Assembly (NCBI RefSeq): GCF_014635245.1 | Contig: NZ_BMCP01000001.1 | Span: 1,240,001-1,304,000, forward strand | Origin: Agaricicola taiwanensis | Lineage (GTDB): Bacteria > Pseudomonadota > Alphaproteobacteria > Rhizobiales > Methylopilaceae | Length of the DNA stretch: 64,000 nt | Direction of reading: 5' to 3' | In this document: piece after piece, positions 1-64,000 of the stretch | How the letters are laid out: each line of letters begins with the position of its first letter | How positions within the stretch are numbered: the stretch's first letter is position 1 | Made by a program: the position numbers and the translations under genes | The notes under the pieces: generated by a model | The model's database searches: none | Told to the model about the DNA's origin: nothing | Seen by the model: the letters and a program-made list of their open reading frames with translations, nothing else

Positions 1-1005
1 CGCCACCGGGTCGAATGTGCCGTCGCCCTCCGTGAGGACGGTGTAGATGCCCGTGATCGAGCCCTTGTCCGAGGTGCCGCTGCGCTCCAGAAGACGCGGC
101 AGCGCGGCAAAAAGGGAAGGCGGAAAACCACGCCGCGTCGGCGGCTCGCCCGCCGCTAGCCCAATTTCGCGCTGAGCGCGAGCGAACCGGGTCACGCTGT
201 CCATGATGAGAAGGACATTCTTGCCCTTGTCGCGGAAGTATTCAGCGACCGCTGTTGCAACATGGGCCGCCTTGACGCGTTCCATGGCCGGCCGATCGGA
301 GGTCGCGACCACCGCCACCGACTTCGCCCGCTCGGCTGACGACAGCTGTTTGTCGAGAAATTCGCGCGTTTCGCGGCCGCGCTCGCCGATCATGCCGATG
401 ACGATCACATCGGCATCGGCTCCCTTCACGATCTGTGACAGCAGCGTCGACTTGCCGACGCCGGGAGCGCCGAAGATGCCCACGCGCTGCCCCTTGGCGC
501 AGGTCAGCAGACCGTCGAGCGCCCTTATGCCGAACTGCATGGGCTTCGAGATCAGAGTGCGCTTCAAAGGCTGCGGCGGAGCCGCATGGATGGGATAGGT
601 CGTCTCGATGTTCTTCGGCGGCCAAGGCTCGCTGTCGAGGTTTTCCCCAAGCGGGCTGATAACACGGCCGAGAAGACCGTCGCCCACGGGGATGCGGAAT
701 TCCGATCCGCTGGGAATGACCTCGGTCGAGGTTGAAAGCCCGATCATATCGCCGATCGGCGTCAGGATCGTCATATGGTCCATCAGGCCGATTACCTCGG
801 CCATGATCTCGCTGCCATCGGGATTGACGAGGCGGCACATTTCACCGATCCGCACATTGGGAACCGTCGCATAGACGATAACGCCCAGAACGCGCTGCAC
901 ACGGCCCTTGATCGGCCGCGTATCCGTCGCCCGTGCGCTTTCCTGAAGCCGGGGCAGGAGGCGGGACAGCTTGTGGCCGAGATCGGGCGGCGACGGAGCG
1001 TTCAT
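1..1005 (-). CDS. sctN: T3SS ATPase SctN, N-terminal 335 residues (runs off left edge)
   Basis: Cytosolic hexameric ATPase of the type III secretion export gate; it strips chaperones from substrates and energises loading. The frame is open without a stop from the ATG at 1005 to the window edge. Residues 179-187 (GAPGVGKST) are the Walker A loop and 264-270 (VLLIMDS) the Walker B strand. The catalytic-Glu segment GERGRE lies at 207-212, as in the SctN/FliI and F1-beta families. The ATG overlaps the stop of sctL by four bases, so translation is probably coupled. The C-terminal third lies outside the window. FliI is the main alternative, but the neighbouring sctJ, sctK and sctL genes decide for SctN. 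Confidence 0.95.
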
Positions 1006-1703
1006 GAAGGTTCTCCTTCGAAGGCTTCGTCCACGTCGCCCGCCGGCGACATGCGGGGCTCTCGCTCATCCGGCAGCGCGATATCCTCGATCTCTTCGGC
1101 CTGGGCCTTCTCAAAGGCTGCCGCGATGGCTTTCAGTTGAGCCGAAACACCCGCGTTGATGGTCGCGACATCCGTCGAGACCAGACAGTCGTCGAGGCCG
1201 AGGGAGGGGTCCGCAACCACCATGATCGCATCGGGGAGATTGTCATGCTCGAGCTTTCCGATAACCTCGCGCACGCCCCCTTCACGTTCGGGGTGGACCG
1301 TCACCCGCACGAGCTTTTCAGAGGAAAAGGCGCTTAAGGCGTTGACGGCCGCACGGCCCACCACCTCACTGGCGTCAAACTCGCCCAAGATCTGATGCAC
1401 AATGGACAAGGCAAGCTTGACCATCTCACCTTCGGCAGACTTCACATGGGCATTGACCTGGCGGGTGGTCTGGATCAGCAGCTTGGTCGATGCGGCGATG
1501 CCGCTGTCGCGCCCTTCGCGATAGCCCTGTTCCCGCATGCTCCGCGCCTCGCGCCGGGCATTCCGGATGTTCTCGCGCACCCGTGACTTGGCAGCGGCAA
1601 GGAAGGCATAGCCGTCTTTCCACACGGCGGCCTCGGAGGCGGGAATCACATTGCGGCCGGGTCCAGAAGGAACCTTGGTGATCTTATATTCTGGCTGGGA
1701 CAT
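1002..1703 (-). CDS. sctL: T3SS stator protein SctL (FliH/YscL/HrpE family)
   Basis: A 233-aa cytoplasmic peripheral-stalk protein that in this family dimerises and holds SctN under the export gate. The middle is a long charged helix (about residues 35-65, rich in Arg/Glu) followed by the conserved FliH-like C-terminal domain. An ATG exists two codons further upstream (1709), but the GAGG ribosome site is 7 nt from the ATG at 1703 and only 1 nt from the upstream one, so 1703 is preferred. It lies between sctK and sctN with the stop overlapping the sctN start, the canonical K-L-N order. Confidence 0.88.
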
Positions 1704-1715
1704 GGACATACCTCG

Positions 1716-2339
1716 TCAAACAGCGGCCGCGCGTCGGATGATGGCCGGTCCCAGGCTGGCGATCGGCTCTTCCGAGGTGGCGTCGAGATGTTCATGAGGA
1801 GCAAGTTTCAGCCGAACCCGGCGACCCACGCCAGGCGTCTGGCTGCTGCACCAGGCGGAGAGGCATTTCCAACCGTCGTCGGCCAGGCTGGCACAGGCCT
1901 TCTCGACACTGTCGAAGGGTTGAGCCGGGCCCGCAAGATCACGGTTATGCAGGGCCAGCATCCATTGATCATCGCCAAGGCTCTTGGAGAAACCCGCGAC
2001 ATCCTGCGACAAGACCACGTTGCCAAGCGTGTTGCCCCAGAAAATAGCGCCGGCTCTCCGGGCAAGCTGCTCAAGCCTCTCTCCTGGCATGAGCGCAATG
2101 AGCAAATCCTCTTCGGAAGCCGGTGCTTCGGCAGGACCGAGATTGTAGGCATTGGTGATGAGGTCCGACAGCCGCTTCGCCAGCCTTGGCGTTGCGATCA
2201 TCCTCTCGCACCCTTTGGCACCAATCGTCTCTCCGAAGCAGGCGGAAAACCGCTGTGGATGAATGTAGGTGACCGGGGCCGACATGAAGACGGACCAGTC
2301 CATCTCTGCTGTGCCGGGGGTGCGGACCGCGATGTTCAT
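1716..2339 (-). CDS. sctK: T3SS sorting-platform protein SctK
   Basis: 207 aa, close to the usual length of YscK-type proteins. SctK is a cytoplasmic adaptor linking the SctD ring to the SctQ/SctL pods. Assignment rests on size, the position between sctJ and sctL, and a pattern with an early hydrophobic/aromatic stretch (TYIHPQRF) and a conserved-looking central helix (ERLEQLARRAGAIFWGNTLG). SctK sequences diverge strongly, so homology cannot be shown by eye. The ATG at 2339 overlaps the sctJ stop (ATGA); an upstream in-frame start at 2390 would bury the N-terminus in sctJ and is not used. Confidence 0.75.
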   Translation of the reverse strand: MNIAVRTPGTAEMDWSVFMSAPVTYIHPQRFSACFGETIGAKGCERMIATPRLAKRLSDLITNAYNLGPAEAPASEEDLLIALMPGERLEQLARRAGAIFWGNTLGNVVLSQDVAGFSKSLGDDQWMLALHNRDLAGPAQPFDSVEKACASLADDGWKCLSAWCSSQTPGVGRRVRLKLAPHEHLDATSEEPIASLGPAIIRRAAAV

Positions 2340-3100
2340 TTTGCCCCCGCGGCGTCCTGGAGCGGGTAAACGCGCTGGCGGCGCTGCCAAACCGTCAGCC
2401 CGATCAAGGCCCCGGCCACGATCAGGACCCCGAGCGTGATATAGAGGATGAGGCCCGACCCGAAGAAGGACCCGCTGCTGCCGGCGAGACCCGCGCCCTT
2501 GGCAGGCGCGTCATAGGCAGTGGTCACGGGCACCAGGATGGTCGAGACCTTGTCATAGGAGAGCCCGGCCACGCCGTTGGCCACCAGCATCTTGATCTGC
2601 GGCACCAGATCCTGGATCGGGGCGCTGGCGTGATGGCGAATGAAAATCGATGCCGAGGAGGGCATGAGGTTCTGCTTCAGCGGATCGTTCTCGGGCAGCA
2701 CAAGGTGCACGCGGGCCGACACGACACCGTCGATATCCGATACCGTCTGCGACAGTTCCTGGCTGAGCGCGTAGATCATCTGCGCCCGTTCCTGCATCGG
2801 AGAAGCCACAAGCCCGTCCTGCTGGAAGACAGTGCCGAGCGAGGCGAACTCTTGCCGGGGCAGGCCGGCCTGCTTCAGGATCTCCACCGCCTGCGCGAAC
2901 TGGGTTTCCTCGACCTGGATGGTGATGCTCTCGCCCTGACCGGCAGCGCGAGATGCTGAAATGCCGTTCTCCATCAGGACAGACGTCATCTCATTGGCCT
3001 GACGTTCATCGAGATTGGTGTAGAGATCGACCTTGCAGGCGCTCAGAAAAAAGCCAACAAGAAGCGCTGCCGCGACACGCGGGTACGAAATCCTAGACAT
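2336..3100 (-). CDS. sctJ: T3SS inner MS-ring lipoprotein SctJ
   Basis: 254-aa inner-membrane ring lipoprotein of the YscJ/PrgK/FliF family. A signal peptide ends in the lipobox FLSAC with the lipidated Cys at residue 22. The first ring-building motif follows (KVDLYTNLDERQANEM), then a linker and the second domain with the hallmark VVSARVHLVLPEND. A transmembrane helix lies near residues 217-238 and ends in basic residues. It sits between sctI and sctK. The family signature is clear along the whole length. Confidence 0.96.
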   Translation of the reverse strand: MSRISYPRVAAALLVGFFLSACKVDLYTNLDERQANEMTSVLMENGISASRAAGQGESITIQVEETQFAQAVEILKQAGLPRQEFASLGTVFQQDGLVASPMQERAQMIYALSQELSQTVSDIDGVVSARVHLVLPENDPLKQNLMPSSASIFIRHHASAPIQDLVPQIKMLVANGVAGLSYDKVSTILVPVTTAYDAPAKGAGLAGSSGSFFGSGLILYITLGVLIVAGALIGLTVWQRRQRVYPLQDAAGAK

Positions 3101-3140
3101 TGCGATAGTGCCCCCTGCACCAAATTCTACGCGATGATTA

Positions 3141-3869
3141 TTACTGACCGCGCATCAATGTGCTGACTGATGAAGAAAAGCTTTGCGAAACCTTGCTTAT
3201 CAGGGTCGCCTGATAAGAAAACAGCATGACATCTCCCATAAAACTCGCCAGACCTCTCAGTTGCTCGTCGACCATACCGGTCGGCGAGTTATTATTTCCT
3301 GAAGTGACCGAAGCATCCGTGTTGAAATCGCGGCTGCCTTGACTGTCCGAGTTCGTGGGAAGGGAAACATTGGTAAATGAAGTATTGGATACGATGAATG
3401 GATTGCTGGCCGGCATGTCCGAGACGTCATGCCCCTGCGACTGCATCAGCCGGTGTTGTGTCTTCATATCGCGGTCGATGAAGTAGCTGATCGACTGAAA
3501 GGATTCCGTGATCAGCTCGGCCGGGTTGGACATGCGTGCCGCTTCCGGATCACGCATTTCGCCCGACGCCTGGGCATTGTTGAATTCGTAGATATTCTGT
3601 TCGTAGCCATCGCCGCCTTCGGCCCGGCGGGGCATGGCATAGCCGTTCGCGAAGCGATCCTGGCTGTCCGTCCGGAGGGTGTCTCCACCGGGAACGCTCT
3701 GGCCGAGGGGCTCCGATTGAGCCAAGCGGACTTCGCCGGCCCCGGCCGGTGAGGGCGTTTCAAACAGATCTTTGTTGATATCTCCCGCGCCGGCGAATGC
3801 GGCTGCATCCATCGCAGATTTGTCCAGCGGAGGTGAAATATTCGTCAGATTCTGAATAGGAAGTTCCAT
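3141..3869 (-). CDS. sctI: T3SS inner-rod protein SctI candidate (long form)
   Basis: 242 aa, about twice the length of typical inner-rod proteins. The first 170 residues are low-complexity, Ser/Asn/Asp-rich and probably disordered. The last 35 residues form an amphipathic helix ending in SKVSQSFSSSVSTLMRGQ, the type of C-terminus seen in SctI rod proteins. It lies directly upstream of sctJ and downstream of the needle candidate, the YscF...I-J order. The long N-terminus may serve as a secretion signal or an early substrate; this is inference. A NopB/NolB-like secreted protein is the alternative. Confidence 0.6.
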   Translation of the reverse strand: MELPIQNLTNISPPLDKSAMDAAAFAGAGDINKDLFETPSPAGAGEVRLAQSEPLGQSVPGGDTLRTDSQDRFANGYAMPRRAEGGDGYEQNIYEFNNAQASGEMRDPEAARMSNPAELITESFQSISYFIDRDMKTQHRLMQSQGHDVSDMPASNPFIVSNTSFTNVSLPTNSDSQGSRDFNTDASVTSGNNNSPTGMVDEQLRGLASFMGDVMLFSYQATLISKVSQSFSSSVSTLMRGQ

Positions 3870-3903
3870 GATAATGCCCCCATTGCGGCCGAGCCGGCAA
3901 TGA

Positions 3904-4068
3904 TTACTCGTTCGAATTCTCTCTGATGTCTTCGGTCGTCTTCTGGATAAGTGGGAACATCAGGGTGGTGGCGAAGCTGGACATCGCACCCGCGATGACC
4001 TCGTCGAAAGCTTCGTCTTCATTGGTTGTGGTCACTTCGCCTGTATCTACGGGCGGGATCTCTGCCAT
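3904..4068 (-). CDS. 54-aa T3SS needle-subunit candidate (SctF/NopA-like)
   Basis: A short gene with a clear ribosome site (GAGGGAG, 8 nt from the ATG). The protein has a flexible acidic N-terminus (MAEIPPVDTGEV...) followed by one helix-forming half with the pattern EVIAGAMSSFATTLMFPLIQ. Small size, acidic N-half and a hydrophobic C-terminal helix are features of needle subunits, and the place immediately before sctI and sctJ matches needle genes in other T3SS loci. Needle proteins of Ysc type are longer (about 80 aa); rhizobial ones are shorter. Homology is not provable by eye. Confidence 0.5.
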   Translation of the reverse strand: MAEIPPVDTGEVTTTNEDEAFDEVIAGAMSSFATTLMFPLIQKTTEDIRENSNE

Positions 4069-4101
4069 TGTGTCGTCTCCCTCGGTGAGTGGTCTTTCTG
4101 G

Positions 4102-4677
4102 TCAGGAGTTCGCTTTTCCACCACGGAAAACGCGAACTGAAAGCGGTTTCTGCACGACATTGATTGTGGTGGTGGTCGCCTGGATTACCGCCGCCCGAAA
4201 CGCGGGAGGCCCTGTGACCGCGAGCGAAACGCCGTCAGCCGCCGGGCGAACCGAGAATTTGTCATCAAGGATATTGCTGGCTTGAAGCTTTTCCATGGCG
4301 CGATCCGGAGACGGCGGCACCGGTGCGAAAACCTGCGTCGAAACTTCTGAAGCGGCGCTGATGTGCAGCAGGGCGCCGTCAAAATACCAGACAAGTCCAT
4401 GATCCTTGGTGACACGCTCCAGGAAATCTCGTGGGCTCAGGCCTGAAATGCTTCCGCGGATGCGGCCACGCACGCCGTCGGTCAACCGCACCGGGATGTC
4501 GTTGTTGCGTCCGAACTCGAGAAGCGTGTCCCGGACGTTCTGGTCGACAACGACGAAGCTGTAAGGCTCCGGTGACCATTTGGGTTCAGCGGCGATAGCA
4601 CTGCCGCCCGCCAGTAATGTAAATGCGGATGCAACTAACAGTCCGCGTACAGCAAATGTGGCTTTATAAGCAGGCAT
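4102..4677 (-). CDS. T3SS secretin N-terminal domain protein (RhcC1/NolW-like)
   Basis: 191 aa with a signal peptide (cleavage near AIAAEP, residue 30). The mature part matches the SctC N0 domain: a W..EPYSFVVVDQNVRDTLLEF start and the VRGRIRGSISGLSPRDFL strand-helix unit, followed by an N1-like repeat. There is no beta-barrel secretin domain, so it is the N-terminal part of a split secretin, as in rhizobial rhcC1/rhcC2 pairs. It lies in the outer-membrane ring, periplasmic side. The pore itself could come from the secretin at 7270-8655, which has its own, Tad-type N domain. Confidence 0.8.
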   Translation of the reverse strand: MPAYKATFAVRGLLVASAFTLLAGGSAIAAEPKWSPEPYSFVVVDQNVRDTLLEFGRNNDIPVRLTDGVRGRIRGSISGLSPRDFLERVTKDHGLVWYFDGALLHISAASEVSTQVFAPVPPSPDRAMEKLQASNILDDKFSVRPAADGVSLAVTGPPAFRAAVIQATTTTINVVQKPLSVRVFRGGKANS

Positions 4678-4905
4678 CCGGCTGAACCTTTAAATATCGA
4701 ACTAAATTAGCTCATCTGATATTCTTCAAATGCCATTTAAATGCTTGGTGCCCTCCGCTGTCAACGCCGGTTCAGGGGTCTCTTATAAAAGCGTTAATAT
4801 GAGGAACTTTAACCTTAAGAGGATGCGGGAAAGTTACGGCGTAAGGTCAAATGGAACAGCACCAATGCCTCGACTTGTGACAGTGCTGTGAATATCGCCT
4901 AAATA
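4678..4905. promoter_or_regulatory. AT-rich intergenic gap upstream of rhcC1-like gene
   Basis: 228 bp between the rhcC1-like start and the sctU stop. It is visibly richer in A and T than its surroundings (runs such as TTTAAATATCGAACTAAATTAG near 4690), so it probably holds the leftward promoter for the rhcC1-F-I-J-K-L-N operon. I could not identify a convincing tts box or other named operator. No gene is seen in it. Confidence 0.45.
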
Positions 4906-5952
4906 TTAGACTTGACCCTGACGGACGAGAATCTCAGCAACTTCGGTGAAAACGTTGCGATTGATCCTTTCGCCCGGACGATGGCCTTGCGCCAGGCGGC
5001 GGGCGAGGTTGGGGTTGCGAACTAGCGGTGCCTGGGTCTGCGCGCGAATGTCCCCCGGAGACGGCAATGCGCCTTCGGGGGAGAGGGAAACCACGACTGG
5101 AATGGGGGTCTGGCCCGCCTTGTAGCGAATGCCGATCACACGTTCATCCCCCATGATGACGACGGTCGCATGCTGCAGCCCGCGCCAGACCTTTCCGTCG
5201 GCGGCAGCCTTGTTGCGCAGGCGCCGCTGCTCGCGGCGGATCAGCGGGTTGCCGTCCTGGTTCTTTGTCTCCTGTTTCATCTCCGTGCGGGTCATGCGCA
5301 TTTCACGCAGAAACAGGGCGCGTTGCACCAGAAGGTCGATGCCGCCTACGATCAGAAAGGCGATGATGCCGACGATCGCAATGGGAAGCAACACGTCGAA
5401 GAAGACCGGGCCCAGGCAGTCCTCTCCGCAGACGGGCAAGCGGACGAGGGTGTTGATGCTGGTGTAAATGAGGATAATGAAGGCGGCTGTCAGCGCGACG
5501 ACCTTGATCAGGCTCTTCATAAAATCGGTCAGGTTGCGCAAGGAGAAGATGCGCTTGAAGCCCTCCGCCGGATTGAGACGCTGGAACTGGGGCTTTAGAG
5601 GCTCGGTTGAAAAAACGGGGCCGAACGTGCTGACGAAACCGCTGATAATGAAGATGCCGACGACCACCAGGAAGAGCGGCACCGCCATGTAGAGCAATAC
5701 AGTCCGAAACATATCGAGGCCCATCAGGAGCCCTTCATCGAACGGCCGGAGATAAAATGTCGGCGCGGCATCGAAGAAGCGGAGCATCCGTTCATAGACG
5801 CTGCCCCAGAAAACATAGATGAAGAGAAGCCCGATCACGATGTGAGCGGCGGTTATGAATTCGGTACTGTGTGCCACCTGGCCCTTTTTGCGCGCTTCCC
5901 GAAGTTTGCGCTTCGAGGCCGGTAGTGACCGTTCTTCCGATGAATTTTCCAA
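4906..5952 (-). CDS. sctU: T3SS export gate protein SctU lacking the NPTH cleavage motif
   Basis: 348-aa inner-membrane protein of the SctU/FlhB family, the substrate-specificity switch. The N-terminal signature is present (KTEPATPKKLR-like: ASKRKLREARKKGQVAHS), then four membrane segments (about 33-52, 85-105, 140-162, 185-207) and a basic linker into the C-terminal cytoplasmic domain. Where family members carry NPTH, residues 267-270 read MGDE within VVIMGDERVIGIRY. The flanks (VV before, GIRY after) align exactly, so the motif is substituted, not shifted. The C-terminus retains NPNLARRL and the closing VAEIL. The change should abolish NPTH self-cleavage. Confidence 0.93.
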   Translation of the reverse strand: MENSSEERSLPASKRKLREARKKGQVAHSTEFITAAHIVIGLLFIYVFWGSVYERMLRFFDAAPTFYLRPFDEGLLMGLDMFRTVLLYMAVPLFLVVVGIFIISGFVSTFGPVFSTEPLKPQFQRLNPAEGFKRIFSLRNLTDFMKSLIKVVALTAAFIILIYTSINTLVRLPVCGEDCLGPVFFDVLLPIAIVGIIAFLIVGGIDLLVQRALFLREMRMTRTEMKQETKNQDGNPLIRREQRRLRNKAAADGKVWRGLQHATVVIMGDERVIGIRYKAGQTPIPVVVSLSPEGALPSPGDIRAQTQAPLVRNPNLARRLAQGHRPGERINRNVFTEVAEILVRQGQV

Positions 5953-6084
5953 CGCAGTCTACCGTTGCACACAGGATCAGGAGTTTAAAAATATCCCGGT
6001 TGATCCTGCTGTGGCAATATTGGGCACCGGTATCGATTCGCGAAATATTGCTTTTTACGAAGACTTTCTGGAGTTGAAGTTAAC

Positions 6085-6873
6085 ATGATCATGCCCCGCC
6101 GCCTGGTCATTCCCGTTTGTTCTGCCCTTCTTGCGGCGTGCACTCAAACCCAGCCCCCCTCGGCTACCCCAGAAGCGCAGAGCGTGATCGGTATTGCGCA
6201 GGATATCGAGCGGAAGGGTGATGATGTAACGGCATTGGCGGTCTACATGCGCGCCAGCGAACTGGCTCCGGACGACCCCGGTGTTCTGGTGAAGATTGGC
6301 GATCTGCATGCCCGGAACAGGCGTTACACGGCGGCGGGAGCAGCCTACCAAAAGGCGATTTCGCTGTCCCCTCAAAAGCCGGCCGCCGACGCACTGATCG
6401 GGTTGGGCAACGTTCAGGTGGCGAGCGGTGACGTCGCCGCGGGAACGGCGAGCCTTGATAGGGCGGCCGAAGTGGCTCGCACGGCATCGCAGTATAATCG
6501 CCTCGGCGTCGCGCAGACACAGGCCGGCCTGTTCGACAAGGCAATCCTGTCATACAGGAAGGCGCTGGAATCCCGGGAAGACATCGACACCGGCACCAAT
6601 CTCGCGCTTGCCATGGCTCTGGCCGGTCGCCACGACGAGGCCATCGAGCTGATGGAACGGATCGTCAAGGCTCCAACCGTTCAAACGCGTCATAAGGCCA
6701 ATTACGCGTTGATTCTCGCCGTTGCAGGCAAGGAAGACGCAGCGCGGGGCGTGCTGCCAGAGTCCATGCCAAAAAGTGATGTTCAGGCTGTATTGAGCGG
6801 CGCGCGCAATATTCGCGGCACAGCGGATGCCAGCCAGCGCGGAAAGGCGCTCAGCGTGCTGTTTGCGGGGTGA
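6085..6873 (+). CDS. TadD-like TPR outer-membrane lipoprotein
   Basis: 262 aa. The signal peptide ends in the lipobox SALLAAC (Cys19). The rest is a TPR array of at least five repeats (about residues 35-200; for example the SYRKALE and AYQKAISLSP units). Size and layout match TadD, the TPR pilotin of Tad pili. It is the only plus-strand gene in the T3SS block. It is divergent from sctU (132 bp between them) and converges on the CpaD-like gene with a 23-bp 3' overlap. Likely role: outer-membrane targeting or assembly of the Tad-type secretin next door. Confidence 0.72.
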   Translation: MIMPRRLVIPVCSALLAACTQTQPPSATPEAQSVIGIAQDIERKGDDVTALAVYMRASELAPDDPGVLVKIGDLHARNRRYTAAGAAYQKAISLSPQKPAADALIGLGNVQVASGDVAAGTASLDRAAEVARTASQYNRLGVAQTQAGLFDKAILSYRKALESREDIDTGTNLALAMALAGRHDEAIELMERIVKAPTVQTRHKANYALILAVAGKEDAARGVLPESMPKSDVQAVLSGARNIRGTADASQRGKALSVLFAG

Positions 6874-7273
6874 TATCCTGCGTACGCGGCTCCTCTGAGG
6901 AGCGGACCTTGCCCTCAAGGTACTCGCGCTGGGCGCGGGTGGCCGACTGTGCCGGGGCGGGCCCCATCCGGCGGCCATAGACAAGATCCCGCTCGCTCTC
7001 GACCATCCGCTGCAGGTTGTAAGCGTTGGCGCATCCCGGAGGCAGCACGCCGAAAGCCTCCGCTTCGGCTGACCAGGCGCAGCTATCGGGCATCAGGGTC
7101 GTAACAGGGCGGCCATCGGGCCCCGGGACTTCCGCGTAGCTGTAGCGCGGCGAGTAGGGGGGGAATTCGTCGGGGCTCACGCATCCCGCCAGGGCAAGGC
7201 CGATTGCGGCGAGCACGGCTGGAGATCTGAGGACGCGGTTCATGGCTGGCGCTGAGCTGGGTTGACGGTTCAT
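6851..7273 (-). CDS. CpaD-like Tad-pilus lipoprotein inside the T3SS locus
   Basis: 140 aa with the lipobox LALAGC (Cys31; an internal ATG at 7243 would give a shorter signal peptide). The C-terminal half shows the CpaD-type pattern, FGVLPPGCANAYNLQRMV followed by DLVYGRRMGPA and an Arg/Ala-rich end. The start overlaps the stop of the secretin gene (ATGA), keeping the cpaC-cpaD order of Tad operons. It is shorter than many CpaD proteins. It probably works with the adjacent secretin at the outer membrane. Confidence 0.7.
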   Translation of the reverse strand: MNRQPSSAPAMNRVLRSPAVLAAIGLALAGCVSPDEFPPYSPRYSYAEVPGPDGRPVTTLMPDSCAWSAEAEAFGVLPPGCANAYNLQRMVESERDLVYGRRMGPAPAQSATRAQREYLEGKVRSSEEPRTQDITPQTAR

Positions 7274-8655
7274 TTCACGACCAATCCATAGGCTTTCGAT
7301 GTCCTGGGCGCCGGAGCGGAACCGGCCAGTGCCGCTTCTTCCAGAGGCGTTGAGAGCGATTTATCGGACACCGGCTCCACCAGATAAGGGGTGATCAGGA
7401 TGACAAGCTCGGTCTCGTCGCGCTGATAGCGCTTTGAATTGAAGAGGCTTCCGAGGACCGGCACATCGCCGAGGATCGGGAACTTGGAAAGCTCCTGCGA
7501 CATGTTGCGTTGAAAGAGACCGGCGATGGCAAAGGTCTGGCCGCTGGCCGCCTCCACCGTCGTGTCCGCGCGCCGGATGTTGAAGGCTGGCATGGCAAAG
7601 CCGTTGAGCATGACGGCGCCGGTCGACGACAACGTGCTGACCTCGGGACGGATGCGCAGGCCGATGCGATTGCCCTTCATCATGGTCGGCGTGAAAAGGA
7701 GGGAAACCCCGAAGGGCTTGTAATCGATGGTGATGCGTTCATCCCCCTGCGGCACCGGCACTGGAATCTCGCCGCCGGCCAGGAAGCTTGCTGTCTGTCC
7801 CGTCACCGCCGTCAGGTTCGGCTCGGCCAATACGGAAAGGATTCCCCTCCGCTTGAGGGCATCCACCAGGACATCGATGTTGACGCTGCCGGTTTTGAAG
7901 CGCGCGCGTATCCCGCCCTCTTCGCTGGGGAAGGGGTTGTTTCTCAAAACACCGAACGAGAAATTGCCGACACCTGCGACCGCGCTCCAGTTGATCCCAA
8001 GGGACTCCAGGCCGTTGCGCGACACCTCCGCAAAACGGACGCGGATGTTGACCTGCTGCGAGCCTTGGAAGGCTCCTGCATTGAGCGCGGGTTCCTCGGC
8101 TGTGGCATGAGCCTGAGCGACATTGTCGAGGTCGATTGCCTGATCGATGTTCGCGGCCGTTCCACGCACCACCGGACGACTTCCGAAGAAGGTGATGTCG
8201 GGGTTGGCGGTCAGTCGTAGCTCGTTGCTGGCTTCTTCCGTGGTGGCGGTATCGATTTTGACGTGAAGCTTCAGCGCCGTCTTGATGCGTTTGTCAGCCG
8301 TCATGGCGACAAGATCGGTGGTGCCGACCTTGGTGCCGTAGATATAGATCACATCGTCCGACACCACCTTGAGATCGGCAATGGCGGGATCTGAAAGAAC
8401 AACGGATTCCACGGGTTCATCGAACTTGAGGATGCGCCCCTGGCTGACGGGAAGCTCAATCTCGGTGGACGAGCCTGGCAAAATCTCAAGTGGTGCTGAC
8501 CACGCGGGCAGCACCAATGCAAATCCGGAGAGGAGGAAGGCGACAGCCGCGATTCCGCTTCGAACGGAATTGCTCCTTCGCCCGACGGTGCGGCCACGCC
8601 TGCATGAAGCAGAGAGCCTTACGAATACGCTCACAGACGTCCCCCTAGCCGCCAT
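7270..8655 (-). CDS. Tad/CpaC-type outer-membrane secretin
   Basis: About 461 aa. A long basic leader and hydrophobic segment end near PAWSAP. The next 80 residues are the pilus-secretin N-terminal domain (GRILKFDEPVESVVLSDPAI, then VIYIYGTKVGTTDLVAM). A BON-like linker follows, and then the secretin domain with the signatures VLAEPNLTAVTGQTASFLAG, EIPVPVP and the C-terminal ELVILITPYLVEP. This is the CpaC/RcpA architecture of Tad pili, not that of a typical SctC. It lies 47 bp downstream of sctV and overlaps the CpaD-like gene, so it appears to be the T3SS pore-former here (RhcC2 position). The exact start among several is uncertain. Confidence 0.85.
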   Translation of the reverse strand: MAARGTSVSVFVRLSASCRRGRTVGRRSNSVRSGIAAVAFLLSGFALVLPAWSAPLEILPGSSTEIELPVSQGRILKFDEPVESVVLSDPAIADLKVVSDDVIYIYGTKVGTTDLVAMTADKRIKTALKLHVKIDTATTEEASNELRLTANPDITFFGSRPVVRGTAANIDQAIDLDNVAQAHATAEEPALNAGAFQGSQQVNIRVRFAEVSRNGLESLGINWSAVAGVGNFSFGVLRNNPFPSEEGGIRARFKTGSVNIDVLVDALKRRGILSVLAEPNLTAVTGQTASFLAGGEIPVPVPQGDERITIDYKPFGVSLLFTPTMMKGNRIGLRIRPEVSTLSSTGAVMLNGFAMPAFNIRRADTTVEAASGQTFAIAGLFQRNMSQELSKFPILGDVPVLGSLFNSKRYQRDETELVILITPYLVEPVSDKSLSTPLEEAALAGSAPAPRTSKAYGLVVK

Positions 8656-8708
8656 AACCACACGCTCATAAGAGCTTGTTAGGCTTAACGCCGGATTAAT
8701 GAGGGACG

Positions 8709-10811
8709 CTAAACGGTTTCCGGGGCAGGTGTTCTGGCCTCGGAACCAGTCGTCGGAGCCGCAGCCTGAATCGTGCTGATGGTCTGGATGTTAAACTCCG
8801 GCGCCAGCTCCTGATAGGACAGGACCGCCAGATCGATATCGTTGCGGGCCAGCACGTTCCGGACGTTGCGGCGTGCGTCCGGCGTCGTCAGAATCACCGG
8901 CTTGACTTCGGGAGCGGTGTCGGCAATTGCCGCCCGGATCTGCTCGATGATTGGCCGCACCGAATTGGTTTCCGCTTGCGGCGACGTGCTGCCGCCAGGA
9001 ACCGGGCGGTCGGTTCGCAGCAGATCCTCCACACGGCGTTCCAGTGTGAAAGCCGGGATGACGCGATTGGCATTGGCCCAGCGGAAGCTGATCTGCCGCT
9101 TCATGGCGGTGCGGACGCGTTCGGTGATAACCGCGACGTCCTTTTCGCCGGCGCTTTCAGCCAATGCTTCCAGGATGATTCGCAGGTGACGGATTGAGAC
9201 CTGCTCTTCCACCAGGCGGCGCAGGACATCGGCGATCTTCTGAAGCGGAACGGCCTGCTGCGCCTCTTTGACCAACTCGCTATAGGTCTGCTCCATCGTG
9301 CCGATGAGGTCCCGGGTCTCCTGGATGCCGATGAAATTGGCCGCGTAACGCCGCAGCATATGCGCAAGACACAGGCCAATGATCTCATGGGTATCGAGAA
9401 AGCCGATGCCGGCGCGCTCCAACTCGCCGCGATAGCTTTTCTCGATCCAGATGGTCTTGGACAGGCCTGCGATTTCCGCTCCCTCCTCATAAGGGACGGT
9501 CAGAAGATCGAGATGCATCTGGTCATCGCGGAGAAGGACGCGATCGGATGGGATGTCCACGGCCACCACCGGCACCGCCGCAAGGTCGATGCGCAACTGA
9601 TCTTCGCCAACATTGGTTGCGCTGCGGATCTCGATGGCTGGCGGCTGCACGCCAAGATCATTGTAGAAGTCCTGCCGTACGAGATTGGCATGTTCCTGGA
9701 ACAGATTTTGTGGCACCGCCGCTGCCAGATTTTCGCCCATGTAGATCTGGACCTGGTGGCGCGAACGCTCGGGCTTTGCCTCCACCACCGCGACGTCGCT
9801 GATGGCAGCCTTCGATTCCGCCTCGGCACGGATTATCCGTCGACGGAGCAGGAAGGCGCCAACGCCGAGAAGCGCGGCCAATGTGAGGAAAATCGCGGTC
9901 GGGAACCCAGGGATGAAGCCCAGGGCGAAGATGAGGAAAGCGGCGATACCCAGGACGCGAGGGTCCTTCAGCGTCTGGGCCGAGATGTCGGAGCCGAGGT
10001 CCAGCGATTCGGCGGAGGATACGCGCGTCACGATGGTGCCGGCGGCAACGCAGATAATGAGTGCTGGAATCTGTGCGATCAGGCCTTCGCCGATGGTCAG
10101 CAGGGTATAGGTGTGACCGGCATCGGCGAAACTCATGTCCCGCTGCGCCATGCCGATCGCGAGACCACCGATCATATTGATGACGATGATGATCAGGGTG
10201 GCGATGGCGTCACCCTTCACGAACTTCATGGCGCCATCCATGGCGCCGTAGAGCTGGCTCTCCTTTTCCAGGAGGCGGCGCAGATTGCGCGCCTCGGCCT
10301 GGGTGATGTCGCCGTTGCGCAGATCGTTATCGATGCTCATCTGCTTGCCCGGCATGCCGTCCAGGCTGAAGCGCGCCGCCACTTCCGCGACGCGCTCGGC
10401 GCCCTTGGCGATGACGATGAACTGCGCCACGGAAATGATGAGGAAGATCACGATACCGACGGCGATGTTGCCGCCGATGACGAAATTACCGAGCGAGGCG
10501 ATGATGTCGCCGGCATTGGCGTCGAGCAGAATAAGACGTGTCGTTGAGATCGATAGTGCGAGCCGGAACAGAGTCGTGATCAGCAGCACCGATGGCAGGG
10601 CGGAGAAGTCGATCGGCCGCGCCACATAGAAGGTCACCAGCAGGATCACGACGCTCGCCGACACGTTCAGCGTGATCATCAAGTCGATCACGAACGTCGG
10701 AAGCGGGATGATCATCATCACGATCGCCACCATGATAAAGGCGGCGACGACGATGTCGCTTCGGCGGGAGGCGGCGATAAGCGTATTCTGAATACTGCTG
10801 AGCTTGATCAT
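8709..10811 (-). CDS. sctV: T3SS major export apparatus protein SctV
   Basis: 700 aa, the full length for the FHIPEP family (SctV/FlhA/LcrD). The N-terminal half has the expected hydrophobic helices (first near residues 20-60) and the conserved cytoplasmic loop RFSLDGMPGKQMSIDNDLRNG. The C-terminal half is the nonameric cytoplasmic ring domain. It forms the export channel ring that receives substrates. The ATG overlaps the sctY stop (ATGA), with AAGG 8 nt upstream. Gene order X-Y-V is that of Ysc-type systems. Confidence 0.97.
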   Translation of the reverse strand: MIKLSSIQNTLIAASRRSDIVVAAFIMVAIVMMIIPLPTFVIDLMITLNVSASVVILLVTFYVARPIDFSALPSVLLITTLFRLALSISTTRLILLDANAGDIIASLGNFVIGGNIAVGIVIFLIISVAQFIVIAKGAERVAEVAARFSLDGMPGKQMSIDNDLRNGDITQAEARNLRRLLEKESQLYGAMDGAMKFVKGDAIATLIIIVINMIGGLAIGMAQRDMSFADAGHTYTLLTIGEGLIAQIPALIICVAAGTIVTRVSSAESLDLGSDISAQTLKDPRVLGIAAFLIFALGFIPGFPTAIFLTLAALLGVGAFLLRRRIIRAEAESKAAISDVAVVEAKPERSRHQVQIYMGENLAAAVPQNLFQEHANLVRQDFYNDLGVQPPAIEIRSATNVGEDQLRIDLAAVPVVAVDIPSDRVLLRDDQMHLDLLTVPYEEGAEIAGLSKTIWIEKSYRGELERAGIGFLDTHEIIGLCLAHMLRRYAANFIGIQETRDLIGTMEQTYSELVKEAQQAVPLQKIADVLRRLVEEQVSIRHLRIILEALAESAGEKDVAVITERVRTAMKRQISFRWANANRVIPAFTLERRVEDLLRTDRPVPGGSTSPQAETNSVRPIIEQIRAAIADTAPEVKPVILTTPDARRNVRNVLARNDIDLAVLSYQELAPEFNIQTISTIQAAAPTTGSEARTPAPETV

Positions 10812-11152
10812 GCTGGAACCTTATGGTCGCGCAAATCAACAAAATCGCGAAATATATGACGGGCCTGCTCGGCTTCGCCTCGCAGCCACAATGCCTTGCT
10901 CTTCAAAAGGGTGAGGGTCGTCAGATCAGTGTCTATTTTTTCCAGCTGCTCGATGACGCCGAGCGCGTTATCGGCGGCGTTGTCGCGCAGATAGACATTG
11001 GCGAGCGTGCGCAGGATCTGCGGATTGTCTGGATCAAGATGAGAGGCCAGCAGCAGGAGCACGATCGCGCGCTGCGTATGGCCGAATTCGCCGTACATAT
11101 AGCCGAGCGAGTGCAAAAGCTGGACGCCGTCCTGGGAACGCTCGTTCACCAC
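10808..11152 (-). CDS. sctY: SctY-like TPR chaperone/cofactor
   Basis: 114 aa, the same length as YscY. It is built of three TPR-like helix pairs (GHTQRAIVLLLLASHLDPDN first). The C-terminal stretch GEAEQARHIFRDFVDLRDHK resembles, from memory, the end of YscY. In Ysc systems SctY binds SctX and the cytoplasmic ring of SctV. The start is GTG (11152, or 11149) with GAGGGAG upstream, overlapping the sctX stop. It could also be described as a y4yS-type TPR protein of rhizobial loci. Confidence 0.72.
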   Translation of the reverse strand: MVNERSQDGVQLLHSLGYMYGEFGHTQRAIVLLLLASHLDPDNPQILRTLANVYLRDNAADNALGVIEQLEKIDTDLTTLTLLKSKALWLRGEAEQARHIFRDFVDLRDHKVPA

Positions 11153-11511
11153 CGCGCTCCCTCGTGTCGCTGGTCCTGGATCGCCCAGTAGCGATTGAGC
11201 TCCTCATTGATCACGCCACGGATCTTGGCGCTCATCTCCTCGCCAAAAAGGCTGTCATCGACGCCTTCGGAGATGTCCTTCAGAAGCGAAGTGAATTTGC
11301 CGCCGTGAAAGATGCTCGCATCCGAGACGCGGGGCATGACGTAATCGACGATCTCAGCTTTCAGGGATTGGGGGACTTCGGAAGCCTCGCCCCGGCTCGT
11401 GCGGAGAAGAGCCTCGAATTCCTGAAAGGCGGGGTGCAGTTCCGACGATCGTGCGATGGCATCCGATAAGACGACATCAAGTCGAAGTGGCCCCAGAACC
11501 TGATCATTCAT
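11146..11511 (-). CDS. sctX: SctX-like T3SS protein (by position)
   Basis: 121 aa, close to the 122 aa of YscX, and placed directly before the SctY-like gene and sctV as in Ysc loci. The protein is acidic and mostly helical (IFHGGKFTSLLKDISEGVDD; EEMSAKIRGVINEELNRY). No convincing motif match to YscX can be made by eye, so the call rests on size and synteny. The ATG at 11511 has a G-rich ribosome site; a TTG two codons upstream is less likely. Confidence 0.5.
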   Translation of the reverse strand: MNDQVLGPLRLDVVLSDAIARSSELHPAFQEFEALLRTSRGEASEVPQSLKAEIVDYVMPRVSDASIFHGGKFTSLLKDISEGVDDSLFGEEMSAKIRGVINEELNRYWAIQDQRHEGARW

Positions 11512-11567
11512 GTCCAACCCCCGTTGAGCGATACGGATACTCTGCCCTAATGAGAGCTTAGGTGGAG

Positions 11568-12497
11568 TTAATAGGTCAGCCGAAACTCTTCGGAGCCCTT
11601 GGCAAGGATGATGCGATCCTTGGCGATCGAGCGTACGGACCAGCCGCTGTTGAGGGATGCACCCTCGTAATAGCGCTTGCCGTCACTGGCGATCATATAG
11701 GGATTGTTGCCGTACCAGACGGCCTGGACCGACACCGGTGGGCGCGCTGGGCGGCGGTTCGTCTCGACCATGGAGACGAGGCTGGCCTTGCCGCCATACG
11801 AGCGATCGAACCAGGTCATGACATCGATCCAAACCCCATGCTTGTCAGGGGCGATGGAACCGGTAGCTACAATGTCATTGCCGCTTGGAGCCAGCTTGAT
11901 GCCCTCGAGGCCGGCGGTCTGGATCCGCTTCTGCAGGTTCGGAACGATGGTTTCTTCGGCCTGAACGGTGTTCGAGATGTTATCGGGCGCGCTTTCGGCG
12001 GACAGGCGCTGAACCTCGGCTGTGCGGGGCGAGACGGCGGCGGACTCCACATCTGGCCGCGACGCGATGCCGACGATCAGAAGCGCGGGGATCAGGATGG
12101 CGGCCGCCACCGGAACGGCGAGGCGTGATGCCATCTGCCCGATCGTTGGCTCCGAGGCGCCGTCTCGCGACAGCCGCAGCTGTGCCTGTCCTATGGACAT
12201 TGTTATGGGTAGGCGCAGGCGTGCGCCCTGCTGCGCCGTGAGCACAAGTCCGTTGCCGAGTTCCACCTCGTGGCTCTGCGTCTCAACATGAACGGCATTG
12301 CCGTCAATCCGGATGCGGGCATGATCCGCGGCGACGCCCTCGTCGCGCAGAATGATGTCCGAATCCGGCGCGGATCCAATGCGATAACTCTTGCCCTTCA
12401 GATCGATGGAAGTGCCCCGATGCAGGCCTGAGACGATATCCAGCGTCGGAGATGAATCGCCCGTGTCCGGCGAAAGCCAGGTGAGAATCCTGTTCAT
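11568..12497 (-). CDS. sctD: T3SS inner-membrane ring protein SctD
   Basis: 309 aa. The N-terminal FHA-like domain (about residues 10-110; YRIGSAPDSDIILRDEGVAADHARI) is cytoplasmic. One transmembrane helix follows (LAVPVAAAILIPALLIVGIA, about 128-147), then a short periplasmic part ending in a BON-like segment (GKRYYEGASLNSGWSVRSI). This is the YscD topology but shorter than the usual 400 aa, so one or two periplasmic ring domains seem missing. It is the outer inner-membrane ring, linking SctJ and SctK. MNRILTW at 12497 is preferred over an ATG four codons upstream. Confidence 0.85.
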   Translation of the reverse strand: MNRILTWLSPDTGDSSPTLDIVSGLHRGTSIDLKGKSYRIGSAPDSDIILRDEGVAADHARIRIDGNAVHVETQSHEVELGNGLVLTAQQGARLRLPITMSIGQAQLRLSRDGASEPTIGQMASRLAVPVAAAILIPALLIVGIASRPDVESAAVSPRTAEVQRLSAESAPDNISNTVQAEETIVPNLQKRIQTAGLEGIKLAPSGNDIVATGSIAPDKHGVWIDVMTWFDRSYGGKASLVSMVETNRRPARPPVSVQAVWYGNNPYMIASDGKRYYEGASLNSGWSVRSIAKDRIILAKGSEEFRLTY

Positions 12498-12612
12498 ATT
12501 GCCCCGCATTCAATAAAACTGATTTTGAAATAGGAACGCCCGCGCCATGCGATGAGTAGCAAGGCAGGCGCGGGCGACAGAGAAGCGAATTGTTTTCGTG
12601 TTGAAGGGCGGA

Positions 12613-12777
12613 TTACGCCCTCGTGCTCTGCGCGATGGTGCTGCCCGTCTTGTACGGAACCTGCGCTTCGGCAAACTGAACGTTCACTTCCATGGCCCAA
12701 GCCATCAGCTCTTCCATGCGCGCGGCCGCTGCGTCAACGCGGGCCTGGGCGTCACTGGTTCCACCTGTATCGGTCAT
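12613..12777 (-). CDS. 54-aa small T3SS-operon protein, unrecognised
   Basis: A strong ribosome site (GAGGAG, 7 nt from the ATG) precedes MTDTGGTSDAQARV. The protein has an Ala-rich helix (ARVDAAAARMEELMAWAMEV) and a short tail with GSTIAQSTRA. It is the first gene of the sctD-X-Y-V operon, with 115 bp to sctD. Its length equals that of the needle candidate at 3904-4068 and both are single-helix proteins, so it could be a second needle/rod-like protein or a chaperone; I do not recognise the family. Confidence 0.6.
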   Translation of the reverse strand: MTDTGGTSDAQARVDAAAARMEELMAWAMEVNVQFAEAQVPYKTGSTIAQSTRA

Positions 12778-13344
12778 TGGTCTGCTCCTCAGTTGGTCGT
12801 TCGAAGAGGCCGCCGATCACTTCGTCATCAGGTCGGCTCCGAATATCCCTAACGTACCGTTACTTTCTTTTTTCGTAAAGCTTTCAATAGCCGATAACTT
12901 GATCAACCGCCTGTAAAGGTTAATATTGAAGGAAGTTGCGATAGCAACAAAATGGATATTTATCTAGAATGTCAAGGGGCAGGGGCGATTAGTCTTGGAG
13001 GCGCGGCCGGTCTAATTGCGTTTATATTACAAAATTATAACGCTAACAAAAATGGTTCATGAAGAGAGGGGGAGGGGCATGAGAAATTTGACCTCTTATT
13101 GAAGGTCATACTTCGGTGTGCCGCTGTGGAGGTCAGCGCCTCCAGATATGTCCAATATTATAGGCATTAATAGGTCGGGAATGCAAATTGTAGAGATATT
13201 CCGCACCGCACGTCTGGATGCTTCGGTTATGCTGCACGTGCGAAGAGTATAGCAGAAAGTATCACTGCAGCAGCAATTGATGCATTCCCGATTGAGACGG
13301 GAACAGCGATCTGCTGCCCTCGTGTGTCATCCTGAGGGGGAGAA
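12778..13344. promoter_or_regulatory. AT-rich leader region between T3SS and prophage
   Basis: 567 bp, clearly AT-richer than both flanks, holding the presumed leftward promoter of the sctD operon. It contains a possible 36-aa plus-strand peptide (12952-13062, MDIYLECQGAGAISLGGAAG..., one hydrophobic segment) without a good ribosome site. It also has a TGGAGG/CCTCCA hairpin at about 13125-13142 and a nested hairpin at 13267-13317 (outer GCAGCAG/CTGCTGC, inner TTCCCG/CGGGAA). No confident gene or named regulator site is seen. Confidence 0.4.
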
Positions 13345-13394
13345 ACTGGTCGGAGTGATAGGATTTGAACCTACGACCCCCTCGTCCCGAACGA
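13345..13394 (-). repeat. attL: displaced 3' half of tRNA-Pro
   Basis: 50 bp identical to 56275-56324. It corresponds to the tRNA-Pro sequence from the anticodon loop through the encoded CCA end. Without a 5' half it is not a functional tRNA; it is the part of the original gene displaced by prophage integration. The integrase stop codon is only 10 bp away. Confidence 0.95.
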
Positions 13395-13403
13395 TGGTGT
13401 ACC

Positions 13404-14585
13404 TCATCGCTTCCCTCCATAATGAGCAATCTTCGTCACGTTGGATTCCGCATGTTCACGTTTGGTCCCGCCCATCTTTTCGGTATCTTTTCGGTGGGAC
13501 AGGTTGCGCTTGGCGCCCGCCATATAATCCGGATGGTGATGGCCGTAGGTCTGCAGCAGGGTCTCCAGGCTCATCCCCAGGTAGCCAGCAGCTTCCCAAG
13601 GATCGGTACCGGCCTGCATCAGCCATGTTGCGGCCGTATGGCGTAGGGTGTGCGGAGTGGCCTTCACCTTCGCATCTTGCGCGTTGCGGCGAAATGCGAT
13701 CTTCACCTCTCGCACCGGCTCCCCGTTGAAATCCACAGGATGAATCATGCCCATGCGCTCCCATCGGCGCAGGTGGGCCATCAACCGATCGGGCAGCGGC
13801 ACAGGGGGGCGGCGCTTGTTCGTCTCGGTGGCGGCAACGGGGCGGCGGTAGAAAAGGCGGCGCTCGATATCGATCCAGCCGAAATTGTCGAGCGCGCTAT
13901 CAAACGATGAGCGGCATACGGCACCTGGGCGCGTTCCGGTATAAAGGGCAATCAGGATGAAGCGAGCGACATGCCGGCGCCGGTAGCGGCGCGTCGCCGC
14001 GCCCTGCTGCACTTCCTTATAGCGCCAGGCCGTCCATAGCAGCTTTGCCACCTCGGAGCGCGTCAGCCAGTTGCGGCGAGCTTCAGCCTTCCGCGGCAGG
14101 GTCACTTCGACCACTTCACGGCACAGACCCTCACGGCGGTGATAGGTGATGGCCGCGCGCATGTCTTCCAGCTCGCGCCGTGCGGAGGAATTGCCCCGGT
14201 GCGCCGCGTACTGCTGGCAGGTCGAGCGCGTCACATCGGAAAGGCGCTTATCGCCCCACCACTTCAGCAATTCGCCAATGCGCGCGCCGGTCTCATGCGG
14301 GCGGGCGTGGTTTGGAGCCACGTCGCTGGCATAGATGGCGAGCACGTCAGCCATCATGACCTCAGATGCACTACGGTCGCGGGGGCGGTCTTTGAGGCGC
14401 TTTTCCGCGATGTAGCGGGCGAGGGCTTCTTCAGCCTCTCCACGGCGATCCGGGCCGCATCCAGTGCTGCGTTTGATTCCGTCGTCGAGGACGACATAGA
14501 CGGCGCGCTCGATGCTGCCGTTCTTGTGCCGGCGCTCGGGCTGGAGCCAGAGCCTGGGGCCTTTGGTGACGCGTTGGCGCGGCAT
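13404..14585 (-). CDS. int: Tyrosine-recombinase integrase
   Basis: 393 aa. It catalyses site-specific insertion and excision at tRNA-Pro. Visible active-site elements are Arg219 (LYTGTRPGA), Lys257 region (TNKRR), His312 and Arg315 (PHTLRHTAA), and nucleophile Tyr347 (LLQTYGHHH). The usual His/Trp nine residues before the Tyr appears as Met338 (YLGMS), as I recall for this rhizobial prophage integrase group. An N-terminal arm/core-binding region occupies about residues 1-165. Its start lies 232 bp inside the preceding excisionase-like gene, in another frame. The gene reads toward attL. Confidence 0.95.
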   Translation of the reverse strand: MPRQRVTKGPRLWLQPERRHKNGSIERAVYVVLDDGIKRSTGCGPDRRGEAEEALARYIAEKRLKDRPRDRSASEVMMADVLAIYASDVAPNHARPHETGARIGELLKWWGDKRLSDVTRSTCQQYAAHRGNSSARRELEDMRAAITYHRREGLCREVVEVTLPRKAEARRNWLTRSEVAKLLWTAWRYKEVQQGAATRRYRRRHVARFILIALYTGTRPGAVCRSSFDSALDNFGWIDIERRLFYRRPVAATETNKRRPPVPLPDRLMAHLRRWERMGMIHPVDFNGEPVREVKIAFRRNAQDAKVKATPHTLRHTAATWLMQAGTDPWEAAGYLGMSLETLLQTYGHHHPDYMAGAKRNLSHRKDTEKMGGTKREHAESNVTKIAHYGGKR

Positions 14586-14788
14586 ATCGTTCTCATCTCT
14601 TCAATGGCGCGGAGCGTGGTGAACTGCTTGCCGGCGATGACCTCGACCATGAGGCGACCACGGCGAATCTCATTGCGAAGGCCGCTAACGGTCATACCGC
14701 CGGTGGGAAATGCCAACTCCACAGCTTCGGTCAGCCGCAGCGGCGTGTCCATAGTCACTCGGGTCTCGTCATATGCCCTCGCTCCCAT
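14354..14788 (-). CDS. Excisionase-like DNA-binding protein overlapping int
   Basis: 144 aa. The N-terminal 60 residues form a winged-helix/excisionase-type domain (TPLRLTEAVELAFPTGGMTV, then RNEIRRGRLMVEVIAGK). The rest is a Ser/Ala/Thr-rich tail that is coded in the same DNA as the integrase N-terminus. The start has AAAGGAAT upstream, inside the end of the preceding gene. Position directly before int supports a directionality factor. The tail may be a by-product of the overlap. Confidence 0.7.
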   Translation of the reverse strand: MGARAYDETRVTMDTPLRLTEAVELAFPTGGMTVSGLRNEIRRGRLMVEVIAGKQFTTLRAIEEMRTICRANASPKAPGSGSSPSAGTRTAASSAPSMSSSTTESNAALDAARIAVERLKKPSPATSRKSASKTAPATVVHLRS

Positions 14789-14791
14789 GGC

Positions 14792-14938
14792 CTATTCCTT
14801 TCCGAAGGTCAGAGGGTTGCGCCGGGCCTCGCATGATCGAGACAACTCTAGGAGCGCGACACCAACTGGTAATCCCAGCAGAAACGGAATGGCCGCGCCG
14901 AACAGAAGCTTTTCAGGAATGATCCAGAGCTTGCGCAT
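14792..14938 (-). CDS. 48-aa membrane peptide
   Basis: A small gene with a ribosome site (AAAAGGAAT) inside the stop region of the gene before it. The protein has one hydrophobic segment (LLFGAAIPFLLGLPVGVALL, residues 11-30) and a short basic tail. Both its start and the start of the next gene share the same 15-bp stop-start junction. Function unknown. Confidence 0.5.
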   Translation of the reverse strand: MRKLWIIPEKLLFGAAIPFLLGLPVGVALLELSRSCEARRNPLTFGKE

Positions 14939-14941
14939 GGC

Positions 14942-15259
14942 CTATTCCTTTTCCGGTGGGGTGGGGGACGCGGGAGCTTTCCGACCGGTCAGGTATCCGT
15001 AGATTTCGTTGTCAACAAAGACAGCGACCTCTGGAGACCCAGCGTCTCGCAGTGCCCGGCGAACCAAGTCACGCAGGCGGTTTAAGGCTTCGATGGCTGC
15101 ATCAAGGTCTCTCCCGCGCTGCCGCAGAATGTCCTCGAGCGAATTCTCGAGCGCTTTGATCTTATCCTCTCGAGCGTCCAGATCCTTGGCCCGCTTGTGC
15201 AGATCATTCGCCATCATGTGCCGGGCCACATCTTCTTGGCCTTTGCGACTGCCGAACAT
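14942..15259 (-). CDS. Hypothetical coiled-coil phage protein
   Basis: 105 aa, highly charged and helical (ANDLHKRAKDLDAREDKIKA; then LRQRGRDLDAAIEALNRLRD), with a Pro-rich end (APASPTPPEKE). No family recognised. The stop TAG of the previous gene is immediately followed by its ATG. It belongs to the leftward early operon. Confidence 0.65.
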   Translation of the reverse strand: MFGSRKGQEDVARHMMANDLHKRAKDLDAREDKIKALENSLEDILRQRGRDLDAAIEALNRLRDLVRRALRDAGSPEVAVFVDNEIYGYLTGRKAPASPTPPEKE

Positions 15260-15418
15260 CTATTCTCTCCCTTCTGAGAGAGCGGCGTCGGAGCTCTTCT
15301 GCTTTTTGTACCAAGCCAGCCACTTTACCTCGTCAGGCGTGAGAGGGCGGTCAAGCGCCTCAAGGATGGCTCGGTACAGCGCCTTCTGACGCTCCCACAT
15401 GCGCTCCACCATAGTCAT
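15260..15418 (-). CDS. 52-aa hypothetical phage protein
   Basis: Short gene fitting exactly between two neighbours: its ATG overlaps the stop of the gene at 15415 (ATGA) and its TAG abuts the ATG at 15259. It is helical and aromatic-rich (MVERMWERQKALYRAILEAL; DEVKWLAWYKKQK). Exact packing on both sides supports it. Function unknown. Confidence 0.6.
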   Translation of the reverse strand: MTMVERMWERQKALYRAILEALDRPLTPDEVKWLAWYKKQKSSDAALSEGRE

Positions 15419-15927
15419 CTGTCTTCTCCTGTGAGAGCGGCGCGGCGGGCTGACTTCTTGCCCGAGATCGCATTGCCGCGAGGCCGTAGAGGGCGTGTCA
15501 GGGCGTCTTCAATCGACATCCCGTATCTGTCGATCCTTGCGGCCACTATGCGAGGTGAAAGGCCATGGGACATTGCAGCCTCGGCCAACAGGACATTCCT
15601 TCCGCCGACCATCTCGCGGCGGTTATTCCTGCGATTGAAGGACTGTTCCTTGGTCGTCGCCCACCGGCAGTTCTCGGGAGTGTAATTGCCATTCTGGTCA
15701 ATGCGATCTAGCGTGCAGCCCTCGGGCCTGGCGCCCATATCATCCATGAAGCAGTCAAAGCCGTATTGCCCCGGCACGCCGAACCGCCACCTGTCGCAGA
15801 CCTGTATTCCGCGGCCGCCATAGTTGTGAAAGTCCTTATGCGAAGGCTGGTAGCACCTCGCCTTCATCCCGATGTAGGTCACGTAGCTTCCATCCTTCGG
15901 AAACCTGAAGGGCCTTTTGTTGGGCAT
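15415..15927 (-). CDS. HNH/AP2-like phage DNA-binding protein
   Basis: 170 aa. The N-terminal half has the pattern of small phage HNH-type proteins: YIGMKARCYQPSHKDFHNYG, then GGRGIQVCDRW, a DMGARPEGCTLDRIDQNGNY unit and ENCRWAT. The C-terminal half contains a helix-turn-helix-like repeat (GMSIEDALTRPLRPRG) typical of associated DNA-binding modules. It could be a free-standing homing-type endonuclease. The ribosome site AAGGTGAG precedes the ATG. Confidence 0.7.
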   Translation of the reverse strand: MPNKRPFRFPKDGSYVTYIGMKARCYQPSHKDFHNYGGRGIQVCDRWRFGVPGQYGFDCFMDDMGARPEGCTLDRIDQNGNYTPENCRWATTKEQSFNRRNNRREMVGGRNVLLAEAAMSHGLSPRIVAARIDRYGMSIEDALTRPLRPRGNAISGKKSARRAALTGEDR

Positions 15928-15931
15928 GGCC

Positions 15932-16264
15932 TCACCTTTCCCTGCTCGCCCGGACGGGCGTGCCGTCGAACTTCTGCCAGCCTTTGATCTTCTGCTTGTT
16001 GCGTCGGATCCCGCGTGCGGCGTCCCGCTGCCGCTTCATCTTCGCGATTTGCGGCACGTCCTGCTTTGATGTCTTGTGCTTGTGGCAGGGGTGGCAAAGA
16101 ACCTGGCAGTTCTCCAAGGTCGCTTCACCGCCTAGGGCACACGGTAGGATGTGGTCATAGTGGAACTCACCGAAGCGCAGACGCATGCCGCATTCTTCGC
16201 AGTGGCCGTTCGCCCGTGCGGCTGCATCGCGCTTGGTGGGGTTTGAGAACTCGCGGCGGCTCAT
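15932..16264 (-). CDS. HNH endonuclease
   Basis: 110 aa. It shows two Cys pairs (HCEECG and CHPCHKHK) around the HNH core FHYDHILPCALGGEATLENC. This beta-beta-alpha-metal fold cuts DNA. In phages HNH enzymes often act near packaging, but this one sits in the leftward early operon. The start MSRREF at 16264 overlaps the stop of the upstream membrane protein gene; a longer in-frame version to 16444 is rejected because it would overrun two small genes. Confidence 0.85.
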   Translation of the reverse strand: MSRREFSNPTKRDAAARANGHCEECGMRLRFGEFHYDHILPCALGGEATLENCQVLCHPCHKHKTSKQDVPQIAKMKRQRDAARGIRRNKQKIKGWQKFDGTPVRASRER

Positions 16265-16431
16265 CCCTGCCTCCACAGCTTCAAGTCCATGGCGAGGATC
16301 AGAAGACCGACGACACAGCAAAGCGCGAAGGCATAAGCCGCCGAACACCAGAAGCCCCTTTCGAGGGCGAGCAGCCCGAAGAATACGCCGATAGGTAGAC
16401 CTTGCAGAACGCCGACGACGAAGCGCCTCAT
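16261..16431 (-). CDS. 56-aa membrane protein
   Basis: Two hydrophobic segments (VVGVLQGLPIGVFFGLLAL and AAYAFALCCVVGLLILAMDL) with Arg residues between. Start and stop overlap both neighbours by four bases (ATGA), the normal packing in this operon. Function unknown. Confidence 0.6.
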   Translation of the reverse strand: MRRFVVGVLQGLPIGVFFGLLALERGFWCSAAYAFALCCVVGLLILAMDLKLWRQG

Positions 16432-16589
16432 CCCCGCCTCCCATTCATCGCATCCCAAACCACCCGCTTCTCATCCTGTAGGAGAGAAGACAGAACCTCT
16501 TTGTTGCTCTCGATGAACTCGGGCATCTCTCCGGGTGAGGGAGGGCAGGCCGTGATGACCTTGAGGACGAAATAGCCGGTCTGGGTCAT
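16428..16589 (-). CDS. 53-aa hypothetical phage protein
   Basis: Small soluble protein (MTQTGYFVLKVITACPPSPG...) with an acidic helix after residue 22. Both ends overlap the neighbouring genes by ATGA-type junctions, which is the main support. No family recognised. Confidence 0.55.
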   Translation of the reverse strand: MTQTGYFVLKVITACPPSPGEMPEFIESNKEVLSSLLQDEKRVVWDAMNGRRG

Positions 16590-16984
16590 GCCGCCCTCGC
16601 TTGATCGTCGTGGAAAACGACGCCGTTGTTTGCGCCCCAGGCGAAGATCACTTCGATCAGGTCTGACATTTCCTGCTTCGACAGATCCGATGAGGACCGG
16701 CCGAGAGAGACAAAACCGTTCCCTTCAAGGTTCGGCACCATGCGAACCTCACGCTTGAGAGCGTCGAGGAACAGCAGCTTCCAATCATCCGGCGCGAGCT
16801 TGATGCCGTGATAGGTCATCTGGCTGGCGATATCGGTGAGCATCGCCCACATGCGGTCATTCTGCGGGAGGGACCGCTTAGAGGCCGCGAAGGTGACGCG
16901 CGTGTTCCACGGGGCTTTCATGACCCACTGCGCGGCCTTCTGCTTGTCAGCTTGGCTGGTGAGTACGACGGTTGCGCGTCCCAT
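16586..16984 (-). CDS. NinB-family recombination protein
   Basis: 132 aa matching phage NinB (lambda Orf family), a recombination mediator that helps load the annealing protein on single-stranded DNA. Diagnostic stretches are SLPQNDRMWAMLTDIASQM (residues 38-56) and the DDWKLLFLDALK helix; the family's conserved QN...W core is present. It stands next to an exonuclease and an ERF annealing protein, so the three form a phage recombination set. Confidence 0.85.
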   Translation of the reverse strand: MGRATVVLTSQADKQKAAQWVMKAPWNTRVTFAASKRSLPQNDRMWAMLTDIASQMTYHGIKLAPDDWKLLFLDALKREVRMVPNLEGNGFVSLGRSSSDLSKQEMSDLIEVIFAWGANNGVVFHDDQARAA

Positions 16985-16987
16985 GTC

Positions 16988-17620
16988 TCACCCCGCTGCC
17001 ATCAAGGGTGGCGCATAGGCGTGGCGAAGCGCGGCGATCTTTCCATCCAGTTCAGACAGAAACTCCGTGACCTCGCGCTCTAATTCCGCGATGCGCTCTT
17101 CGTCCCGATGCACACGCTGCACGAACAACCGCATATCGGCAGGCATCCGCGGATCGTAGGATACGAAATCGCACCACGCGCGGCCCGTGCAGGCCATCTG
17201 CCACTGCATCTGCGTGACGTACTTCTCCGGCACCTTCTGGCCTAGAAGCGTCTCGATGTGGGTGGAGGTGTTCGGGCACTTGATCTCAACCAAGCCATCG
17301 TCACCGACCAAGCCGTCGGGGCTCGCGCCTGTCTCCGCAATGCGGGGATGATCGACAAAGCCGACTTCCTCAATATCCGCATCGCGATAGAAGCAATATG
17401 CGGAACGGGCTTCGGCCTCGGTGTCGGTGCCCCACTGCATCTCCCGGCTGTTGAAGGTTTCGGCCTTTACGCCGGTCAGGCGCTCGCAGATGAGCTGCGC
17501 CATATAGTTGGCGCGGGAGGCGCTGTAGCCGCTCTTTGTCCTAGCGACGACATCAGCAACACGCGATGCCGTGACCTTGCCAAGCCGCGCCTGATCCCAT
17601 TCGTCGGTGCGCTGGTCCAT
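16988..17620 (-). CDS. YqaJ/lambda-type exonuclease
   Basis: 210 aa. Restriction-like nuclease fold: the start RTDEWDQARLGKVTASRVAD is typical of YqaJ viral recombinases. Active-site residues appear in GASPDGLVGDDGLVEIKCPN (Asp, Glu and Lys of the D...ExK motif). The QMQWQMACTG helix follows. It resects double-stranded DNA to feed the ERF partner encoded just upstream (TGATG overlap). The ATG at 17620 is used rather than the GTG before it. Confidence 0.9.
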   Translation of the reverse strand: MDQRTDEWDQARLGKVTASRVADVVARTKSGYSASRANYMAQLICERLTGVKAETFNSREMQWGTDTEAEARSAYCFYRDADIEEVGFVDHPRIAETGASPDGLVGDDGLVEIKCPNTSTHIETLLGQKVPEKYVTQMQWQMACTGRAWCDFVSYDPRMPADMRLFVQRVHRDEERIAELEREVTEFLSELDGKIAALRHAYAPPLMAAG

Positions 17621-18330
17621 CACTTGGCCCTCTTCGCGTTGAGCATGCGAACAGCGGCGTCGAAGTCCCTGGCCGGCAGGTCAGAAAGGCGTTCAATCTT
17701 GGCGTAGGCCATGAAGCGCTTTTCGTCGGCTGCGACTTCCTGCATCAGGTCACGCAGGGCCAGTTCCTGCTCGTCACTGATGGTCTCGGCATCCTTCACT
17801 GCCTTGCCATCATCATCCTCGGCGGCAGCAAGGCCCAGCATCTGAACCAGCGTGTAGCGTTGCAGGTACGTCAGCGTTGATCCGATGGCCTGAATGGCGT
17901 TCTTGTTGCCGCTCGTGTCCGCAGGCCCGGAAAGCGTTGTTTCCTCGCTGTGCCCTGCCTTGTGCGACAGGATGCACGTCACGCTGATGCGGTCGGTCTG
18001 CGAGGTGCGGAAGCGATAGGAAAGGCCATACTTGCCAAGGATCGGATCAATGGTTGATGCGATGGCGGCAAAGTCGGCATACTTCTTCTTGTTGTGGCCC
18101 TCGCGGTTGCGGATGATAGCGGGAATCTCAGCCTTCGCGTTGGCAATGGCCTCGTCAAAATCCTTGCGCGCCTCTGCCTTCTCGAACCTGTCGCGCAAGT
18201 CCATCATGCGCTCGACAAGCTCAAGGTTGCCGCTGTCGGCAGCGCGGCTTATCAGTTCCATGTGATCGATGGAACGAGCGACGGGCGCCTGAGAGGCGGC
18301 GACTTCATGCTTCGTGACAGCGTTGCTCAT
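17620..18330 (-). CDS. erf: ERF-family single-strand annealing protein
   Basis: 236 aa. The ERF core is visible from about residue 55: FDEAIANAKAEIPAIIRNR, HNKKKYADFAAIASTIDPIL, and GSTLTYLQRYTLVQMLGLA. The family anneals complementary strands, as Erf does for circularisation of P22. A charged C-terminal tail follows. Starts inside the stop of a 40-aa membrane peptide gene. Confidence 0.92.
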   Translation of the reverse strand: MSNAVTKHEVAASQAPVARSIDHMELISRAADSGNLELVERMMDLRDRFEKAEARKDFDEAIANAKAEIPAIIRNREGHNKKKYADFAAIASTIDPILGKYGLSYRFRTSQTDRISVTCILSHKAGHSEETTLSGPADTSGNKNAIQAIGSTLTYLQRYTLVQMLGLAAAEDDDGKAVKDAETISDEQELALRDLMQEVAADEKRFMAYAKIERLSDLPARDFDAAVRMLNAKRAK

Positions 18331-18449
18331 GAGGGCACCAGAATGTTTGAGAGGTAGAAGCCAGTCGGGACGAAAGCCGTGGCTGCAAAGAGCCAGAAGT
18401 AAAAGGCTGGCGATGCGAAGTGACGGAGAGTGTGGAGAGCGTCAGTCAT
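18327..18449 (-). CDS. 40-aa membrane peptide
   Basis: One hydrophobic segment (FYFWLFAATAFVPTGFYLSN). The stop TGA overlaps the erf ATG and the start lies just inside the 3' end of the upstream gene. Support is the packing only; no family recognised. Confidence 0.45.
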   Translation of the reverse strand: MTDALHTLRHFASPAFYFWLFAATAFVPTGFYLSNILVPS

Positions 18450-18702
18450 TGCTGGCCTCCGCCTCATCAATCAGATCCCGCAGCGGTGTCGCGTCGTAGA
18501 GGGACTGGTTCTCGATGATCTCGACTGCTTCCTTGAGTGCCTTCAGCATCCGAGGCGCGGCGGCGATCAGGCGGGCTTGATCCTCGCGGACATATGGGTC
18601 AGTCAGGCGCGAGTCATTCTCATCGTAGACGCTGAACATCGGGCCACTGCTGGTAGTCTCATCCTCGAAAGTCCAGACGGGCGTGTGCTGTGTAGTGCTC
18701 AT
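18442..18702 (-). CDS. Hypothetical phage protein
   Basis: 86 aa (MSTTQHTPVWTFEDETTSSG...). The C-terminal part (REDQARLIAAAPRMLKALKE) resembles a motif common in small phage proteins that end in a helix after ARLIAAAP. A GGAATAGGA ribosome site overlaps the stop of the previous gene, deciding 18702 over the ATG at 18717. Confidence 0.65.
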   Translation of the reverse strand: MSTTQHTPVWTFEDETTSSGPMFSVYDENDSRLTDPYVREDQARLIAAAPRMLKALKEAVEIIENQSLYDATPLRDLIDEAEASND

Positions 18703-18706
18703 CGTC

Positions 18707-19135
18707 CTATTCCGCATCTACAAGGTTGAGAGACCGCGAGCGGGCAGAGAAGCGCATCAGCCGAACCGCGTCATAAGCGTTCCGAAGCGCGATTTCCTTA
18801 TTGCGGTCGTAGGTCCAATGGGCGATCCGGCGGGCTTCAACGGCGTTGCGGATGCGCAGCCGGATATGTGCCAAGCAGGCGTCAGAAGTCAGTTCTTCCT
18901 TGCCATGAAAGCGATAGTTGAGAAGCGCGGAGATCATGTAGTGATGGCCGTCGAGCAGGGCCCTGATCTGCTTCTTGCGGTCTCCGAAAGCTCCCGCGAG
19001 ATGGCGCAACCGAAGCGCGTTGATCTCGGCATCGCGTCGCTGTCCCATCTGATTGATGGCGGAAAGAGCGCGGTCCATTGCCCGCTCTTTGGAGGGCTTG
19101 TGATTGATGAAGTCGATTGCGGGTGTGGAGGTCAT
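18707..19135 (-). CDS. Hypothetical protein, first gene of the leftward early operon
   Basis: 142 aa, basic and helical, with many Arg and His (LRLRHLAGAFGDRKKQIRAL; IRLRIRNAVEARRIAHWTYD). GGAG lies upstream of the ATG. It is the first gene behind the operator-controlled leftward promoter, where phages often place early regulators. No family recognised. Confidence 0.6.
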   Translation of the reverse strand: MTSTPAIDFINHKPSKERAMDRALSAINQMGQRRDAEINALRLRHLAGAFGDRKKQIRALLDGHHYMISALLNYRFHGKEELTSDACLAHIRLRIRNAVEARRIAHWTYDRNKEIALRNAYDAVRLMRFSARSRSLNLVDAE

Positions 19136-19158
19136 TGGTCATCTCCGGTGTTGAGATA

Positions 19159-19212
19159 ACCATAGTGGGCATTAGCCCATCACGTCAACCTAAAAGTGGG
19201 CAAGAGCCCATT
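19159..19212 (-). promoter_or_regulatory. Leftward early promoter PL with two CI/Cro operators
   Basis: On the minus strand a -35 TTGACG (19183-19188) and -10 TATGGT (19159-19164) are 18 bp apart. Operator one (19164-19181, AGTGGG-N6-CCCATC) fills the spacer and operator two (19195-19212, AGTGGG-N6-CCCATT) lies just upstream. The same sequence family recurs three times at 20761-20835. A half-site GCCCATT is at 19222-19228. Promoter elements are read by eye. Confidence 0.75.
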
Positions 19213-19238
19213 TATTTTATAGCCCATTTATCCGGGCA

Positions 19239-19264
19239 ACAAAAAACCCCGCCGGAGCGGGGTT
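19239..19264 (-). terminator. Intrinsic terminator of the repressor operon
   Basis: Perfect 8-bp stem (AACCCCGC/GCGGGGTT) with a CGGA loop and a T-run on the minus strand. It ends the leftward transcript of the CI operon just before the PL promoter region. Confidence 0.85.
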
Positions 19265-19289
19265 GGGGGGTAGACCAAAGGTCTTCGTG

Positions 19290-19481
19290 TTAGCGGCAGA
19301 CCACCTTCATCTGAGAAGGCTCCAAACGAAATTCAGGCGCTTGCGGCTGACCGGGAGCTGCCCCATGCACCATTTCTCGTATCAAGGGAATTCTCATGAG
19401 CCGTTGCGCCGTCGCCTCCATGCGGTCGGCGGCGTCACGCATCATTGCGTCCACCTGTTCGTCCTGCAATCTGTGAGCCAC
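19290..19481 (-). CDS. 63-aa hypothetical protein, GTG start
   Basis: GGAG is 6 nt upstream of the GTG at 19481, better than the far upstream in-frame start. The protein (VAHRLQDEQVDAMMRDAADR...) is helical. Last gene of the CI operon before the terminator. Function unknown. Confidence 0.5.
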   Translation of the reverse strand: MAHRLQDEQVDAMMRDAADRMEATAQRLMRIPLIREMVHGAAPGQPQAPEFRLEPSQMKVVCR

Positions 19482-19539
19482 GATACGTCTCCGAGTGTTT
19501 CTTATTGTGATACGCCTGTATGAAAGGTGCAACGTCTAT

Positions 19540-20019
19540 TTATGTCACACGTTCCATTCGCCATGATAGGCGACCATGTCGCTCAGTAGGAGCGTCTACG
19601 ACATATCCGTTCTTTCTAAATTGATCGTTTAGCATCTCGTGTTTAACGAGCGCTGTGACCGGCATGTAAGAGCCGTGTGTGTTCTGATAGATAACGTCTG
19701 GCTTTGCGTCTTGTAATAGCACCTCCACCGATCCGCAGGCAGCGAAGAGAGCAAGGTTGCGCGCCTCTCGATCCGGCAATAGCAGTTTCGTCTGTGCGCC
19801 GTTCCAATGCGACCGATCCACCCCGTCTGTGGCTTCCGCTATCCAAAAGACGAATTCATAATTCCCACCGCCCAGGATCGAGAGCGCCGATACGACAGAC
19901 ACGGTAGATAGCACATCATCATCGAAGCCGATGGCAACTCGCGTTACGTATTCTCTGCCGTTGTTCGCCCGCTCGAATTTTACTTTATCGCCTGGACCGT
20001 ACGATGCGACGAAACCCAT
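19540..20019 (-). CDS. Hypothetical protein in the repressor operon
   Basis: 159 aa, soluble, mixed alpha/beta (MGFVASYGPGDKVKFERANN at the start; a Gly-rich turn LSILGGGNYEFVFWIAEA). It overlaps the CI stop (TGATG) and so is probably expressed in the lysogen, a position typical of superinfection-exclusion or other host-altering genes. No family recognised. Confidence 0.6.
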   Translation of the reverse strand: MGFVASYGPGDKVKFERANNGREYVTRVAIGFDDDVLSTVSVVSALSILGGGNYEFVFWIAEATDGVDRSHWNGAQTKLLLPDREARNLALFAACGSVEVLLQDAKPDVIYQNTHGSYMPVTALVKHEMLNDQFRKNGYVVDAPTERHGRLSWRMERVT

Positions 20020-20759
20020 CACATCCTCGTGACACGCATGATCACGCGCCCGATCACGCGTAGATCGTCGGCCAAAATGTTCTGTGCTCTGTGGTTAGGA
20101 TTGTCTGACAGCACCGCTATCTGTAGCGGGTCGCTTCCCATCACGACCTCAAGACGCTTGATGACGATCCCCACGCCATTGTCGATGGCATAGAGCCCAT
20201 CAGACGGTGCAGTCTGTGAACGATTGATCATCACCCTGTCGCCTGGGAGTAGGGTAGGGGCCATGCTGTCGCCGTCGACTGCGACGATATCAACGTCGCT
20301 TTCGCGCGCCCGCAGCTCGGTCCGCAGATAGTCGACCGGAAATTGCCAGATGGCGCGGCCTGCATCCACCTGCTTGCCGTCGACCAAGATCACCTGACCG
20401 TATCCGCCGGCACCTAGGCCGCCAACCACATCACGCTCTACAACTTCGCCTGGCTGTAGCTGGCGGCGCTCTTTGCGCGCGGCTGCGTCGGAAATACCTT
20501 CGTCAAATACCGGATCTTCGGGAAATTCTTTCCCTGGAGGAACAACCTCCCGTCCGGCATTCGTAAGATAGTCCACGGATCGCCCAAGCACCTTCGCCAG
20601 CTTCTGCACCGCCTCGAGCGATGGCTTTCTGTCTCGCCTCAGAACGTCGCGAACAAACGTGTCGCCCAAGCCGGCGGCGAGCGACAATGACTTCATATTG
20701 AAGCCTTTCGCCTCCATCTCGGTCTCGAGGGTTCGCTTGAATCGTTCGTCTTCGCTCAT
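20019..20759 (-). CDS. CI-type repressor with S24 peptidase domain
   Basis: 246 aa. The N-terminal XRE helix-turn-helix (about residues 8-65; NMKSLSLAAGLGDTFVRDVL) binds the operators. The C-terminal LexA/CI-type domain has Ser165 in DGDSMAPTLLPGD and Lys201 in VGIVIKRLEV, the self-cleavage dyad, and a likely scissile Ala117-Gly118 (GLGAGGYG). It should therefore respond to RecA after DNA damage. MSEDERF at 20759 is chosen; no ribosome site lies next to it, and a 4-codon peptide (see findings) or a leaderless message may explain this. Confidence 0.93.
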   Translation of the reverse strand: MSEDERFKRTLETEMEAKGFNMKSLSLAAGLGDTFVRDVLRRDRKPSLEAVQKLAKVLGRSVDYLTNAGREVVPPGKEFPEDPVFDEGISDAAARKERRQLQPGEVVERDVVGGLGAGGYGQVILVDGKQVDAGRAIWQFPVDYLRTELRARESDVDIVAVDGDSMAPTLLPGDRVMINRSQTAPSDGLYAIDNGVGIVIKRLEVVMGSDPLQIAVLSDNPNHRAQNILADDLRVIGRVIMRVTRM

Positions 20760-20760
20760 G

Positions 20761-20846
20761 AGTGGGACATTGCCCACTCCTGCAAAAGAAGGCGAGTGGG
20801 TTATTGCCCATTGACATGATGGGCTACTGCCCATTAAAGTGGGCTC
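20761..20846. promoter_or_regulatory. CI/Cro switch: three operators and rightward promoter PR
   Basis: Three 18-bp sites of the form (A/G)(A/G)TGGG-N6-CCCA(T/C)T lie at 20761-20778, 20795-20812 and 20818-20835, with a half-site at 20838-20843. On the plus strand TTGACA (20811-20816) and TTAAAG (20834-20839) are 17 bp apart with the third operator between them, exactly mirroring PL. The first site touches the CI start, so repressor could also control its own gene. Confidence 0.8.
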
Positions 20847-21044
20847 ATGATCACAACAGCCGACCTTCTCAAGCGCATTAAAGCCCACTGCAGGGCGCGC
20901 AAGATTTCCGAAACGACCTTCGGAAGAAAGGCCGTCAATGACGGCAAGCTCGTGGCGCGGCTTCGAGCAGGCGGCACGATCAGCATTCGCACTCTCCAAC
21001 GGATCGAAGCCGCTCTAGCGGCAGATGAGGCGGTGGCAGCATGA
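20847..21044 (+). CDS. Cro-like regulator
   Basis: 65-aa helix-turn-helix protein (ETTFGRKAVNDGKLVARLRA, then TISIRTLQRIEAAL) divergent from CI, hence Cro. The predicted transcription start from PR falls at or within a base or two of the ATG, so the message is probably leaderless. It should bind the same operators and favour lytic growth. Confidence 0.8.
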   Translation: MITTADLLKRIKAHCRARKISETTFGRKAVNDGKLVARLRAGGTISIRTLQRIEAALAADEAVAA

Positions 21045-21226
21045 CCGGCTACGATCTCCTTTGGTACGGCCTAGCCGCATGGTTCATCATCAGCCTGTGC
21101 ACATGGAGTTTCATCCGTGGTGCCACGGCAAAGCCAAAGCCACGCACCCGCGTTAGCTGCAAGGTCCGTGGCGAAGAACTCATCACAAATGAATATCTCG
21201 AAGCTGCTCTGCGTGGTGACGCATGA
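21041..21226 (+). CDS. 61-aa membrane protein
   Basis: The ATG overlaps the cro stop (ATGA). One N-terminal hydrophobic helix (LLWYGLAAWFIISLCTWSFI) is followed by a basic tail. Function unknown. Confidence 0.6.
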   Translation: MTGYDLLWYGLAAWFIISLCTWSFIRGATAKPKPRTRVSCKVRGEELITNEYLEAALRGDA

Positions 21227-21523
21227 GCGCCTCAATCGAGCTTCCGGCCGGGTTTCGCTTCTTTCCCCGAGCCGCATCTGCGCGTCCCCGGTCTGCGCAG
21301 GGAAGAAATGACCGGGGGCTGTTTCTCTTCGGCGGCCCCCAACGCCGGAGTAGCGGAACGGGGATTGCGCACCTCCCCGATGCCCCGTTCCGCGCCCCCT
21401 TCAATAACTCTCAAGCCCAACATTCTGGCGCGCGCTTGAATGACTGCCCGTCTGCTTGCCGCGCCAATCGTTTCCATTCCTCAAATCCTCCTGTGGTCGA
21501 GATCAACTCAACCACAGGAGCCA
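21227..21523. other. No confident gene
   Basis: About 300 bp. A plus frame (21223-21552) starts with an ATGA overlap and a minus frame (21232-21477) is open, but neither has a convincing composition or family pattern. A G-run/C-run pair near 21311-21340 could form a hairpin. I see nothing firm. Confidence 0.4.
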
Positions 21524-21910
21524 ATGACCATGCGTCCTACGCTGGGGGATAAATTGTCCATTACCGATATGTCCTTGAACGAAGCCAGTCATTGGACTGG
21601 AGAACTTGAGCGGCGCGCCTCACAGCGCACCGGTCAGCCTATCGCCCAGGCTAGGGCAGCAATCGCCCGTCGCGTTGGTGCGATGCCGGGCACTCTCGAA
21701 AATCTGCGGAAGGGCAGGCTGAACGACATAGGGCGCGGGCTCTATGAGCGCATTCGCTTGGCCTTGATTGACGAGCTTTCAAGCGAGGTGAGGCGCTTAG
21801 AGCATGAAATTCAGACACTTAGGCAAATTGGCGTGGGCTGTGGCAGCCGCGAAATGGCGGAGGCTATTGCGCACCTTGAAAAGGCGCGTGCGGCCCTCGG
21901 CAATCCCTGA
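21524..21910 (+). CDS. Hypothetical phage regulator-like protein
   Basis: 128 aa. AGGAG precedes the ATG at 21524. Central helices (QARAAIARRVGAMPGTLENL, then RKGRLNDIGRGLYERIRLAL) look like a DNA-binding helix-turn-helix region, and the C-terminal part is coiled coil (SEVRRLEHEIQTLRQI). It lies in the cro operon before the replication genes. A CII-like role is possible but not shown. Confidence 0.65.
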   Translation: MTMRPTLGDKLSITDMSLNEASHWTGELERRASQRTGQPIAQARAAIARRVGAMPGTLENLRKGRLNDIGRGLYERIRLALIDELSSEVRRLEHEIQTLRQIGVGCGSREMAEAIAHLEKARAALGNP

Positions 21911-21934
21911 CGATACACGGAAGGACACCGAACA

Positions 21935-22483
21935 ATGACGGCGTTGCAGATCCTACCACACGAGCTTGTTCCTACCGGATACCGTAGGCCGCGCCCGCCG
22001 TCTCCAGTTGTCCCGCGTGATCGGCTGCTGTCTCAGGCGCAACGTCGCGCCATCAGGGCGGCAGCCGAGGAGGCTGAAAAGGAAGCACGCGAGAAGGCCC
22101 GACTGGAAGAACTGGCTCGTATGCAGGAGGAAAACCGGAAGCGGATTCTTCGGGAACAGGAACTGCGCATGCAGCTCGCCTGTCCGGATCCCACGGCCAC
22201 GCAGAAACAGAAGATCAATCTCAAAATCCTTCAGCTTTCGGCGCTGTATGACGTGCCTGAGCGCGATGTTGTTGGACCAAGCCGCAAGGGTAATTCGCCC
22301 AAAGCGCGGCAACATCTGTGCTGGTGGCTGAAGGAAAGCACCCAATGGTCACTGTGTAGGATCGGCCGGGTTCTAGGCCGTGACCACACCACAATCATGC
22401 ATGCGATCAAGGTTCATCAGAAGCGCATCGATGCCGGCGAAGTCGAACCGGACGCGGTAGACCGCGCATGGTGGCGCGGATGA
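21935..22483 (+). CDS. Phage protein with DnaA domain IV-like DNA-binding end
   Basis: 182 aa. Residues 40-80 form a long charged coiled coil. The C-terminal 75 residues match DnaA domain IV: DVPERDVVGPSRKGNSPKAR, then a helix-turn-helix ending in the DnaA signature region GRVLGRDHTTIMHAIKVHQK. No AAA+ ATPase domain is present. It may bind the phage origin or recruit host replication proteins. Stop overlaps the rusA start (ATGA). Confidence 0.8.
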   Translation: MTALQILPHELVPTGYRRPRPPSPVVPRDRLLSQAQRRAIRAAAEEAEKEAREKARLEELARMQEENRKRILREQELRMQLACPDPTATQKQKINLKILQLSALYDVPERDVVGPSRKGNSPKARQHLCWWLKESTQWSLCRIGRVLGRDHTTIMHAIKVHQKRIDAGEVEPDAVDRAWWRG

Positions 22484-22821
22484 TCACCGTTGATCTGCCA
22501 TTTCCTCCTTCGGTCAACAATCTGTTCCGAAACGCTCAGAAGGGGCGCGTCAAGACGGAACGATATGCCGAATGGGCCAACGTCGCCGGTTGGATGCTCA
22601 AGTCTCAGAAGCCGGGGAGGGTCGAGGGCAAGTTCGCCTTGGCGCTGGTCGTGCAGCGCAAGGACAACCGCAAGCGCGATATCGGAAACCTGCTGAAGGC
22701 CGTGGAAGACCTTCTTGTTGAGCATGGGGTTATCCAAGACGACAGCCTGGCTGAGCGGATCCATATCGCATGGGGCGAGGCGCCGGAAGGATGCCGCGTG
22801 ACAGTTGGGGCGGTGTCATGA
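22480..22821 (+). CDS. RusA-family Holliday-junction resolvase
   Basis: 113 aa. It starts with the typical ITVDLPFPPSVNNLFRNA and has the acidic active-site motif RDIGNLLKAVEDLL followed by IQDDS. RusA dimers cut Holliday junctions from phage recombination. The ATG at 22480 is preferred because it forms ATGA with the preceding stop. Confidence 0.92.
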   Translation: MITVDLPFPPSVNNLFRNAQKGRVKTERYAEWANVAGWMLKSQKPGRVEGKFALALVVQRKDNRKRDIGNLLKAVEDLLVEHGVIQDDSLAERIHIAWGEAPEGCRVTVGAVS

Positions 22822-23042
22822 CCCACCTCGCTGTTTCGGACATTAGGCGCGGGTCTCAGGCCATCACTGAAATGCTCCGGCAGGTCTATGCCGAAGACCA
22901 CAAGATGGTTGCTGTCGGCTCTCTGGAGGCCGCGATTTCCTCCGCAAGCTATGTGCTGCTCGGTGCGGTCGGACAGGATGAAACCTGCCGCATCCTCTCA
23001 TCCATTCAGAACGAAATTCAGTCCGCCAGGAAGGCAGGATAA
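22818..23042 (+). CDS. Hypothetical phage protein
   Basis: 74 aa, helical (MTHLAVSDIRRGSQAITEML...). ATGA overlap with rusA. No family recognised; size and position are those of small replication-operon accessory genes. Confidence 0.6.
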   Translation: MTHLAVSDIRRGSQAITEMLRQVYAEDHKMVAVGSLEAAISSASYVLLGAVGQDETCRILSSIQNEIQSARKAG

Positions 23043-23045
23043 GCA

Positions 23046-23756
23046 ATGGCTCGCATCAGAAGCATCAAGCCCGAGTTTTGGTCCAATGAGCAGGTCATGG
23101 AGTGTTCGACGAATGCTCGACTACTGTTCGTGGGATTGTGGAACTTCGTCGACGATCATGGGCGGCATCCTCTGTCCCCGATCCAGATTAAGGCTCTGGT
23201 GTTTCCGGGCGACAACTTCTCGGCATCCGATATCCGCGAGATGCTGGACGAGTTAGAGCGTAACGGGCTCCTTCGCTACTACACCGTTGAGAACAAACAG
23301 TATTTTCTTGTAACTGGCTGGCATCATCAAAAGATTGATCGACGACAGAAGCCCAAATTTCCGGCCCCAAATGACGAATGTTCGTCGAATGATCGTCGAG
23401 GTGTCGCGACTGAATACAGAACTCAGAGCACAGAAGGGAATACAGAGAAGGAAGGTTCTGAAGCTAACGCTTCAGGCGGCGATGCGCCGAAGGTCGTTTT
23501 GCCTCTCGACGCGAGGACGGCCCTTTTCCGTGACGGGCTTTTGATCGTCCGTGAGCTGACGGGAAAGCCAGAGGGGCCGAGCCGAACCCTTGTCGGCAAA
23601 TGGCTGAAGGCCACCAACGACGACGCCGCCGCCCTCCTGAACACGCTTCGCCGCGCCGCTGCTCTTCGGCCGGCAGATCCGATGTCATGGATCGAAGCCG
23701 CAGTGAAGCCGCGCTCGTTCGAGCAAGACGACGTTTGGGCAGGGGTTCAGGTCTGA
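23046..23756 (+). CDS. Phage replication protein (helicase-loader/DnaD-like)
   Basis: 236 aa. The N-terminal winged-helix pattern IRSIKPEFWSNEQVMECS, LLFVGLWNFVDDHGRHP and ELERNGLLRYYTVENKQYF is common in phage replication initiators. A low-complexity linker follows, then a helical domain (GLLIVRELTGKPEGPSRTLV; PMSWIEAAVK) resembling DnaD/DnaT-type loaders. It is directly upstream of, and overlaps (TGATG), the primase-helicase gene. Confidence 0.75.
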   Translation: MARIRSIKPEFWSNEQVMECSTNARLLFVGLWNFVDDHGRHPLSPIQIKALVFPGDNFSASDIREMLDELERNGLLRYYTVENKQYFLVTGWHHQKIDRRQKPKFPAPNDECSSNDRRGVATEYRTQSTEGNTEKEGSEANASGGDAPKVVLPLDARTALFRDGLLIVRELTGKPEGPSRTLVGKWLKATNDDAAALLNTLRRAAALRPADPMSWIEAAVKPRSFEQDDVWAGVQV

Positions 23757-25573
23757 TGGCCGACATCACCGAAATCAAGCGCCGCCTCGCAGACCGAGCC
23801 CAGGCCGTGGCCGAAATGCTTCTGCCGAACGGCCGGAAGAACGGCCCCGAGTGGGAGTGCGGATCAGTCAACGGCGAGAAGGGACAGAGCCTCAAGGTTC
23901 ATCTGTCGGGCACCAAGGCCGGCGTCTGGTCCGACTTCAGCGCCAGCCAGGGCGGCGATCTTCTGGACCTGTGGTGCGCTACACGAGGCATGACGCTTCC
24001 CCAGGCGCTGGACGCTGCTCGGGACTGGCTCGGCATCAGCCGGCCGGAACCATACCGCCAGCCAGACCGCGCCTATGTGCGACCTGAGAAGCCGAAGTGC
24101 GAACGGCTCTCGGATGGTCACGTTCTCGATTATCTCACAATCACCCGGGATATCCCGGCAGCGATCCTGGCGGCTTACAAAGTCTCTCAGCGCGGCAACG
24201 AGATCATCTTCCCGTTCCTCCTGCCGGATGGCGTCCTGGCGCTCGCCAAGGCACGGAAGGCCGAAGATGGGGCAAAGCCGATGCCGACCGCTCGAGACTG
24301 CGAGCCCATCCTGTTCGGCTGGCAGGCGATCCCGGACACGGCTCGAGAAGTGGTTATCTGCGAGGGTGAGATCGATGCGCTGTCATGGGCTGCCTACGGC
24401 TATCCGGCAATGTCGGTGCCGTTCGGAGGCGGGAAGGGCGCGAAGCAGCAGTGGATCGAAAACGACTTCGACCGGCTGGCGCGCTTTGAGAGGATCTACA
24501 TCAGCACGGATATGGATCAGCCAGGCGAGGACGCCGCCGAAGAAATCGCCTCAAGGCTCGGCCGGCATCGCTGCGTTCGCGTCCATCTCCCGCACAAGGA
24601 CATCAACAAGTGCCGAACGGAAGGCGTCACGGCAGAGGGGATCAAGCACTGCATCGAAACAGCCAGCACCCTTGATCCCGAAGGTCTACGCAATGCCAGC
24701 CATTTCACGGATCAGGTAATCCACCTGTTCTGGCCGGCACCTGAAGATCACGTCGGCTATGCCACGCCATACAGGAAGCTCGAGGGCAAGCTGTTGTTTC
24801 GCCCTGCCGAAGTGACGCTGTGGTCGGGCTCGAGCGGCGCCGGCAAGTCTCAGATCCTTTCACACTGCATCGTTGACTTCGTGGCCCAGGGAAGCCGGGT
24901 TTGCCTGTCCTCGCTCGAGATGCGGGCCGACCAGCTTCTGAAACGCATGGTCAAGCAAGCCGTAGGCGTTGACCGCCCGACTGCACCCTATATCCGCAGC
25001 TCGCTACGTTGGCTCGACCAGGGGCTTCTCATCTATGAGCGCGTCGGCAAGTCCGGCGTGGAAGGTTTGCTCGAGGTCTTCGACTATGCCCGCGCCAAGT
25101 ACGGATGCGACCAATTCGTGATCGATAGCCTCATGCGCCTTGGCATCGCCGGCGACGACTACACCGGCCAAGAAAAGGCGATGTTCGCCATCGTGGATTG
25201 GGCCATCCGCCACAACGTCCACGTCCATCTCGTCGCGCATAGCCGGAAGGGCGAGAAAGACCGCGGCGGCGCACCAGAAACGGAAGACATCAAGGGCGCG
25301 ATGGAGATCGGCGCCAACGCTTTCAACATCGTCACCGTCTGGCGCGACCGGAAGCGCGAGGAAGCCCTCGGCAAAGCTCAGTCGGAAGATGAGCGCAAAG
25401 AGATCGAGGAAAAACCCGGCGTGATGATGAACATCGCCAAGCAACGCAACGGCGACTTTGAAGGCAAGATCGGACTTTGGTTCGACCAGGCCAGCTACCG
25501 CTACGCCTCCGGCCCGGATCGCGGCATCTGGCCGAAGAAATACATCCCCGACGCAGACACCCAGGCAGCTTGA
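23756..25573 (+). CDS. Primase-helicase (TOPRIM plus DnaB-like ATPase)
   Basis: 605 aa, T7 gp4-like. An N-terminal primase-type domain (SLKVHLSGTKAGVWSDFSAS; GDLLDLWCATRG) is followed by a TOPRIM domain from about residue 195 (VVICEGEIDALSWAAYG; STDMDQPGEDAAEEIA). The helicase domain has the Walker A loop SGSSGAGKSQ near residue 357 and the downstream QFVIDSLMRLGI Walker B. It primes and unwinds phage DNA. Start at 23756 overlaps the previous stop. Confidence 0.93.
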   Translation: MADITEIKRRLADRAQAVAEMLLPNGRKNGPEWECGSVNGEKGQSLKVHLSGTKAGVWSDFSASQGGDLLDLWCATRGMTLPQALDAARDWLGISRPEPYRQPDRAYVRPEKPKCERLSDGHVLDYLTITRDIPAAILAAYKVSQRGNEIIFPFLLPDGVLALAKARKAEDGAKPMPTARDCEPILFGWQAIPDTAREVVICEGEIDALSWAAYGYPAMSVPFGGGKGAKQQWIENDFDRLARFERIYISTDMDQPGEDAAEEIASRLGRHRCVRVHLPHKDINKCRTEGVTAEGIKHCIETASTLDPEGLRNASHFTDQVIHLFWPAPEDHVGYATPYRKLEGKLLFRPAEVTLWSGSSGAGKSQILSHCIVDFVAQGSRVCLSSLEMRADQLLKRMVKQAVGVDRPTAPYIRSSLRWLDQGLLIYERVGKSGVEGLLEVFDYARAKYGCDQFVIDSLMRLGIAGDDYTGQEKAMFAIVDWAIRHNVHVHLVAHSRKGEKDRGGAPETEDIKGAMEIGANAFNIVTVWRDRKREEALGKAQSEDERKEIEEKPGVMMNIAKQRNGDFEGKIGLWFDQASYRYASGPDRGIWPKKYIPDADTQAA

Positions 25574-25583
25574 GGAAGCAGAG

Positions 25584-26435
25584 ATGACAAGGACACCGTA
25601 CCGCGTTCTCGACCTCTTCAGCGGCATTGGCGGGTTCACCTTGGGTCTTGAACGGACCGGTGGCTTCAAGACGGTCGCCTTCTGCGAGATCAACCCGGAC
25701 CGACAAGCCGACCTGCGCAGCATTTGGCCAGGCGTGCCGGTCTACGACGACGTGCGGAGAATAACGGCCGCGGATGTGGGAGATATTGATGTCATCACGG
25801 GTGGCTTCCCTTGCCAAGATATCTCCGCTGCTGGAAAGCGGGCAGGCATCGCAGGAGAGCGGACAGGCCTTTTTTCAGAGATCATTCGACTGGCTGGCGA
25901 GCTACGACCCAGCTTCATCATCCTGGAGAACAGCGCAGACCTGCTTACTGGAGACGGGGGAGCTTGGGCGCGACACGTTTTCGGGCAGCTGGCCGCGCTC
26001 GGGTACGATATCGAGTGGCACGTTATACCGGCTTCCGGACTTGGTGCCCCGCACGTCCGAGAAAGAGTCTGGATCATTGCTACCCACGCCGGTAGCGGCT
26101 TCCAAGAGAACAGGCGGCACAAGCTCTATCTTGGACGGCGGTTCACACGCTCGGGCGAAGCTGCGGCGATTGTTGCCCACCATCACCGTGAACGGGAACT
26201 ACAATCAGGTTGGATCTTCGTTGACGAGCGGGGACGGGTTGTACACGACCCTGAACGCGCTTGGCCTGAAGGCTGGATCGAAAAGCTGTCATCGCTTCGC
26301 AGCCTGGATGATGGGCTACCCGCAGGACTGGCTACTGCCGCGGCCCACCGCTTCGGAAACACTGTCGTCCCCCAGATCCCCGAGCTTATAGGCCGCGCCA
26401 TCCTCGCAGCAGATCAACGGAGCATAGCCGCATGA
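25584..26435 (+). CDS. DNA (cytosine-5) methyltransferase
   Basis: 283 aa. All core motifs are seen: motif I DLFSGIGGFTLGLE (residues 10-23), motif IV GGFPCQDIS with catalytic Cys77, motif VI region ENSADLL, motif VIII RERVWIIA and motif X RFGNTVVPQIPELIG. The variable target-recognition part between VIII and X is short. It modifies phage or host DNA, perhaps against restriction. Its 3' two thirds overlap another long frame at 25774-26391. Confidence 0.93.
   Translation: MTRTPYRVLDLFSGIGGFTLGLERTGGFKTVAFCEINPDRQADLRSIWPGVPVYDDVRRITAADVGDIDVITGGFPCQDISAAGKRAGIAGERTGLFSEIIRLAGELRPSFIILENSADLLTGDGGAWARHVFGQLAALGYDIEWHVIPASGLGAPHVRERVWIIATHAGSGFQENRRHKLYLGRRFTRSGEAAAIVAHHHRERELQSGWIFVDERGRVVHDPERAWPEGWIEKLSSLRSLDDGLPAGLATAAAHRFGNTVVPQIPELIGRAILAADQRSIAA
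25774..26391 (+). CDS. Candidate overprinted protein inside the methyltransferase gene
   Basis: 205 aa in the +1 frame relative to the methyltransferase, open for 618 bp. It contains FDWLASYDPASSSWRTAQ, SWPRSGTISSGTLYRLPDL, LLPTP, TVNGNYN and AAWMMGYPQDW. From memory these are motifs of a family of stand-alone phage proteins often annotated beside cytosine methyltransferase genes. The ATG has no strong ribosome site. Either two functional proteins share this DNA or the second frame is a fossil related to that family. Confidence 0.4.
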   Translation: MWEILMSSRVASLAKISPLLESGQASQESGQAFFQRSFDWLASYDPASSSWRTAQTCLLETGELGRDTFSGSWPRSGTISSGTLYRLPDLVPRTSEKESGSLLPTPVAASKRTGGTSSILDGGSHARAKLRRLLPTITVNGNYNQVGSSLTSGDGLYTTLNALGLKAGSKSCHRFAAWMMGYPQDWLLPRPTASETLSSPRSPSL

Positions 26436-26854
26436 CCATCCAACGCTATCAACGCAAGCGAGTAGAAGTAGAGGCCGACATCCACGCACTGCTGACCGAG
26501 GTTCAGTCGGCGCTCGCAATGGTCATCAGCCCCGACGCCATCAAGAACACAACGAGCCTTCAGGCTTTCGCCCAGCTCACGGAGGTCGAGAAAAAGGTGC
26601 GGGACTTCCTCGCCACCTATGAGCCTGTGGAGAGGGGAGAGGGGGAATTGGACGTGCTGTCCATTCTCAAACTCGCCCGCGTCGATCAACTCGATCTCAC
26701 CCATGAGGCCAAGAAGTTCCGCGACAGGGCTAAGAAGACTGACGGCGTATGGAACATGCGAAATTACCGTTACGAGCGATGCGCCGAGCGGCTGGCGTTG
26801 ACCGAAAAGGCGATTGCCGAGCTGATGAGCCGGAAAGGTTCTCCCCATGCATAA
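26432..26854 (+). CDS. Hypothetical phage protein
   Basis: 140 aa, charged and helical throughout (KRVEVEADIHALLTEVQSAL; THEAKKFRDRAKKTD). Start overlaps the methyltransferase stop (ATGA). No family recognised. Confidence 0.7.
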   Translation: MTIQRYQRKRVEVEADIHALLTEVQSALAMVISPDAIKNTTSLQAFAQLTEVEKKVRDFLATYEPVERGEGELDVLSILKLARVDQLDLTHEAKKFRDRAKKTDGVWNMRNYRYERCAERLALTEKAIAELMSRKGSPHA

Positions 26855-27416
26855 GCGAAAGAGAAAGGGAGGGCGGCCGAGAAAGGTTAATGCGCCCCGC
26901 GAGGCGAGCGGCAAAGTGTGCCGGAAGTGGTCAGCAGCAGAAACGGAACAATCAGCTTTGGAGACGGCAGTGACGGCACGTATGCGGCATCATGGGGTTG
27001 ATTGGGACAAGGCCAGAGACCCGCTTTTGGGAACGTTCGTCGGCAGGCTTGCTCAACTTGGGGTTATCGGGGGCGGCATCAGCATGGAGCAGTATAGGGC
27101 GGCGCAACTCTATCTGGAAACGCTCGACGCCTGGCACCGGGCCACAGGGGCGCCACAGAACTTCAATCAGCCACGGCCGGAAGGCGAGGGCAATGGAGAT
27201 TGGGAAGCCTTCGTGAGATCGGCAAAGCAGCAATATGCGGCCATGCGCGAGGCTCTGGCGGATCTCCAAGTGACAGGAAGGACGCCCGCTCCGATCGCCG
27301 CCCTTGATGTTTTGGTGGTGCGCAACGTCGAACACTGGCCGCTTGTGGGCGATCTTCGCATAGCGCTCAATGCTCTGAAACGACATTTCATTGACGGGCA
27401 GAAAAAAGCCGCTTGA
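26847..27416 (+). CDS. Hypothetical phage protein with basic AT-hook-like start
   Basis: 189 aa. The N-terminus HKRKRKGGRPRKVNAPRE contains GRPRK, an AT-hook-type minor-groove motif. The remainder is a helical domain with SMEQYRAAQLYLETLDAWHR. Being the last gene of the early operon, it might be a late-gene regulator; this is inference. Confidence 0.65.
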   Translation: MHKRKRKGGRPRKVNAPREASGKVCRKWSAAETEQSALETAVTARMRHHGVDWDKARDPLLGTFVGRLAQLGVIGGGISMEQYRAAQLYLETLDAWHRATGAPQNFNQPRPEGEGNGDWEAFVRSAKQQYAAMREALADLQVTGRTPAPIAALDVLVVRNVEHWPLVGDLRIALNALKRHFIDGQKKAA

Positions 27417-27943
27417 CAGGTTTGCGCGAAGCGCAATATCGTGATGTCCGTAACTCAATAATCGATTCTTGCGCCCGGACACCAGATGTTGCGGGCGCTT
27501 TTGATTCTGGCGGGTAAGAGCGCCGGTGCGCTCCTCGGTCTCATACGCCGATGCAGGCTGTTCAACTCAGCGCCCGCAACCAGTTAGACGCGGCAGACGG
27601 ACAAGGCTTAGGCCCGTGAGCTGATTGGGAAAATGCGGGAGGCTACGGCCGATTGACCGCTACCCTGATCGGCAAGCCGGGGTGGGAAGCGAGTGGTCTA
27701 GTCCGCATCTATCAGTTCGGTGTGCGGCAGGCAGTCTATGCGGCTCGGCACGAAGAGCGGCTGCTTGAGAAGGGCGGGGATACCCGCTCGTTCCCACACC
27801 GATTCAGTTCAAGCCAGCGAGCTGGCAAATAGGGCAGAACGATACGGCATATGCCCCGCTCGGCTTGAACTGCGGCGCGCGCACTAAGGCCAGCGTCGGC
27901 AATGCGGATGGCAGTGACCCGTTGAAACAAACCAAACCTGCCG
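27417..27943 (+). ncRNA. Non-coding gap with nested inverted repeats between early and late genes
   Basis: 527 bp with no credible frame. It has a perfect 12-bp inverted repeat (27488-27499 and 27569-27580) enclosing a perfect GAGCGC-CGGT-GCGCTC hairpin (27518-27533). A second, 11-bp inverted repeat (27805-27815 and 27862-27872) overlaps a GCCAGC/GCTGGC hairpin (27813-27826). Position suggests late-operon control, an antiterminator or a small RNA. The ncRNA label is tentative. Confidence 0.35.
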
Positions 27944-27970
27944 CCTCGGCTCCCTGCCGGGGCTTTTCTT
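27944..27970 (+). terminator. Intrinsic terminator before the late operon
   Basis: Stem CCTCGGC/GCCGGGG (one G-T pair) with a TCCCT loop, then CTTTTCTTT. It is followed within 14 bp by a ribosome site and the first late gene. Confidence 0.7.
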
Positions 27971-27983
27971 TATGGAGAGACGG

Positions 27984-28244
27984 ATGAGCGCTTCATCGGA
28001 AATGCCGCGGTATCGTTCGCACAAGGAAGTGTGGGCGCTGAAGATCGCATCTGTCGACGGAACGACGCTCACGTTCGAGAAGAGCGGCTATGCGCCTCTG
28101 GACGTTGGTGCTGAATTCATCGAGCGGCACAAGCCAGAAGCTGGCGGCTACTATGTCGTCTACAAGGACGGCTACAAGTCGTTCTCTCCCGCTGAGCCTT
28201 TCGAAGAAGGCTACACCTTCATCACCAAATCGATGGGTGGTTGA
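27984..28244 (+). CDS. Conserved small phage protein
   Basis: 86 aa. Contains PRYRSHKEVWALKIASVDGT and HKPEAGGYYVVYKDGYKSFS, a pattern I associate with a widespread small phage protein found near terminase or endolysin genes; role unknown. GGAGA precedes the ATG at 27984; the ATG at 27972 is less likely. Confidence 0.75.
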   Translation: MSASSEMPRYRSHKEVWALKIASVDGTTLTFEKSGYAPLDVGAEFIERHKPEAGGYYVVYKDGYKSFSPAEPFEEGYTFITKSMGG

Positions 28245-28245
28245 T

Positions 28246-28443
28246 ATGCCAGCGCACGACTACGCCCCGCACATGCCGATTGCGCCCATGCTGCGAGACA
28301 TCCCGGCTCTGCCGACGCCGGATCATGCTGACCTTGAGCGCCGTGTGGCGGATCTTGAGGAGCGCGCCCGCAAGCAGGACCGCGAGGCTATTGCCCGCGA
28401 CCGCCTGAAGGCAATGGGCCTGGTTCTTCCGGCTCGCTCCTGA
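28246..28443 (+). CDS. 65-aa phage protein with coiled coil
   Basis: N-terminal Pro/His-rich part, then a coiled coil (HADLERRVADLEERARKQDR) and RLKAMGLVLPARS. Start lies one base after the previous stop. Function unknown. Confidence 0.6.
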   Translation: MPAHDYAPHMPIAPMLRDIPALPTPDHADLERRVADLEERARKQDREAIARDRLKAMGLVLPARS

Positions 28444-28538
28444 TGGAGTTCGAGGGAGCATTCAAGTTGGCGCTGGCATTCTACGCGGCGGGCATTCTCG
28501 CCGTGGGTCTGTTCCTTGGCTGGCTTCTGTTCGCCTAA
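28443..28538 (+). CDS. 31-aa membrane peptide
   Basis: TGATG overlap with the preceding gene. A single hydrophobic helix (LALAFYAAGILAVGLFLGWL) occupies nearly the whole peptide. Possibly a membrane-active phage peptide; no family known to me. Confidence 0.5.
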   Translation: MEFEGAFKLALAFYAAGILAVGLFLGWLLFA

Positions 28539-28562
28539 CCCTTCTCCTCATAGAGGCATGAG

Positions 28563-28664
28563 ATGACGCGACACCAAGTCTTCGCTCTTCTCGCTGTCGT
28601 CCTCACCATAGCAGCTACAGGCATGGCTCTAGGATATGGCGCGGTTCTGTTGGGAGTGGGGTGA
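28563..28664 (+). CDS. 33-aa membrane peptide
   Basis: GAGGCATGAG-type ribosome site upstream; one hydrophobic helix (VFALLAVVLTIAATGMALGY). The stop directly abuts the terminase small-subunit ATG. With the preceding 31-aa peptide it makes a tandem of tiny membrane proteins before terminase. Confidence 0.5.
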   Translation: MTRHQVFALLAVVLTIAATGMALGYGAVLLGVG

Positions 28665-29036
28665 ATGCCAGCAGGCAGGCCAACCACCTATGACCCGAGA
28701 TATTGCGAAGAGGTCGTTGACTTCATGTCGCAAGGCTTTTCGCTGACAGCCTTCGCCGGCCACATCAGGTGCGCAAGGTCGACCATCAATGAATGGATGG
28801 CGGTACATGAAGAATTTTCGGAAGCGGTAAAGATCGGACAAGCAACTCGCACGGCGAAACTTGAGAAAACGCTGATAGACGGCGAGACCGGCCCGAAGGT
28901 TACAGCTCACATCTTCGCACTGAAGAATGCTGCTCCAGAAGAGTGGAAAGACAAGGTTCAGCAGGAACTGACAGGCGACGGCGGCGGCCCGATCAACCAC
29001 AGCCTGCAAGTTACGTTCGTCAAGCCAGGGGGATGA
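28665..29036 (+). CDS. terS: Terminase small subunit
   Basis: 123 aa. N-terminal helix-turn-helix pattern GRPTTYDPRYCEEVVDFMSQ then HIRCARSTINEWMAVHEEF, typical of DNA-recognition subunits. The C-terminal ALKNAAPEEWKDKVQQEL is the usual end of this family. Recognises the packaging site. Stop overlaps the large subunit start. Confidence 0.88.
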   Translation: MPAGRPTTYDPRYCEEVVDFMSQGFSLTAFAGHIRCARSTINEWMAVHEEFSEAVKIGQATRTAKLEKTLIDGETGPKVTAHIFALKNAAPEEWKDKVQQELTGDGGGPINHSLQVTFVKPGG

Positions 29037-30286
29037 ACATCGAATTCCCGGACAAGATGCAGTTCTTGTTCGATGCGGCTCGATACAAAATCCTCTACGG
29101 GGGACGCGGAGGCGCGAAGAGTTGGGGAATAGCTCGGGCGCTTCTGGTGCTCGGTGCCATGGACCCGCTGCGGGTGCTCTGCGCTCGTGAGATCCAGAAG
29201 TCCATTCAGGAAAGCGTGCATCAGCTCCTGAAGGACCAGATCGACGCTCTAGGGCTGAACGAATTCTACGAGGTGCTTCAGACGGAGATCAGAGGGCGCA
29301 ACGGGACGCTCTTCATCTTCGCCGGACTGAAGCACAACGTCGACAACATCAAGTCCAAGGAAGGCATCGATATCGCATGGGTGGAGGAGGCGGCGAACGT
29401 CTCCAAGACATCGTGGGATAAGCTGATACCGACGATCCGCAAGCCGGGGTCGGAAATCTGGGTGTCGTTCAACCCGGAACTGGACAGCGACGAGACTTAT
29501 AAGAGGTTTGTCCTGTCGCCCCCAACCGGCGCGAAGGTCGAAAAGCTCAACTGGTCCGACAATCCATGGTTCCCTGAAGTTCTACAGCAGGAAATGGAAG
29601 ACCTGAAGCAGCGAGACCATGACGCCTATCTGACGGTGTGGGAAGGCCACTGCAAGCAGGTCCTCGATGGCGCGATTTACGCGAACGAGATCCGGGCAGC
29701 GACAGAGCAAGGGCGCATTGGCCGCGTGCCTTATGTGCCTGGGGTGCCGGTTCATACCTTTTGGGACTTGGGCCGCGCCGACAAGACGAGCATCTGGTTC
29801 ATTCAGGTGGTCGGCTTCGAGTTTCGCGTGGTCGATTATTACGAGAACAGAGGCTACGCGCTGGATCATTACCTCGGCATCCTGCAGGGGCGGGGATACG
29901 TCTACGGCGAGGATCACTTGCCGCACGACGCGCAGAACGAGCAGCTCGGGGCCAAGCGCACGATTGAACAGCAGATGCGCGATATTGGACGGAAGGTGTC
30001 CATCGTTCCGAAGATCGGGGTGGCCGACGGCATCAACGCCGCGCGCACTGTCTTCGGGCGATGCTGGTTTGATGAAGAGAAGACGGCAGACGGTCTGACC
30101 TGTCTGCGTCGCTATCGCTACGACGTGGACCCTGACACGCAGCAATACAGCAAGAATCCGCTTCACGATGAAGCCTCGCACGGGGCGGACGCCTTTCGAT
30201 ACTTCGCCGTGGCGATGGAAGAGCCAAAGACCGCCAAGAAGAAGAAAGCCGCGCTTGTTCGCGCTGGCGGCTGGATGGGTGCCTGA
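29033..30286 (+). CDS. terL: Terminase large subunit
   Basis: 417 aa, PBSX/Terminase_3 type packaging motor. ATPase Walker A is LYGGRGGAKSWG (about residues 21-32) and Walker B IDIAWVEEAANVS. The nuclease domain shows the Asp in FWDLGRADKTSIW and the C-terminal HDEASHGADAFRYFA. Start at 29033 overlaps the small-subunit stop (ATGA). Confidence 0.96.
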   Translation: MNIEFPDKMQFLFDAARYKILYGGRGGAKSWGIARALLVLGAMDPLRVLCAREIQKSIQESVHQLLKDQIDALGLNEFYEVLQTEIRGRNGTLFIFAGLKHNVDNIKSKEGIDIAWVEEAANVSKTSWDKLIPTIRKPGSEIWVSFNPELDSDETYKRFVLSPPTGAKVEKLNWSDNPWFPEVLQQEMEDLKQRDHDAYLTVWEGHCKQVLDGAIYANEIRAATEQGRIGRVPYVPGVPVHTFWDLGRADKTSIWFIQVVGFEFRVVDYYENRGYALDHYLGILQGRGYVYGEDHLPHDAQNEQLGAKRTIEQQMRDIGRKVSIVPKIGVADGINAARTVFGRCWFDEEKTADGLTCLRRYRYDVDPDTQQYSKNPLHDEASHGADAFRYFAVAMEEPKTAKKKKAALVRAGGWMGA

Positions 30287-32385
30287 TGAACGATGCCGTA
30301 AACGATAAGCCCGAGTCCAAGACAAAGGACGGCGGGGACGACATCGTGCGCGAGGCCATGAAGCGCTATGACCGTGGCTATGAGCGCGAACAGACGAACA
30401 TCGAAGAGGCATACGAGGATCTAAAGTTTCGCGCCGCTCGCACGCATTCCGACCAGTGGGATGAACGAGCCCTGAAGATGAGGGAGGCAGAAGGGCGCCC
30501 CGTCCTCACCATCAACAAAATACCGGAGTTCCTGAATCAGGTTACCGGCGATATGCGCCTGATGCGTCCGGCGATCCAGATCGTTCCGGTTGACGATCAG
30601 GCGGACGAAGAGACTGCCGATATTTTCGCAGGCCTCATCCGCTATGTGGAAGGGCGTCGTTCATCAGAGGCGGCATACTTCGCGGCCGCCGACAGTCAGG
30701 TGGCATGCGGTATTGGCCACTGGCGCGTGAAGCATGAGTACGCCAGCGACAGCACGTTCGAACAAGAGCTGTTGATTGAGGGAATTGAGGACGGCGTTTC
30801 GGTCATTTGGGACCCTGACGCGATCCAGCCGACGCGCGAGGACGCCAAATGGTGCTTTGTCCCCGTCGACATGAGCCGCGAGGCGTTCGAAGAGCAGTAT
30901 CCCGATGCTTCCGCCGTCGACTTCGGTGAAGGCGTGCCGGAGGGATGGTGCAGCGACGATCACGTGAGGGTTGCAGAGTATTGGGTGAAGAAGCCGATCA
31001 AGCGGCTTCTGGTGCTCCGCTCGAACGGTGACATCAACGACCTGACCTCGCTGGACAAGGACGACCGTGGCAGGGCTCTAGAATACATAATGCAGATGGA
31101 CACGACGGCGCGGGTTGAAGAGCGCCCCGGAACGAAGGTGGTCCGCTATCTCCTGACGGCAAAGGAGGTCCTCGAGGGGCCTGAAGACTGGATTGGCAGG
31201 CATATCCCGATTGTGCCCGTCATCGGTCAGGAAGTTCGCATCGGCCGCGACCGCTATCGCCATGGCAAGGTGCGCTACGCCAAAGACCCGCAGCGCATGT
31301 ACAACTATTATGCCGCCGCGCAGACCGAGATTGTGGCGCTTCAGCCCAAGGCGCCATTTGTCGGGACTGAGAAGAACTTTGAGAACTTCGAATCCGAATG
31401 GGCGAACGCCAACAGCGCCAATCAGCCATATCTTCCGTACACCCCGGACCCGGCGAACGGTGGTCAGCAGCCTTCGCGCACGACGCCTCCGGTAAGCTCG
31501 CAGGGGCTTGAGCAAGGGCTTCTCCGCGCCTCCGACGATATGAAGTCGGTTATCGGCATCTATGACGCCTCGCTCGGCGCCAGGAGCAATGAGACCAGCG
31601 GAAGGGCGATTGAAGCACGGCAGCGCGAGGGCGATGTAGGCTCGTTCGTCTACATCGACAACTTCAACCGGGCGGTGCGCTATACCGGCGAAATTCTCGT
31701 GGACCTGATCCCGAAGATCTACGACACGGCCCGCACGATCCGCATCCTTGGCGAGGACGGCAAGATTGATCAGGTGCAGATCAATCAGCCTGAAGGACAG
31801 GCCATTGATGGGGAGGTGTCACGCGTCCTCAATGACGTGACGATCGGTTCCTATGACGTGGTTCTGAAGACAGGCCCGGCGTTCTCGACACGGCGCGAGG
31901 AAGCGCGCGAAGGGATGCAGACGTTCATGCAGGCGAATCCGGCTGTTGCGCCGCTCATCATGGACATCATGGCGAAGAATCAGGATTGGCCGAACGCCGA
32001 CCAACTCGCCAAGCGTGTTCGGCACATGTTGCCCCCGCCCATTCAGGCGGAGGAGGCTCAGGAATCGGGCGACCCGAAGGCCATGCAGGCCGCGCAACAG
32101 GCGATGGCGGCTGCACAGCCACAGCAAGACCCGGCCGCAGTCGCCGCAGCTGCCAAGGCCGAAGCAGACGCGCAGAAGACGCAGTTGGATATGCAAGTCC
32201 AGATGATGAAAGCGCAGGTGGATGCCCAGCGCGATCAGATGGACATCGCTGCGCGGGAGCAAGAGCTCGCGCAGAAGCAGCGCATTGCAGACGTGGAATA
32301 CGAGATCAAGCTTTTGGATCTCGACATCAAGCGGCGGCAGATGGCGAGCGCCATGCAGTCCGCACAACCCCAATCCGTTCAGTAA
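30286..32385 (+). CDS. P22-like portal protein
   Basis: 699 aa. Family features include RPVLTINKIPEFLNQVTGDM, the ISVIWDPDA-type strand (VSVIWDPDAIQPTREDAKW) and SDDMKSVIGIYDASLGARSN. The C-terminal 130 residues are Gln/Ala-rich coiled coil (barrel-like extension of P22 portals). Forms the dodecameric ring for DNA packaging and ejection. Overlaps the terminase stop. Confidence 0.95.
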   Translation: MNDAVNDKPESKTKDGGDDIVREAMKRYDRGYEREQTNIEEAYEDLKFRAARTHSDQWDERALKMREAEGRPVLTINKIPEFLNQVTGDMRLMRPAIQIVPVDDQADEETADIFAGLIRYVEGRRSSEAAYFAAADSQVACGIGHWRVKHEYASDSTFEQELLIEGIEDGVSVIWDPDAIQPTREDAKWCFVPVDMSREAFEEQYPDASAVDFGEGVPEGWCSDDHVRVAEYWVKKPIKRLLVLRSNGDINDLTSLDKDDRGRALEYIMQMDTTARVEERPGTKVVRYLLTAKEVLEGPEDWIGRHIPIVPVIGQEVRIGRDRYRHGKVRYAKDPQRMYNYYAAAQTEIVALQPKAPFVGTEKNFENFESEWANANSANQPYLPYTPDPANGGQQPSRTTPPVSSQGLEQGLLRASDDMKSVIGIYDASLGARSNETSGRAIEARQREGDVGSFVYIDNFNRAVRYTGEILVDLIPKIYDTARTIRILGEDGKIDQVQINQPEGQAIDGEVSRVLNDVTIGSYDVVLKTGPAFSTRREEAREGMQTFMQANPAVAPLIMDIMAKNQDWPNADQLAKRVRHMLPPPIQAEEAQESGDPKAMQAAQQAMAAAQPQQDPAAVAAAAKAEADAQKTQLDMQVQMMKAQVDAQRDQMDIAAREQELAQKQRIADVEYEIKLLDLDIKRRQMASAMQSAQPQSVQ

Positions 32386-32397
32386 GGACGCCAGACC

Positions 32398-32664
32398 ATG
32401 CCACAGCCTTTTGAGCCGGTGACGGCGCAGGGTGCCTTTGAGGTGACCCCGAGCGATACCGCCGTGTTCGTGCGTCGTCCGGCGGCGCTTTACATCGGTG
32501 GTGCGGGTGACGTGTCCGTGGAAACTCAGAACCGCGACGTGGTGACGTTTGTGGGCGTTCTGGCGGGGTCCATTCTGCCGATCCAGTGCCGGAAGGTGCT
32601 TGCGACGGGCACCACGGCAACGGCCATCGTCGGTATGTGTTACGGCACGGTGCAGGAAGTCTGA
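32398..32664 (+). CDS. Small conserved virion-associated protein
   Basis: 88 aa of beta-rich sequence (AFEVTPSDTAVFVRRPAALY; FVGVLAGSILPIQCRKVLAT). I recall similar proteins in many phages, described as spike-base-like; the role is not established. Overlaps the following gene by TGATG. Confidence 0.65.
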   Translation: MPQPFEPVTAQGAFEVTPSDTAVFVRRPAALYIGGAGDVSVETQNRDVVTFVGVLAGSILPIQCRKVLATGTTATAIVGMCYGTVQEV

Positions 32665-34541
32665 TGCTGACGGCCTGCCTTGCACTCAACTCAGTGACGC
32701 GAGCGCATGGTGGAGGAGGGGCGGCGCCTGATCCCGAGCCAATCAGCCAGTGGTGGACGCCGAATGCCTTTCTGGATTTCGACCCGCAGAACGACCGCGT
32801 TCGCCTGGATGGTGTGAACTATACGCTGGCGGAGGCGGAAACGGCGGGTGTCCTCACGCCTGTTACAGGCGGCGGCTATAACGTTGCCGCGCCGGCCGGG
32901 ATGACAAGCTTCTGCGTCCGAGGCACCGGTGTGGCGAGCTCGTCTGCTTCCATCTCGACGCTGGAGTTTCTGTTCAGTGCCGACGACGGCAACACCTCCG
33001 AGACCGATAACTTCGTCTACATCGGCCGGCACAGCGTCTCCAAGATCCGCACTGCGGTGACCACAGGCGGCTCTACGGTTGCCACGCTCGACCCCAACGG
33101 CACGGCCTTCGCGAGCATGCAGATCAACGTGGCGGCGCGGTTCAAGGCTAACGACTTCGCGGCAAGCGTTGGCGTGTCGGGTCCGACGATAGACAACCTG
33201 AAGACCGATACAGCGGGCGGGCTGGCGACCATGACCCGTTTCACCCTCGGCAACCGCTTCGATGGCCTGCGCCCATGGAACGGCAGCATTGACCGCATCG
33301 TGATCTGGACCGAGCGCGAGTTGAGCAACGTCGAAGTCGAGATGCTTTCCGGGTACGGCCATGTGAAGGGCTTGGGCTATTCATGGTGGAACCGCCCGCA
33401 GGCCATCACGCGGCTCGGCAAAACCTATTTCGTCGGCATCAGCTATCGAGAGCCCGGCTCGCAGTTCATCGTCCAGATGGATCAGCGCGGAATCGTGGAG
33501 GACGTGTTCCGGCTGACTGCCGGCGTCTATGGTCTCGATGACCACTCCACCGGCTGGGTCGACTTCCTCCCCGATGGTCGCCTGATTACCGGCTACAACG
33601 GCCACGGCGAGGATGGAGTGTCCCGTTTCCGTCGGTCAGCCACGAACCAAGTGGGCGACCTCGGCGCGGAAGTGGAAGTTTCGGCGCTGGCTGATGTAAC
33701 TTATGACCAGTTCCACCAATGGGCCGGCCGCCTGTTCTTCGTCATGCAGGGCGGCAGCAATCGGTACTGGGATGTTTTCACCTCGGACGACGATGGCGAC
33801 ACCTGGACGCGGCGCAAGCGCATATTCGAAGGCGTCAGCGCCAGCAGCGGTATCGGCAACTGGTACATCTATCCAGCCGAGGCCGACGAAAGCGGCGTGG
33901 TCACCTATTACACCCAGCAGCATCCATCCAACAGCAGCAACCTGATCAAGCGGTTCTATCTCGACCTGACCAATGGCGATGTGCTGGTTTCCGGGACGGT
34001 GCTCGGCAACATCTACGATGATCTGCCGAACACGCCAGTGCTGGATGACACTGAGTGTGAACTGGTCCGCACGCCAGAGTCAGGACATTCCCAGCGCCTG
34101 CTTTCAGTGCGTGCGGATGGCAAGGCCATTGGTATCTGCGATTTCGTCACGGCCGACAACAGCAGTCCGATGTACAAGGTTTCCCTCGAAGGCGAGGGCG
34201 GCTGGACTGAAAGCGACGTGGTGGCGGCAACGCCGAGCTTCAGCCCGACGAACAACCCGACCTATTTCCCCGGCTTTGACTTCGCACAGGAGCCGCATGA
34301 CGGCATCCGCGTCTATCTCGCTCGGTACACCGACGGGTCGGGCAAGCTGGAGCGGTACGACAGTGCTGACGGCGTGACGTTCACGGCCACCGAGCTGGTG
34401 AACACCGGAACCAATTCCGCCCGAGCCGCGCGTCCCGTGTGCCCGAAGGGCGCGACCGCCGACATGGTTGCGATTTTCCAGCGCGTGTCTGGCCACACCG
34501 ACTTCACCAGCTGGCAGATGGACGTTCTAGCCGTCCTTTAG
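32664..34541 (+). CDS. LamG/BNR-like receptor-binding or glycan-acting protein
   Basis: 625 aa. The N-terminal 250 residues resemble a concanavalin-like lectin fold (NGSIDRIVIWTERELSNVEV). The rest resembles BNR_4/sialidase-type beta-propellers (YWDVFTSDDDGDTWTRRKRI; a typical Asp-box-like S/D-D-G-D-T-W). Such proteins bind or cut surface glycans. It sits between portal and scaffold genes instead of with the tail fibres, which is unusual. No catalytic residues can be assigned. Confidence 0.7.
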   Translation: MLTACLALNSVTRAHGGGGAAPDPEPISQWWTPNAFLDFDPQNDRVRLDGVNYTLAEAETAGVLTPVTGGGYNVAAPAGMTSFCVRGTGVASSSASISTLEFLFSADDGNTSETDNFVYIGRHSVSKIRTAVTTGGSTVATLDPNGTAFASMQINVAARFKANDFAASVGVSGPTIDNLKTDTAGGLATMTRFTLGNRFDGLRPWNGSIDRIVIWTERELSNVEVEMLSGYGHVKGLGYSWWNRPQAITRLGKTYFVGISYREPGSQFIVQMDQRGIVEDVFRLTAGVYGLDDHSTGWVDFLPDGRLITGYNGHGEDGVSRFRRSATNQVGDLGAEVEVSALADVTYDQFHQWAGRLFFVMQGGSNRYWDVFTSDDDGDTWTRRKRIFEGVSASSGIGNWYIYPAEADESGVVTYYTQQHPSNSSNLIKRFYLDLTNGDVLVSGTVLGNIYDDLPNTPVLDDTECELVRTPESGHSQRLLSVRADGKAIGICDFVTADNSSPMYKVSLEGEGGWTESDVVAATPSFSPTNNPTYFPGFDFAQEPHDGIRVYLARYTDGSGKLERYDSADGVTFTATELVNTGTNSARAARPVCPKGATADMVAIFQRVSGHTDFTSWQMDVLAVL

Positions 34542-34588
34542 GAGCTTCACGCAGGCAGGCGCACGAGGTGCCAGCCGCGATGATGAGC

Positions 34589-34613
34589 AGCCGCCCACTG
34601 AGGCGGCTTTTTT
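34589..34613 (+). terminator. Intrinsic terminator before the scaffold gene
   Basis: Perfect stem AGCCGCC/GGCGGCT with a CACTGA loop and TTTTT tail, 13 bp before the next ATG. Part of a recurring terminator-start arrangement in the late region. Confidence 0.8.
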
Positions 34614-34625
34614 CATGGACCAAAC

Positions 34626-35447
34626 ATGACAGACGAGGATGACATCCAGACCGACGTGCAGGACGCCAATGGAGCGCCGGCCGAAAGCGAACAGTCTGAC
34701 GCCAAACCCGAAGCCGAGATTGAAGAAGGCGAGGGCGAGGCGAAAACGAAGACAGAGGACGAAGGTTCAGAAGACCGAGCCGACGACGATGCAGACGAGG
34801 AAGATGACCGCCCCAAGCGCCGCCGTTCTGGAACGGAGCGCCTGAAGCGTCAGATTGCGGAACTCCGCGCAGAGCTTGACCGGCGCTCAACAAGTGCTGG
34901 CGGCCAGGACAGCGGGATCTCAGTCGACATTGGGCCGGAGCCGAAGGAAGAGGACTTCAAAGACGACTTTTTCGCATATGAGCGGGCCAAGACGGTCTAC
35001 GAGATGCGGAAAGCGGCGGCCGAAGATCGGGCAAAGGAAGCGCAACGCGAAATCCACGCCCGTCAGCAGGAGCATTACCGCCAGCTCGGAGAAGAATACA
35101 GCGACCGCGAAAAAGAGGTGCGCCAGCATCTCAAGGATTACGACGCGGTTGTAACCTCTTTCAAAGGCGAGGTGTCGAATGCCGTGAAGCTCTTGATTGT
35201 CGAGAGCGATAAGGGCCCGCACCTCACGTACTACCTCGCAAAGCATCCCGAGAAGGTTCGCGAACTGAACGGCATGACCGAACGCGCCGCTGCGCGGGAA
35301 ATCGGTCGCCTTGAGTCCCGCCTGTCTTTGCCAACCCCGAACAAGCAAACCAAGGCACCACCCCCCGGCACCAGTCTGAAAGGCGGCGCGGCTCCCAAGA
35401 GCCCCGAGTCCGACCTGGATGCCTGGCTGAAGAAAACCTACGGGTGA
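34626..35447 (+). CDS. Scaffolding protein
   Basis: 273 aa. A very acidic N-terminal third (AEIEEGEGEAKTKTEDEGSE), then RRRSGTERLKRQIAELRAEL and a long charged coiled coil, ending in a short basic C-terminus. The position between portal and coat is that of P22 gp8-type scaffolds, which leave the capsid during packaging. Confidence 0.82.
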   Translation: MTDEDDIQTDVQDANGAPAESEQSDAKPEAEIEEGEGEAKTKTEDEGSEDRADDDADEEDDRPKRRRSGTERLKRQIAELRAELDRRSTSAGGQDSGISVDIGPEPKEEDFKDDFFAYERAKTVYEMRKAAAEDRAKEAQREIHARQQEHYRQLGEEYSDREKEVRQHLKDYDAVVTSFKGEVSNAVKLLIVESDKGPHLTYYLAKHPEKVRELNGMTERAAAREIGRLESRLSLPTPNKQTKAPPPGTSLKGGAAPKSPESDLDAWLKKTYG

Positions 35448-35473
35448 CTGCCGCCATTCAAGGTTGACAGACC

Positions 35474-36712
35474 ATGGCGAATACCACGCTTACCGCCTCC
35501 ATCGTGGCCAAGGCTGCGGTGCGCATTCTCGAAAACGAACTGGTGATGGGCAAGCTCGTCTACCGGGGCTACGAGGATGAATTTGAGAAGAAGATCAACG
35601 GGTACGAGATCGGTGATACCATCACCATTCGCAAACCCGCGGACTTCACCGTTCGTGATGGCGCCGTTCTCGCGGCGCAGGATGTCACGGAAGGCAAGAC
35701 CTCCCTCACCATCGACCAGCGCAAGGGCGTTGACTTCAAGTTCACCTCGCAGGAACTGACCCTGAACATCGGTGAACTGTCCGAGCGCGTGATCCGGCCG
35801 GCTATGATCCAGTTGGCAAATGCGGTCGATGTGGATCTGATGTCCCTTTACAAGGACGTCCCCAACTGGGTCGGCACGCCGGGCCAGACCATCGACAGCT
35901 TCAGCGACTTCTCCAAGGGTCCTGAGCGACTGGACGAAATCGCGGTTCCGCAGGACTCGCGCAACTCCGTCCTGTCGCCTTCGGATCACTGGGCACTCGC
36001 TGGATCGCAGACCGCGCTGTTCAACAACAGCATCAACGGTCAGGCATACCGCCGTGGCGCCATCGGCATGATCGGTGACGTCGACACCTACATGTCGCAG
36101 AACGTCCCGACGCATGTTGTCGGCCCGCTTGGTGGCACTCCGTTGGTAAACGGCGCGGATCAGGATGTGACCTACGCCAGCGTGAAGGACACAGGCGTTC
36201 AGACGCTCGTGACCGATGGCTGGACGGCTGCTGCGGCCGCTCGCGTCAATGCCGGTGATGTGTTCACCATCAACGGCGTCTATGACGTGAACCCGGTCAC
36301 CAAGGCGGTTCTGCCCTTCCTGAAGAAGTTCACGGTGGTCAATGCCGCGTCTTCTGATGGCTCGGGCAATGCGACGATTACGATTGCGCCCGCGATCGTC
36401 GCCTCTGGTGCATTCCAGAACGTTTCTGCCGCTCCGGCTGACAATGCCGCGCTCACCTTCATGGGCACTGCATCGACCGGCTATCGTCAGAACATGGTGT
36501 TCCACAAGAACGCCTTCGCAATGGTTGCCGTTCCGCTCGTCTCGCCTCCGGGCGCGGTCGATGTGGGCCGGCAGAGCTACAAGGGTCTCAATGTTCGCGT
36601 CATCCCTGTCTATGACGGCGTGAACGATGTGTCCTCGTGGCGCCTGGATATCCTCTACGGCAAGAAGACCATTGACCGGCGTCTGGCTACCCGCCTTAGC
36701 GGCACGGCCTGA
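35474..36712 (+). CDS. P22-type major coat protein
   Basis: 412 aa. HK97-fold capsid protein of the P22 gp5 family: the start MANTTLTASIVAKAAVRIL, GDTITIRKPADFTVRDGAVL, and the RRATRLSG-like end (DRRLATRLSGTA) are characteristic. The central stretch (VNAGDVFTINGVYDVNPVTK) is the inserted I-domain-like region. Follows the scaffold gene. Confidence 0.94.
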   Translation: MANTTLTASIVAKAAVRILENELVMGKLVYRGYEDEFEKKINGYEIGDTITIRKPADFTVRDGAVLAAQDVTEGKTSLTIDQRKGVDFKFTSQELTLNIGELSERVIRPAMIQLANAVDVDLMSLYKDVPNWVGTPGQTIDSFSDFSKGPERLDEIAVPQDSRNSVLSPSDHWALAGSQTALFNNSINGQAYRRGAIGMIGDVDTYMSQNVPTHVVGPLGGTPLVNGADQDVTYASVKDTGVQTLVTDGWTAAAAARVNAGDVFTINGVYDVNPVTKAVLPFLKKFTVVNAASSDGSGNATITIAPAIVASGAFQNVSAAPADNAALTFMGTASTGYRQNMVFHKNAFAMVAVPLVSPPGAVDVGRQSYKGLNVRVIPVYDGVNDVSSWRLDILYGKKTIDRRLATRLSGTA

Positions 36713-36727
36713 GTGGAGAATTAGCGA

Positions 36728-36754
36728 AGGGGCGGCATCTGCTGCCCCTTTTTT
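36728..36754 (+). terminator. Intrinsic terminator after the coat gene
   Basis: Stem AGGGGCgGCA/TGCtGCCCCT (one interior mismatch) with a T-run of six or seven. It should limit transcription downstream of the highly expressed coat gene. Confidence 0.85.
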
Positions 36755-36781
36755 AATCCAGCCACAGAAGGAAACCCCGAC

Positions 36782-37111
36782 ATGGCACAGGAAAAGACCA
36801 CGCCGACCTATGGCTATGCCAAGGACGGGACAGCCAAGCTGTTCCACCTGAAGGAAGGCGAGAAGCTGCCGGCGGGCTATGCAGACAGCCCGGCGCACTA
36901 CGACACCAAGGACGAGAAGGCGACCAAGGAACGGGGCGAGGATATCGACCCTGACCGCGTGCCGCCTCGCATCGATGAGAACACGGCGGAACTTCCCGAG
37001 AAGTGGGAAGACCTGCCCTGGTTTGCCCTCAAGAAGCTCTGCATCGGCCGCACCGGCGAGACGCCGAAGAACAAGCCAGATGCAATCCGCCTGATCAAGG
37101 CCGAGGGCTGA
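36782..37111 (+). CDS. Head-associated hypothetical protein
   Basis: 109 aa, charged and rich in Lys, Glu and Pro (HLKEGEKLPAGYADSPAHYD). The C-terminal LPWFALKKLCIGRTGETPKN resembles a small HeH/SAP-like DNA-binding fold. Located between coat and gp4-like genes; probably a head-completion protein. Confidence 0.65.
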   Translation: MAQEKTTPTYGYAKDGTAKLFHLKEGEKLPAGYADSPAHYDTKDEKATKERGEDIDPDRVPPRIDENTAELPEKWEDLPWFALKKLCIGRTGETPKNKPDAIRLIKAEG

Positions 37112-37115
37112 CCCC

Positions 37116-37481
37116 ATGAAAACCCGCACCGAGTTGATCAAGCATGTTTACGAGTTGATGTTCGGCGCGGGCACCCTGTCGGCTGAAGAGAGTGAGGCCA
37201 TTGAGGAGCAGATCAACCCGACCATTGCCACCCTCAACACCGATAACGTGATTTCCCTGGCGAGCACCGAAAGCTTTGATGACGCGGTGTTCATCCCCCT
37301 GGCGCAGCGCATCGCGATCAATGCGGCGGCTCCGTTCTCCATGCCGCTGACGGTTCTGGCGGCCAAGGGCGTCACGAAAGACGGTTCCGAGGCCGCCTTG
37401 CGCCGTGCGGCGCGCGCCAAGTCCGGCAAGCGGAATCTCACCATTGAACCCTGGTGGGGGAACTGCCGATGGCGGATATAA
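37116..37481 (+). CDS. P22 gp4-like head-completion/tail accessory protein
   Basis: 121 aa, helical, in the exact place of P22 gene 4 (just before the gp10 relative). The segment LIKHVYELMFGAGTLSAEES and the helical core with FIPLAQRIAINAAAPF fit, though only the order of genes and size support the call. gp4 binds below the portal and recruits gp10. Confidence 0.6.
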   Translation: MKTRTELIKHVYELMFGAGTLSAEESEAIEEQINPTIATLNTDNVISLASTESFDDAVFIPLAQRIAINAAAPFSMPLTVLAAKGVTKDGSEAALRRAARAKSGKRNLTIEPWWGNCRWRI

Positions 37482-38914
37482 TCTTCCCCATCGAGACAGC
37501 GCCGGGTGAGCGCCCGCACGAGAGCGCCGGCCGCCTCATCAATATGTATGCGGAGAAGCTTCAGGAGGGCGCCCGCTGGTCGTGGCTGCGGAGGCGCGTT
37601 CCTGGCCTTCTGAGGGCCCTTGCAACGGGGCATGGGCCTTGCCGGGGGCTTCTGGAGGTGAACGGCGGGCTATTTGGCGTGTTCGGCCAGAAGGCGATCT
37701 ATATCGTCTCGGCGGACGGCGGCTACTCCATCACGATCCTTGACGGCGGGGCGCCGGAAATTGAAGGGATTGTCCCCGGCACCGACAAGGTGTTCATCTC
37801 GCGGAACAACAAGGCTCCAACGCCTGATGTGGTCCTGACCTGCGAGTCTGGCGACTACCAATTGACGCTTACGAGTGTCACGGAACTGAACCCGGAGAAC
37901 CTGCCGCAAACAAATTCGGTGACTTACGGGGCGGGGTTCTTCTTCTGGACCATTCGCGACGGCCGCTGCTTCGCGTCGGGCATCAACGATGTGACGGTGA
38001 ATGCTCTTGATTTCACGACCGCCGACGCGCGGCCGGACGGCCTGTTGCGTGGGGTGTTCATTGGGGATCGCCTCGCCCTCATGGGGCAGAACTCCATCCA
38101 GTTCTATCAGAACACGGGTAATCCCGAAGGCTTCCCGTTCTCTGCCGGTCCTGTCATCCCTCGTGGTCTCGCGGGACCCTATGCGGTCGCCGGATATGAG
38201 AACGGATGGACGAACGAACTTATCTGGGTCGCAGACGATAACAACGTCTACATCCTGAATGGAAACACGCCGGTTCGGATCTCGCCGCCGTTTCTATCGC
38301 GTCTTATCGAGAGGGTGGGCGATAAGGCGACACTTGAGGCGGCGGTGTTCTCGCATGGACCGCATGCCATCTGGTCGCTTTCGTCGCCGGACTGGACCTT
38401 CCAATTCAACCTGACCACGCAGAAATGGCATGAGCGGCACAGCTATGGTCTGCCGCGCTGGCGGGCATCGCAGAGCGCCAAGGCATTTGATGGCTGGATC
38501 GTGGGCGATGCCTATGGCGACAAGCTCTATTTCGTGAACGATGCCGTCTTCTCCGAGGATGGCGAGCAGATCGTCGGCGTTGTCGAGAGCGCCCCTCAGC
38601 ACTCGTTCCCGTCAAACCTGCTGTTCCCGAGCGCGCACTTCGACATCGGAACCGGGCAGGGAATGGCCGGCGGGCAAGTCCCTATCGAGACCAACCCCAT
38701 CATGGATGTGTCTTGGTCTGACGATGGCGGCAACACATTCAATCCGCCCCGTCGCGTCTCCATCGGAAAGCAAGGCGAATACTCCAGGCGCGTCATGGTC
38801 GCGATGTGCGGGAAGACCAAGGGCAAGGGCCGCGTCTGGCGCCTTGCGAATGCCGACCCGGTTTATTTCAGCGTCTTCGGCGGCGTGACCGATCCAGTTG
38901 AATTGGGTGCGTGA
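37469..38914 (+). CDS. P22 gp10-like packaged-DNA stabilisation protein
   Basis: 481 aa of beta-rich sequence, matching P22 gp10 relatives: start APGERPHESAGRLINMYAEK, then RRVPGLLRALATGHGPCRGL and GDRLALMGQNSIQFYQNTGN. gp10 plugs the tail tube. It starts 13 bp inside the gp4-like gene. ATG at 37469 chosen after the G-rich ribosome site. Confidence 0.9.
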   Translation: MADIIFPIETAPGERPHESAGRLINMYAEKLQEGARWSWLRRRVPGLLRALATGHGPCRGLLEVNGGLFGVFGQKAIYIVSADGGYSITILDGGAPEIEGIVPGTDKVFISRNNKAPTPDVVLTCESGDYQLTLTSVTELNPENLPQTNSVTYGAGFFFWTIRDGRCFASGINDVTVNALDFTTADARPDGLLRGVFIGDRLALMGQNSIQFYQNTGNPEGFPFSAGPVIPRGLAGPYAVAGYENGWTNELIWVADDNNVYILNGNTPVRISPPFLSRLIERVGDKATLEAAVFSHGPHAIWSLSSPDWTFQFNLTTQKWHERHSYGLPRWRASQSAKAFDGWIVGDAYGDKLYFVNDAVFSEDGEQIVGVVESAPQHSFPSNLLFPSAHFDIGTGQGMAGGQVPIETNPIMDVSWSDDGGNTFNPPRRVSIGKQGEYSRRVMVAMCGKTKGKGRVWRLANADPVYFSVFGGVTDPVELGA

Positions 38915-39081
38915 TGTTCGATTCCGTTCCTCCTCATTCCTCCGCCTCCATTGTCGATAGCGAAGGAAGGCAGACGCCGGAGTTTCTGAAGTACATCGCG
39001 AGCGTTGAGCGTCGCATCCGTGAGCTGCAGGCGGCCGTCGCTGCGCTGACGCCGCCACCTGAAGAAGAACCTACTCCTTAA
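38914..39081 (+). CDS. 55-aa phage protein
   Basis: TGATG overlap with the gp10-like gene. It has a short helix (FLKYIASVERRIRELQAAVA) and a Pro/Glu-rich tail. Function unknown. Confidence 0.55.
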   Translation: MFDSVPPHSSASIVDSEGRQTPEFLKYIASVERRIRELQAAVAALTPPPEEEPTP

Positions 39082-39094
39082 AGGACGTCCTGAC

Positions 39095-39805
39095 ATGGCA
39101 TCTCCATTTTCTGGCACGGCGGGTCGTAAGGCGGCCAACTTCCTTGCCGCAGAGCTTGGCACAGCCGGGAACAGCGCCCGGAAGTATCTCGATGATGCCT
39201 ACTCCACGGCCGAGGGGCTTTATGGGGATGCCCAAGAGCGGTTTTCGCCCTTTGCTGGGCTTGGAACGCAGGCGGCGGGGATCTACGGCGATGCCATGGG
39301 GCTTAATGGCCCTGGTGGCAACGAGAGGGCAGTAGCCGCGTTTCAGACCGGGCCGGGGTACGAGTTCGCGCAGGACGCAGCCGCAAAGGCGGGAGCACGA
39401 GCCGCAAGTGCGGGCGGGATGCTGAACAGCGGGAACGCAATGATCGCTCTTGCTGATCGATCACAGGGCATCGCTGATCAGGAATATGACGACTGGCTCA
39501 ACCGGATGTCAGGCCTGACCTCAATGGGTGCGCAAGTCGCCGGACAGCAGGCCGGGCTTGATACGGGTCTTGCCGGTCTCGGAGCCAATATCGCGCTTCA
39601 GAAGGGCAATCAGGATCTCCAGGTTGCGCAAGGCGTCGGCCAGGCAGGTGCTGCAGGTCTCATGGCAGGTCAGCAGGCAGCGGCGAACCGCCTTAACTTC
39701 GGCATGAGCGCGCTGACCGGGCTGGGCAATCTGGCTATGGGAATGTTCGGAGGCCAGGGCGGCGCTGGCATGTTTTCTCCGACCGGCGCTTTTGGGGGTC
39801 GGTGA
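39095..39805 (+). CDS. Ejection protein (gp7-like)
   Basis: 236 aa, rich in Ala, Gly, Gln and Met with few charges (GAGLMAGQQAAANRLNFGMS; FGGQGGAGMFSPTGAFGG). This composition and the gene order match DNA-transfer (pilot) proteins of P22-like phages, which are injected with the DNA. Stop overlaps the next gene (TGATG). Confidence 0.8.
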   Translation: MASPFSGTAGRKAANFLAAELGTAGNSARKYLDDAYSTAEGLYGDAQERFSPFAGLGTQAAGIYGDAMGLNGPGGNERAVAAFQTGPGYEFAQDAAAKAGARAASAGGMLNSGNAMIALADRSQGIADQEYDDWLNRMSGLTSMGAQVAGQQAGLDTGLAGLGANIALQKGNQDLQVAQGVGQAGAAGLMAGQQAAANRLNFGMSALTGLGNLAMGMFGGQGGAGMFSPTGAFGGR

Positions 39806-41499
39806 TGAACATAAGCGTTCCCAACTTCGGACCTCCCGCCGTTGACTTCAGCCCACTGGCGAACCTCGGGGCAACCCTGGGCGGGAGCATCAAAGGATGG
39901 CGAGATGAACGCCAAGCCCGCAATGCCTTCGCCAAGGGCGTGGACTACTTCCTCCCAGAGCAGCAAGCGATCTCGACATCGCCGCTGGCAGATCTCGGAA
40001 CGGCTGTCCCCGCGTCACTGACCACCGAAACGCCCACGCCGCAGCAGCGCGTTAACACGGCCCACGCGGCCTTTGCGCAGCCGCAAGGGGGGCAGATGGT
40101 CAGCAATTCGGCCATCGCCAGGGGGATCATGGAACTTGCCCAGTCTCGTGGGCTCGATCCTCTGGATATGGCTACAGCCATTTCGTATGAGACAGGCGGC
40201 ACCTTCGACCCAACCAAAGCGGGCCCTACCACTCAGTATGGTAGGCATCGAGGGTTCATTCAGTTTGGTGAACCTCAAGCGAAACAATACGGTGTTGACT
40301 GGAGCAACCCAGTTGACAGCCAGCTCGGCGCAAATGGTGCCATCGGGCGTTATCTTGATGCGACTGGCGTAAAGCCCGGGATGGGACTCCTCGATATCTA
40401 CAGTGCCATCAATGCCGGCAGGGTAGGTCGGTACAACGCCTCCGATGCGAACAATGGCGGGGCTCCTGGGACTGTGGCCGATAAGGTCAACCAGCAGATG
40501 GCGGGCCATAGACAGAAGGCGGCGCGCTTGCTTGGCATCGACCCAAACGCAAGCAGCATGACCACGGCCTCTCCGGTTTCAAACACCCAGGTCATGGAGA
40601 TCGCCGCTCAGGCTCCCCGCGTCACCCGTGAACAACTGATTGAGCTCGGCAACATGGGTCCATCCGGACGTGCCATGGCGATGGGAATCCTCAAGGACAT
40701 GCGCGGCGGCCAGGCTGATTACAAGGTGGTGGGCAATGACCTTTTGCGCATTGGCCGGGATGGCTCAGTGACGGTTGCTCATAGCGCCGGCGCAAATGGT
40801 GGCAATGTCAATCGTGGCCTCAATCCACAATATGGGGTGGATGCGAACGGAAATCCTGTTCTTCTGCAGCTCGGCGCCGATGGAACCGCGGTTCAGACGC
40901 AGCTCCCGGAAGGGGTCACGCTGTCCAAAGAGCCGATCCGGCTCGATGCGGGAACGCATTTCGTTCTCCTCGATCCCATATCGCGGCAGCCCATCGGGCA
41001 GGTTCAAAAGGATCTCGCGGGTGCGGAGCGGGCTAAGGCTGAGGGCAAGGCCGAAGGCGAGGCTACGGCCAATCTCCCGAGCACTTTAGCAACCGCTGAC
41101 AACATGATCTCCACCATCGACGGTGTGTTGAACGACCCAGCATTGTCGAGCGCCACAGGTATCATGTCCTGGCGGCAGGCAGTTCCCGGCACTGAGGCTT
41201 ATCGGTTTGGCGAGCGCGCCCGTATGCTGGAAGGGCAGGCGTTCCTACAGGCATTCGAGAGCTTGAAGGGTGGCGGTCAAATCACGGAAGTTGAAGGCCA
41301 GAAGGCTACTCAGGCAATTGGCCGCCTCAGCACCTCGCAGCGCGCAGAGGACTACCGCGCAGCGCTCAAAGAGCTGCGAGACATCGTTCAGGCAAGCAAA
41401 GCAAGAGCCCAGCAGCGCGCCGGGCAGCAGCCAGCGGCACAGTCACAGCAGGCGCCGAAGAGGCTGCGATACAATCCCGCAACGGGAGCGCTTGAATGA
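39805..41499 (+). CDS. Ejection protein with lytic-transglycosylase-like domain
   Basis: 564 aa. Residues 100-250 resemble a phage lysozyme/transglycosylase domain: ARGIMELAQSRGLDPLDMAT, ISYETGG with candidate catalytic Glu129, then YGRHRGFIQFGEPQAKQYG. The C-terminal part is helical. It probably cuts peptidoglycan during DNA entry, as for P22 gp16 and T7 gp16 (analogy). Overlaps the next gene by ATGA. Confidence 0.82.
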   Translation: MNISVPNFGPPAVDFSPLANLGATLGGSIKGWRDERQARNAFAKGVDYFLPEQQAISTSPLADLGTAVPASLTTETPTPQQRVNTAHAAFAQPQGGQMVSNSAIARGIMELAQSRGLDPLDMATAISYETGGTFDPTKAGPTTQYGRHRGFIQFGEPQAKQYGVDWSNPVDSQLGANGAIGRYLDATGVKPGMGLLDIYSAINAGRVGRYNASDANNGGAPGTVADKVNQQMAGHRQKAARLLGIDPNASSMTTASPVSNTQVMEIAAQAPRVTREQLIELGNMGPSGRAMAMGILKDMRGGQADYKVVGNDLLRIGRDGSVTVAHSAGANGGNVNRGLNPQYGVDANGNPVLLQLGADGTAVQTQLPEGVTLSKEPIRLDAGTHFVLLDPISRQPIGQVQKDLAGAERAKAEGKAEGEATANLPSTLATADNMISTIDGVLNDPALSSATGIMSWRQAVPGTEAYRFGERARMLEGQAFLQAFESLKGGGQITEVEGQKATQAIGRLSTSQRAEDYRAALKELRDIVQASKARAQQRAGQQPAAQSQQAPKRLRYNPATGALE

Positions 41500-43178
41500 T
41501 CGAGGTAGAGGGTCCTGACGGAACGGTTGTCGAGTTCCCGGACGGAACGGACAATGCCACGATCACAGGCGTGATGCGCAAGCAGTTCGGCGGCCCGCAG
41601 GAAACCAGCACCGGGCAGGACGTGGCCCAGTCGTTCGGCTCTGGTCTCGTGCGAGGCGCTGCGGAATTCGCCATGCTTCCGGTGACGGCGGGGCGGTTCT
41701 TGCAGCGTCAGATCGATCGCGCAGGAGAGGCGGTCGGCATTGTCACGCCCGAAACAAAAGCGCTCCTTGAGCAGGCTTCGCCAGTCACCCAAGCTTTGAC
41801 AGGTATTCAGGACAGCGCCCGACAGACCATGGACGCCACCCTGCACAAGCCTGAAACCACGGTGGGCGAGTACGCCCGTACAGTCGGCGAGTTCGCCCCC
41901 GGCCTTCTTGGTGGAGGCACGAGCCTTGCCGGCAGGGCGGTCACTCAGGTCGCCGCGCCTGCCATCGGGTCCGAGACGGCAGGGCAACTGACCAAAGGCA
42001 CTGATCTTGAACCGTGGGCGCGCTTCCTCGGGGGGATTGCCGGAGGTGTCACGGCTGCGGCAGGATCTCGGGCAATTACGCCCGCGCCATCGTCCCCGGC
42101 ACGGGAGGCAATGGTCAATACGCTCGCCAAAGAGGGCGTGGAAGTAACGGCGGGACAGCGCACGGGAAGCCGCAATCTTCAGGCCATCGAAAGCGAGTTA
42201 GGCGGGTCCGCTGGCGCAAACTTCATGGAGAGGCAGGCAGAGCAATTCACGCAAGCGGCGTTGAAAAGGGCTGGGATCAATGCCCCGCGCGCCACGCCTG
42301 AGGTGATCGATGCCGCCTTTACCGCTGTCGGGCAGAAGTTCGCGGACCTTTCCGCCCGTAACCAGTTGCTCGTGGACAACAAGCTGTCCAAACAGCTTGC
42401 GGACTCGCTGCAGGAGTATGGGAAGAAGGTCGCGGCGAGCCGTCAGTCACCCGTGGTGAGCGAAACCCTGAATGATATCGTCACTGCGGCATCCACGGCA
42501 GCCAACAACGGACAGGGCATCCCTGGCGCTTTCTACCAGAGCCTTCGGTCTGATCTCACCAAGGATGTTCAGGCTCTCAAAATGTCGGATCCCAGCCTGT
42601 CCCAAGCACTCCGAAAGGTCCGCGATGCGCTGGATGATGGAATGGAGCGCTCGATTTACCGAACGAACCGGCAGGACATGGGCGCGTGGCGCGAAGCGCG
42701 GCGGGAGTATGCCAACCTGAGCGTCATTGAGGACGCCGTATCTCGCGCGGGTGCCCAAGCGGCGGAAGGCCTAATCACCCCGCAGGCCCTACGCGCTGCG
42801 GCGGCAAAGGGGAACAAGCGCAACTACGCTCGCGGCAAGGGTGATTTCAATGAGTTGGCGCGAGCGGGAACCGTCGTCATGAAGCCGCTGGCGGACAGCG
42901 GCACCTCGGTGAGGACGCGGGCGCAGAACCTTGGAACAACGCTTGCGTCAGTCGCAGGTGCAGGCGTTGGCGGGCATATTGCCGGTGGTCCTGGGTACGT
43001 TGCCGGCGCATTGGCTGGCGCGGCTATCCCATGGGCTGTGGGGCGCGGCGCACTGTCAAACCTCGGACGCCAATATCTCGGCAATCAGGTCCTCCAGAAC
43101 CAGGCTGCACCACTATCGCTTGAGGACCTTACGCGGAATCTCGTGACGCTCCCCACGACGACGCGAGAGCGCCGATAG
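41496..43178 (+). CDS. Large ejection (DNA-transfer) protein
   Basis: 560 aa. The start MIEVEGPDGTVVEFPDGT with TITGVMRKQFGG is common in phage ejection proteins. Several glycine-rich, membrane-prone segments follow (SVAGAGVGGHIAGGPGYVAG). Third member of the ejection set. Its 3' end overlaps the antisense gene at 43113-43358 by 66 bp. Confidence 0.82.
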   Translation: MIEVEGPDGTVVEFPDGTDNATITGVMRKQFGGPQETSTGQDVAQSFGSGLVRGAAEFAMLPVTAGRFLQRQIDRAGEAVGIVTPETKALLEQASPVTQALTGIQDSARQTMDATLHKPETTVGEYARTVGEFAPGLLGGGTSLAGRAVTQVAAPAIGSETAGQLTKGTDLEPWARFLGGIAGGVTAAAGSRAITPAPSSPAREAMVNTLAKEGVEVTAGQRTGSRNLQAIESELGGSAGANFMERQAEQFTQAALKRAGINAPRATPEVIDAAFTAVGQKFADLSARNQLLVDNKLSKQLADSLQEYGKKVAASRQSPVVSETLNDIVTAASTAANNGQGIPGAFYQSLRSDLTKDVQALKMSDPSLSQALRKVRDALDDGMERSIYRTNRQDMGAWREARREYANLSVIEDAVSRAGAQAAEGLITPQALRAAAAKGNKRNYARGKGDFNELARAGTVVMKPLADSGTSVRTRAQNLGTTLASVAGAGVGGHIAGGPGYVAGALAGAAIPWAVGRGALSNLGRQYLGNQVLQNQAAPLSLEDLTRNLVTLPTTTRERR

Positions 43179-43358
43179 TCCTCGGCTGATCCACATAGTG
43201 GCGGTCGCAAAGGCCAGAACGGTGAGGGTGGCGCCCATAAAGGAGGCGCCGGCGGTCATGCCATCTGCCGGATACCCATTATCGAGCATGTCTCGGTAAT
43301 AGAAATACGAGGACCCGATAAAGATCGCAATCTGAGCGATGTAGTGAAGAGCCTGCAT
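43113..43358 (-). CDS. Antisense membrane protein in the late operon (possible moron)
   Basis: 81 aa with two hydrophobic segments (HYIAQIAIFIGSSYFYY and MGATLTVLAFATATMWIS), basic C-terminus. A G-rich ribosome site precedes the ATG. Opposite to the late genes; such genes are often expressed in lysogens and alter the host surface. Function unknown. Confidence 0.5.
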   Translation of the reverse strand: MQALHYIAQIAIFIGSSYFYYRDMLDNGYPADGMTAGASFMGATLTVLAFATATMWISRGLSALSRRRGERHEIPRKVLKR

Positions 43359-43385
43359 TCATCCCCCCAAAAACAGGAGCATATC

Positions 43386-43574
43386 ATGGAAGGTATCGCC
43401 CATCTAATATCACAGAGCGAACGCCAGAAGGCCCTTAAAATAGCGTCCGAACTCGCCTATGACCGCGATTCCGGACGCAGAGTCTTGCAGATGGCGGCGA
43501 GGATTGTCGAGGATTGGGCAGTCAGCCCTTCTGGCGTTCTTGCCGAAGAGCGGTCAGCTCCAGCCGTATTCTAG
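43386..43574 (+). CDS. 62-aa hypothetical protein
   Basis: AGGAG 7 nt before the ATG at 43386. Helical (EGIAHLISQSERQKALKIAS). The 3' end overlaps an antisense gene tail to tail. Function unknown. Confidence 0.6.
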   Translation: MEGIAHLISQSERQKALKIASELAYDRDSGRRVLQMAARIVEDWAVSPSGVLAEERSAPAVF

Positions 43575-43692
43575 TCAATTCATCGACTAGCTCTCGCGTC
43601 CAGATCCAAGGGTTTCCTTGGTGGTCTACTGGGCCAAGACGGCGTGCTCTTTCTGCACAGATGGTCTTCGCCTGTTCTTCAATCTCGTCCAT
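43522..43692 (-). CDS. 56-aa antisense hypothetical protein
   Basis: Starts with MDEIEEQAKTICAERARRLG and ends in a charged helix (ELTRIRLELTALRQERQKG). A GGGGAAG ribosome site is upstream. Convergent with the plus gene at 43386-43574 (53-bp overlap). Function unknown. Confidence 0.5.
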   Translation of the reverse strand: MDEIEEQAKTICAERARRLGPVDHQGNPWIWTRELVDELTRIRLELTALRQERQKG

Positions 43693-43749
43693 TTGATTCT
43701 TCCCCAGCTAGTTAGGGGAACATCACATCAGCCTTAGAAATAAGAGTCG

Positions 43750-43777
43750 AGCCCCGGCCAGAACCGGGGCTTTTTCT
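43750..43777 (+). terminator. Intrinsic terminator before the tail-fibre module
   Basis: Perfect 8-bp stem AGCCCCGG/CCGGGGCT with TTTTTCT tail. The next ATG is 12 bp away, with GGAG in between. Confidence 0.85.
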
Positions 43778-43788
43778 ATGGAGCCGCC

Positions 43789-44397
43789 ATGGCCTATCTC
43801 TTCCCCAGGGCAGGAACACAGATCACCAAGCAGGGGCAGTATGTCCCCGGTGCTCGGTTGTCGTTCTTCCTTGCCAATACTGGAACGCCAAAGGCCGTCT
43901 ATACCGACGACGCGCTGACGGTTCCTCATACCCATCCTGTCCTTGCGGACGCTTATGGCGTGGTTCCGGCGATCTATCTCGCGGAGAACGATACCTATCG
44001 TCTTCGTGTCGAGGACAGCAACGGCGTCGTTCTGGAAGACTATCCGATCATCTACACGGATCAGGAGGGAACGGATAGCGGCGGAGGTGGCGGAGATATC
44101 CCTGATGGGGCGCTGCTGGCGACCGGTGATATCGTTCTGGTCTACTCGACCGCAACCATTGTCGGCCGCGTCCTGCTGGACGGCTCCACTATCGGCTCGG
44201 CAAGCTCCGGCGCTGATCGTGCCAATGCTTCCTATGAGGCTCTTTACAAGTTCCTTTGGAACAATTCATCGGCAGACGAAACGCCCCTTGAGGTGATCGG
44301 CGGGCGTGGCGCCACGGCGGATGCTGACTGGAGCGCCAACAAGCCTCTTACGTTGCCGGACTACAGCGCCATCGGCCCCATCTATGTGAAGGTCTGA
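43789..44397 (+). CDS. Tail-fibre/collar protein
   Basis: 202 aa. The N-terminal 95 residues look like a phage fibre attachment domain (LFPRAGTQITKQGQYVPGAR; AENDTYRLRVEDSNGVVLED). After a Gly linker (SGGGGGD) a collar-like domain follows (VLLDGSTIGSASSGADRANA, YEALYKFLWNN). First gene of the fibre module. Confidence 0.75.
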   Translation: MAYLFPRAGTQITKQGQYVPGARLSFFLANTGTPKAVYTDDALTVPHTHPVLADAYGVVPAIYLAENDTYRLRVEDSNGVVLEDYPIIYTDQEGTDSGGGGGDIPDGALLATGDIVLVYSTATIVGRVLLDGSTIGSASSGADRANASYEALYKFLWNNSSADETPLEVIGGRGATADADWSANKPLTLPDYSAIGPIYVKV

Positions 44398-44399
44398 TC

Positions 44400-45227
44400 A
44401 TGCCTAAGATACTACCCGACCATGTGATTGACTTGCAGACCTTCCGGGACACGATGGCGTTGCTTCCCGCAGCTAAAGGTCTTGTCGTCCGCAACAATGC
44501 CAGCACGCCAAACACGAGCGTCGATATCGTGGCGGATTATGCCGTTTTGCTGGGGGATGCACCAACGGCAACCTCTGGCCTCAGTGCCCTGTTCTCAGGG
44601 GTTGATCTAACCATCAACACGACCACAACCGGCGTCAACGGCCTGGACGAGGGCGCCAGGGCCAGCAACACCTGGTATCACCACTTTCTGATCTGGGGGG
44701 ATGGGCAGGATGTTGCAGGGCTGTCCAGCCTTTCGCCTACGGCACCAACGCTGCCGAGTGGGTACACCCATCTTCTTCGGGTCGGAGCCGCGAAAACCGA
44801 CGCATCTGGCAACTTCTCCAAATATGTACAGCGCGGGAATGTCGCCCGGTTCGGACTGATGAGGCAGCTCACGAGCGGTGCCCAAGGCAGCATCGCAACA
44901 CCAACCTTCTCAACTATTTCACTGTCTGGGGTTATCCCCACAACTGCGCAGAGGGTTCTTGGAACGTTGCGCGTGATGGCGTTCTCCACCAACCAGGCCG
45001 GTGTGGTCGCCCCCAACAGCGGCTACGGTTCGGCAGATACCGGGGTGAATTATCCACCGTGCATTGTGTCAGGATCAGGCGGCACAAGCTATGGCGTCAA
45101 CGCTGTGCCATTCGATTTCCCTATAGAAGACGGCAATCTGTACTACGCTTCCAACGTACCGACGAGCAGCACCATTGCATCTATCCTCTCATGCAGCGGC
45201 TACGTCGACAGCGTGAATGCGTCATGA
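44400..45227 (+). CDS. Tail protein
   Basis: 275 aa, beta-rich and low in charge (NTSVDIVADYAVLLGDAPTA; TLPSGYTHLLRVGAAKTDAS). These features are of phage receptor-binding or fibre shafts. No catalytic motif. Coupled to the next gene (ATGA). Confidence 0.7.
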   Translation: MPKILPDHVIDLQTFRDTMALLPAAKGLVVRNNASTPNTSVDIVADYAVLLGDAPTATSGLSALFSGVDLTINTTTTGVNGLDEGARASNTWYHHFLIWGDGQDVAGLSSLSPTAPTLPSGYTHLLRVGAAKTDASGNFSKYVQRGNVARFGLMRQLTSGAQGSIATPTFSTISLSGVIPTTAQRVLGTLRVMAFSTNQAGVVAPNSGYGSADTGVNYPPCIVSGSGGTSYGVNAVPFDFPIEDGNLYYASNVPTSSTIASILSCSGYVDSVNAS

Positions 45228-45565
45228 CGCAGTTCGGCCCGCTCCCTCCTCAGTCGAACCGCGCCGATTTCATCATGACGGTTGATGCTGCGAATGATGA
45301 CGGCACGCCGCTCGACATTACCGATAGCCAGATCTTCGTCACCCTCTCGGATCATCTGGGATGCGCCAGGGTTCAGGCATCAACCTCTGATGGCCGCGTG
45401 GTGAAGGAGGTTCCCGAAAATGGCGAGTTCTCTATCACCATCCGCGCCGACGCCTTGGCCTGCCTTCAACCGGGCAATTATCGCCTCGCCATCGTCTTCA
45501 AGGACGGCGCCGACACCAGCCAGCCCTACGAGGGCGATCTTCCCATTTTCGAGGGCCCGCGATGA
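45224..45565 (+). CDS. Small tail baseplate-like protein
   Basis: 113 aa. The sequence RADFIMTVDAANDDGTPLDI and YRLAIVFKDGADTSQPYEGD resembles the N-terminal immunoglobulin-like fold of BppU-type baseplate/fibre connectors. Start decided by ATGA with the previous gene and again overlapped by the next. Confidence 0.65.
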   Translation: MTQFGPLPPQSNRADFIMTVDAANDDGTPLDITDSQIFVTLSDHLGCARVQASTSDGRVVKEVPENGEFSITIRADALACLQPGNYRLAIVFKDGADTSQPYEGDLPIFEGPR

Positions 45566-46830
45566 GCGTTCATAATCTGCGCCTGTCTTTCTCCACGGGT
45601 CGTCGTGGCTTGCCCGGAGCAGCCGGCGTGCCGGGCCGGGCCGCAACGATCAGCCAGATATGGAACGCCGCGGCTGTCACGGACGCGGATCCAGGCGGCT
45701 CTCATGTGGCGGCGAACACCACCAACCTCGCCGCGATCGCGTATCTTTATTTCGATGACCTGGAGGAAAGCGGTGCCGTCGTTTCGGCCATATGGGACGG
45801 CCTCGATGACACGGGCAACACCGATAACCGGGGTCAACTTCATCTTCAGGACACCACCAATCCCGCCAAATGGCTGCGGGTGCAGGTAACGAGCACCGTC
45901 ACGTCTGGCGCAACCTACCGCAAGGTTCCGGTGAGCCTCATCGCCCGTGGCGCGGACTTTGAAGATGGCGATATTCTCGCGATCGCATGGTATCCCGTAG
46001 GCATCGGGCAGACAGCAACGGTTTCCATTGGCACGGTCACCGACGTCGATTACGAGGGGCAAGCCGCTGTCGTGAATGTCGGCACGGCGGGCGATGCGAT
46101 CCTTGATTTCACGTTACGTGCTGGGCCAGAAGGGCCAGAAGGACCGCAGGGGCCTCCCGGCTCTGGCGACGTGAGCAGCGTCGATGTCTCAGGCGGCACG
46201 ACGGGCCTAACCACGAGCGGCGGGCCGATCACATCGACAGGCACCATCGAGCTAGCCGGCACACTGAATATCGCCAACGGTGGCACTGGAGCTACGTCCG
46301 CACCGGACGCTTTCACCGCTCTGAAGCAGCCCGCGACGACCTCAGCGACGGGCGTTGTTGAACTGGCGACCAATGCGGAGGTGCAGACCGGCACGGACAC
46401 AACAAGAGCCGTTACGCCGGCTGGGCTTACGGCCAAAGAGGCGACAGCAGTCCAGTGGATCGGGAACACGCCTGATCGCATCCTGACCACCGATGTCGTG
46501 TGGACCGAGGCGGACTTTGAAGCCGTAGCCTATGCCGCAACCATCACGCTCGATTTCGGAACGGGCAACTTCAACAAATCCGTCGACCCGGTGACGGGCA
46601 ATTTCACGCTGGCAAACCCCTCCAACGGTAAGCCGGGGCAGGTCTTCATCATCGCGATCAAGCAGGACGCCACGGGCAGCCGGACGATCTCCTATGGCAC
46701 CAACTGGAAAGCACCGGGAGCGGTGCTGCCGGCTCTGTCCACCGCAGCAAACGCGCAAGATTACATTGTAGGGTTCTTCAGGTCGTCCACGGTCGCCGTG
46801 ATCACCGGAATCCTCAAGGCAGTAGCCTGA
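45562..46830 (+). CDS. Tail fibre with collagen-like segment
   Basis: 422 aa. Residues about 188-202 carry Gly-X-Y repeats (GPEGPEGPQGPPG), a trimeric shaft. Then typical fibre repeats (GTLNIANGGTGATSAPDAF; ATTSATGVVELATNAEVQTG) lead to a C-terminal beta tip. Receptor binding at the outer tail. Overlaps neighbours on both sides. Confidence 0.88.
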   Translation: MSVHNLRLSFSTGRRGLPGAAGVPGRAATISQIWNAAAVTDADPGGSHVAANTTNLAAIAYLYFDDLEESGAVVSAIWDGLDDTGNTDNRGQLHLQDTTNPAKWLRVQVTSTVTSGATYRKVPVSLIARGADFEDGDILAIAWYPVGIGQTATVSIGTVTDVDYEGQAAVVNVGTAGDAILDFTLRAGPEGPEGPQGPPGSGDVSSVDVSGGTTGLTTSGGPITSTGTIELAGTLNIANGGTGATSAPDAFTALKQPATTSATGVVELATNAEVQTGTDTTRAVTPAGLTAKEATAVQWIGNTPDRILTTDVVWTEADFEAVAYAATITLDFGTGNFNKSVDPVTGNFTLANPSNGKPGQVFIIAIKQDATGSRTISYGTNWKAPGAVLPALSTAANAQDYIVGFFRSSTVAVITGILKAVA

Positions 46831-47306
46831 TGCTGCCGGGAATCATGCCCATCCACACAATGTTGGAGAGGGAGCTAGACGGAGGTTACACACCGCAGGC
46901 TGGCAACAACGTCAACTTCACCACCTTCAGCCGTGGCTGGTCGATCCCGAACAATGCACAGATCTTGGCGATCAGCGTTTATGCGAGTGCCGCAACAACA
47001 GGTTCTCTCAAGATCGCCCGTCGAGTGGCCGCCGGGCAGTATGAGATTATGCTGAGCCAAGCATTTTCCCATGCGGGGGCAGGCTGGCAGCGTTTTGAGT
47101 TGACTGCGCCCTATCTCGTAGGGTCCTCAGACACCTACTATCCGGGCGTCTATGTTTCATCCTCTGGAATTTCAGTTAACTCCCCAACCATACAGGTCGC
47201 AAACGGCCGCAAAGTTGGAGATCAGTCAGGCAATACGACTGGATGGACCGAGGACACAGACACGACGATGAAGAACCCAATCCTCCGTATTCATTTCATT
47301 CCGTGA
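46830..47306 (+). CDS. Tail fibre tip-like protein
   Basis: 158 aa, beta-rich with many aromatic and Ser/Thr residues (FTTFSRGWSIPNNAQILAIS; YPGVYVSSSGISVNSPTIQV). Likely a receptor-binding tip; no family recognised. TGATG overlap with the fibre gene. Confidence 0.6.
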   Translation: MLPGIMPIHTMLERELDGGYTPQAGNNVNFTTFSRGWSIPNNAQILAISVYASAATTGSLKIARRVAAGQYEIMLSQAFSHAGAGWQRFELTAPYLVGSSDTYYPGVYVSSSGISVNSPTIQVANGRKVGDQSGNTTGWTEDTDTTMKNPILRIHFIP

Positions 47307-47312
47307 GGCGCC

Positions 47313-47789
47313 ATGTTCATCGTTCAGAATCAGGCCGGCTCACTTGTCGAGATTCAGCCGGGCAGCACCATCACGTCTAGCGGCGCGCGGCATCCATGGA
47401 TGATAACTGAACTATGGCCCGACGACGAATTGGAGGCCATCAATGTTTGGCGCGTCTCTCCAGCCAAAGTGCCAGATGGCAAGATCGTGACTGGCTACAC
47501 CTTCGTCATGGGGGAAGACGGCCCGGAGCAGGTTTTGGATCTTGCCGACGCACCGGCGCCGGACTGCGTGTCTGCTTTCCAGGCTCGCTCTGCCCTGCGC
47601 CTCGCAGGCCTTCTAGATGCCGTAGAAACGGCCATAAACTCAGCCGATGAGCAAACCCAGGACGCCTGGGAATACGCGGTTGAATTTCGCCGTGACAGTC
47701 CGACAATCGCCAGCATGGCTGCAACCCTCGGGTTATCCGACCAAGAAGTCGATGATCTCTTCACGGCGGCAGCGCAGATCACCGCTTGA
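47313..47789 (+). CDS. Fibre-assembly-like hypothetical protein
   Basis: 158 aa. The N-terminal half is beta-rich (HPWMITELWPDDELEAINVW), the C-terminal half helical (FQARSALRLAGLLDAVETAI; ADEQTQDAWEYAVEFRRDSP). This split is like proteins often placed after fibre genes. Role unknown. Confidence 0.6.
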   Translation: MFIVQNQAGSLVEIQPGSTITSSGARHPWMITELWPDDELEAINVWRVSPAKVPDGKIVTGYTFVMGEDGPEQVLDLADAPAPDCVSAFQARSALRLAGLLDAVETAINSADEQTQDAWEYAVEFRRDSPTIASMAATLGLSDQEVDDLFTAAAQITA

Positions 47790-48397
47790 AGTTTCTGTCA
47801 GCCTGTTATGATTGGAGAATGGTAACTGTCCTGTCCAAGCCCAAACACCGGGCCGTCATTCATGCCGCACTCCCTTCTGCGCAGCTTGTGGAGGGCATCA
47901 AAGACCTGACTGGCGGAGAATGTCTGATCGCCTACGGGACGGGCGTAATTGTCCCGCCCGACGTGCTGGCACGATATAAGAGAGCCTATAACCTCCACGG
48001 CGCGTCTCCCAGCTTTCCAGGTCGAGATCCGCACCATTGGGCCGCTTATGAGGGTGCCACTCAGTTCGGGGCCACTGCGCATGTCATGACGGCCCTGGTA
48101 GATGACGGGCCTATCGTCGGAACGCTGCTGGAAGATGTGCCAGCCGGAGCCACACCCGATGATTACCGGGCCGTGGGCGAAAGGACGATTGCCAAGCTGT
48201 TCGCGGATCTTGCGCCAGCCATGGCGCGCGGTGAGCTAGCTCCCACAGGCATGCAATGGGGACCGATTAAGCGAGCCAGATCGCACATGCTGGCCATGTT
48301 CGATTTCGCGGGCCTTCCGCCGGACGAAGTTCAAAGACGACGACGAGCGTTCAAGGGGTTTGAAGCCCACTTCAAGACAGCACAACCCGCCCTCTGA
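47786..48397 (+). CDS. Phage-borne formyltransferase-fold enzyme
   Basis: Up to 203 aa. Counting from the TTG at 47786, the formyltransferase signature is RAYNLHGASPSFPGRDPHHW with Asn69 and His71 and then GATAHVMTALVDDGPIV with Asp106, the catalytic triad of PurN/Fmt/sugar N-formyltransferases. The C-terminal part (DEVQRRRRAFKGFEA) resembles the ends of Fmt-like enzymes. It sits between fibre and lysis genes, so it may modify a surface sugar. The N-terminus is short; ATG at 47819 is the other start. The formyl donor would be formyl-tetrahydrofolate. Confidence 0.75.
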   Translation: MKFLSACYDWRMVTVLSKPKHRAVIHAALPSAQLVEGIKDLTGGECLIAYGTGVIVPPDVLARYKRAYNLHGASPSFPGRDPHHWAAYEGATQFGATAHVMTALVDDGPIVGTLLEDVPAGATPDDYRAVGERTIAKLFADLAPAMARGELAPTGMQWGPIKRARSHMLAMFDFAGLPPDEVQRRRRAFKGFEAHFKTAQPAL

Positions 48398-48410
48398 GGC
48401 GGGTTTTTCT
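48384..48410 (+). terminator. Intrinsic terminator overlapping the formyltransferase stop
   Basis: Perfect stem AACCCGCC/GGCGGGTT with the gene's TGA in the loop, then TTTTTCTTT. A weaker hairpin and T-run follow at about 48422-48441. Confidence 0.85.
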
Positions 48411-48461
48411 TTGCCACAACATCCGCTTCCGGGCGGTTTTTTGATTCATGGAGCCTGCCAA

Positions 48462-49304
48462 ATGGGCATCAACCGAACGACGCTGTTCACCTATCTCCGC
48501 CGTGCTCCGTTCGGCGGGAAGCTCACACAGGCGCAGGTTGAAGGCGTCGAGGTTATTCTTGATGCCTTCGAGAACGAGCCGATGGAATACACCGCCTATG
48601 CCATGGCGACAGCGTTCCATGAGACGGCAGCGACGATGCAGCCGATCAAGGAGCGCGGTGGGACCGCCTATTTCACACGGATGTATGACATTAAAGGCCA
48701 GCGGCCGGCGAAGGCCAAAGAGCTTGGCAACCTGACGCCCGGCGATGGGGCCAAATACGCGGGGCGGGGCTATGTGCAGCTCACGGGGCGCGCCAATTAT
48801 CAGCGGGCGTCCCAGGTCGTCGGCGTTGACCTGATCAAGAAACCGGATCGGGCCATGGAGCCGGACATTGCATCCAAGATCCTGCACGATGGCATGATTG
48901 AGGGATGGTTCACCGGCAAGAAGCTGTCGGATTATTTTGGCCCCTCCGCTGTGACCAATCCCGTGGGTGCCAGGAAGATCATCAACGGCACCGACAAGGC
49001 CAAGCTGATCGCCGGCTATTACGAGCAGTTCCTTGGCGCACTCAAAGCCGCAGAAACAAGCACGCCGCAGCCAACTGATGTTTCTCCGGGGCTGGCGCAG
49101 CCCGATGACGTGAAACCCTCTCGGTCAGGCTCCCTGTGGACCATGGCCGGGGGTGTGGCGACGGCAGGGGCGGGCGCCCTGACGCAGGTCGATAATGCCT
49201 TCTCCCTGGCGGCCATCATGATCCCGCTCGTGCTGGTGATCGGCGTCGGTGTCTGGCTGGTGGCTTCCGGCCGGATCGAGATCAAGCGGAGCCACGCGAT
49301 ATGA
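48462..49304 (+). CDS. GH19 endolysin with C-terminal membrane helix
   Basis: 280 aa. The GH19 chitinase/lysozyme fold shows catalytic Glu54 in AMATAFHETAATMQPIKERG with a second Glu at 64, and the GRGYVQLTGRANYQRAS substrate motif. The C-terminal 50 residues include a hydrophobic helix (SLAAIMIPLVLVIGVGVWLV), which is unusual for a soluble lysin and may tether it. Cuts peptidoglycan at lysis. Overlapped by the spanin gene. Confidence 0.92.
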   Translation: MGINRTTLFTYLRRAPFGGKLTQAQVEGVEVILDAFENEPMEYTAYAMATAFHETAATMQPIKERGGTAYFTRMYDIKGQRPAKAKELGNLTPGDGAKYAGRGYVQLTGRANYQRASQVVGVDLIKKPDRAMEPDIASKILHDGMIEGWFTGKKLSDYFGPSAVTNPVGARKIINGTDKAKLIAGYYEQFLGALKAAETSTPQPTDVSPGLAQPDDVKPSRSGSLWTMAGGVATAGAGALTQVDNAFSLAAIMIPLVLVIGVGVWLVASGRIEIKRSHAI

Positions 49305-49558
49305 CGGCGATCATCGCTTGGCTGACCGGATCGACTGTCGGGCGGTATGTCGCTTCTGGCCTTCTCATCGCGGCGGTCGTCGCCGTTGCCGTGTGGCGCA
49401 TCTTCGCCGCGGGCAAGAATGCCGAAGCCGCCAAGCAAATCCAGCAGTCCCTCGAAAACCTCCGCACACGGGTGAAAACCGATGATGAGATTTCGCGCCT
49501 TTCTCCTGATCAGCGCCGTGAGCGTCTTCGTGGCTGGGTGTCAGACGGCAAGCAGTAG
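49301..49558 (+). CDS. Inner-membrane spanin (Rz-like)
   Basis: 85 aa with one N-terminal membrane helix (VASGLLIAAVVAVAVWRIFA) and a periplasmic helical part. The overlapping out-of-frame lipoprotein gene at 49485 is the hallmark of Rz/Rz1 pairs. It joins the outer membrane to the inner one at lysis. Confidence 0.85.
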   Translation: MTAIIAWLTGSTVGRYVASGLLIAAVVAVAVWRIFAAGKNAEAAKQIQQSLENLRTRVKTDDEISRLSPDQRRERLRGWVSDGKQ

Positions 49559-49682
49559 CTGCGACGGGTGGAGGCCAATCCGCCCAACGGCTGACGATGT
49601 TGATCATGTCTCCGATGGCTTGGTCGCTCAGATCCTCGCTCATAATCAGCAAGGCTCAAAAGTCTGCGGGTGGAAGCCATGA
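49485..49682 (+). CDS. Outer-membrane spanin lipoprotein (Rz1-like)
   Basis: 65 aa. Signal peptide with lipobox SVFVAGC (near residue 19) and a short Pro-containing mature part. The start lies inside the Rz-like gene in another frame. Together they form the spanin complex. Confidence 0.85.
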   Translation: MRFRAFLLISAVSVFVAGCQTASSSCDGWRPIRPTADDVDHVSDGLVAQILAHNQQGSKVCGWKP

Positions 49683-49930
49683 GGCCGCTTATCATCATCG
49701 GAGTGGCGGCAACCTTTCTGTGCGGTCTGGTCATCGCCTGTGTGCCTCGCGGCGAATCCCTAGAAGAGCGTCGTGCGGTCTATCGGGAAGGCTTCAAGGC
49801 AGGCGCGATCAAGACGGCGGACGAGAACAAGACCGCCTATGCAGCGGCACGGCGAGCCGAGGACGCTATAGACCTTTGCCACGGGAAGGGGGGGGAGTGG
49901 CTGACGCACCAGGCGCGGTGTGACCGCTGA
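49679..49930 (+). CDS. Small lipoprotein-like lysis-region protein
   Basis: 83 aa. Hydrophobic start (PLIIIGVAATFLCGLVIACV) with a possible lipobox VIAC, then a helical region with a Cys pair. ATGA overlap with the Rz1-like gene. Function unknown. Confidence 0.6.
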   Translation: MRPLIIIGVAATFLCGLVIACVPRGESLEERRAVYREGFKAGAIKTADENKTAYAAARRAEDAIDLCHGKGGEWLTHQARCDR

Positions 49931-50220
49931 TGGAGGCACTGGCGGGAAAGGCAGCAGCACAATTCCTAGACCAAGGGCTCCTTGGCGCCGCCATCCTGAT
50001 CCTGCTCGCGTGCGTGGTGGCCCTATGGCGTGGATCGAACAAGACACAGGAAGCGCGCATCACAGACCTGAAGGCCGGAACCGAAACGCTCAAATCGCTG
50101 GATCTGCAAATGACGGTGAACAACCTGAAGCTGGACAGCCAGGACGGGCGCTTGCGCGAAATCGAAGGCCGCCTGCGCGATATGGACGATGCCCTCCGCG
50201 ATTTGGGGCGCAGACGATGA
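49930..50220 (+). CDS. Holin-like or membrane-anchored coiled-coil protein
   Basis: 96 aa: one hydrophobic helix (LGAAILILLACVVALW, residues 19-34) and then a long coiled coil (LDSQDGRLREIEGRLRDMDD). It is compatible with a one-helix holin or anti-holin, but not specific. Confidence 0.55.
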   Translation: MEALAGKAAAQFLDQGLLGAAILILLACVVALWRGSNKTQEARITDLKAGTETLKSLDLQMTVNNLKLDSQDGRLREIEGRLRDMDDALRDLGRRR

Positions 50221-50396
50221 TGGGTCTTCGGGACTGGTTTTCATCGCCAAAGAAGAGCCCCAAGGACGAGGCCGAACGGCTGAGCCGTGAATATCGAGAA
50301 GCTGCGTCCGCTGTGAACGACAAGGCGCGCAAGGCCGCTGAAGACCGCATCAACATGATGGCGGAAGCCATACAGTTTCGGAGTGTCCGGCGATGA
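50217..50396 (+). CDS. 59-aa phage protein
   Basis: MMGLRDWFSSPKKSPKDEAE start with an amphipathic first helix (GLRDWFSS), then charged helix. ATGA overlaps on both sides. Could peripherally bind the membrane. Function unknown. Confidence 0.55.
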   Translation: MMGLRDWFSSPKKSPKDEAERLSREYREAASAVNDKARKAAEDRINMMAEAIQFRSVRR

Positions 50397-50899
50397 TGAA
50401 TAACCCGATCTTCCTCGGGGCGTCAGTGCTCATCTTCGCTTATGTCGTGCTGAGCCTTCTTATCCCGCCCGATCTGTTCCGGGCTATGATGGCCTCCCCC
50501 ATGGCGATCTTTGCCGCCGCTGCCGCTGTGTTGTGGTCGGAGGGCGCTTTCCGCGTCGTCAAGGAAGGCAAGATAGACCCTGCGCGGCGTGCAGTCCTGG
50601 GGCTGTTTCTGATCGCGGCAGGAGCGACTTTCGCGAGCTTCTACAGCCTCGTCTTCAACATGGCCGGCCGTCCTCCGTTGTGGACGCAATATCAGGTCTG
50701 GCCTATCCATCAGGCATTGCAGGCGTGCGGGTTCTATCTTGTGTGTTCGAGCCCGCAGGATGCGTTGTCAGCCCTTCCGCGCCGTCGCTTCTGGTTCACG
50801 GTTCTAGCGGGCGTCATGCTGTTTCTGGCGGGCTACGTCGTGGCCTCGGCAGCTCCTGATGTGCCGCCGCTGCCCGATCTGTCGGGCTACTGGCGATAA
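50393..50899 (+). CDS. Multi-pass membrane protein (holin candidate)
   Basis: 168 aa with four hydrophobic segments (about residues 5-25, 35-50, 68-88, 135-155). End of the lysis operon. It could be the holin; no family recognised. The 3' end overlaps the antisense nuclease gene by 13 bp. Confidence 0.6.
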   Translation: MMNNPIFLGASVLIFAYVVLSLLIPPDLFRAMMASPMAIFAAAAAVLWSEGAFRVVKEGKIDPARRAVLGLFLIAAGATFASFYSLVFNMAGRPPLWTQYQVWPIHQALQACGFYLVCSSPQDALSALPRRRFWFTVLAGVMLFLAGYVVASAAPDVPPLPDLSGYWR

Positions 50900-51273
50900 T
50901 ACCCGCCGGAGAACCGAGCCCAATCCTTCGCCTGACCTAGCCGTACCATCTCAGCGGCGATATCCTTCCCGCCGATGAAGCATTGCGCATTGATACGGTC
51001 CCGGCTGCGCTTCGGTGAGCGACCATCGCAGACGCTTCCTTGGCTGACCGGGATGCACCTCACGCGCTTGCCCATGATCATGCGATAGAGGGCGCGGCTT
51101 GATGCCGGTCCTGCCCTGTGGTGGCTTTCCGGGGCCTGAATGCCGCAGATGCGTACTGGCTGCTGTTCAAGCACGAACGTGTCGCCGTCGCGGATGTGGG
51201 TGACGATCCCTTCCAGGGCGAGCGCCGGTGACGCCAGCATGCATGCCAGGGTCACTACCATGCATGTTCTCAT
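50887..51273 (-). CDS. Secreted thermonuclease-fold protein with altered Ca site
   Basis: 128 aa with a signal peptide (cleavage near residue 19, SPALA). SNase-fold landmarks: HIRDGDTF with Asp31, VRICGIQAPES with Arg41 and Glu49, and RDRINAQCFIGGKDIAAEMV. The usual GIDAPE reads GIQAPE, so the second metal-ligand Asp is Gln46. Four conserved Cys suggest disulfides. Exported; possibly expressed in the lysogen. ATG 51273 overlaps the upstream stop. Confidence 0.82.
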   Translation of the reverse strand: MRTCMVVTLACMLASPALALEGIVTHIRDGDTFVLEQQPVRICGIQAPESHHRAGPASSRALYRMIMGKRVRCIPVSQGSVCDGRSPKRSRDRINAQCFIGGKDIAAEMVRLGQAKDWARFSGGYYRQ

Positions 51274-51527
51274 TTCTCGGGGATCTCCAACACCGTTCCA
51301 GGTCCAACCCAATACCCTGCCGACATTCGGGGCAAAACGCTTCGCACCAGCTTGTTAGCGTGCCTTCGGCGGTGGTCCAAGTCTGCCTCGATAGCCCTCT
51401 TATTGGCCTCATAAATTTCCTTCGACCGCGCGGAATCCCCAAGAAGATCAGATGCGATGCTTCTGAGAGTATCGCCCTGCTTGACGATGTAGACCCGCTT
51501 CATTCGTGTTTTCTCTATCCCTGCCAT
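51270..51527 (-). CDS. LysM/tail-protein-X-like protein
   Basis: 85 aa. The LysM-like unit is VYIVKQGDTLRSIASDLLGD, SKEIYEANKR and VGPGTVLEIPEK. Without a signal peptide it looks more like the tail-protein-X variant. Start may be MKRVYIV (51503). Coupled by ATGA to the nuclease gene. Confidence 0.75.
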   Translation of the reverse strand: MAGIEKTRMKRVYIVKQGDTLRSIASDLLGDSARSKEIYEANKRAIEADLDHRRRHANKLVRSVLPRMSAGYWVGPGTVLEIPEK

Positions 51528-51559
51528 GTTCCATATTTGTTCTCATGGCGGGGAGAGAG

Positions 51560-51847
51560 TCAATCGGGACGTAGCAGGCGCTCTCGAAGATGCTTCCAAT
51601 AGCCTGCGCCAGCTTCGCATTCGCTGTTCGGCGGGATCGCATCAAGCCCGTATTGCCGCTGCATCATCTTGCCCGCCGCGCCAAAGTTCTTCGGCGGTTG
51701 AAGCATATGCCCTCGCGCACCTGCATCGGAGAGAAGATCGAGAACGGCAACGGGCGGGACTTCTGGCAAATCAATCAAAGCGTCGTTGAAGGCGATGATC
51801 TGCCGCCACAGGCGCTCGTTTTCCCGGCGCAGTGCCTCCTCACCCAT
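51560..51847 (-). CDS. Hypothetical phage protein
   Basis: 95 aa, helical N-terminus (GEEALRRENERLWRQIIAFN) and a Pro/Gly-containing C-terminal half. No family recognised. Orientation and packing match the leftward right-end genes. Confidence 0.55.
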   Translation of the reverse strand: MGEEALRRENERLWRQIIAFNDALIDLPEVPPVAVLDLLSDAGARGHMLQPPKNFGAAGKMMQRQYGLDAIPPNSECEAGAGYWKHLRERLLRPD

Positions 51848-51909
51848 CCTTCTTGCTCCTGAGTTCGCGTCCCATTCCCTATCCTAACCCGAATCCTAGA
51901 CTCACCTGA

Positions 51910-52173
51910 ATGGACACAAAGCCATTCAGAGACGTGACGTTACAGACCCGCCAGATCGGCCGATATCTGGTCATCGCCGATACAGTAAGAGCGTTGCGTT
52001 TCCTCACCGACGAATGGCCCGGCGAGCAGACGGACGAGCGGCAAGCGGCGGAACTGATCTGCCGCGAGGTGTTGGAAGGGAAAGAGCCTCCTGAACTTGC
52101 GAGGCTCGCCCTGGTGCATGCCGCCAAAGCGTCAGGCGTGTTCATTGCTGATGATCCGAGGCCGAGGCGGTGA
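51910..52173 (+). CDS. DUF982-like protein
   Basis: 87 aa. Pattern TDEWPGEQTDERQAAELICR followed by LALVHAAKASGVFI is like DUF982, a small family common in rhizobia and unknown in function. The only plus-strand gene in this right-end block; its end overlaps the antisense gene by 32 bp. Might be host-derived. Confidence 0.65.
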   Translation: MDTKPFRDVTLQTRQIGRYLVIADTVRALRFLTDEWPGEQTDERQAAELICREVLEGKEPPELARLALVHAAKASGVFIADDPRPRR

Positions 52174-53197
52174 GGGAGGACTGCACGTCCTTTAGGGCGC
52201 GAGCGTGGTTCTCTTTGGCCTGAGGGTCGAGCTTGTGCTTGGGCTGGCTGTGCCGGAGCGCGCCTTCTGCCATCCGCAATGCCGAGCTTTTAGCCTCCAA
52301 CGCCTTCTCCAGCCTCTCCACTTTGGCTTCGGCGGCTTCGAACTTGCCGCGAACGAGACTTACCACATCCTCCGCGTCTGGCTGACCGAGCCCCAGTATC
52401 GTGCAAATTGCTTCCGAGATGCTGTGCCAGTCTTCGGCCCATTGTTTCCACTCATCCCGTTCCCTGGTGATCTTTTCCACGTCCAGCGCGGGCTGTGGTT
52501 GGGCGAAGAGGGGAAATGCGCCGAAGTCGTCCTTCCAGCATTGAAAATACGCCTTTGGTCCTATGTCGGCGATATGACGAACCCACATGAACGGCTCTTG
52601 CGCTGCGAGGCGTGAGAGTGCGGCGGCAACATCCTCCAATGTGCTCCGCAAAGCGCCACTGATTTGGATGCCGGGTAGAAGCCAAGACCTGACTTCCCTT
52701 TCCAACTCCACCAGCCCCGCTACCTCCGCATTCACACGATGCGCTTGCGTATCATCCGCGCGAGGCGATGAGCAATCAGGGCAAGGGTCAAAGCCACCGT
52801 TGCTTCCCGAATAGGCCCGCGTATTTTCCACGACGCCGGTCCCGGTACAGGTCTCGCATTCCTTCCTCACGTCCACGCGAGGCGATGGCTCAGACACTGC
52901 TTGTGAGGCGAGGGCGGCGGCAATAGCGTCGTAGGCAAACTCAGCAGCGTTCCAATGCGTTGCGCCGGGTATCCGGTTGCACAGGCCAACAGCTTTGAAA
53001 ATGATCTCTTCGCGGTCAGGGAGCGCCTCCACGTCCCCGGCAGGCTTGGAGGCGGATAGGTAGGCGGTGATGGCGCGAGTTGCCGCTTCATCCGCAATGA
53101 TGACGCTCTCTTGGGACAGGCCGCTGGTCAGAAGCGCTTCGCGAACCGCCGATATGATATCGAGCCTCTCAAGCTTCGCTGCACGTTCTAGTGTCAT
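52142..53197 (-). CDS. Large hypothetical protein with zinc-finger-like Cys pairs
   Basis: 351 aa. It contains ECETCTGTG and PCPDCSSP, a DnaJ-type zinc-binding pair (CxxCxGxG...CxxC), in the centre. A C-terminal coiled coil (AAEAKVERLEKALEAKSSAL) follows. Phage right-end proteins of this patchwork type are frequent and of unknown function. Confidence 0.65.
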   Translation of the reverse strand: MTLERAAKLERLDIISAVREALLTSGLSQESVIIADEAATRAITAYLSASKPAGDVEALPDREEIIFKAVGLCNRIPGATHWNAAEFAYDAIAAALASQAVSEPSPRVDVRKECETCTGTGVVENTRAYSGSNGGFDPCPDCSSPRADDTQAHRVNAEVAGLVELEREVRSWLLPGIQISGALRSTLEDVAAALSRLAAQEPFMWVRHIADIGPKAYFQCWKDDFGAFPLFAQPQPALDVEKITRERDEWKQWAEDWHSISEAICTILGLGQPDAEDVVSLVRGKFEAAEAKVERLEKALEAKSSALRMAEGALRHSQPKHKLDPQAKENHARALKDVQSSLTASASDHQQ

Positions 53198-53361
53198 GAT
53201 GTCTGTTCCTTGTTGAGGGCGCGGGCGTCGAGGTCGAGCGGACCGAAAAGGCTCTCGTAGCTCTCGCGCAGTCCCGGCGACCAGTTGGCTATGTCTTCGA
53301 CAACGCTGGCGAGTTCGACCGCCAGCCAGTTAGGATCGAGCTTGTCGTGGCCGTCACCCAT
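53194..53361 (-). CDS. 55-aa hypothetical protein
   Basis: MGDGHDKLDPNWLAVELASV... acidic, helical. Both ends overlap neighbours (TGATG and ATGA), supporting it. No family recognised. Confidence 0.55.
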   Translation of the reverse strand: MGDGHDKLDPNWLAVELASVVEDIANWSPGLRESYESLFGPLDLDARALNKEQTS

Positions 53362-53930
53362 CAGCCTTGCTCCTTGGTTGCGAGGGCGCGGATGGCGTCT
53401 TCGCAAATCCGATAGACCGCATCCTCGCGGCTGATATCGATGACTTCGAACTGCGCGTTCAGGAGGTTCCGATGTAACCGAATACGGTTCGCCGCTTCCT
53501 CCCACGCCTCGGCCTTCGCATCACTGATGAGGGCGGGGAGAGCGGCGGTGAGGGCTGCATGCATCGAGAACTTGTCGACGCGTCCGAACTCGAACAGTTT
53601 GGCCATGGCCGCCTCCACGGCCTTTTCCATGGTCATGGCTGGGGGCTCCTTGAAAAGATCGAGGATGGCCTGGAGTGGCGTTCCGGCTTTCATCGCGCGC
53701 AGATAGCGGAAGCCCTTCCGCGTAAGGCCCCGGCTGCCCATTCCGGGAGCGGTATGGCAGATGAGCCGATGCCCAAGGAGGATGCACGTCATGGTGTATC
53801 CGGTGGAGTAGCCGAAAGCGTGTTGCAGCACTCCCTCATCGACCACTTCGCGCTTGGTCATTGAACCGAAGTTGCCACCGTGAACCCGCTCGATTTCGGC
53901 GTCAGAAACAATGTCCGTCACCTTCTCCAT
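53361..53930 (-). CDS. Hypothetical phage protein
   Basis: 189 aa. The C-terminal half has KAEAWEEAANRIRLHRNLLN and EDAVYRICEDAIRAL, a helical style found in many phage right-end proteins. N-terminal half with SMTKREVVDEGVLQHAFGYS is unlike anything I know. Packed against both neighbours. Confidence 0.6.
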   Translation of the reverse strand: MEKVTDIVSDAEIERVHGGNFGSMTKREVVDEGVLQHAFGYSTGYTMTCILLGHRLICHTAPGMGSRGLTRKGFRYLRAMKAGTPLQAILDLFKEPPAMTMEKAVEAAMAKLFEFGRVDKFSMHAALTAALPALISDAKAEAWEEAANRIRLHRNLLNAQFEVIDISREDAVYRICEDAIRALATKEQG

Positions 53931-54119
53931 TCACGCCTCCCCTTCACGTTGCTCGGGCTTGGGCAGGACCAAGGTCGGGTGCGCCCTCATGGCTCTTTCT
54001 GAGACGGCATGATCGCAGCTACCAACGCCGTCGAAGCCCTCGGCAACGCAGATCGGGCAAGGCAGCCAAGGGTATCCAGGAAGTGCGGTTAGAAGCGATT
54101 TTGGCTTGGTTGGCTCCAT
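53931..54119 (-). CDS. 62-aa zinc-ribbon-like protein
   Basis: CPICVAEGFDGVGSCDHAV gives a CxxC plus C/H pattern, a plausible single zinc site. The stop abuts the next ATG. Function unknown. Confidence 0.5.
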   Translation of the reverse strand: MEPTKPKSLLTALPGYPWLPCPICVAEGFDGVGSCDHAVSERAMRAHPTLVLPKPEQREGEA

Positions 54120-54371
54120 TCACGCCTCCCCTGAGAGAGCACGGCGGCCGGCTTCGGTCGGAACAAAGCCTTGCGTTTGAAGGAAGCTGCCTTTCGGGCC
54201 CCAATCAAATTCGGCCAGGCCGAGATTTACGAGCGCCCAACCGCAGCGGTTAGACTGAGACGTTCCAAAACCTGTTTGGTGCTCGACGAATCCATGCTCT
54301 ACCAGACGCTCCCCGTATCGCTTCTGCGCCGCCGTCAGCTTGACCTTCTCCCCCTCTGTCAGCTCAGTCAT
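54120..54371 (-). CDS. Hypothetical winged-helix-like protein
   Basis: 83 aa. KVKLTAAQKRYGERLVEHGF and LVNLGLAEF...GFVPTEAGRRAL resemble a small winged-helix with the L-x-x-x-G-R-x-A end. ATG 54371 is used because GAGG precedes it. Confidence 0.55.
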   Translation of the reverse strand: MTELTEGEKVKLTAAQKRYGERLVEHGFVEHQTGFGTSQSNRCGWALVNLGLAEFDWGPKGSFLQTQGFVPTEAGRRALSGEA

Positions 54372-54717
54372 GTGAGCCTCCTTGAGAGGTGCCGGACACC
54401 TCGTTCTTGTAGCGGGTGAGGGCTGCGTCAGTCGCGCGATTTGCACGATCGCAGAGATCGAGGTTGCCATCCCACCATTGACGCCATATCCGCTCGCCAT
54501 CAGGGTGGCTGTCGCGCGTTAGGCCGCCGTAGTTAGGCCCGTCTCGCTCGTTATCAGCCCAAGCCTTATGCAGAGCCAACGCCTTCGCCATGTCATCCAA
54601 GAGGCTGTCGCGGGTGGTGAGCTTCGCCTCCAATTCTTCGATGACACGACCACGCCGATCCATTTCCGCCGCGATCTCGTCAACGCTGGCGCTGCGAGTT
54701 GTGGTTGTGATGCTCAT
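54364..54717 (-). CDS. Hypothetical phage protein
   Basis: 117 aa. Coiled coil (VDEIAAEMDRRGRVIEELEA), then a tryptophan-rich part (ERIWRQWWDGNLDLCDRANR). No family recognised. Overlaps both neighbours. Confidence 0.6.
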   Translation of the reverse strand: MSITTTTRSASVDEIAAEMDRRGRVIEELEAKLTTRDSLLDDMAKALALHKAWADNERDGPNYGGLTRDSHPDGERIWRQWWDGNLDLCDRANRATDAALTRYKNEVSGTSQGGSHD

Positions 54718-54935
54718 AGCGCGCCCTCAAATAAATGCGGGTGAAGGCTGCGAGCCGACTCCTCAAGCCACGGCGCGCGATGAAGTATAGTGATTGGCCC
54801 GATATCGTAGCGGACAGCATTCGCCAGCCTGAACCGGGCGACATACCAGCGCGTGTAATGTGACCATGTATTCCACCGCACCCATAGTATTTCGGCCTTG
54901 GGGAGACGACCTATAACGTCTTTTGGTATCGCCAT
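54714..54935 (-). CDS. 73-aa hypothetical protein
   Basis: Aromatic-rich (ILWVRWNTWSHYTRWYVARF). The ATG directly follows the stop of the upstream gene. Function unknown. Confidence 0.55.
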   Translation of the reverse strand: MAIPKDVIGRLPKAEILWVRWNTWSHYTRWYVARFRLANAVRYDIGPITILHRAPWLEESARSLHPHLFEGAL

Positions 54936-55667
54936 TTAATCGGCTCCTGTCGGTCCATCGAAGCCGCCAGCGCGATTATCGCTAGGAACAGGCTTCGTGA
55001 TGGCGGAAGGCATCGGCTGCCAGCCGAGCGGGATGTGGAACTTAGAAACAGGGCCACCAGCCCAAGTCCATTTCTGCTGGCCGGTGTCCTTGTCGATCAG
55101 CATCAGAGCTTCACCAACGTGATCGCCAGTCGTCGCAAGGATGACGTGCTCATCCTCAGGTGCGGTATCAATCGAGCGCCACATCTGGCCCTCCGTGTCG
55201 CGGGTGGTGGGGAGAAGGGCAGAGCGGGTGTTCCAGGCCCGCTGCATGGCGGCGGCATCTCTCCAACCATGCGACTTGACCATGAAACTCGATAGACTGA
55301 GGCTTTCGACCAAATACTCTGGCGCACCAATGTAACGCGTAGATGCCGATACCACGGGAGGCTTGCCCGTGAACGGAGACGGAAGAAGCTCCAGACCGCC
55401 CCAATAGGTGTCCGTTTCGTCATCCTCTGTCAGACGCCACTCAAGTGTCGGGTGAACCGACCGCCGGTATCCGTTCCAATCCGAAAACGAGGGCCACCAC
55501 TCAGCGTCGGCGTAACCCATGCCGCAGAGCGCGAGCTTGTCCGTCCATTCAGGACGAAGCAGCATGCCAAGTATCTCTCTAGGCTCAATCCGCCACCGAT
55601 ACTTAGCCTTGGTGTCAGCCGGCCGCTCGACGGCCCACCGCGTCCACTTCACCTGGCTCTCAGTCAT
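54936..55667 (-). CDS. Hypothetical phage protein with DUF551-like end
   Basis: 243 aa. The C-terminal region MWRSIDTAPEDEHVILATTG ... IPLGWQPMP resembles the short W-x-x-I-x-x-x-P...GWQP module found in many phage proteins (DUF551-like). The N-terminal half is rich in Trp. GGAG precedes the ATG. Confidence 0.6.
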   Translation of the reverse strand: MTESQVKWTRWAVERPADTKAKYRWRIEPREILGMLLRPEWTDKLALCGMGYADAEWWPSFSDWNGYRRSVHPTLEWRLTEDDETDTYWGGLELLPSPFTGKPPVVSASTRYIGAPEYLVESLSLSSFMVKSHGWRDAAAMQRAWNTRSALLPTTRDTEGQMWRSIDTAPEDEHVILATTGDHVGEALMLIDKDTGQQKWTWAGGPVSKFHIPLGWQPMPSAITKPVPSDNRAGGFDGPTGAD

Positions 55668-56157
55668 TGGAGCCTCCGGGGGTGGGGGTGGCGAGGATGC
55701 CGAGACCAGCAGCAAAGGCGCGCCGGAGAGCTTCGCAGCCCTCGTGCCCGACAGCGAAAAGCGCGGTGCCGTTCGACGGTGACTTGCCTTCTGAGCCATC
55801 CGGACGAATGAACCGGATCTTGCGCGTGAACAGCGCCAACTCGGCCTTGTGCCAAGCATCCCAGAACCATGGTGCTGACGTGCGATCCGGCGTCAGGGCA
55901 ATGCCGTTGCCGTGCTCGAAGAACTTGTTGAGCCACGGCACGATGCCGTTGCGCCCTCCGAATGGAGGATTGAGCCAGACAAAGCCATGCCAAGGCTTAT
56001 CGAGGCCGTCGGCGCTGTAGTTCATCGCGCAAGGCACATGTGCCCCGCCAATGGCAGCATTGGCAGGGTCCAGATCGAACCGGCACCCGAGAGCCTGGAA
56101 GATGTGCGGCGGCGTGTACCATTCATCGGAAGCGCCGGGCTTGTCCCAATACCCCAT
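55660..56157 (-). CDS. Phage DNA N6-adenine methyltransferase
   Basis: 165 aa. Family signature SDEWYTPPHIFQALGCRFDL, then FVWLNPPFGGRNG (NPPF active site) and GNGIALTPDRTSAPWFWDAW with FTRKIRFI. Motif order is that of phage Dam-type enzymes, which protect or mark phage DNA. First gene of the leftward right-end operon, 118 bp from attR. Confidence 0.92.
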   Translation of the reverse strand: MGYWDKPGASDEWYTPPHIFQALGCRFDLDPANAAIGGAHVPCAMNYSADGLDKPWHGFVWLNPPFGGRNGIVPWLNKFFEHGNGIALTPDRTSAPWFWDAWHKAELALFTRKIRFIRPDGSEGKSPSNGTALFAVGHEGCEALRRAFAAGLGILATPTPGGSND

Positions 56158-56274
56158 CGCCTACGCTCCCATCACGGGTGCGGAAGGAAGGGCGGTTGCA
56201 TCCGAACCTTTCGGTGAAGTATTCGGTGCAAGATTTTCGGTGGAAAAGTCAGCGCCGGGTTTCGCTGAATTCTG

Positions 56275-56324
56275 ACTGGTCGGAGTGATAGGATTTGAAC
56301 CTACGACCCCCTCGTCCCGAACGA
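56275..56324 (-). repeat. attR within tRNA-Pro
   Basis: 50 bp identical to 13345-13394. It covers the tRNA 3' half from the anticodon loop through CCA plus two flanking bases. This copy is phage-supplied and restores the tRNA gene. Confidence 0.95.
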
Positions 56325-56353
56325 GGTGCGCTACCAGGCTGCGCTACACTCCG
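56277..56353 (-). tRNA. tRNA-Pro(CGG)
   Basis: 77 nt with encoded CCA. Acceptor stem CGGAGTG/CACTCCG, anticodon loop TTCGGGA with anticodon CGG, T arm GTAGGTTCAAATCCTAT. The intact gene is split in origin: 5' part chromosomal, 3' part from the phage attachment site. Confidence 0.96.
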
Positions 56354-56472
56354 TCACCAGTGCCCGTGCTTATAGCGATGGCGATTTGAACCGGCAAGCC
56401 CTGTTGGAGAGGATGTTGCGAAGGACGATGACCTGAGCTATTCCGGCGCATCTGACGCGTCGTGAGACGTGA

Positions 56473-56547
56473 TGGGGCGTCGCCAAGTGGTAAGGCAGCG
56501 GATTTTGATTCCGCCATACGGAGGTTCGAATCCTCCCGCCCCAGCCA
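56473..56547 (+). tRNA. tRNA-Gln(TTG)
   Basis: 75 nt including CCA. Acceptor TGGGGCG/CGCCCCA, anticodon loop TTTTGAT with anticodon TTG, T arm GGAGGTTCGAATCCTCC. Convergent with the tRNA-Pro gene, 119 bp away. Confidence 0.96.
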
Positions 56548-56563
56548 ATCCTCCTTCTGCCTG

Positions 56564-57649
56564 TCAGGCCTCGCGAACGGGCAGAGGAGCGACACCCGCT
56601 TCTGCGGCTGTGGCCTGCAGCGCCGCGATTTCCACCGGCCCATAGGGAATGCCTGATGTCAGCCGTTCGGCTTCCAGCCGGCCCTCGAATTCGCCAGGCA
56701 TCAGGATCTCGTCGACGCCTTCGGCCTTGGGGCAATCATGGACCCGCTCCACAAGCACATCCATGCGGGCGCGGAAGGCCTCTTCCCCGACAAAGATGCC
56801 CGGCTTGATGGCGAGGAAGAAATGGCCGACATCCTGCGGCCGGTCATAAGCTTCGAACTGATTGCCGACATCGCCGCCAAAGGCTGAACCGGAAAAGACG
56901 CCGCCGAAGATATCCATCAGCATGGAGAGGCCAGAGCCCTTGGGGCCGCCGATGGGCAGCACCACGCCGCCATCCAGTGCGGCATTGGGGTCGGTGGTGG
57001 CCCGCCCTTCGGCATCGAGCGCATATCCCAGCGGTATCTGCTCGCCCCGCCGCGCGGCGCGGCGGATTTTCCCGCGAGCGGCAACCGCTGGCGACATATC
57101 GAGCACATAGGGCGTCTTGTTGCCACTGGGCGCACCCGCTGCGAAGGGGCTGGTGCCGAGCAGTGCCGCACGGCCGCCCCATGGCGGCATGGCCCGAGAG
57201 GCATTGGTGAACACCAGCGCCATATAGCCTGCCTCAACGGCCTGGAGCACATAGCAGGCCGCCATGCCGAAATGGGTGCTTCGGCGCGCGGCCACCATGC
57301 CGATGCCATAGGTGGATGCCATGTCGATGGCCTCGGCCATGGCCTTGGTCGCCACAACGAAGCCGAAGGCATTCTGGCCATCGAGCGAGCCGGCGACCGG
57401 AGTGGCCTTTTCGATCGTCAGCGATGGAGCGGCATTGATGAGGCCGGCCCGTACGCGTTTCAGATAGTGGGGCAGGTACTGCAGCCCATGGGTATCGACG
57501 CCGCGAAGATCCGCCCGCACAAGGCAGTTCGCCACAATGGCGGCATCGGCCTGGGGCAGCCCGTTGGCCACCAGCAGGGCTTCACCAAAGGCACGCGCGT
57601 CCGCCGCCGTGGCGAAGACACGTTGTGGAACCGATTCAGCGGCTGACAT
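56564..57649 (-). CDS. Ldh2/malate-lactate dehydrogenase family oxidoreductase
   Basis: 361 aa, full length. NAD(P)-dependent 2-hydroxyacid dehydrogenase fold: RADLRGVDTHGLQYLPHYLK near the start, VAARRSTHFGMAACYVLQAV, and the late GGPKGSGLSMLMDIFGGVFS. Family members reduce or oxidise malate, lactate, sulfolactate or ureidoglycolate, so the substrate is open. GGAGG precedes the ATG. First in a leftward trio only by direction; likely cotranscribed with the amidohydrolase upstream. Confidence 0.9.
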   Translation of the reverse strand: MSAAESVPQRVFATAADARAFGEALLVANGLPQADAAIVANCLVRADLRGVDTHGLQYLPHYLKRVRAGLINAAPSLTIEKATPVAGSLDGQNAFGFVVATKAMAEAIDMASTYGIGMVAARRSTHFGMAACYVLQAVEAGYMALVFTNASRAMPPWGGRAALLGTSPFAAGAPSGNKTPYVLDMSPAVAARGKIRRAARRGEQIPLGYALDAEGRATTDPNAALDGGVVLPIGGPKGSGLSMLMDIFGGVFSGSAFGGDVGNQFEAYDRPQDVGHFFLAIKPGIFVGEEAFRARMDVLVERVHDCPKAEGVDEILMPGEFEGRLEAERLTSGIPYGPVEIAALQATAAEAGVAPLPVREA

Positions 57650-57660
57650 GGATTTCCTCC

Positions 57661-58536
57661 TCAGAAGTCATAAAGACGGGCGGGATTGTCGGCAAGGATC
57701 CGCTGCCGAACGGCAGGGTCGGGAACCCACTCAGCCAACCGGTTCAGTGCCAAGCCATCGTCTTCGGCCCGAAAGCCTGTTCCATCGCGGTGGGGCCAAT
57801 CGCTGGCCCACACGAGGCGCTCGGCGTTGGCGGCGATCAAGGCGTGGGCAAACGGAACAACATCGGCGTAATCCGAACGATGAGAGACACGGTGGGGTGC
57901 CGAGAGCTTCACATAGGCGCGGCCGGTGGCGACAAGATCAAGCACCATGGAAAAGCCTGCCTGGTCCACCCCCGCAGCGGCTTCGGCCATGGCGAAGTGA
58001 TCAAGCACCAGAGGCAGAGGAAGGCCACGAAGCGTATCTTCAATGGAAAGCAGGACGCGGAGCGGCGCATAGACCTGGAGATGCCATCCGCGAGGTTCGG
58101 CGAGGTGGACAGCCCGGGCAAGCTGCTGGCGCGCGATGTTCGGATCATCGATGCCGTGCGTACCGAGGTTGACACGCAGCCCGCGCACGCCCGCTTCATG
58201 CAGGCGCGCCAGTTCCCTTTGGTCGGCTTCTGCCAGTACAGCGACCCCGCGGGCGCACCCGCCAAGCCGCTGCAGGGCATCCACAAGGCAGGAGTTATCG
58301 GTGCCATAAACGCTCGGTTGCACCAGCACCACCCGCTCAAGGCCGAGCGCGGCCTGATGGGCCCGAAGGTCATCGAGCTCCACGGCGGCAGGCGTGTAAG
58401 CTCGCCCCGCCCACAGCGGAAAGCGGTCGAAAGGTCCGAAGACGTGCACATGGCAATCGCAGGCGCCGGCCGGCATGGGGAAATGCGGCCGGCTCTGGAT
58501 GGTGCCGAGAACGCGTGTCTTCGCTTCGGTGAGCAT
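57661..58536 (-). CDS. Amidohydrolase-family lactonase
   Basis: 291 aa TIM-barrel. CDCHVHVFGPFDRFPL supplies the HxH metal motif, RGLRVNLG, LPLVLDHFAMAEA (barrel His) and LVWASDWPHRDGTG (catalytic Asp) follow. Relatives hydrolyse 2-pyrone-4,6-dicarboxylate, sulfomuconolactone and sugar lactones. ATG at 58536 overlaps the aldolase stop (TGATG). Confidence 0.88.
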   Translation of the reverse strand: MLTEAKTRVLGTIQSRPHFPMPAGACDCHVHVFGPFDRFPLWAGRAYTPAAVELDDLRAHQAALGLERVVLVQPSVYGTDNSCLVDALQRLGGCARGVAVLAEADQRELARLHEAGVRGLRVNLGTHGIDDPNIARQQLARAVHLAEPRGWHLQVYAPLRVLLSIEDTLRGLPLPLVLDHFAMAEAAAGVDQAGFSMVLDLVATGRAYVKLSAPHRVSHRSDYADVVPFAHALIAANAERLVWASDWPHRDGTGFRAEDDGLALNRLAEWVPDPAVRQRILADNPARLYDF

Positions 58537-59339
58537 CACGGCGCGATCTCATTGACCTGCCGGGCGCGCTTGGTCGCCTCAGCCAGCAGGAAACCGACGT
58601 CTGTGCCCGTCGATACATAGCGCGCGCCCATGCGCACGAATTCGGCGACGAGATCATCGCGTGAGGAGAGGCCGCCGACGCCGAGATATTTGCCATGCCT
58701 GCGGCAGGCGGCCAGGGCCCTCTCATAGGCCTCGCGAACACGCGGGTGGTCGAATTGCCCGGCGATGCCCATGTCGGCCATCATGTCATTGGTGCCGATC
58801 AGCACCATGTCGACGCCTTCCACGGCGATGATCTCCTCGGCGCGCTCCACGGCCTCGGCGGATTCGAACTGCACCACCACCATGGTGGCCGCATTCATGG
58901 CCGGCAGCCAGTCCTTGGCCGGAAAGCTGCGATATTGCAGGTGCGGCAGCCCGCCTCCGATACCGCGCTGGCCAAGGGGCGCATATTTGGCGGCGGCGAC
59001 GACCGCACGCGCTTCCTCGGCCGAACGCACATCCGGCGCGATGACGCCGAGAGCTCCGCCATCGAGCGCGCGCGAAATATATTCGGGTGTCTTGGCGGGA
59101 ACGCGGATGAAAGGCGCGATGCCTGCTTCCAGAGCCATCAGGCAGATCTGCCCGGTGGCGTCGAGGCTCAAGCTGGAATGCTCAAGGTCGATATAGATGG
59201 TGTCGAAGCCGGCGGTCTTGGCGATGCGAACGATCTCGACCTGGCGAACGAGCCGGACCGTCATGGAGGAGACAACCTCACCCCGCGCCATCTTCTCCTT
59301 CACATTGTTGCGCAGGATTTCCTTCAGTTCGACCGGCAT
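58536..59339 (-). CDS. HpcH/HpaI-type class II aldolase
   Basis: 267 aa. TAGFDTIYIDLEHSSLSLDA carries the family E/H residues, then LDGGALGVIAPDVRSAEEAR, GQRGIGGG and VVVQFESAEAVERAEEIIAV, with metal-binding Glu and Asp. Retro-aldol cleavage typically yields pyruvate plus an aldehyde or keto acid. GGGAGAAACGG ribosome site fixes the start at 59339. Confidence 0.92.
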   Translation of the reverse strand: MPVELKEILRNNVKEKMARGEVVSSMTVRLVRQVEIVRIAKTAGFDTIYIDLEHSSLSLDATGQICLMALEAGIAPFIRVPAKTPEYISRALDGGALGVIAPDVRSAEEARAVVAAAKYAPLGQRGIGGGLPHLQYRSFPAKDWLPAMNAATMVVVQFESAEAVERAEEIIAVEGVDMVLIGTNDMMADMGIAGQFDHPRVREAYERALAACRRHGKYLGVGGLSSRDDLVAEFVRMGARYVSTGTDVGFLLAEATKRARQVNEIAP

Positions 59340-59525
59340 CCGTTTCTCCCAAGGGTTTTGTAGATTGTTGGCACGCACTTTCAGCGGCCAGGCCATAGCT
59401 GTCCAATCATTTGGCGCCGCCGTGTCATAAGTGCTGTTTATGATCTGCCCCGCACTCATTATTAGACAGTAATGAAGCCGCCGGACGAAGCTCCCCCCTA
59501 ACAAGAAGACCGTTGGGAGAACGTC
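59340..59525. promoter_or_regulatory. Divergent promoter region of the catabolic cluster
   Basis: 186 bp between the divergent aldolase genes; it must hold promoters in both directions. A TTATGA...TCATAA-like symmetry (near 59418-59443) could be an operator, but no regulator gene is in the window. Confidence 0.4.
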
Positions 59526-60176
59526 ATGAGTGAGGATTTGCGCCGCCGTTGCGCCGAAGCGAGGCACATTGGAACCGGCCCTGTCAGCGATGCCATGGAG
59601 CAGCTTGGCTTGCGCCGGGCCGTGGTGACTGACTGGCGTTATGTCAACCGGGAGCCCGGAACAGCCCTCGTCGGCACCGCCTATACGGTGCAGCAGGCAC
59701 GAAAAAGCGCCAGTACTCCTCGTGAGGCCAATCTCACGCGCCAGCGCGAAGCCTCCTCAAAGCTCGCGGAGGCGGGCGACGTCGTCGTGATCGACGCCTA
59801 CGGCAACACCGGCATCGGCACCTGGGGCGAAAACCAGTCGCTCATGGCGCAGAGCCGCGGCGTGGCGGGGCTTGTGGTGCATGGCTCCATTCGTGATCAC
59901 GAGTCGATCAGGCAGTCCGGCTTCCCCGTACTCTGCCGAGGGTTTTCGCCGGTCGCCAGCCGATGGGACATGGAAACCATCGCCATGAACGAGCCGATCT
60001 CGATCGGCGGCGTGCCGATCCGGCCGGGCGATGTGATCTACGCCGATGGCGACGGTCTCATCGTGATCCCCAAGGAAGATGCGGTAGCGGTGCTGGAGCG
60101 CGCCCACGAACTGCACCAGGCGGAAATCAACGCGCGCGAGAAGAACTTCGGCCCGCGCACCGTCCCGGCGGCCTGA
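59526..60176 (+). CDS. RraA-family aldolase/decarboxylase
   Basis: 216 aa. RraA-like core: GTGPVSDAMEQLGL, AGDVVVIDAYGNTGIGTWGE, and the GVAGLVVHGSIRDHESIRQS strand with the Arg-Asp pair that binds metal and substrate. Family members include 4-hydroxy-4-methyl-2-oxoglutarate aldolase and oxaloacetate decarboxylase. It is divergent from another pyruvate-type aldolase. Confidence 0.88.
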   Translation: MSEDLRRRCAEARHIGTGPVSDAMEQLGLRRAVVTDWRYVNREPGTALVGTAYTVQQARKSASTPREANLTRQREASSKLAEAGDVVVIDAYGNTGIGTWGENQSLMAQSRGVAGLVVHGSIRDHESIRQSGFPVLCRGFSPVASRWDMETIAMNEPISIGGVPIRPGDVIYADGDGLIVIPKEDAVAVLERAHELHQAEINAREKNFGPRTVPAA

Positions 60177-60186
60177 GGGGACACCG

Positions 60187-61119
60187 ATGAAGATCTTCAT
60201 CATCGATCCCTTTCACCATGAAGGCGTCGAATACGCCCGGCAGCACGCCGAGGTGGTTCTGTGGAACGATCCCCGCGTCAACAACTGGCCAGAGGAGGCC
60301 GATGGCGTGATGGTGCGCATGACGCCGATCCGCGCCGAGGATCTGGCCCGTGCCAAGAACGTGAAGGTTATCTGCAAGCAGGGCGTGGGCATCGAGACCA
60401 TCGATGTGGAGGCGGCCAAGGCGCACGGCATAACGGTTTGCCGCACGCCGGGCGTCAACAGCGAGGCGGTATCGGAACTTGCACTGGCGCTCGGTCTGGC
60501 GGTCTCGCGCCGGGTTGTTGAATTCGACCGCATGCTTCGATCGGGCAAATCCGTGCAGCGCTCCAACTATCTGGGGCTGGAAGCGCTGGGGAAGACCGTC
60601 GGCGTCGTCGGTATGGGCAACATCGGTACGCGCACAGCCAAGAAATGGCAGCGGGCATTCGACACGACCATACTGGCCTATGACCCCTACGCGCCGGCGG
60701 ATGCCTGGGCGGATATCCCGCATGAGCGGCTGACGTCGCTGGATGAGCTCCTGCCGCGCGTGGACATTCTGACGCTGCATCTGCCGTTGAATGACGAGAC
60801 GCGCAACCTGATCGATTCCCGCGCGCTCGACCTGATGAAGGATACGGCGATCCTCGTGAACGTCTCACGCGGCGGCATCGTCGACGAGAGCGCGCTCTAT
60901 CACGCGCTGAAAGCCGGGCATCTGTTCGGCGCGGGACTGGACGTCTTCGAAGTCGAGCCGCCCACCGCCGATAATCCGTTGCTGTCGCTGCCGACAGTCG
61001 TTGCCACGCCGCATGCCGGCGGCGGCACCCGGGAGACCCAGGCGAAAAGCTCCGAACTGGTGGCGCGCCAGGTGCTTGATGTTCTGGCGGGCAAGGAGCC
61101 GATCGCGCGGGTGGCCTAA
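60187..61119 (+). CDS. D-2-hydroxyacid dehydrogenase (SerA-like)
   Basis: 310 aa. Rossmann motif GKTVGVVGMGNIGTRTAKKW, then VNVSRGGIVDESAL and the catalytic Arg/Glu/His set (ending in VATPHAGGGTRET with His). NAD-dependent oxidation of a D-2-hydroxy acid. Starts 10 bp after the RraA-family gene. Confidence 0.92.
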   Translation: MKIFIIDPFHHEGVEYARQHAEVVLWNDPRVNNWPEEADGVMVRMTPIRAEDLARAKNVKVICKQGVGIETIDVEAAKAHGITVCRTPGVNSEAVSELALALGLAVSRRVVEFDRMLRSGKSVQRSNYLGLEALGKTVGVVGMGNIGTRTAKKWQRAFDTTILAYDPYAPADAWADIPHERLTSLDELLPRVDILTLHLPLNDETRNLIDSRALDLMKDTAILVNVSRGGIVDESALYHALKAGHLFGAGLDVFEVEPPTADNPLLSLPTVVATPHAGGGTRETQAKSSELVARQVLDVLAGKEPIARVA

Positions 61120-61125
61120 ATGAAA

Positions 61126-61156
61126 GGAACGGCGTGTCATCCCGTCACGCCGTTCC
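61126..61156. terminator. Bidirectional hairpin between convergent genes
   Basis: Perfect 11-bp inverted repeat GGAACGGCGTG/CACGCCGTTCC, 9-nt loop, between the D-2-hydroxyacid dehydrogenase and the SDR. No long T-run follows, so termination is inferred from position. Confidence 0.6.
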
Positions 61157-61190
61157 GCATCCGTCAGATCAGGCCGCCGCCCGGAAGCCC

Positions 61191-61970
61191 TCACGTCACA
61201 GGGCAGAGGCCGCCGTCGACGTTGATCGCTGTGCCGGTGATGTAGGACGCAGCGTCGGAGGCAAGGAAGCAGACCGCATTGGCGAATTCCTCCGCCTCGC
61301 CGAACCGTCCCAGCGGCACCTCTTTCGCGAGCGGCTTCAGATAATCCTCGTAGGGGACATCCGGCGCCGCCTTGGCATGTCGTCGTTCCCACTGCCCGCT
61401 CTTGATGACGCCGACGCAGAGCGCGTTGACGAGAACGTTGTGCGGCGCCAGCTCGTTGGCCATGGCCTTGGTCAGCGTGATGCCGGCCGAGCGGCTGAGG
61501 GTCGTCGGCCCGCTGGCGGGGCCTGGCGCCTTGGCCCGGGCGCTGACGACATTGATGATCCGCCCCCAGCGCCGGCTCTTCATGTAGGGCAGGACCAACT
61601 GCCCCAGCCGCACGGCGGCGAAGAGCTTGAGGTCCATGTCCGCGATCATGTCCTCCCGCGTCATCTCCTCGAACGGGCGGCGGAAGGAGCTGCCGGCGTT
61701 GTTGACGAGGATATCGACGCCGCCGAACTCATCGATCGCCGCTTTCGCGACCTGCTCGAGCTTGGGCTGATCGGTGATGTCACATGGGCGGCCGACAACG
61801 CGGCCGCCTCCCGTCGCGAGTTCGGCAACGGCTTTTTCAAGCACCTCCTCGCGACGGGCGAGGATGATGACATTGGCGCCGGACTGCGAGAGGCGGGCAG
61901 CGATGGCCTTGCCCAGCCCCTCGCTGCCGCCGGTTACGAGCGCGGTCCTGCCGCTGAGATCGAGATGCAT
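61191..61970 (-). CDS. SDR-fold protein lacking YxxxK
   Basis: 259 aa. The cofactor site is normal (ALVTGGSEGLGKAIA; VDILVNNAGSS). In the active-site region NVVSARAKAPGPASGPTTLS-RSAG, alignment on the LTKAMA helix places Thr and Arg where Tyr and Lys of YxxxK belong. I recall a subfamily with SGPT..SR-AG like this. It may bind NAD(P)H without classical catalysis or use other residues. GGAGGG ribosome site. Confidence 0.85.
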   Translation of the reverse strand: MHLDLSGRTALVTGGSEGLGKAIAARLSQSGANVIILARREEVLEKAVAELATGGGRVVGRPCDITDQPKLEQVAKAAIDEFGGVDILVNNAGSSFRRPFEEMTREDMIADMDLKLFAAVRLGQLVLPYMKSRRWGRIINVVSARAKAPGPASGPTTLSRSAGITLTKAMANELAPHNVLVNALCVGVIKSGQWERRHAKAAPDVPYEDYLKPLAKEVPLGRFGEAEEFANAVCFLASDAASYITGTAINVDGGLCPVT

Positions 61971-61981
61971 GGAACCCTCCG

Positions 61982-63592
61982 TCAGAGCTCGCGCAGCGCG
62001 TTGAACTGATCGACGTAACCCGAGCCATCGATACGCACGCCGATGACCGTGGTGCGACTGGACTTGAGGGCCGCGGCGATGGCATCCTGCAGGCCATTTT
62101 CGCTGTCGACCACAGTGCCGTCAACGCCGAATCCCTGGGCGATCTTGGCCCAATCGCAGCCTCCGACATGGATGCCATGCGGCGGCAGCCCCTTGAGTTC
62201 CTGCTTGATGCGGATGAGGCCGATCTGCTCGTCGTCGAACACGATGACGATGATCGGAAGGCCCTCCCGGTTGGCGGTCTGCAGTTCTGCGATAGCCATG
62301 AGGAAACCGCCATCACCGCTGAAGGCGACCACGGGACGGTCGGGGTGGGCAAGGCGTGCGGCCAATGCGCCCGGCACGGCATAGCCCATGGAGCCGAGAC
62401 CGTTGGAGGTGAGGAACTCGCGCGGGCCGTAGGACTCCCACTTCTGCACGACGAGCAGACGGCTGGCCCCCGCATCGCAGGTGGCGATGGTCTCACGGGG
62501 CAGGGCGGCGCGTGCAACTTCCATCGCCCGCTGCGGCGACAGGCCCTTGGATGGCGTGTTCAGCGCATTGACGACATCCTGCCGGAAGACCGCGGCCGAC
62601 TTCTCGCCCCAGCCGGTGCCGGCGGAACACCAATCAGCGAGGCTTTTCAGGAGGATCTTCAGATTGCCGATGGCTTCCACCTCGGCCGGGACCAGCGCGT
62701 CGAGCGAAGGGGTGGCCGCGAGGGAGACCACGGGAATGGTGTAGGGCCAGGGCTTGGGCTGAAGTTCGACGGCATCAAGTCCTACCGTGATGATGAGGTC
62801 TGACTGCATGACGAGATTCCGCTCGATCAGCCCGCCGATGATGCAGCCGGCGCGCAGCGGATGATCCTCGGGGATCGCGCCCTTGCACTTGGAGGTAACG
62901 AGGACGGGTGCGCCAAGCTGCTCGGCCAGCGCCACCAGCTCGGCCGAGGCCTTGTCCCAGAAGACACCGAGGCCGGCGAGGATGATAGGCTTGCGGGAGC
63001 TGTTGATGCGATCGGTCAGCGACTTGAGGCCCGCCCGATCGGGCTCCGGATGCAGAAGGTTCGGCAGCAGTGTCGGCTCGGCGGCCAGCTCGCCCGCGGC
63101 CTTGGTGGTTTCGCTCTGCGGTACGTCGAACTGGACCGCGCCGGGTGCCGCTGCCGTCGCGGTGCGCATGGCGCGGCGCAGCTGTGAGCGGATGGTGCGG
63201 GCATCGATGGTGGTGCCCCACTTCACCAGGGGCTCATAGATGGCACGCTGGTCGATGCGCTGGCGCAGGCCGATCTCATGGGCCGGATTGGAATAGCGGT
63301 CGGTGATCATGATCAACGGCGCCCGGTCGAGGTAGGCATAAGCCGCGCCATTGACCATGTTGGCGGCGCCAGGGCCGCGCGTGGACAGGCACACGCCGGG
63401 TGCGCCGGTGATCTCGCCCCAGGTTGCGGCCAGCATGGCGCCAGCGGTCTCCTGCTTCATGAGCAGGAAGCGCATGTCGCGCTGGCGCGCGGCCTCCATC
63501 AGTTCGACGGATTCGCCGCCGGGATGTCCGACGATGAAGGGGGTGCCGGCTTCCTTGAAGGCATCGGCCATCACTTCGACGGTGGTCGACAT
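61982..63592 (-). CDS. Thiamine-diphosphate enzyme (acetolactate-synthase-like)
   Basis: 536 aa. PYR domain with the catalytic Glu in LLMKQETAGAMLAATWG and GVCLSTRGPGAANMVNG. Central FAD/UDP-binding-like domain. PP domain with VVAFSGDGGFLMAIAELQTA, the GDG metal/ThDP motif. The substrate is unknown; relatives decarboxylate 2-keto acids such as sulfopyruvate or benzoylformate or make acetolactate. Next to the SDR (11-bp gap). Confidence 0.9.
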   Translation of the reverse strand: MSTTVEVMADAFKEAGTPFIVGHPGGESVELMEAARQRDMRFLLMKQETAGAMLAATWGEITGAPGVCLSTRGPGAANMVNGAAYAYLDRAPLIMITDRYSNPAHEIGLRQRIDQRAIYEPLVKWGTTIDARTIRSQLRRAMRTATAAAPGAVQFDVPQSETTKAAGELAAEPTLLPNLLHPEPDRAGLKSLTDRINSSRKPIILAGLGVFWDKASAELVALAEQLGAPVLVTSKCKGAIPEDHPLRAGCIIGGLIERNLVMQSDLIITVGLDAVELQPKPWPYTIPVVSLAATPSLDALVPAEVEAIGNLKILLKSLADWCSAGTGWGEKSAAVFRQDVVNALNTPSKGLSPQRAMEVARAALPRETIATCDAGASRLLVVQKWESYGPREFLTSNGLGSMGYAVPGALAARLAHPDRPVVAFSGDGGFLMAIAELQTANREGLPIIVIVFDDEQIGLIRIKQELKGLPPHGIHVGGCDWAKIAQGFGVDGTVVDSENGLQDAIAAALKSSRTTVIGVRIDGSGYVDQFNALREL

Positions 63593-63658
63593 GTCATTTC
63601 TCCTCCTGTGGCGCGGGCTTCTTGGCGCATCGGCCGGCCCGCTTCGGGTTTCAAGAAT

Positions 63659-64000
63659 TCAGGCGATGCGGCGGCGCGGGTCGACCACGAGGTCACCCGG
63701 CGGCAGAGCGCCGCCTGCCAGATAGGTTTGCGCGTTGGTGAAGGCGCGTGAGACGATGGGCTTGAAGTTGTCCAGTGTTCCGCCGGCCGTGTGAGGCGTG
63801 ACCACGACCTGATCAAGGGCGAGCAGGGGGCTATCCTTCGGAGGTTCGGATGAGAACGCATCGAGCCCGGCTGCGAAGATCCGTTCCTCCATGAGCGCCT
63901 GATGAAGGGCTGCCTCGTCGACCAGACCGCCGCGAGCGCAATTGATCAGGATGGCATCGCGCTTCATCATCCCGATGCGGCGCGCATCGATCAGGCCGGC
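63659..64000 (-). CDS. D-2-hydroxyacid dehydrogenase, C-terminal part (runs off right edge)
   Basis: The last 113 codons of a 2-hydroxyacid dehydrogenase. Present are the end of the NAD domain (AILINCARGGLVDEAALHQA), EPP.DSPLLALDQVVVTPHT with the catalytic His, and GGTLDNFKPI. The frame stays open to the edge. A second such enzyme besides 60187-61119, probably cotranscribed with the ThDP enzyme. Confidence 0.88.
   Translation of the reverse strand, partial: AGLIDARRIGMMKRDAILINCARGGLVDEAALHQALMEERIFAAGLDAFSSEPPKDSPLLALDQVVVTPHTAGGTLDNFKPIVSRAFTNAQTYLAGGALPPGDLVVDPRRRIA

Follow-up and report, generated by a model that had tools for sequence, protein, structure and literature searches.

Features of the locus

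The window is the whole stretch of Agaricicola taiwanensis DNA that was analyzed (64,000 nucleotides; contig NZ_BMCP01000001.1, positions 1,240,001 to 1,304,000). It contains a prophage in which genes for a replication initiation protein and a primase/helicase lie just upstream, and genes for terminase and portal proteins lie downstream, of two overlapping reading frames, here termed alpha (frame 0) and beta (+1 frame). The initial annotation described both frames as open, which was confirmed: alpha runs from the ATG at 25584 to the stop codon ending at 26435, and the +1 frame is free of stops over 25765-26388. The features of the locus are as follows.

ATG 25584 to stop 26435, plus strand: alpha (283 aa), large subunit of a C5-cytosine methyltransferase; motifs I-VIII and X are present, motif IX is missing (PF00145, phrog_363, AF2)
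25605..25637, plus strand: VLDLFSGIGGF, motif I of alpha, ahead of the beta gene
25774..25788, plus strand: stretch from an alternative, less likely in-frame start of beta (ATG 25774) upstream of ATG 25789 (in-frame TAG in L002)
25778..25782, plus strand: GGGAG, candidate ribosome-binding site for ATG 25789 (sequence)
25789..26391, plus strand: beta, overlapping gene in the +1 frame, 200 aa, proposed small subunit (phrog_1008, leave-out beta HMM, two-frame substitution rates)
25800..25826, plus strand: alpha motif IV (GGFPCQDIS, which contains PCQ); the beta reading of the same DNA is VASLAKIS
in 25926-25946, plus strand: alpha ENS
25987..26007, plus strand: beta SWPRSGT; in alpha this DNA lies between motifs VI and VIII
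26023-26061, plus strand: beta LYRLPDLVPRTSE
26043-26081, plus strand: alpha motif VIII, GAPHVRERVWIIA; the beta reading over 26043..26091 is LVPRTSEKESGSLLPTP
26071-26091, plus strand: beta GSLLPTP
26191-26205, plus strand: beta NGNYN
26305..26331, plus strand: beta motif-IX-like helix WMMGYPQDW, over alpha SLDDGLPAG ('DDG') (hhalign, AF2 helix 165-174, codon tests)
26346..26402, plus strand: alpha motif X, HRFGNTVVPQIPELIGRAI

The words first read in the second frame (SWPRSG, LYRLPDLVPRT, LPTP, GNYN and WMMGYPQDW) were all located in beta. The statement that the DNA for motif VIII doubles as the DNA for the LVPRT..LLPTP segment agrees with the coordinates, since 26043-26081 and 26023-26091 overlap. 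The start of beta was revised: ATG 25789 is most likely used rather than ATG 25774, as first proposed, because GGAG lies upstream of it and because in locus L002 the matching ATG stands directly after an in-frame TAG. No clear Shine-Dalgarno match was seen at the beta start of L002 itself. Across 176 loci, 5-nt Shine-Dalgarno matches were found near the beta start in 79, as against 25% in shuffles.

Motif content of alpha

Alpha matched PF00145 (E 1e-46), covering only positions 1-167 of the 324 of the profile, and phrog_363 (E 5e-66). The AF2 model of alpha had a mean pLDDT of 78.5; it was confident at residues 1-170 and at the motif X helix, and fell below 50 over residues 179-210 and 233-246. 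Compared with the structure of M.HhaI, the model gave a Z score of 26.1 and an rmsd of 2.3, with 204 residues aligned of 327.

In classical C5 methyltransferases motif IX sits between the variable region and motif X. The C-terminus of alpha paired with classical motif X alone (hhalign), and motif IX was not found in the alpha frame by PF00145 coverage, by hhalign or by comparison with the single-chain relative L178; alpha reads 'DDGLP' at that place. Motifs IV to X had all been assigned to this frame, and all but motif IX were recovered there. In a single-chain C5 methyltransferase one frame holds motif IX along with I-VIII and X; this is not so in alpha. The motif IX-like WMMGYPQDW is found in beta, exactly over the alpha 'DDG', and is the sole motif IX of loci of the window type. 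In L178 (1989-3041), LNPDWVEWLMGYP and motif X are both in frame 0, and PF00145 was aligned over positions 2-322 of 324. The +1 frame of L178 is still beta-like in its N-terminal part (59 bits).

Profile matches of beta

Beta, scanned from 25774, matched phrog_1008 (E 2e-21, profile positions 38-164 of 329), in line with the earlier suggestion of a conserved protein, with homologs, in the second frame; in the source genome itself the match was E 1e-16. The phrog_1008 entry ('DNA methyltransferase', PHROGs v4) is, as shown, silent on overlap. Pfam and NCBIfam scans of beta gave no match. A PDB sequence search gave a single match at chance level with beta (E 0.15) and no match with Firecracker gp5. 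The AF2 model of beta alone was poor (pLDDT 60.9, pTM 0.27), its best part being around the motif-IX helix at residues 165-174; a Foldseek search of the PDB with this low-confidence model returned 0 matches and is uninformative on the fold.

Recoding, substitution and codon tests

The 200-codon beta frame remained open in 0 of 1000 codon shuffles of alpha and in 12 of 1000 recodings with the codon usage of neighboring genes. For scoring, a leave-out beta HMM was built without the window and L002. Window beta scored 125.3 bits, with maxima of 51.5 bits in 1000 codon shuffles and 70.9 bits in 1000 neighbor-usage recodings. Recodings that preserved alpha retained a mean of about 15 bits on the beta HMM; the window stands about 110 bits above that mean and 54 bits above the top of 2000 recodings. 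The N-terminal half of beta alone scored 91.8 bits (maximum of 500 shuffles, 53.2), and the C-terminal segment alone only 27.5 bits (shuffle maximum, 19.9). Among 80 viral loci, the N-terminal half of beta exceeded all 20 shuffles in 78. In six relatives of 39-53% GC, retrieved by beta, the beta region was open in 0, 0, 0, 2, 0 and 0 of 1000 shuffles.

Substitutions were counted between the window and L002, the closest relative found. Over the 576 nt of overlap the differences at alpha codon positions 1/2/3 numbered 30/9/29, and over the 205 nt read in alpha alone they numbered 17/17/39, so that the third-position rate was 29/192 in the overlap and 39/68 outside it (p 9e-11). L002 had been retrieved with short beta peptides, and the count was therefore repeated with the six query peptides masked; this left 471 nt of overlap with 27/9/32 differences and 190 nt outside it with 15/17/34, for a third-position p of 3e-6. 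The two-frame rates for the pair were dNN.050, dNS.175, dSN.211 and dSS.724. Since dNN, dNS and dSN are far below dSS, changes that alter either protein appear to have been avoided, and this pattern indicates that both frames are under purifying selection in the window and L002, as expected if the two frames encode two proteins, as was initially proposed. Pooled over 15 of 16 pairs (L262/L272 omitted), the rates were dNN.135, dNS.219, dSN.250 and dSS.780; these pairs share members or relatives and are not all independent, several are mosaic, and the distances are uncorrected. The contrast of NN with NS may partly stem from radical changes at alpha position 2.

Codon choice was scored in loci retrieved by alpha irrespective of beta status, where 46 of 158 distinct alphas carry the xDG motif that corresponds to 'DDG'. 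In these, aspartate at the motif was encoded by GAT and GAC in a ratio of 36:2, as against 294:463 elsewhere (p 1.5e-12), and alanine at the motif by GCT in 33 of 35 cases, as against 205 of 1188 elsewhere. W[LM]MG stands in the +1 frame of 39 of the 46. In a set of known beta loci, which is biased in that many were found by the WxMG pattern, 104 of 239 alphas had the motif, with GAT 88 : GAC 2 and W[LMI]MG in 97 of 104.

A chance open frame, an open frame driven by GC content and a by-product of alpha were each considered and rejected in view of the recoding tests, the shuffles and the openness of the frame in relatives of intermediate GC content. Beta is neither a product of chance nor a mere shadow of alpha.

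Distribution of the overlap

The locus searches keep the best 80 of 222, 592, 580 and 594 confirmed places, numbers that are themselves lower bounds. With alpha as the only query, a beta-HMM match was found in the +1 frame in 80/80 viral and 64/80 genome loci (best 80 of each); some genome matches were weak, and several of these belong to the beta-prime family described below. Of 78 distinct viral genes, 77 had a beta score above that of every one of 30 shuffles (the exception is L139), as did 61 of 80 genome genes; L139 and the other 19 genome loci were not above their shuffles. Viral loci retrieved by beta had alpha beneath in 80/80 (best 80 of at least 222 confirmed places). The sets of loci overlap, as some IMG/VR contigs are in both the alpha- and the beta-fetched set, and some genes are repeated (L024/L041 and L428/L434, for example).

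Within the host's order, 24 of 297 genomes, among them the source genome, matched phrog_1008. Alpha and beta were both present in 27 of the 29 host-order loci (L018-L046, a few of which repeat one gene), and the other 2 had no beta-HMM match. In the phylum, 46 of 398 genomes matched phrog_1008 at E 0.001, many of them weakly or with stops; the overlap was present in 29 of the 30 phylum loci retrieved, one of which is the window itself. A plasmid search returned 3 records.

The second frame had been likened to stand-alone proteins found beside dcm-type genes, and for the most part this did not hold. Every beta ORF of at least 40 bits (272/272) was paired, in the +1 relation, with a methyltransferase ORF; 265 had only that pairing and 7 an extra piece in another frame as well. 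These 272 come from all loci examined, many of them retrieved by beta or alpha as the best 80 per search. One weaker ORF does stand free: L261:4126-4692 (188 aa, 36.5 bits) lies just downstream of an alpha/beta pair and has no methyltransferase frame beneath it. It contains WKLRSTKSRRF, LLPTP and INPDFIAEMMGFPVGW, and matches its overlapped neighbor (50% over 24 aa, E 5e-7); stops abound in both of the other frames. Judged by its sequence, it is possibly a duplicated, freed small subunit.

Several loci depart from the usual arrangement. L187:133-1952 and L215:2020-3924 have two tandem alpha-like ORFs, each with a +1 match to the beta profile (the second of L215 is weak, 26 bits). In L015/L016 (2602-3380) the beta frame holds motifs I-IV and the alpha frame the remainder, with the switch at a G run, which could be an assembly error or slippage. 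Alpha or beta is broken by a stop or a frame change, or is split, in L254, L173, L292, L336 and L402 (L402 has IX-X in the beta frame); each of these five could reflect decay, sequencing error or a natural split. In Sulfitobacter phage phiGT1 (L324:2832-3560) a gene annotated in the record as an N4/N6-type methyltransferase lies just downstream of the alpha/beta pair.

Related +1 frames over complete methyltransferases

A conserved +1 ORF of about 150 aa, termed beta-prime, lies over motifs III-VIII of complete C5 methyltransferases and is without motif IX. Its hosts are mostly gut Firmicutes (L223, L228, L229, L231, L262, L269, L272 and L274); it is also present in Streptococcus phages (L321 and L322), and it corresponded to phrog_16143 in all four cases scanned. 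Held-out or non-training scores were above all 200 shuffles in 11 of 15 loci, the others being L255, L281, L276 and L286. In the L262/L269 pair the third-position rate was.31 in the overlap, as against.51 and.57 outside. The open frame of beta-prime is often of unremarkable length (in L220, 100 of 200 shuffles were as long). A third +1 type, beta-double-prime, lies over phage methyltransferases in 80/80 loci (the best 80 of a longer list). Its alignment with the beta profile gave prob 88 and E 3e-6, a similarity to which the common DNA position could add. Like beta, phrog_16143, beta-prime and beta-double-prime are in the +1 frame over roughly motifs III-VIII; they end in SLxDxLE..KYYLSxxA and have no motif IX. 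Because beta-prime lies over methyltransferases with an in-frame motif IX, supplying motif IX is not the sole role of the wider family.

Related sequence was also found without an overlap. L236:3889-4245 and L251:3889-4251 are in-frame C-terminal extensions of complete methyltransferases, with the other frames rich in stops. On the +1 frames of five phage methyltransferases, the HMM of this extension scored 44.4, 41.5, 38.9, 38.4 and 32.0 bits, and 300 shuffles of each gave at most 13.7, 8.3, 22.1, 8.2 and 9.4 bits; the five had been picked as tblastn matches of the extension, so that only the comparison with shuffles counts. The same HMM scored 17.3 bits in L322 (shuffles at most 9.2), a non-significant 4.6 bits in L321 and 0 bits on L324, which has a beta of the window type. 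Because of the last two results, beta and beta-double-prime are linked only by the profile comparison. Of 31 loci examined for the related domain, 27 were overlapped and 4 had it in frame 0 (some of the 31 are repeats, two of the 4 are L236 and L251 again, and one is L430); a third non-overlapped copy, in L433 (minus strand), is again a C-terminal methyltransferase extension. L430 has a weak, 18-bit match in frame 0 within a classical enzyme, where LxxxLE..KYY.S stands in frame just after motif VIII (hhalign prob 85); the beta-prime and beta-double-prime proteins therefore also seem to hold pieces of the enzyme's small domain.

Two phage loci have a further arrangement: in Cronobacter phage JK004 (L320:1370-3880) and Enterobacter phage CobraSix (L323:1457-3370, annotated as a putative N-6-adenine methyltransferase) the C5 ORF runs into an apparently unrelated C-terminal domain, and a +1 protein lies over the C5 part.

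On balance, we think that these frames represent a general and old class of +1 genes over prokaryotic and phage C5 methyltransferases, in which pieces of the small domain have repeatedly moved among frame 0, the +1 gene and places outside the overlap; a domain that arose or was relocated by overprinting would then be among the commoner long overlapping genes of phages, and the freed copies in L236, L251 and L433 (C-terminal extensions) and L261 (a separate ORF) would be direct evidence of a real protein.

Comparison with known two-polypeptide enzymes

The beta gene of M.EcoHK31I is likewise in another frame inside alpha, with a product of about 23 kDa, and the enzyme is part of a restriction-modification system; the window pair, by contrast, is placed among prophage replication and packaging genes. 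In window alpha and beta the large subunit has I-VIII and X, motif IX is only in the small one, and the small one is inside the large gene, in the +1 frame and under selection. M.EcoHK31I, a two-polypeptide C5 methyltransferase (YGGCCR), is divided in the same way, its large subunit carrying motifs I-VIII and X and its small one IX only, according to the available part of PMC3404938; the two are likened here by plan, not by sequence. The accessible text of PMC3439449 terms M.EcoHK31I naturally split.

M.AquI and the Corndog-type systems (Firecracker gp6/gp5, RemusLoopin gp34/35 and L210) resemble the window in having part of the small domain in a second polypeptide, and Corndog-type pairs also have their second gene lying over the first, in the +1 frame, with a beta that matches window beta. 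They differ in that alpha ends after motif VIII and IX and X are both in beta, as far as the partly available sources go. In the split type examined here (Corndog-type phages L007 and L010 and genome locus L210), motifs IX and X were found only in the +1 ORF. Comparison of split-type tails with classical IX-X tails (hhalign) gave prob 94.2 and E 1e-7, with LNPxxxEWLMG paired with RRLTPxExxRLQG. The window does not have the M.AquI plan, as its motif X is in alpha, at 26346-26402.

The overlap in Corndog phages has been noted in print, with two products, a frameshift, a hop or splicing left undecided, and the split methylase proteins were not seen there by mass spectrometry (PMC4351075, as excerpted). 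A different case, the insertion of an HNH gene in an alternate frame, is given in PMC11855218. Within the open-licence literature, in the parts of the texts available, no treatment of an alternate-frame gene over dcm was found beyond the papers cited here; the overlap is not described in the available parts of PMC2884959, PMC3706429, PMC5009743, PMC8227390, PMC12707154, PMC6456624, PMC4574080 or PMC3439449. The relationship was initially put forward as undescribed. To judge from these partial texts, the subunit split (M.EcoHK31I, PMC3404938) and the Corndog overlap (PMC4351075) were already known; what is new is the extent, the selection on both frames and the related +1 proteins over complete methyltransferases.

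Discussion

The locus probably encodes a two-subunit C5-cytosine DNA methyltransferase on the plan of M.EcoHK31I, with an overlapping gene for the small subunit. Alpha would form the catalytic large domain (motifs I-VIII) and carry motif X. Translation of beta would start internally, at a +1-frame start codon within alpha, and beta would supply the motif-IX helix, the small-domain element that alpha is missing. Together the two would form a single active enzyme, with prophage and host DNA as targets of methylation. Such an enzyme is ordinary in kind and surprising in extent.

The initial annotation suggested that the family arose by overprinting of a methyltransferase. This fits the N-terminal half of beta, which is dual-coded with motifs IV-VIII; it does not fit the C-terminal part, which looks ancestral and displaced. 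The motif-IX part of beta is best seen, from the sequence comparisons, as ancestral methyltransferase sequence displaced into the +1 frame. A single-chain enzyme may have had its motif-IX part moved into that frame by a frameshift, motif X having stayed in frame 0 or returned to it; the new frame would then have been extended upstream by overprinting motifs IV-VIII, and the overprinted half (WRT..WPRSG..LLPTP) would later have come under selection of its own.

An unlikely alternative is that beta is a real protein with another job, as a regulator, an inhibitor or a counter-defense factor, its likeness to motif IX being a relic. The presence of beta-prime and its relatives over complete methyltransferases, by which the family is not only a supplier of motif IX, speaks for this reading. 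Against it, the beta of the window type has the only motif IX, and W[LM]MG is kept in the +1 frame of most motif-bearing loci retrieved by alpha (39/46); where the related domain stands outside an overlap (L236, L251 and L433), all three copies are joined to a methyltransferase, and the free beta of L261 adjoins an alpha/beta pair.

We regard programmed frameshifting as less probable still. Ribosomes would pass from alpha to the +1 frame after motif VIII, fusing the C-terminus of beta to the N-terminus of alpha, a route that is among the options named in the available part of PMC4351075 and that agrees with L007, L010 and L210, where IX and X are only in the +1 ORF, and with the frame switch of L015/L016 at a G run. 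The N-terminal half of beta would be untranslated in such a fusion, yet it is under selection (91.8 bits against a shuffle maximum of 53.2; 78/80 viral loci), and two products are therefore favored over frameshifting. Starts matched by a Shine-Dalgarno sequence are enriched (79/176 against 25%), and the window type, with motif X back in frame 0, would require two shifts. M.EcoHK31I, moreover, is reported as two polypeptides in the portion of PMC3404938 available.

It is very improbable that alpha is the sole gene, with the +1 frame kept open and constrained by way of alpha's motifs and GC-rich codon usage: long open +1 frames are usual in GC-rich genes and some 15 bits on the beta HMM survive synonymous recoding, but the window lies 54 bits above the best of 2000 recodings, 77 of 78 viral loci exceed all 30 shuffles, the GAT preference (36:2 in alpha-fetched loci), the drop in synonymous rate and the openness at intermediate GC content contradict it, and L261 has kept a beta-like ORF without alpha beneath.

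On the preferred reading, that of a two-subunit methyltransferase, both subunits of the enzyme seem to be encoded by a single locus, each in its own frame, and dcm-type loci with this plan number in the hundreds in viruses and bacteria. In several records that were inspected the overlap is annotated with one protein only, and where alpha alone is annotated, cloning only alpha may miss half of the enzyme. The result also bears on the question raised for Corndog phages, in the part of PMC4351075 available, of two products, frameshift, hop or splicing. Together, these loci are a natural collection of unusual depth in which the joint evolution of two proteins encoded by the same DNA could be measured.
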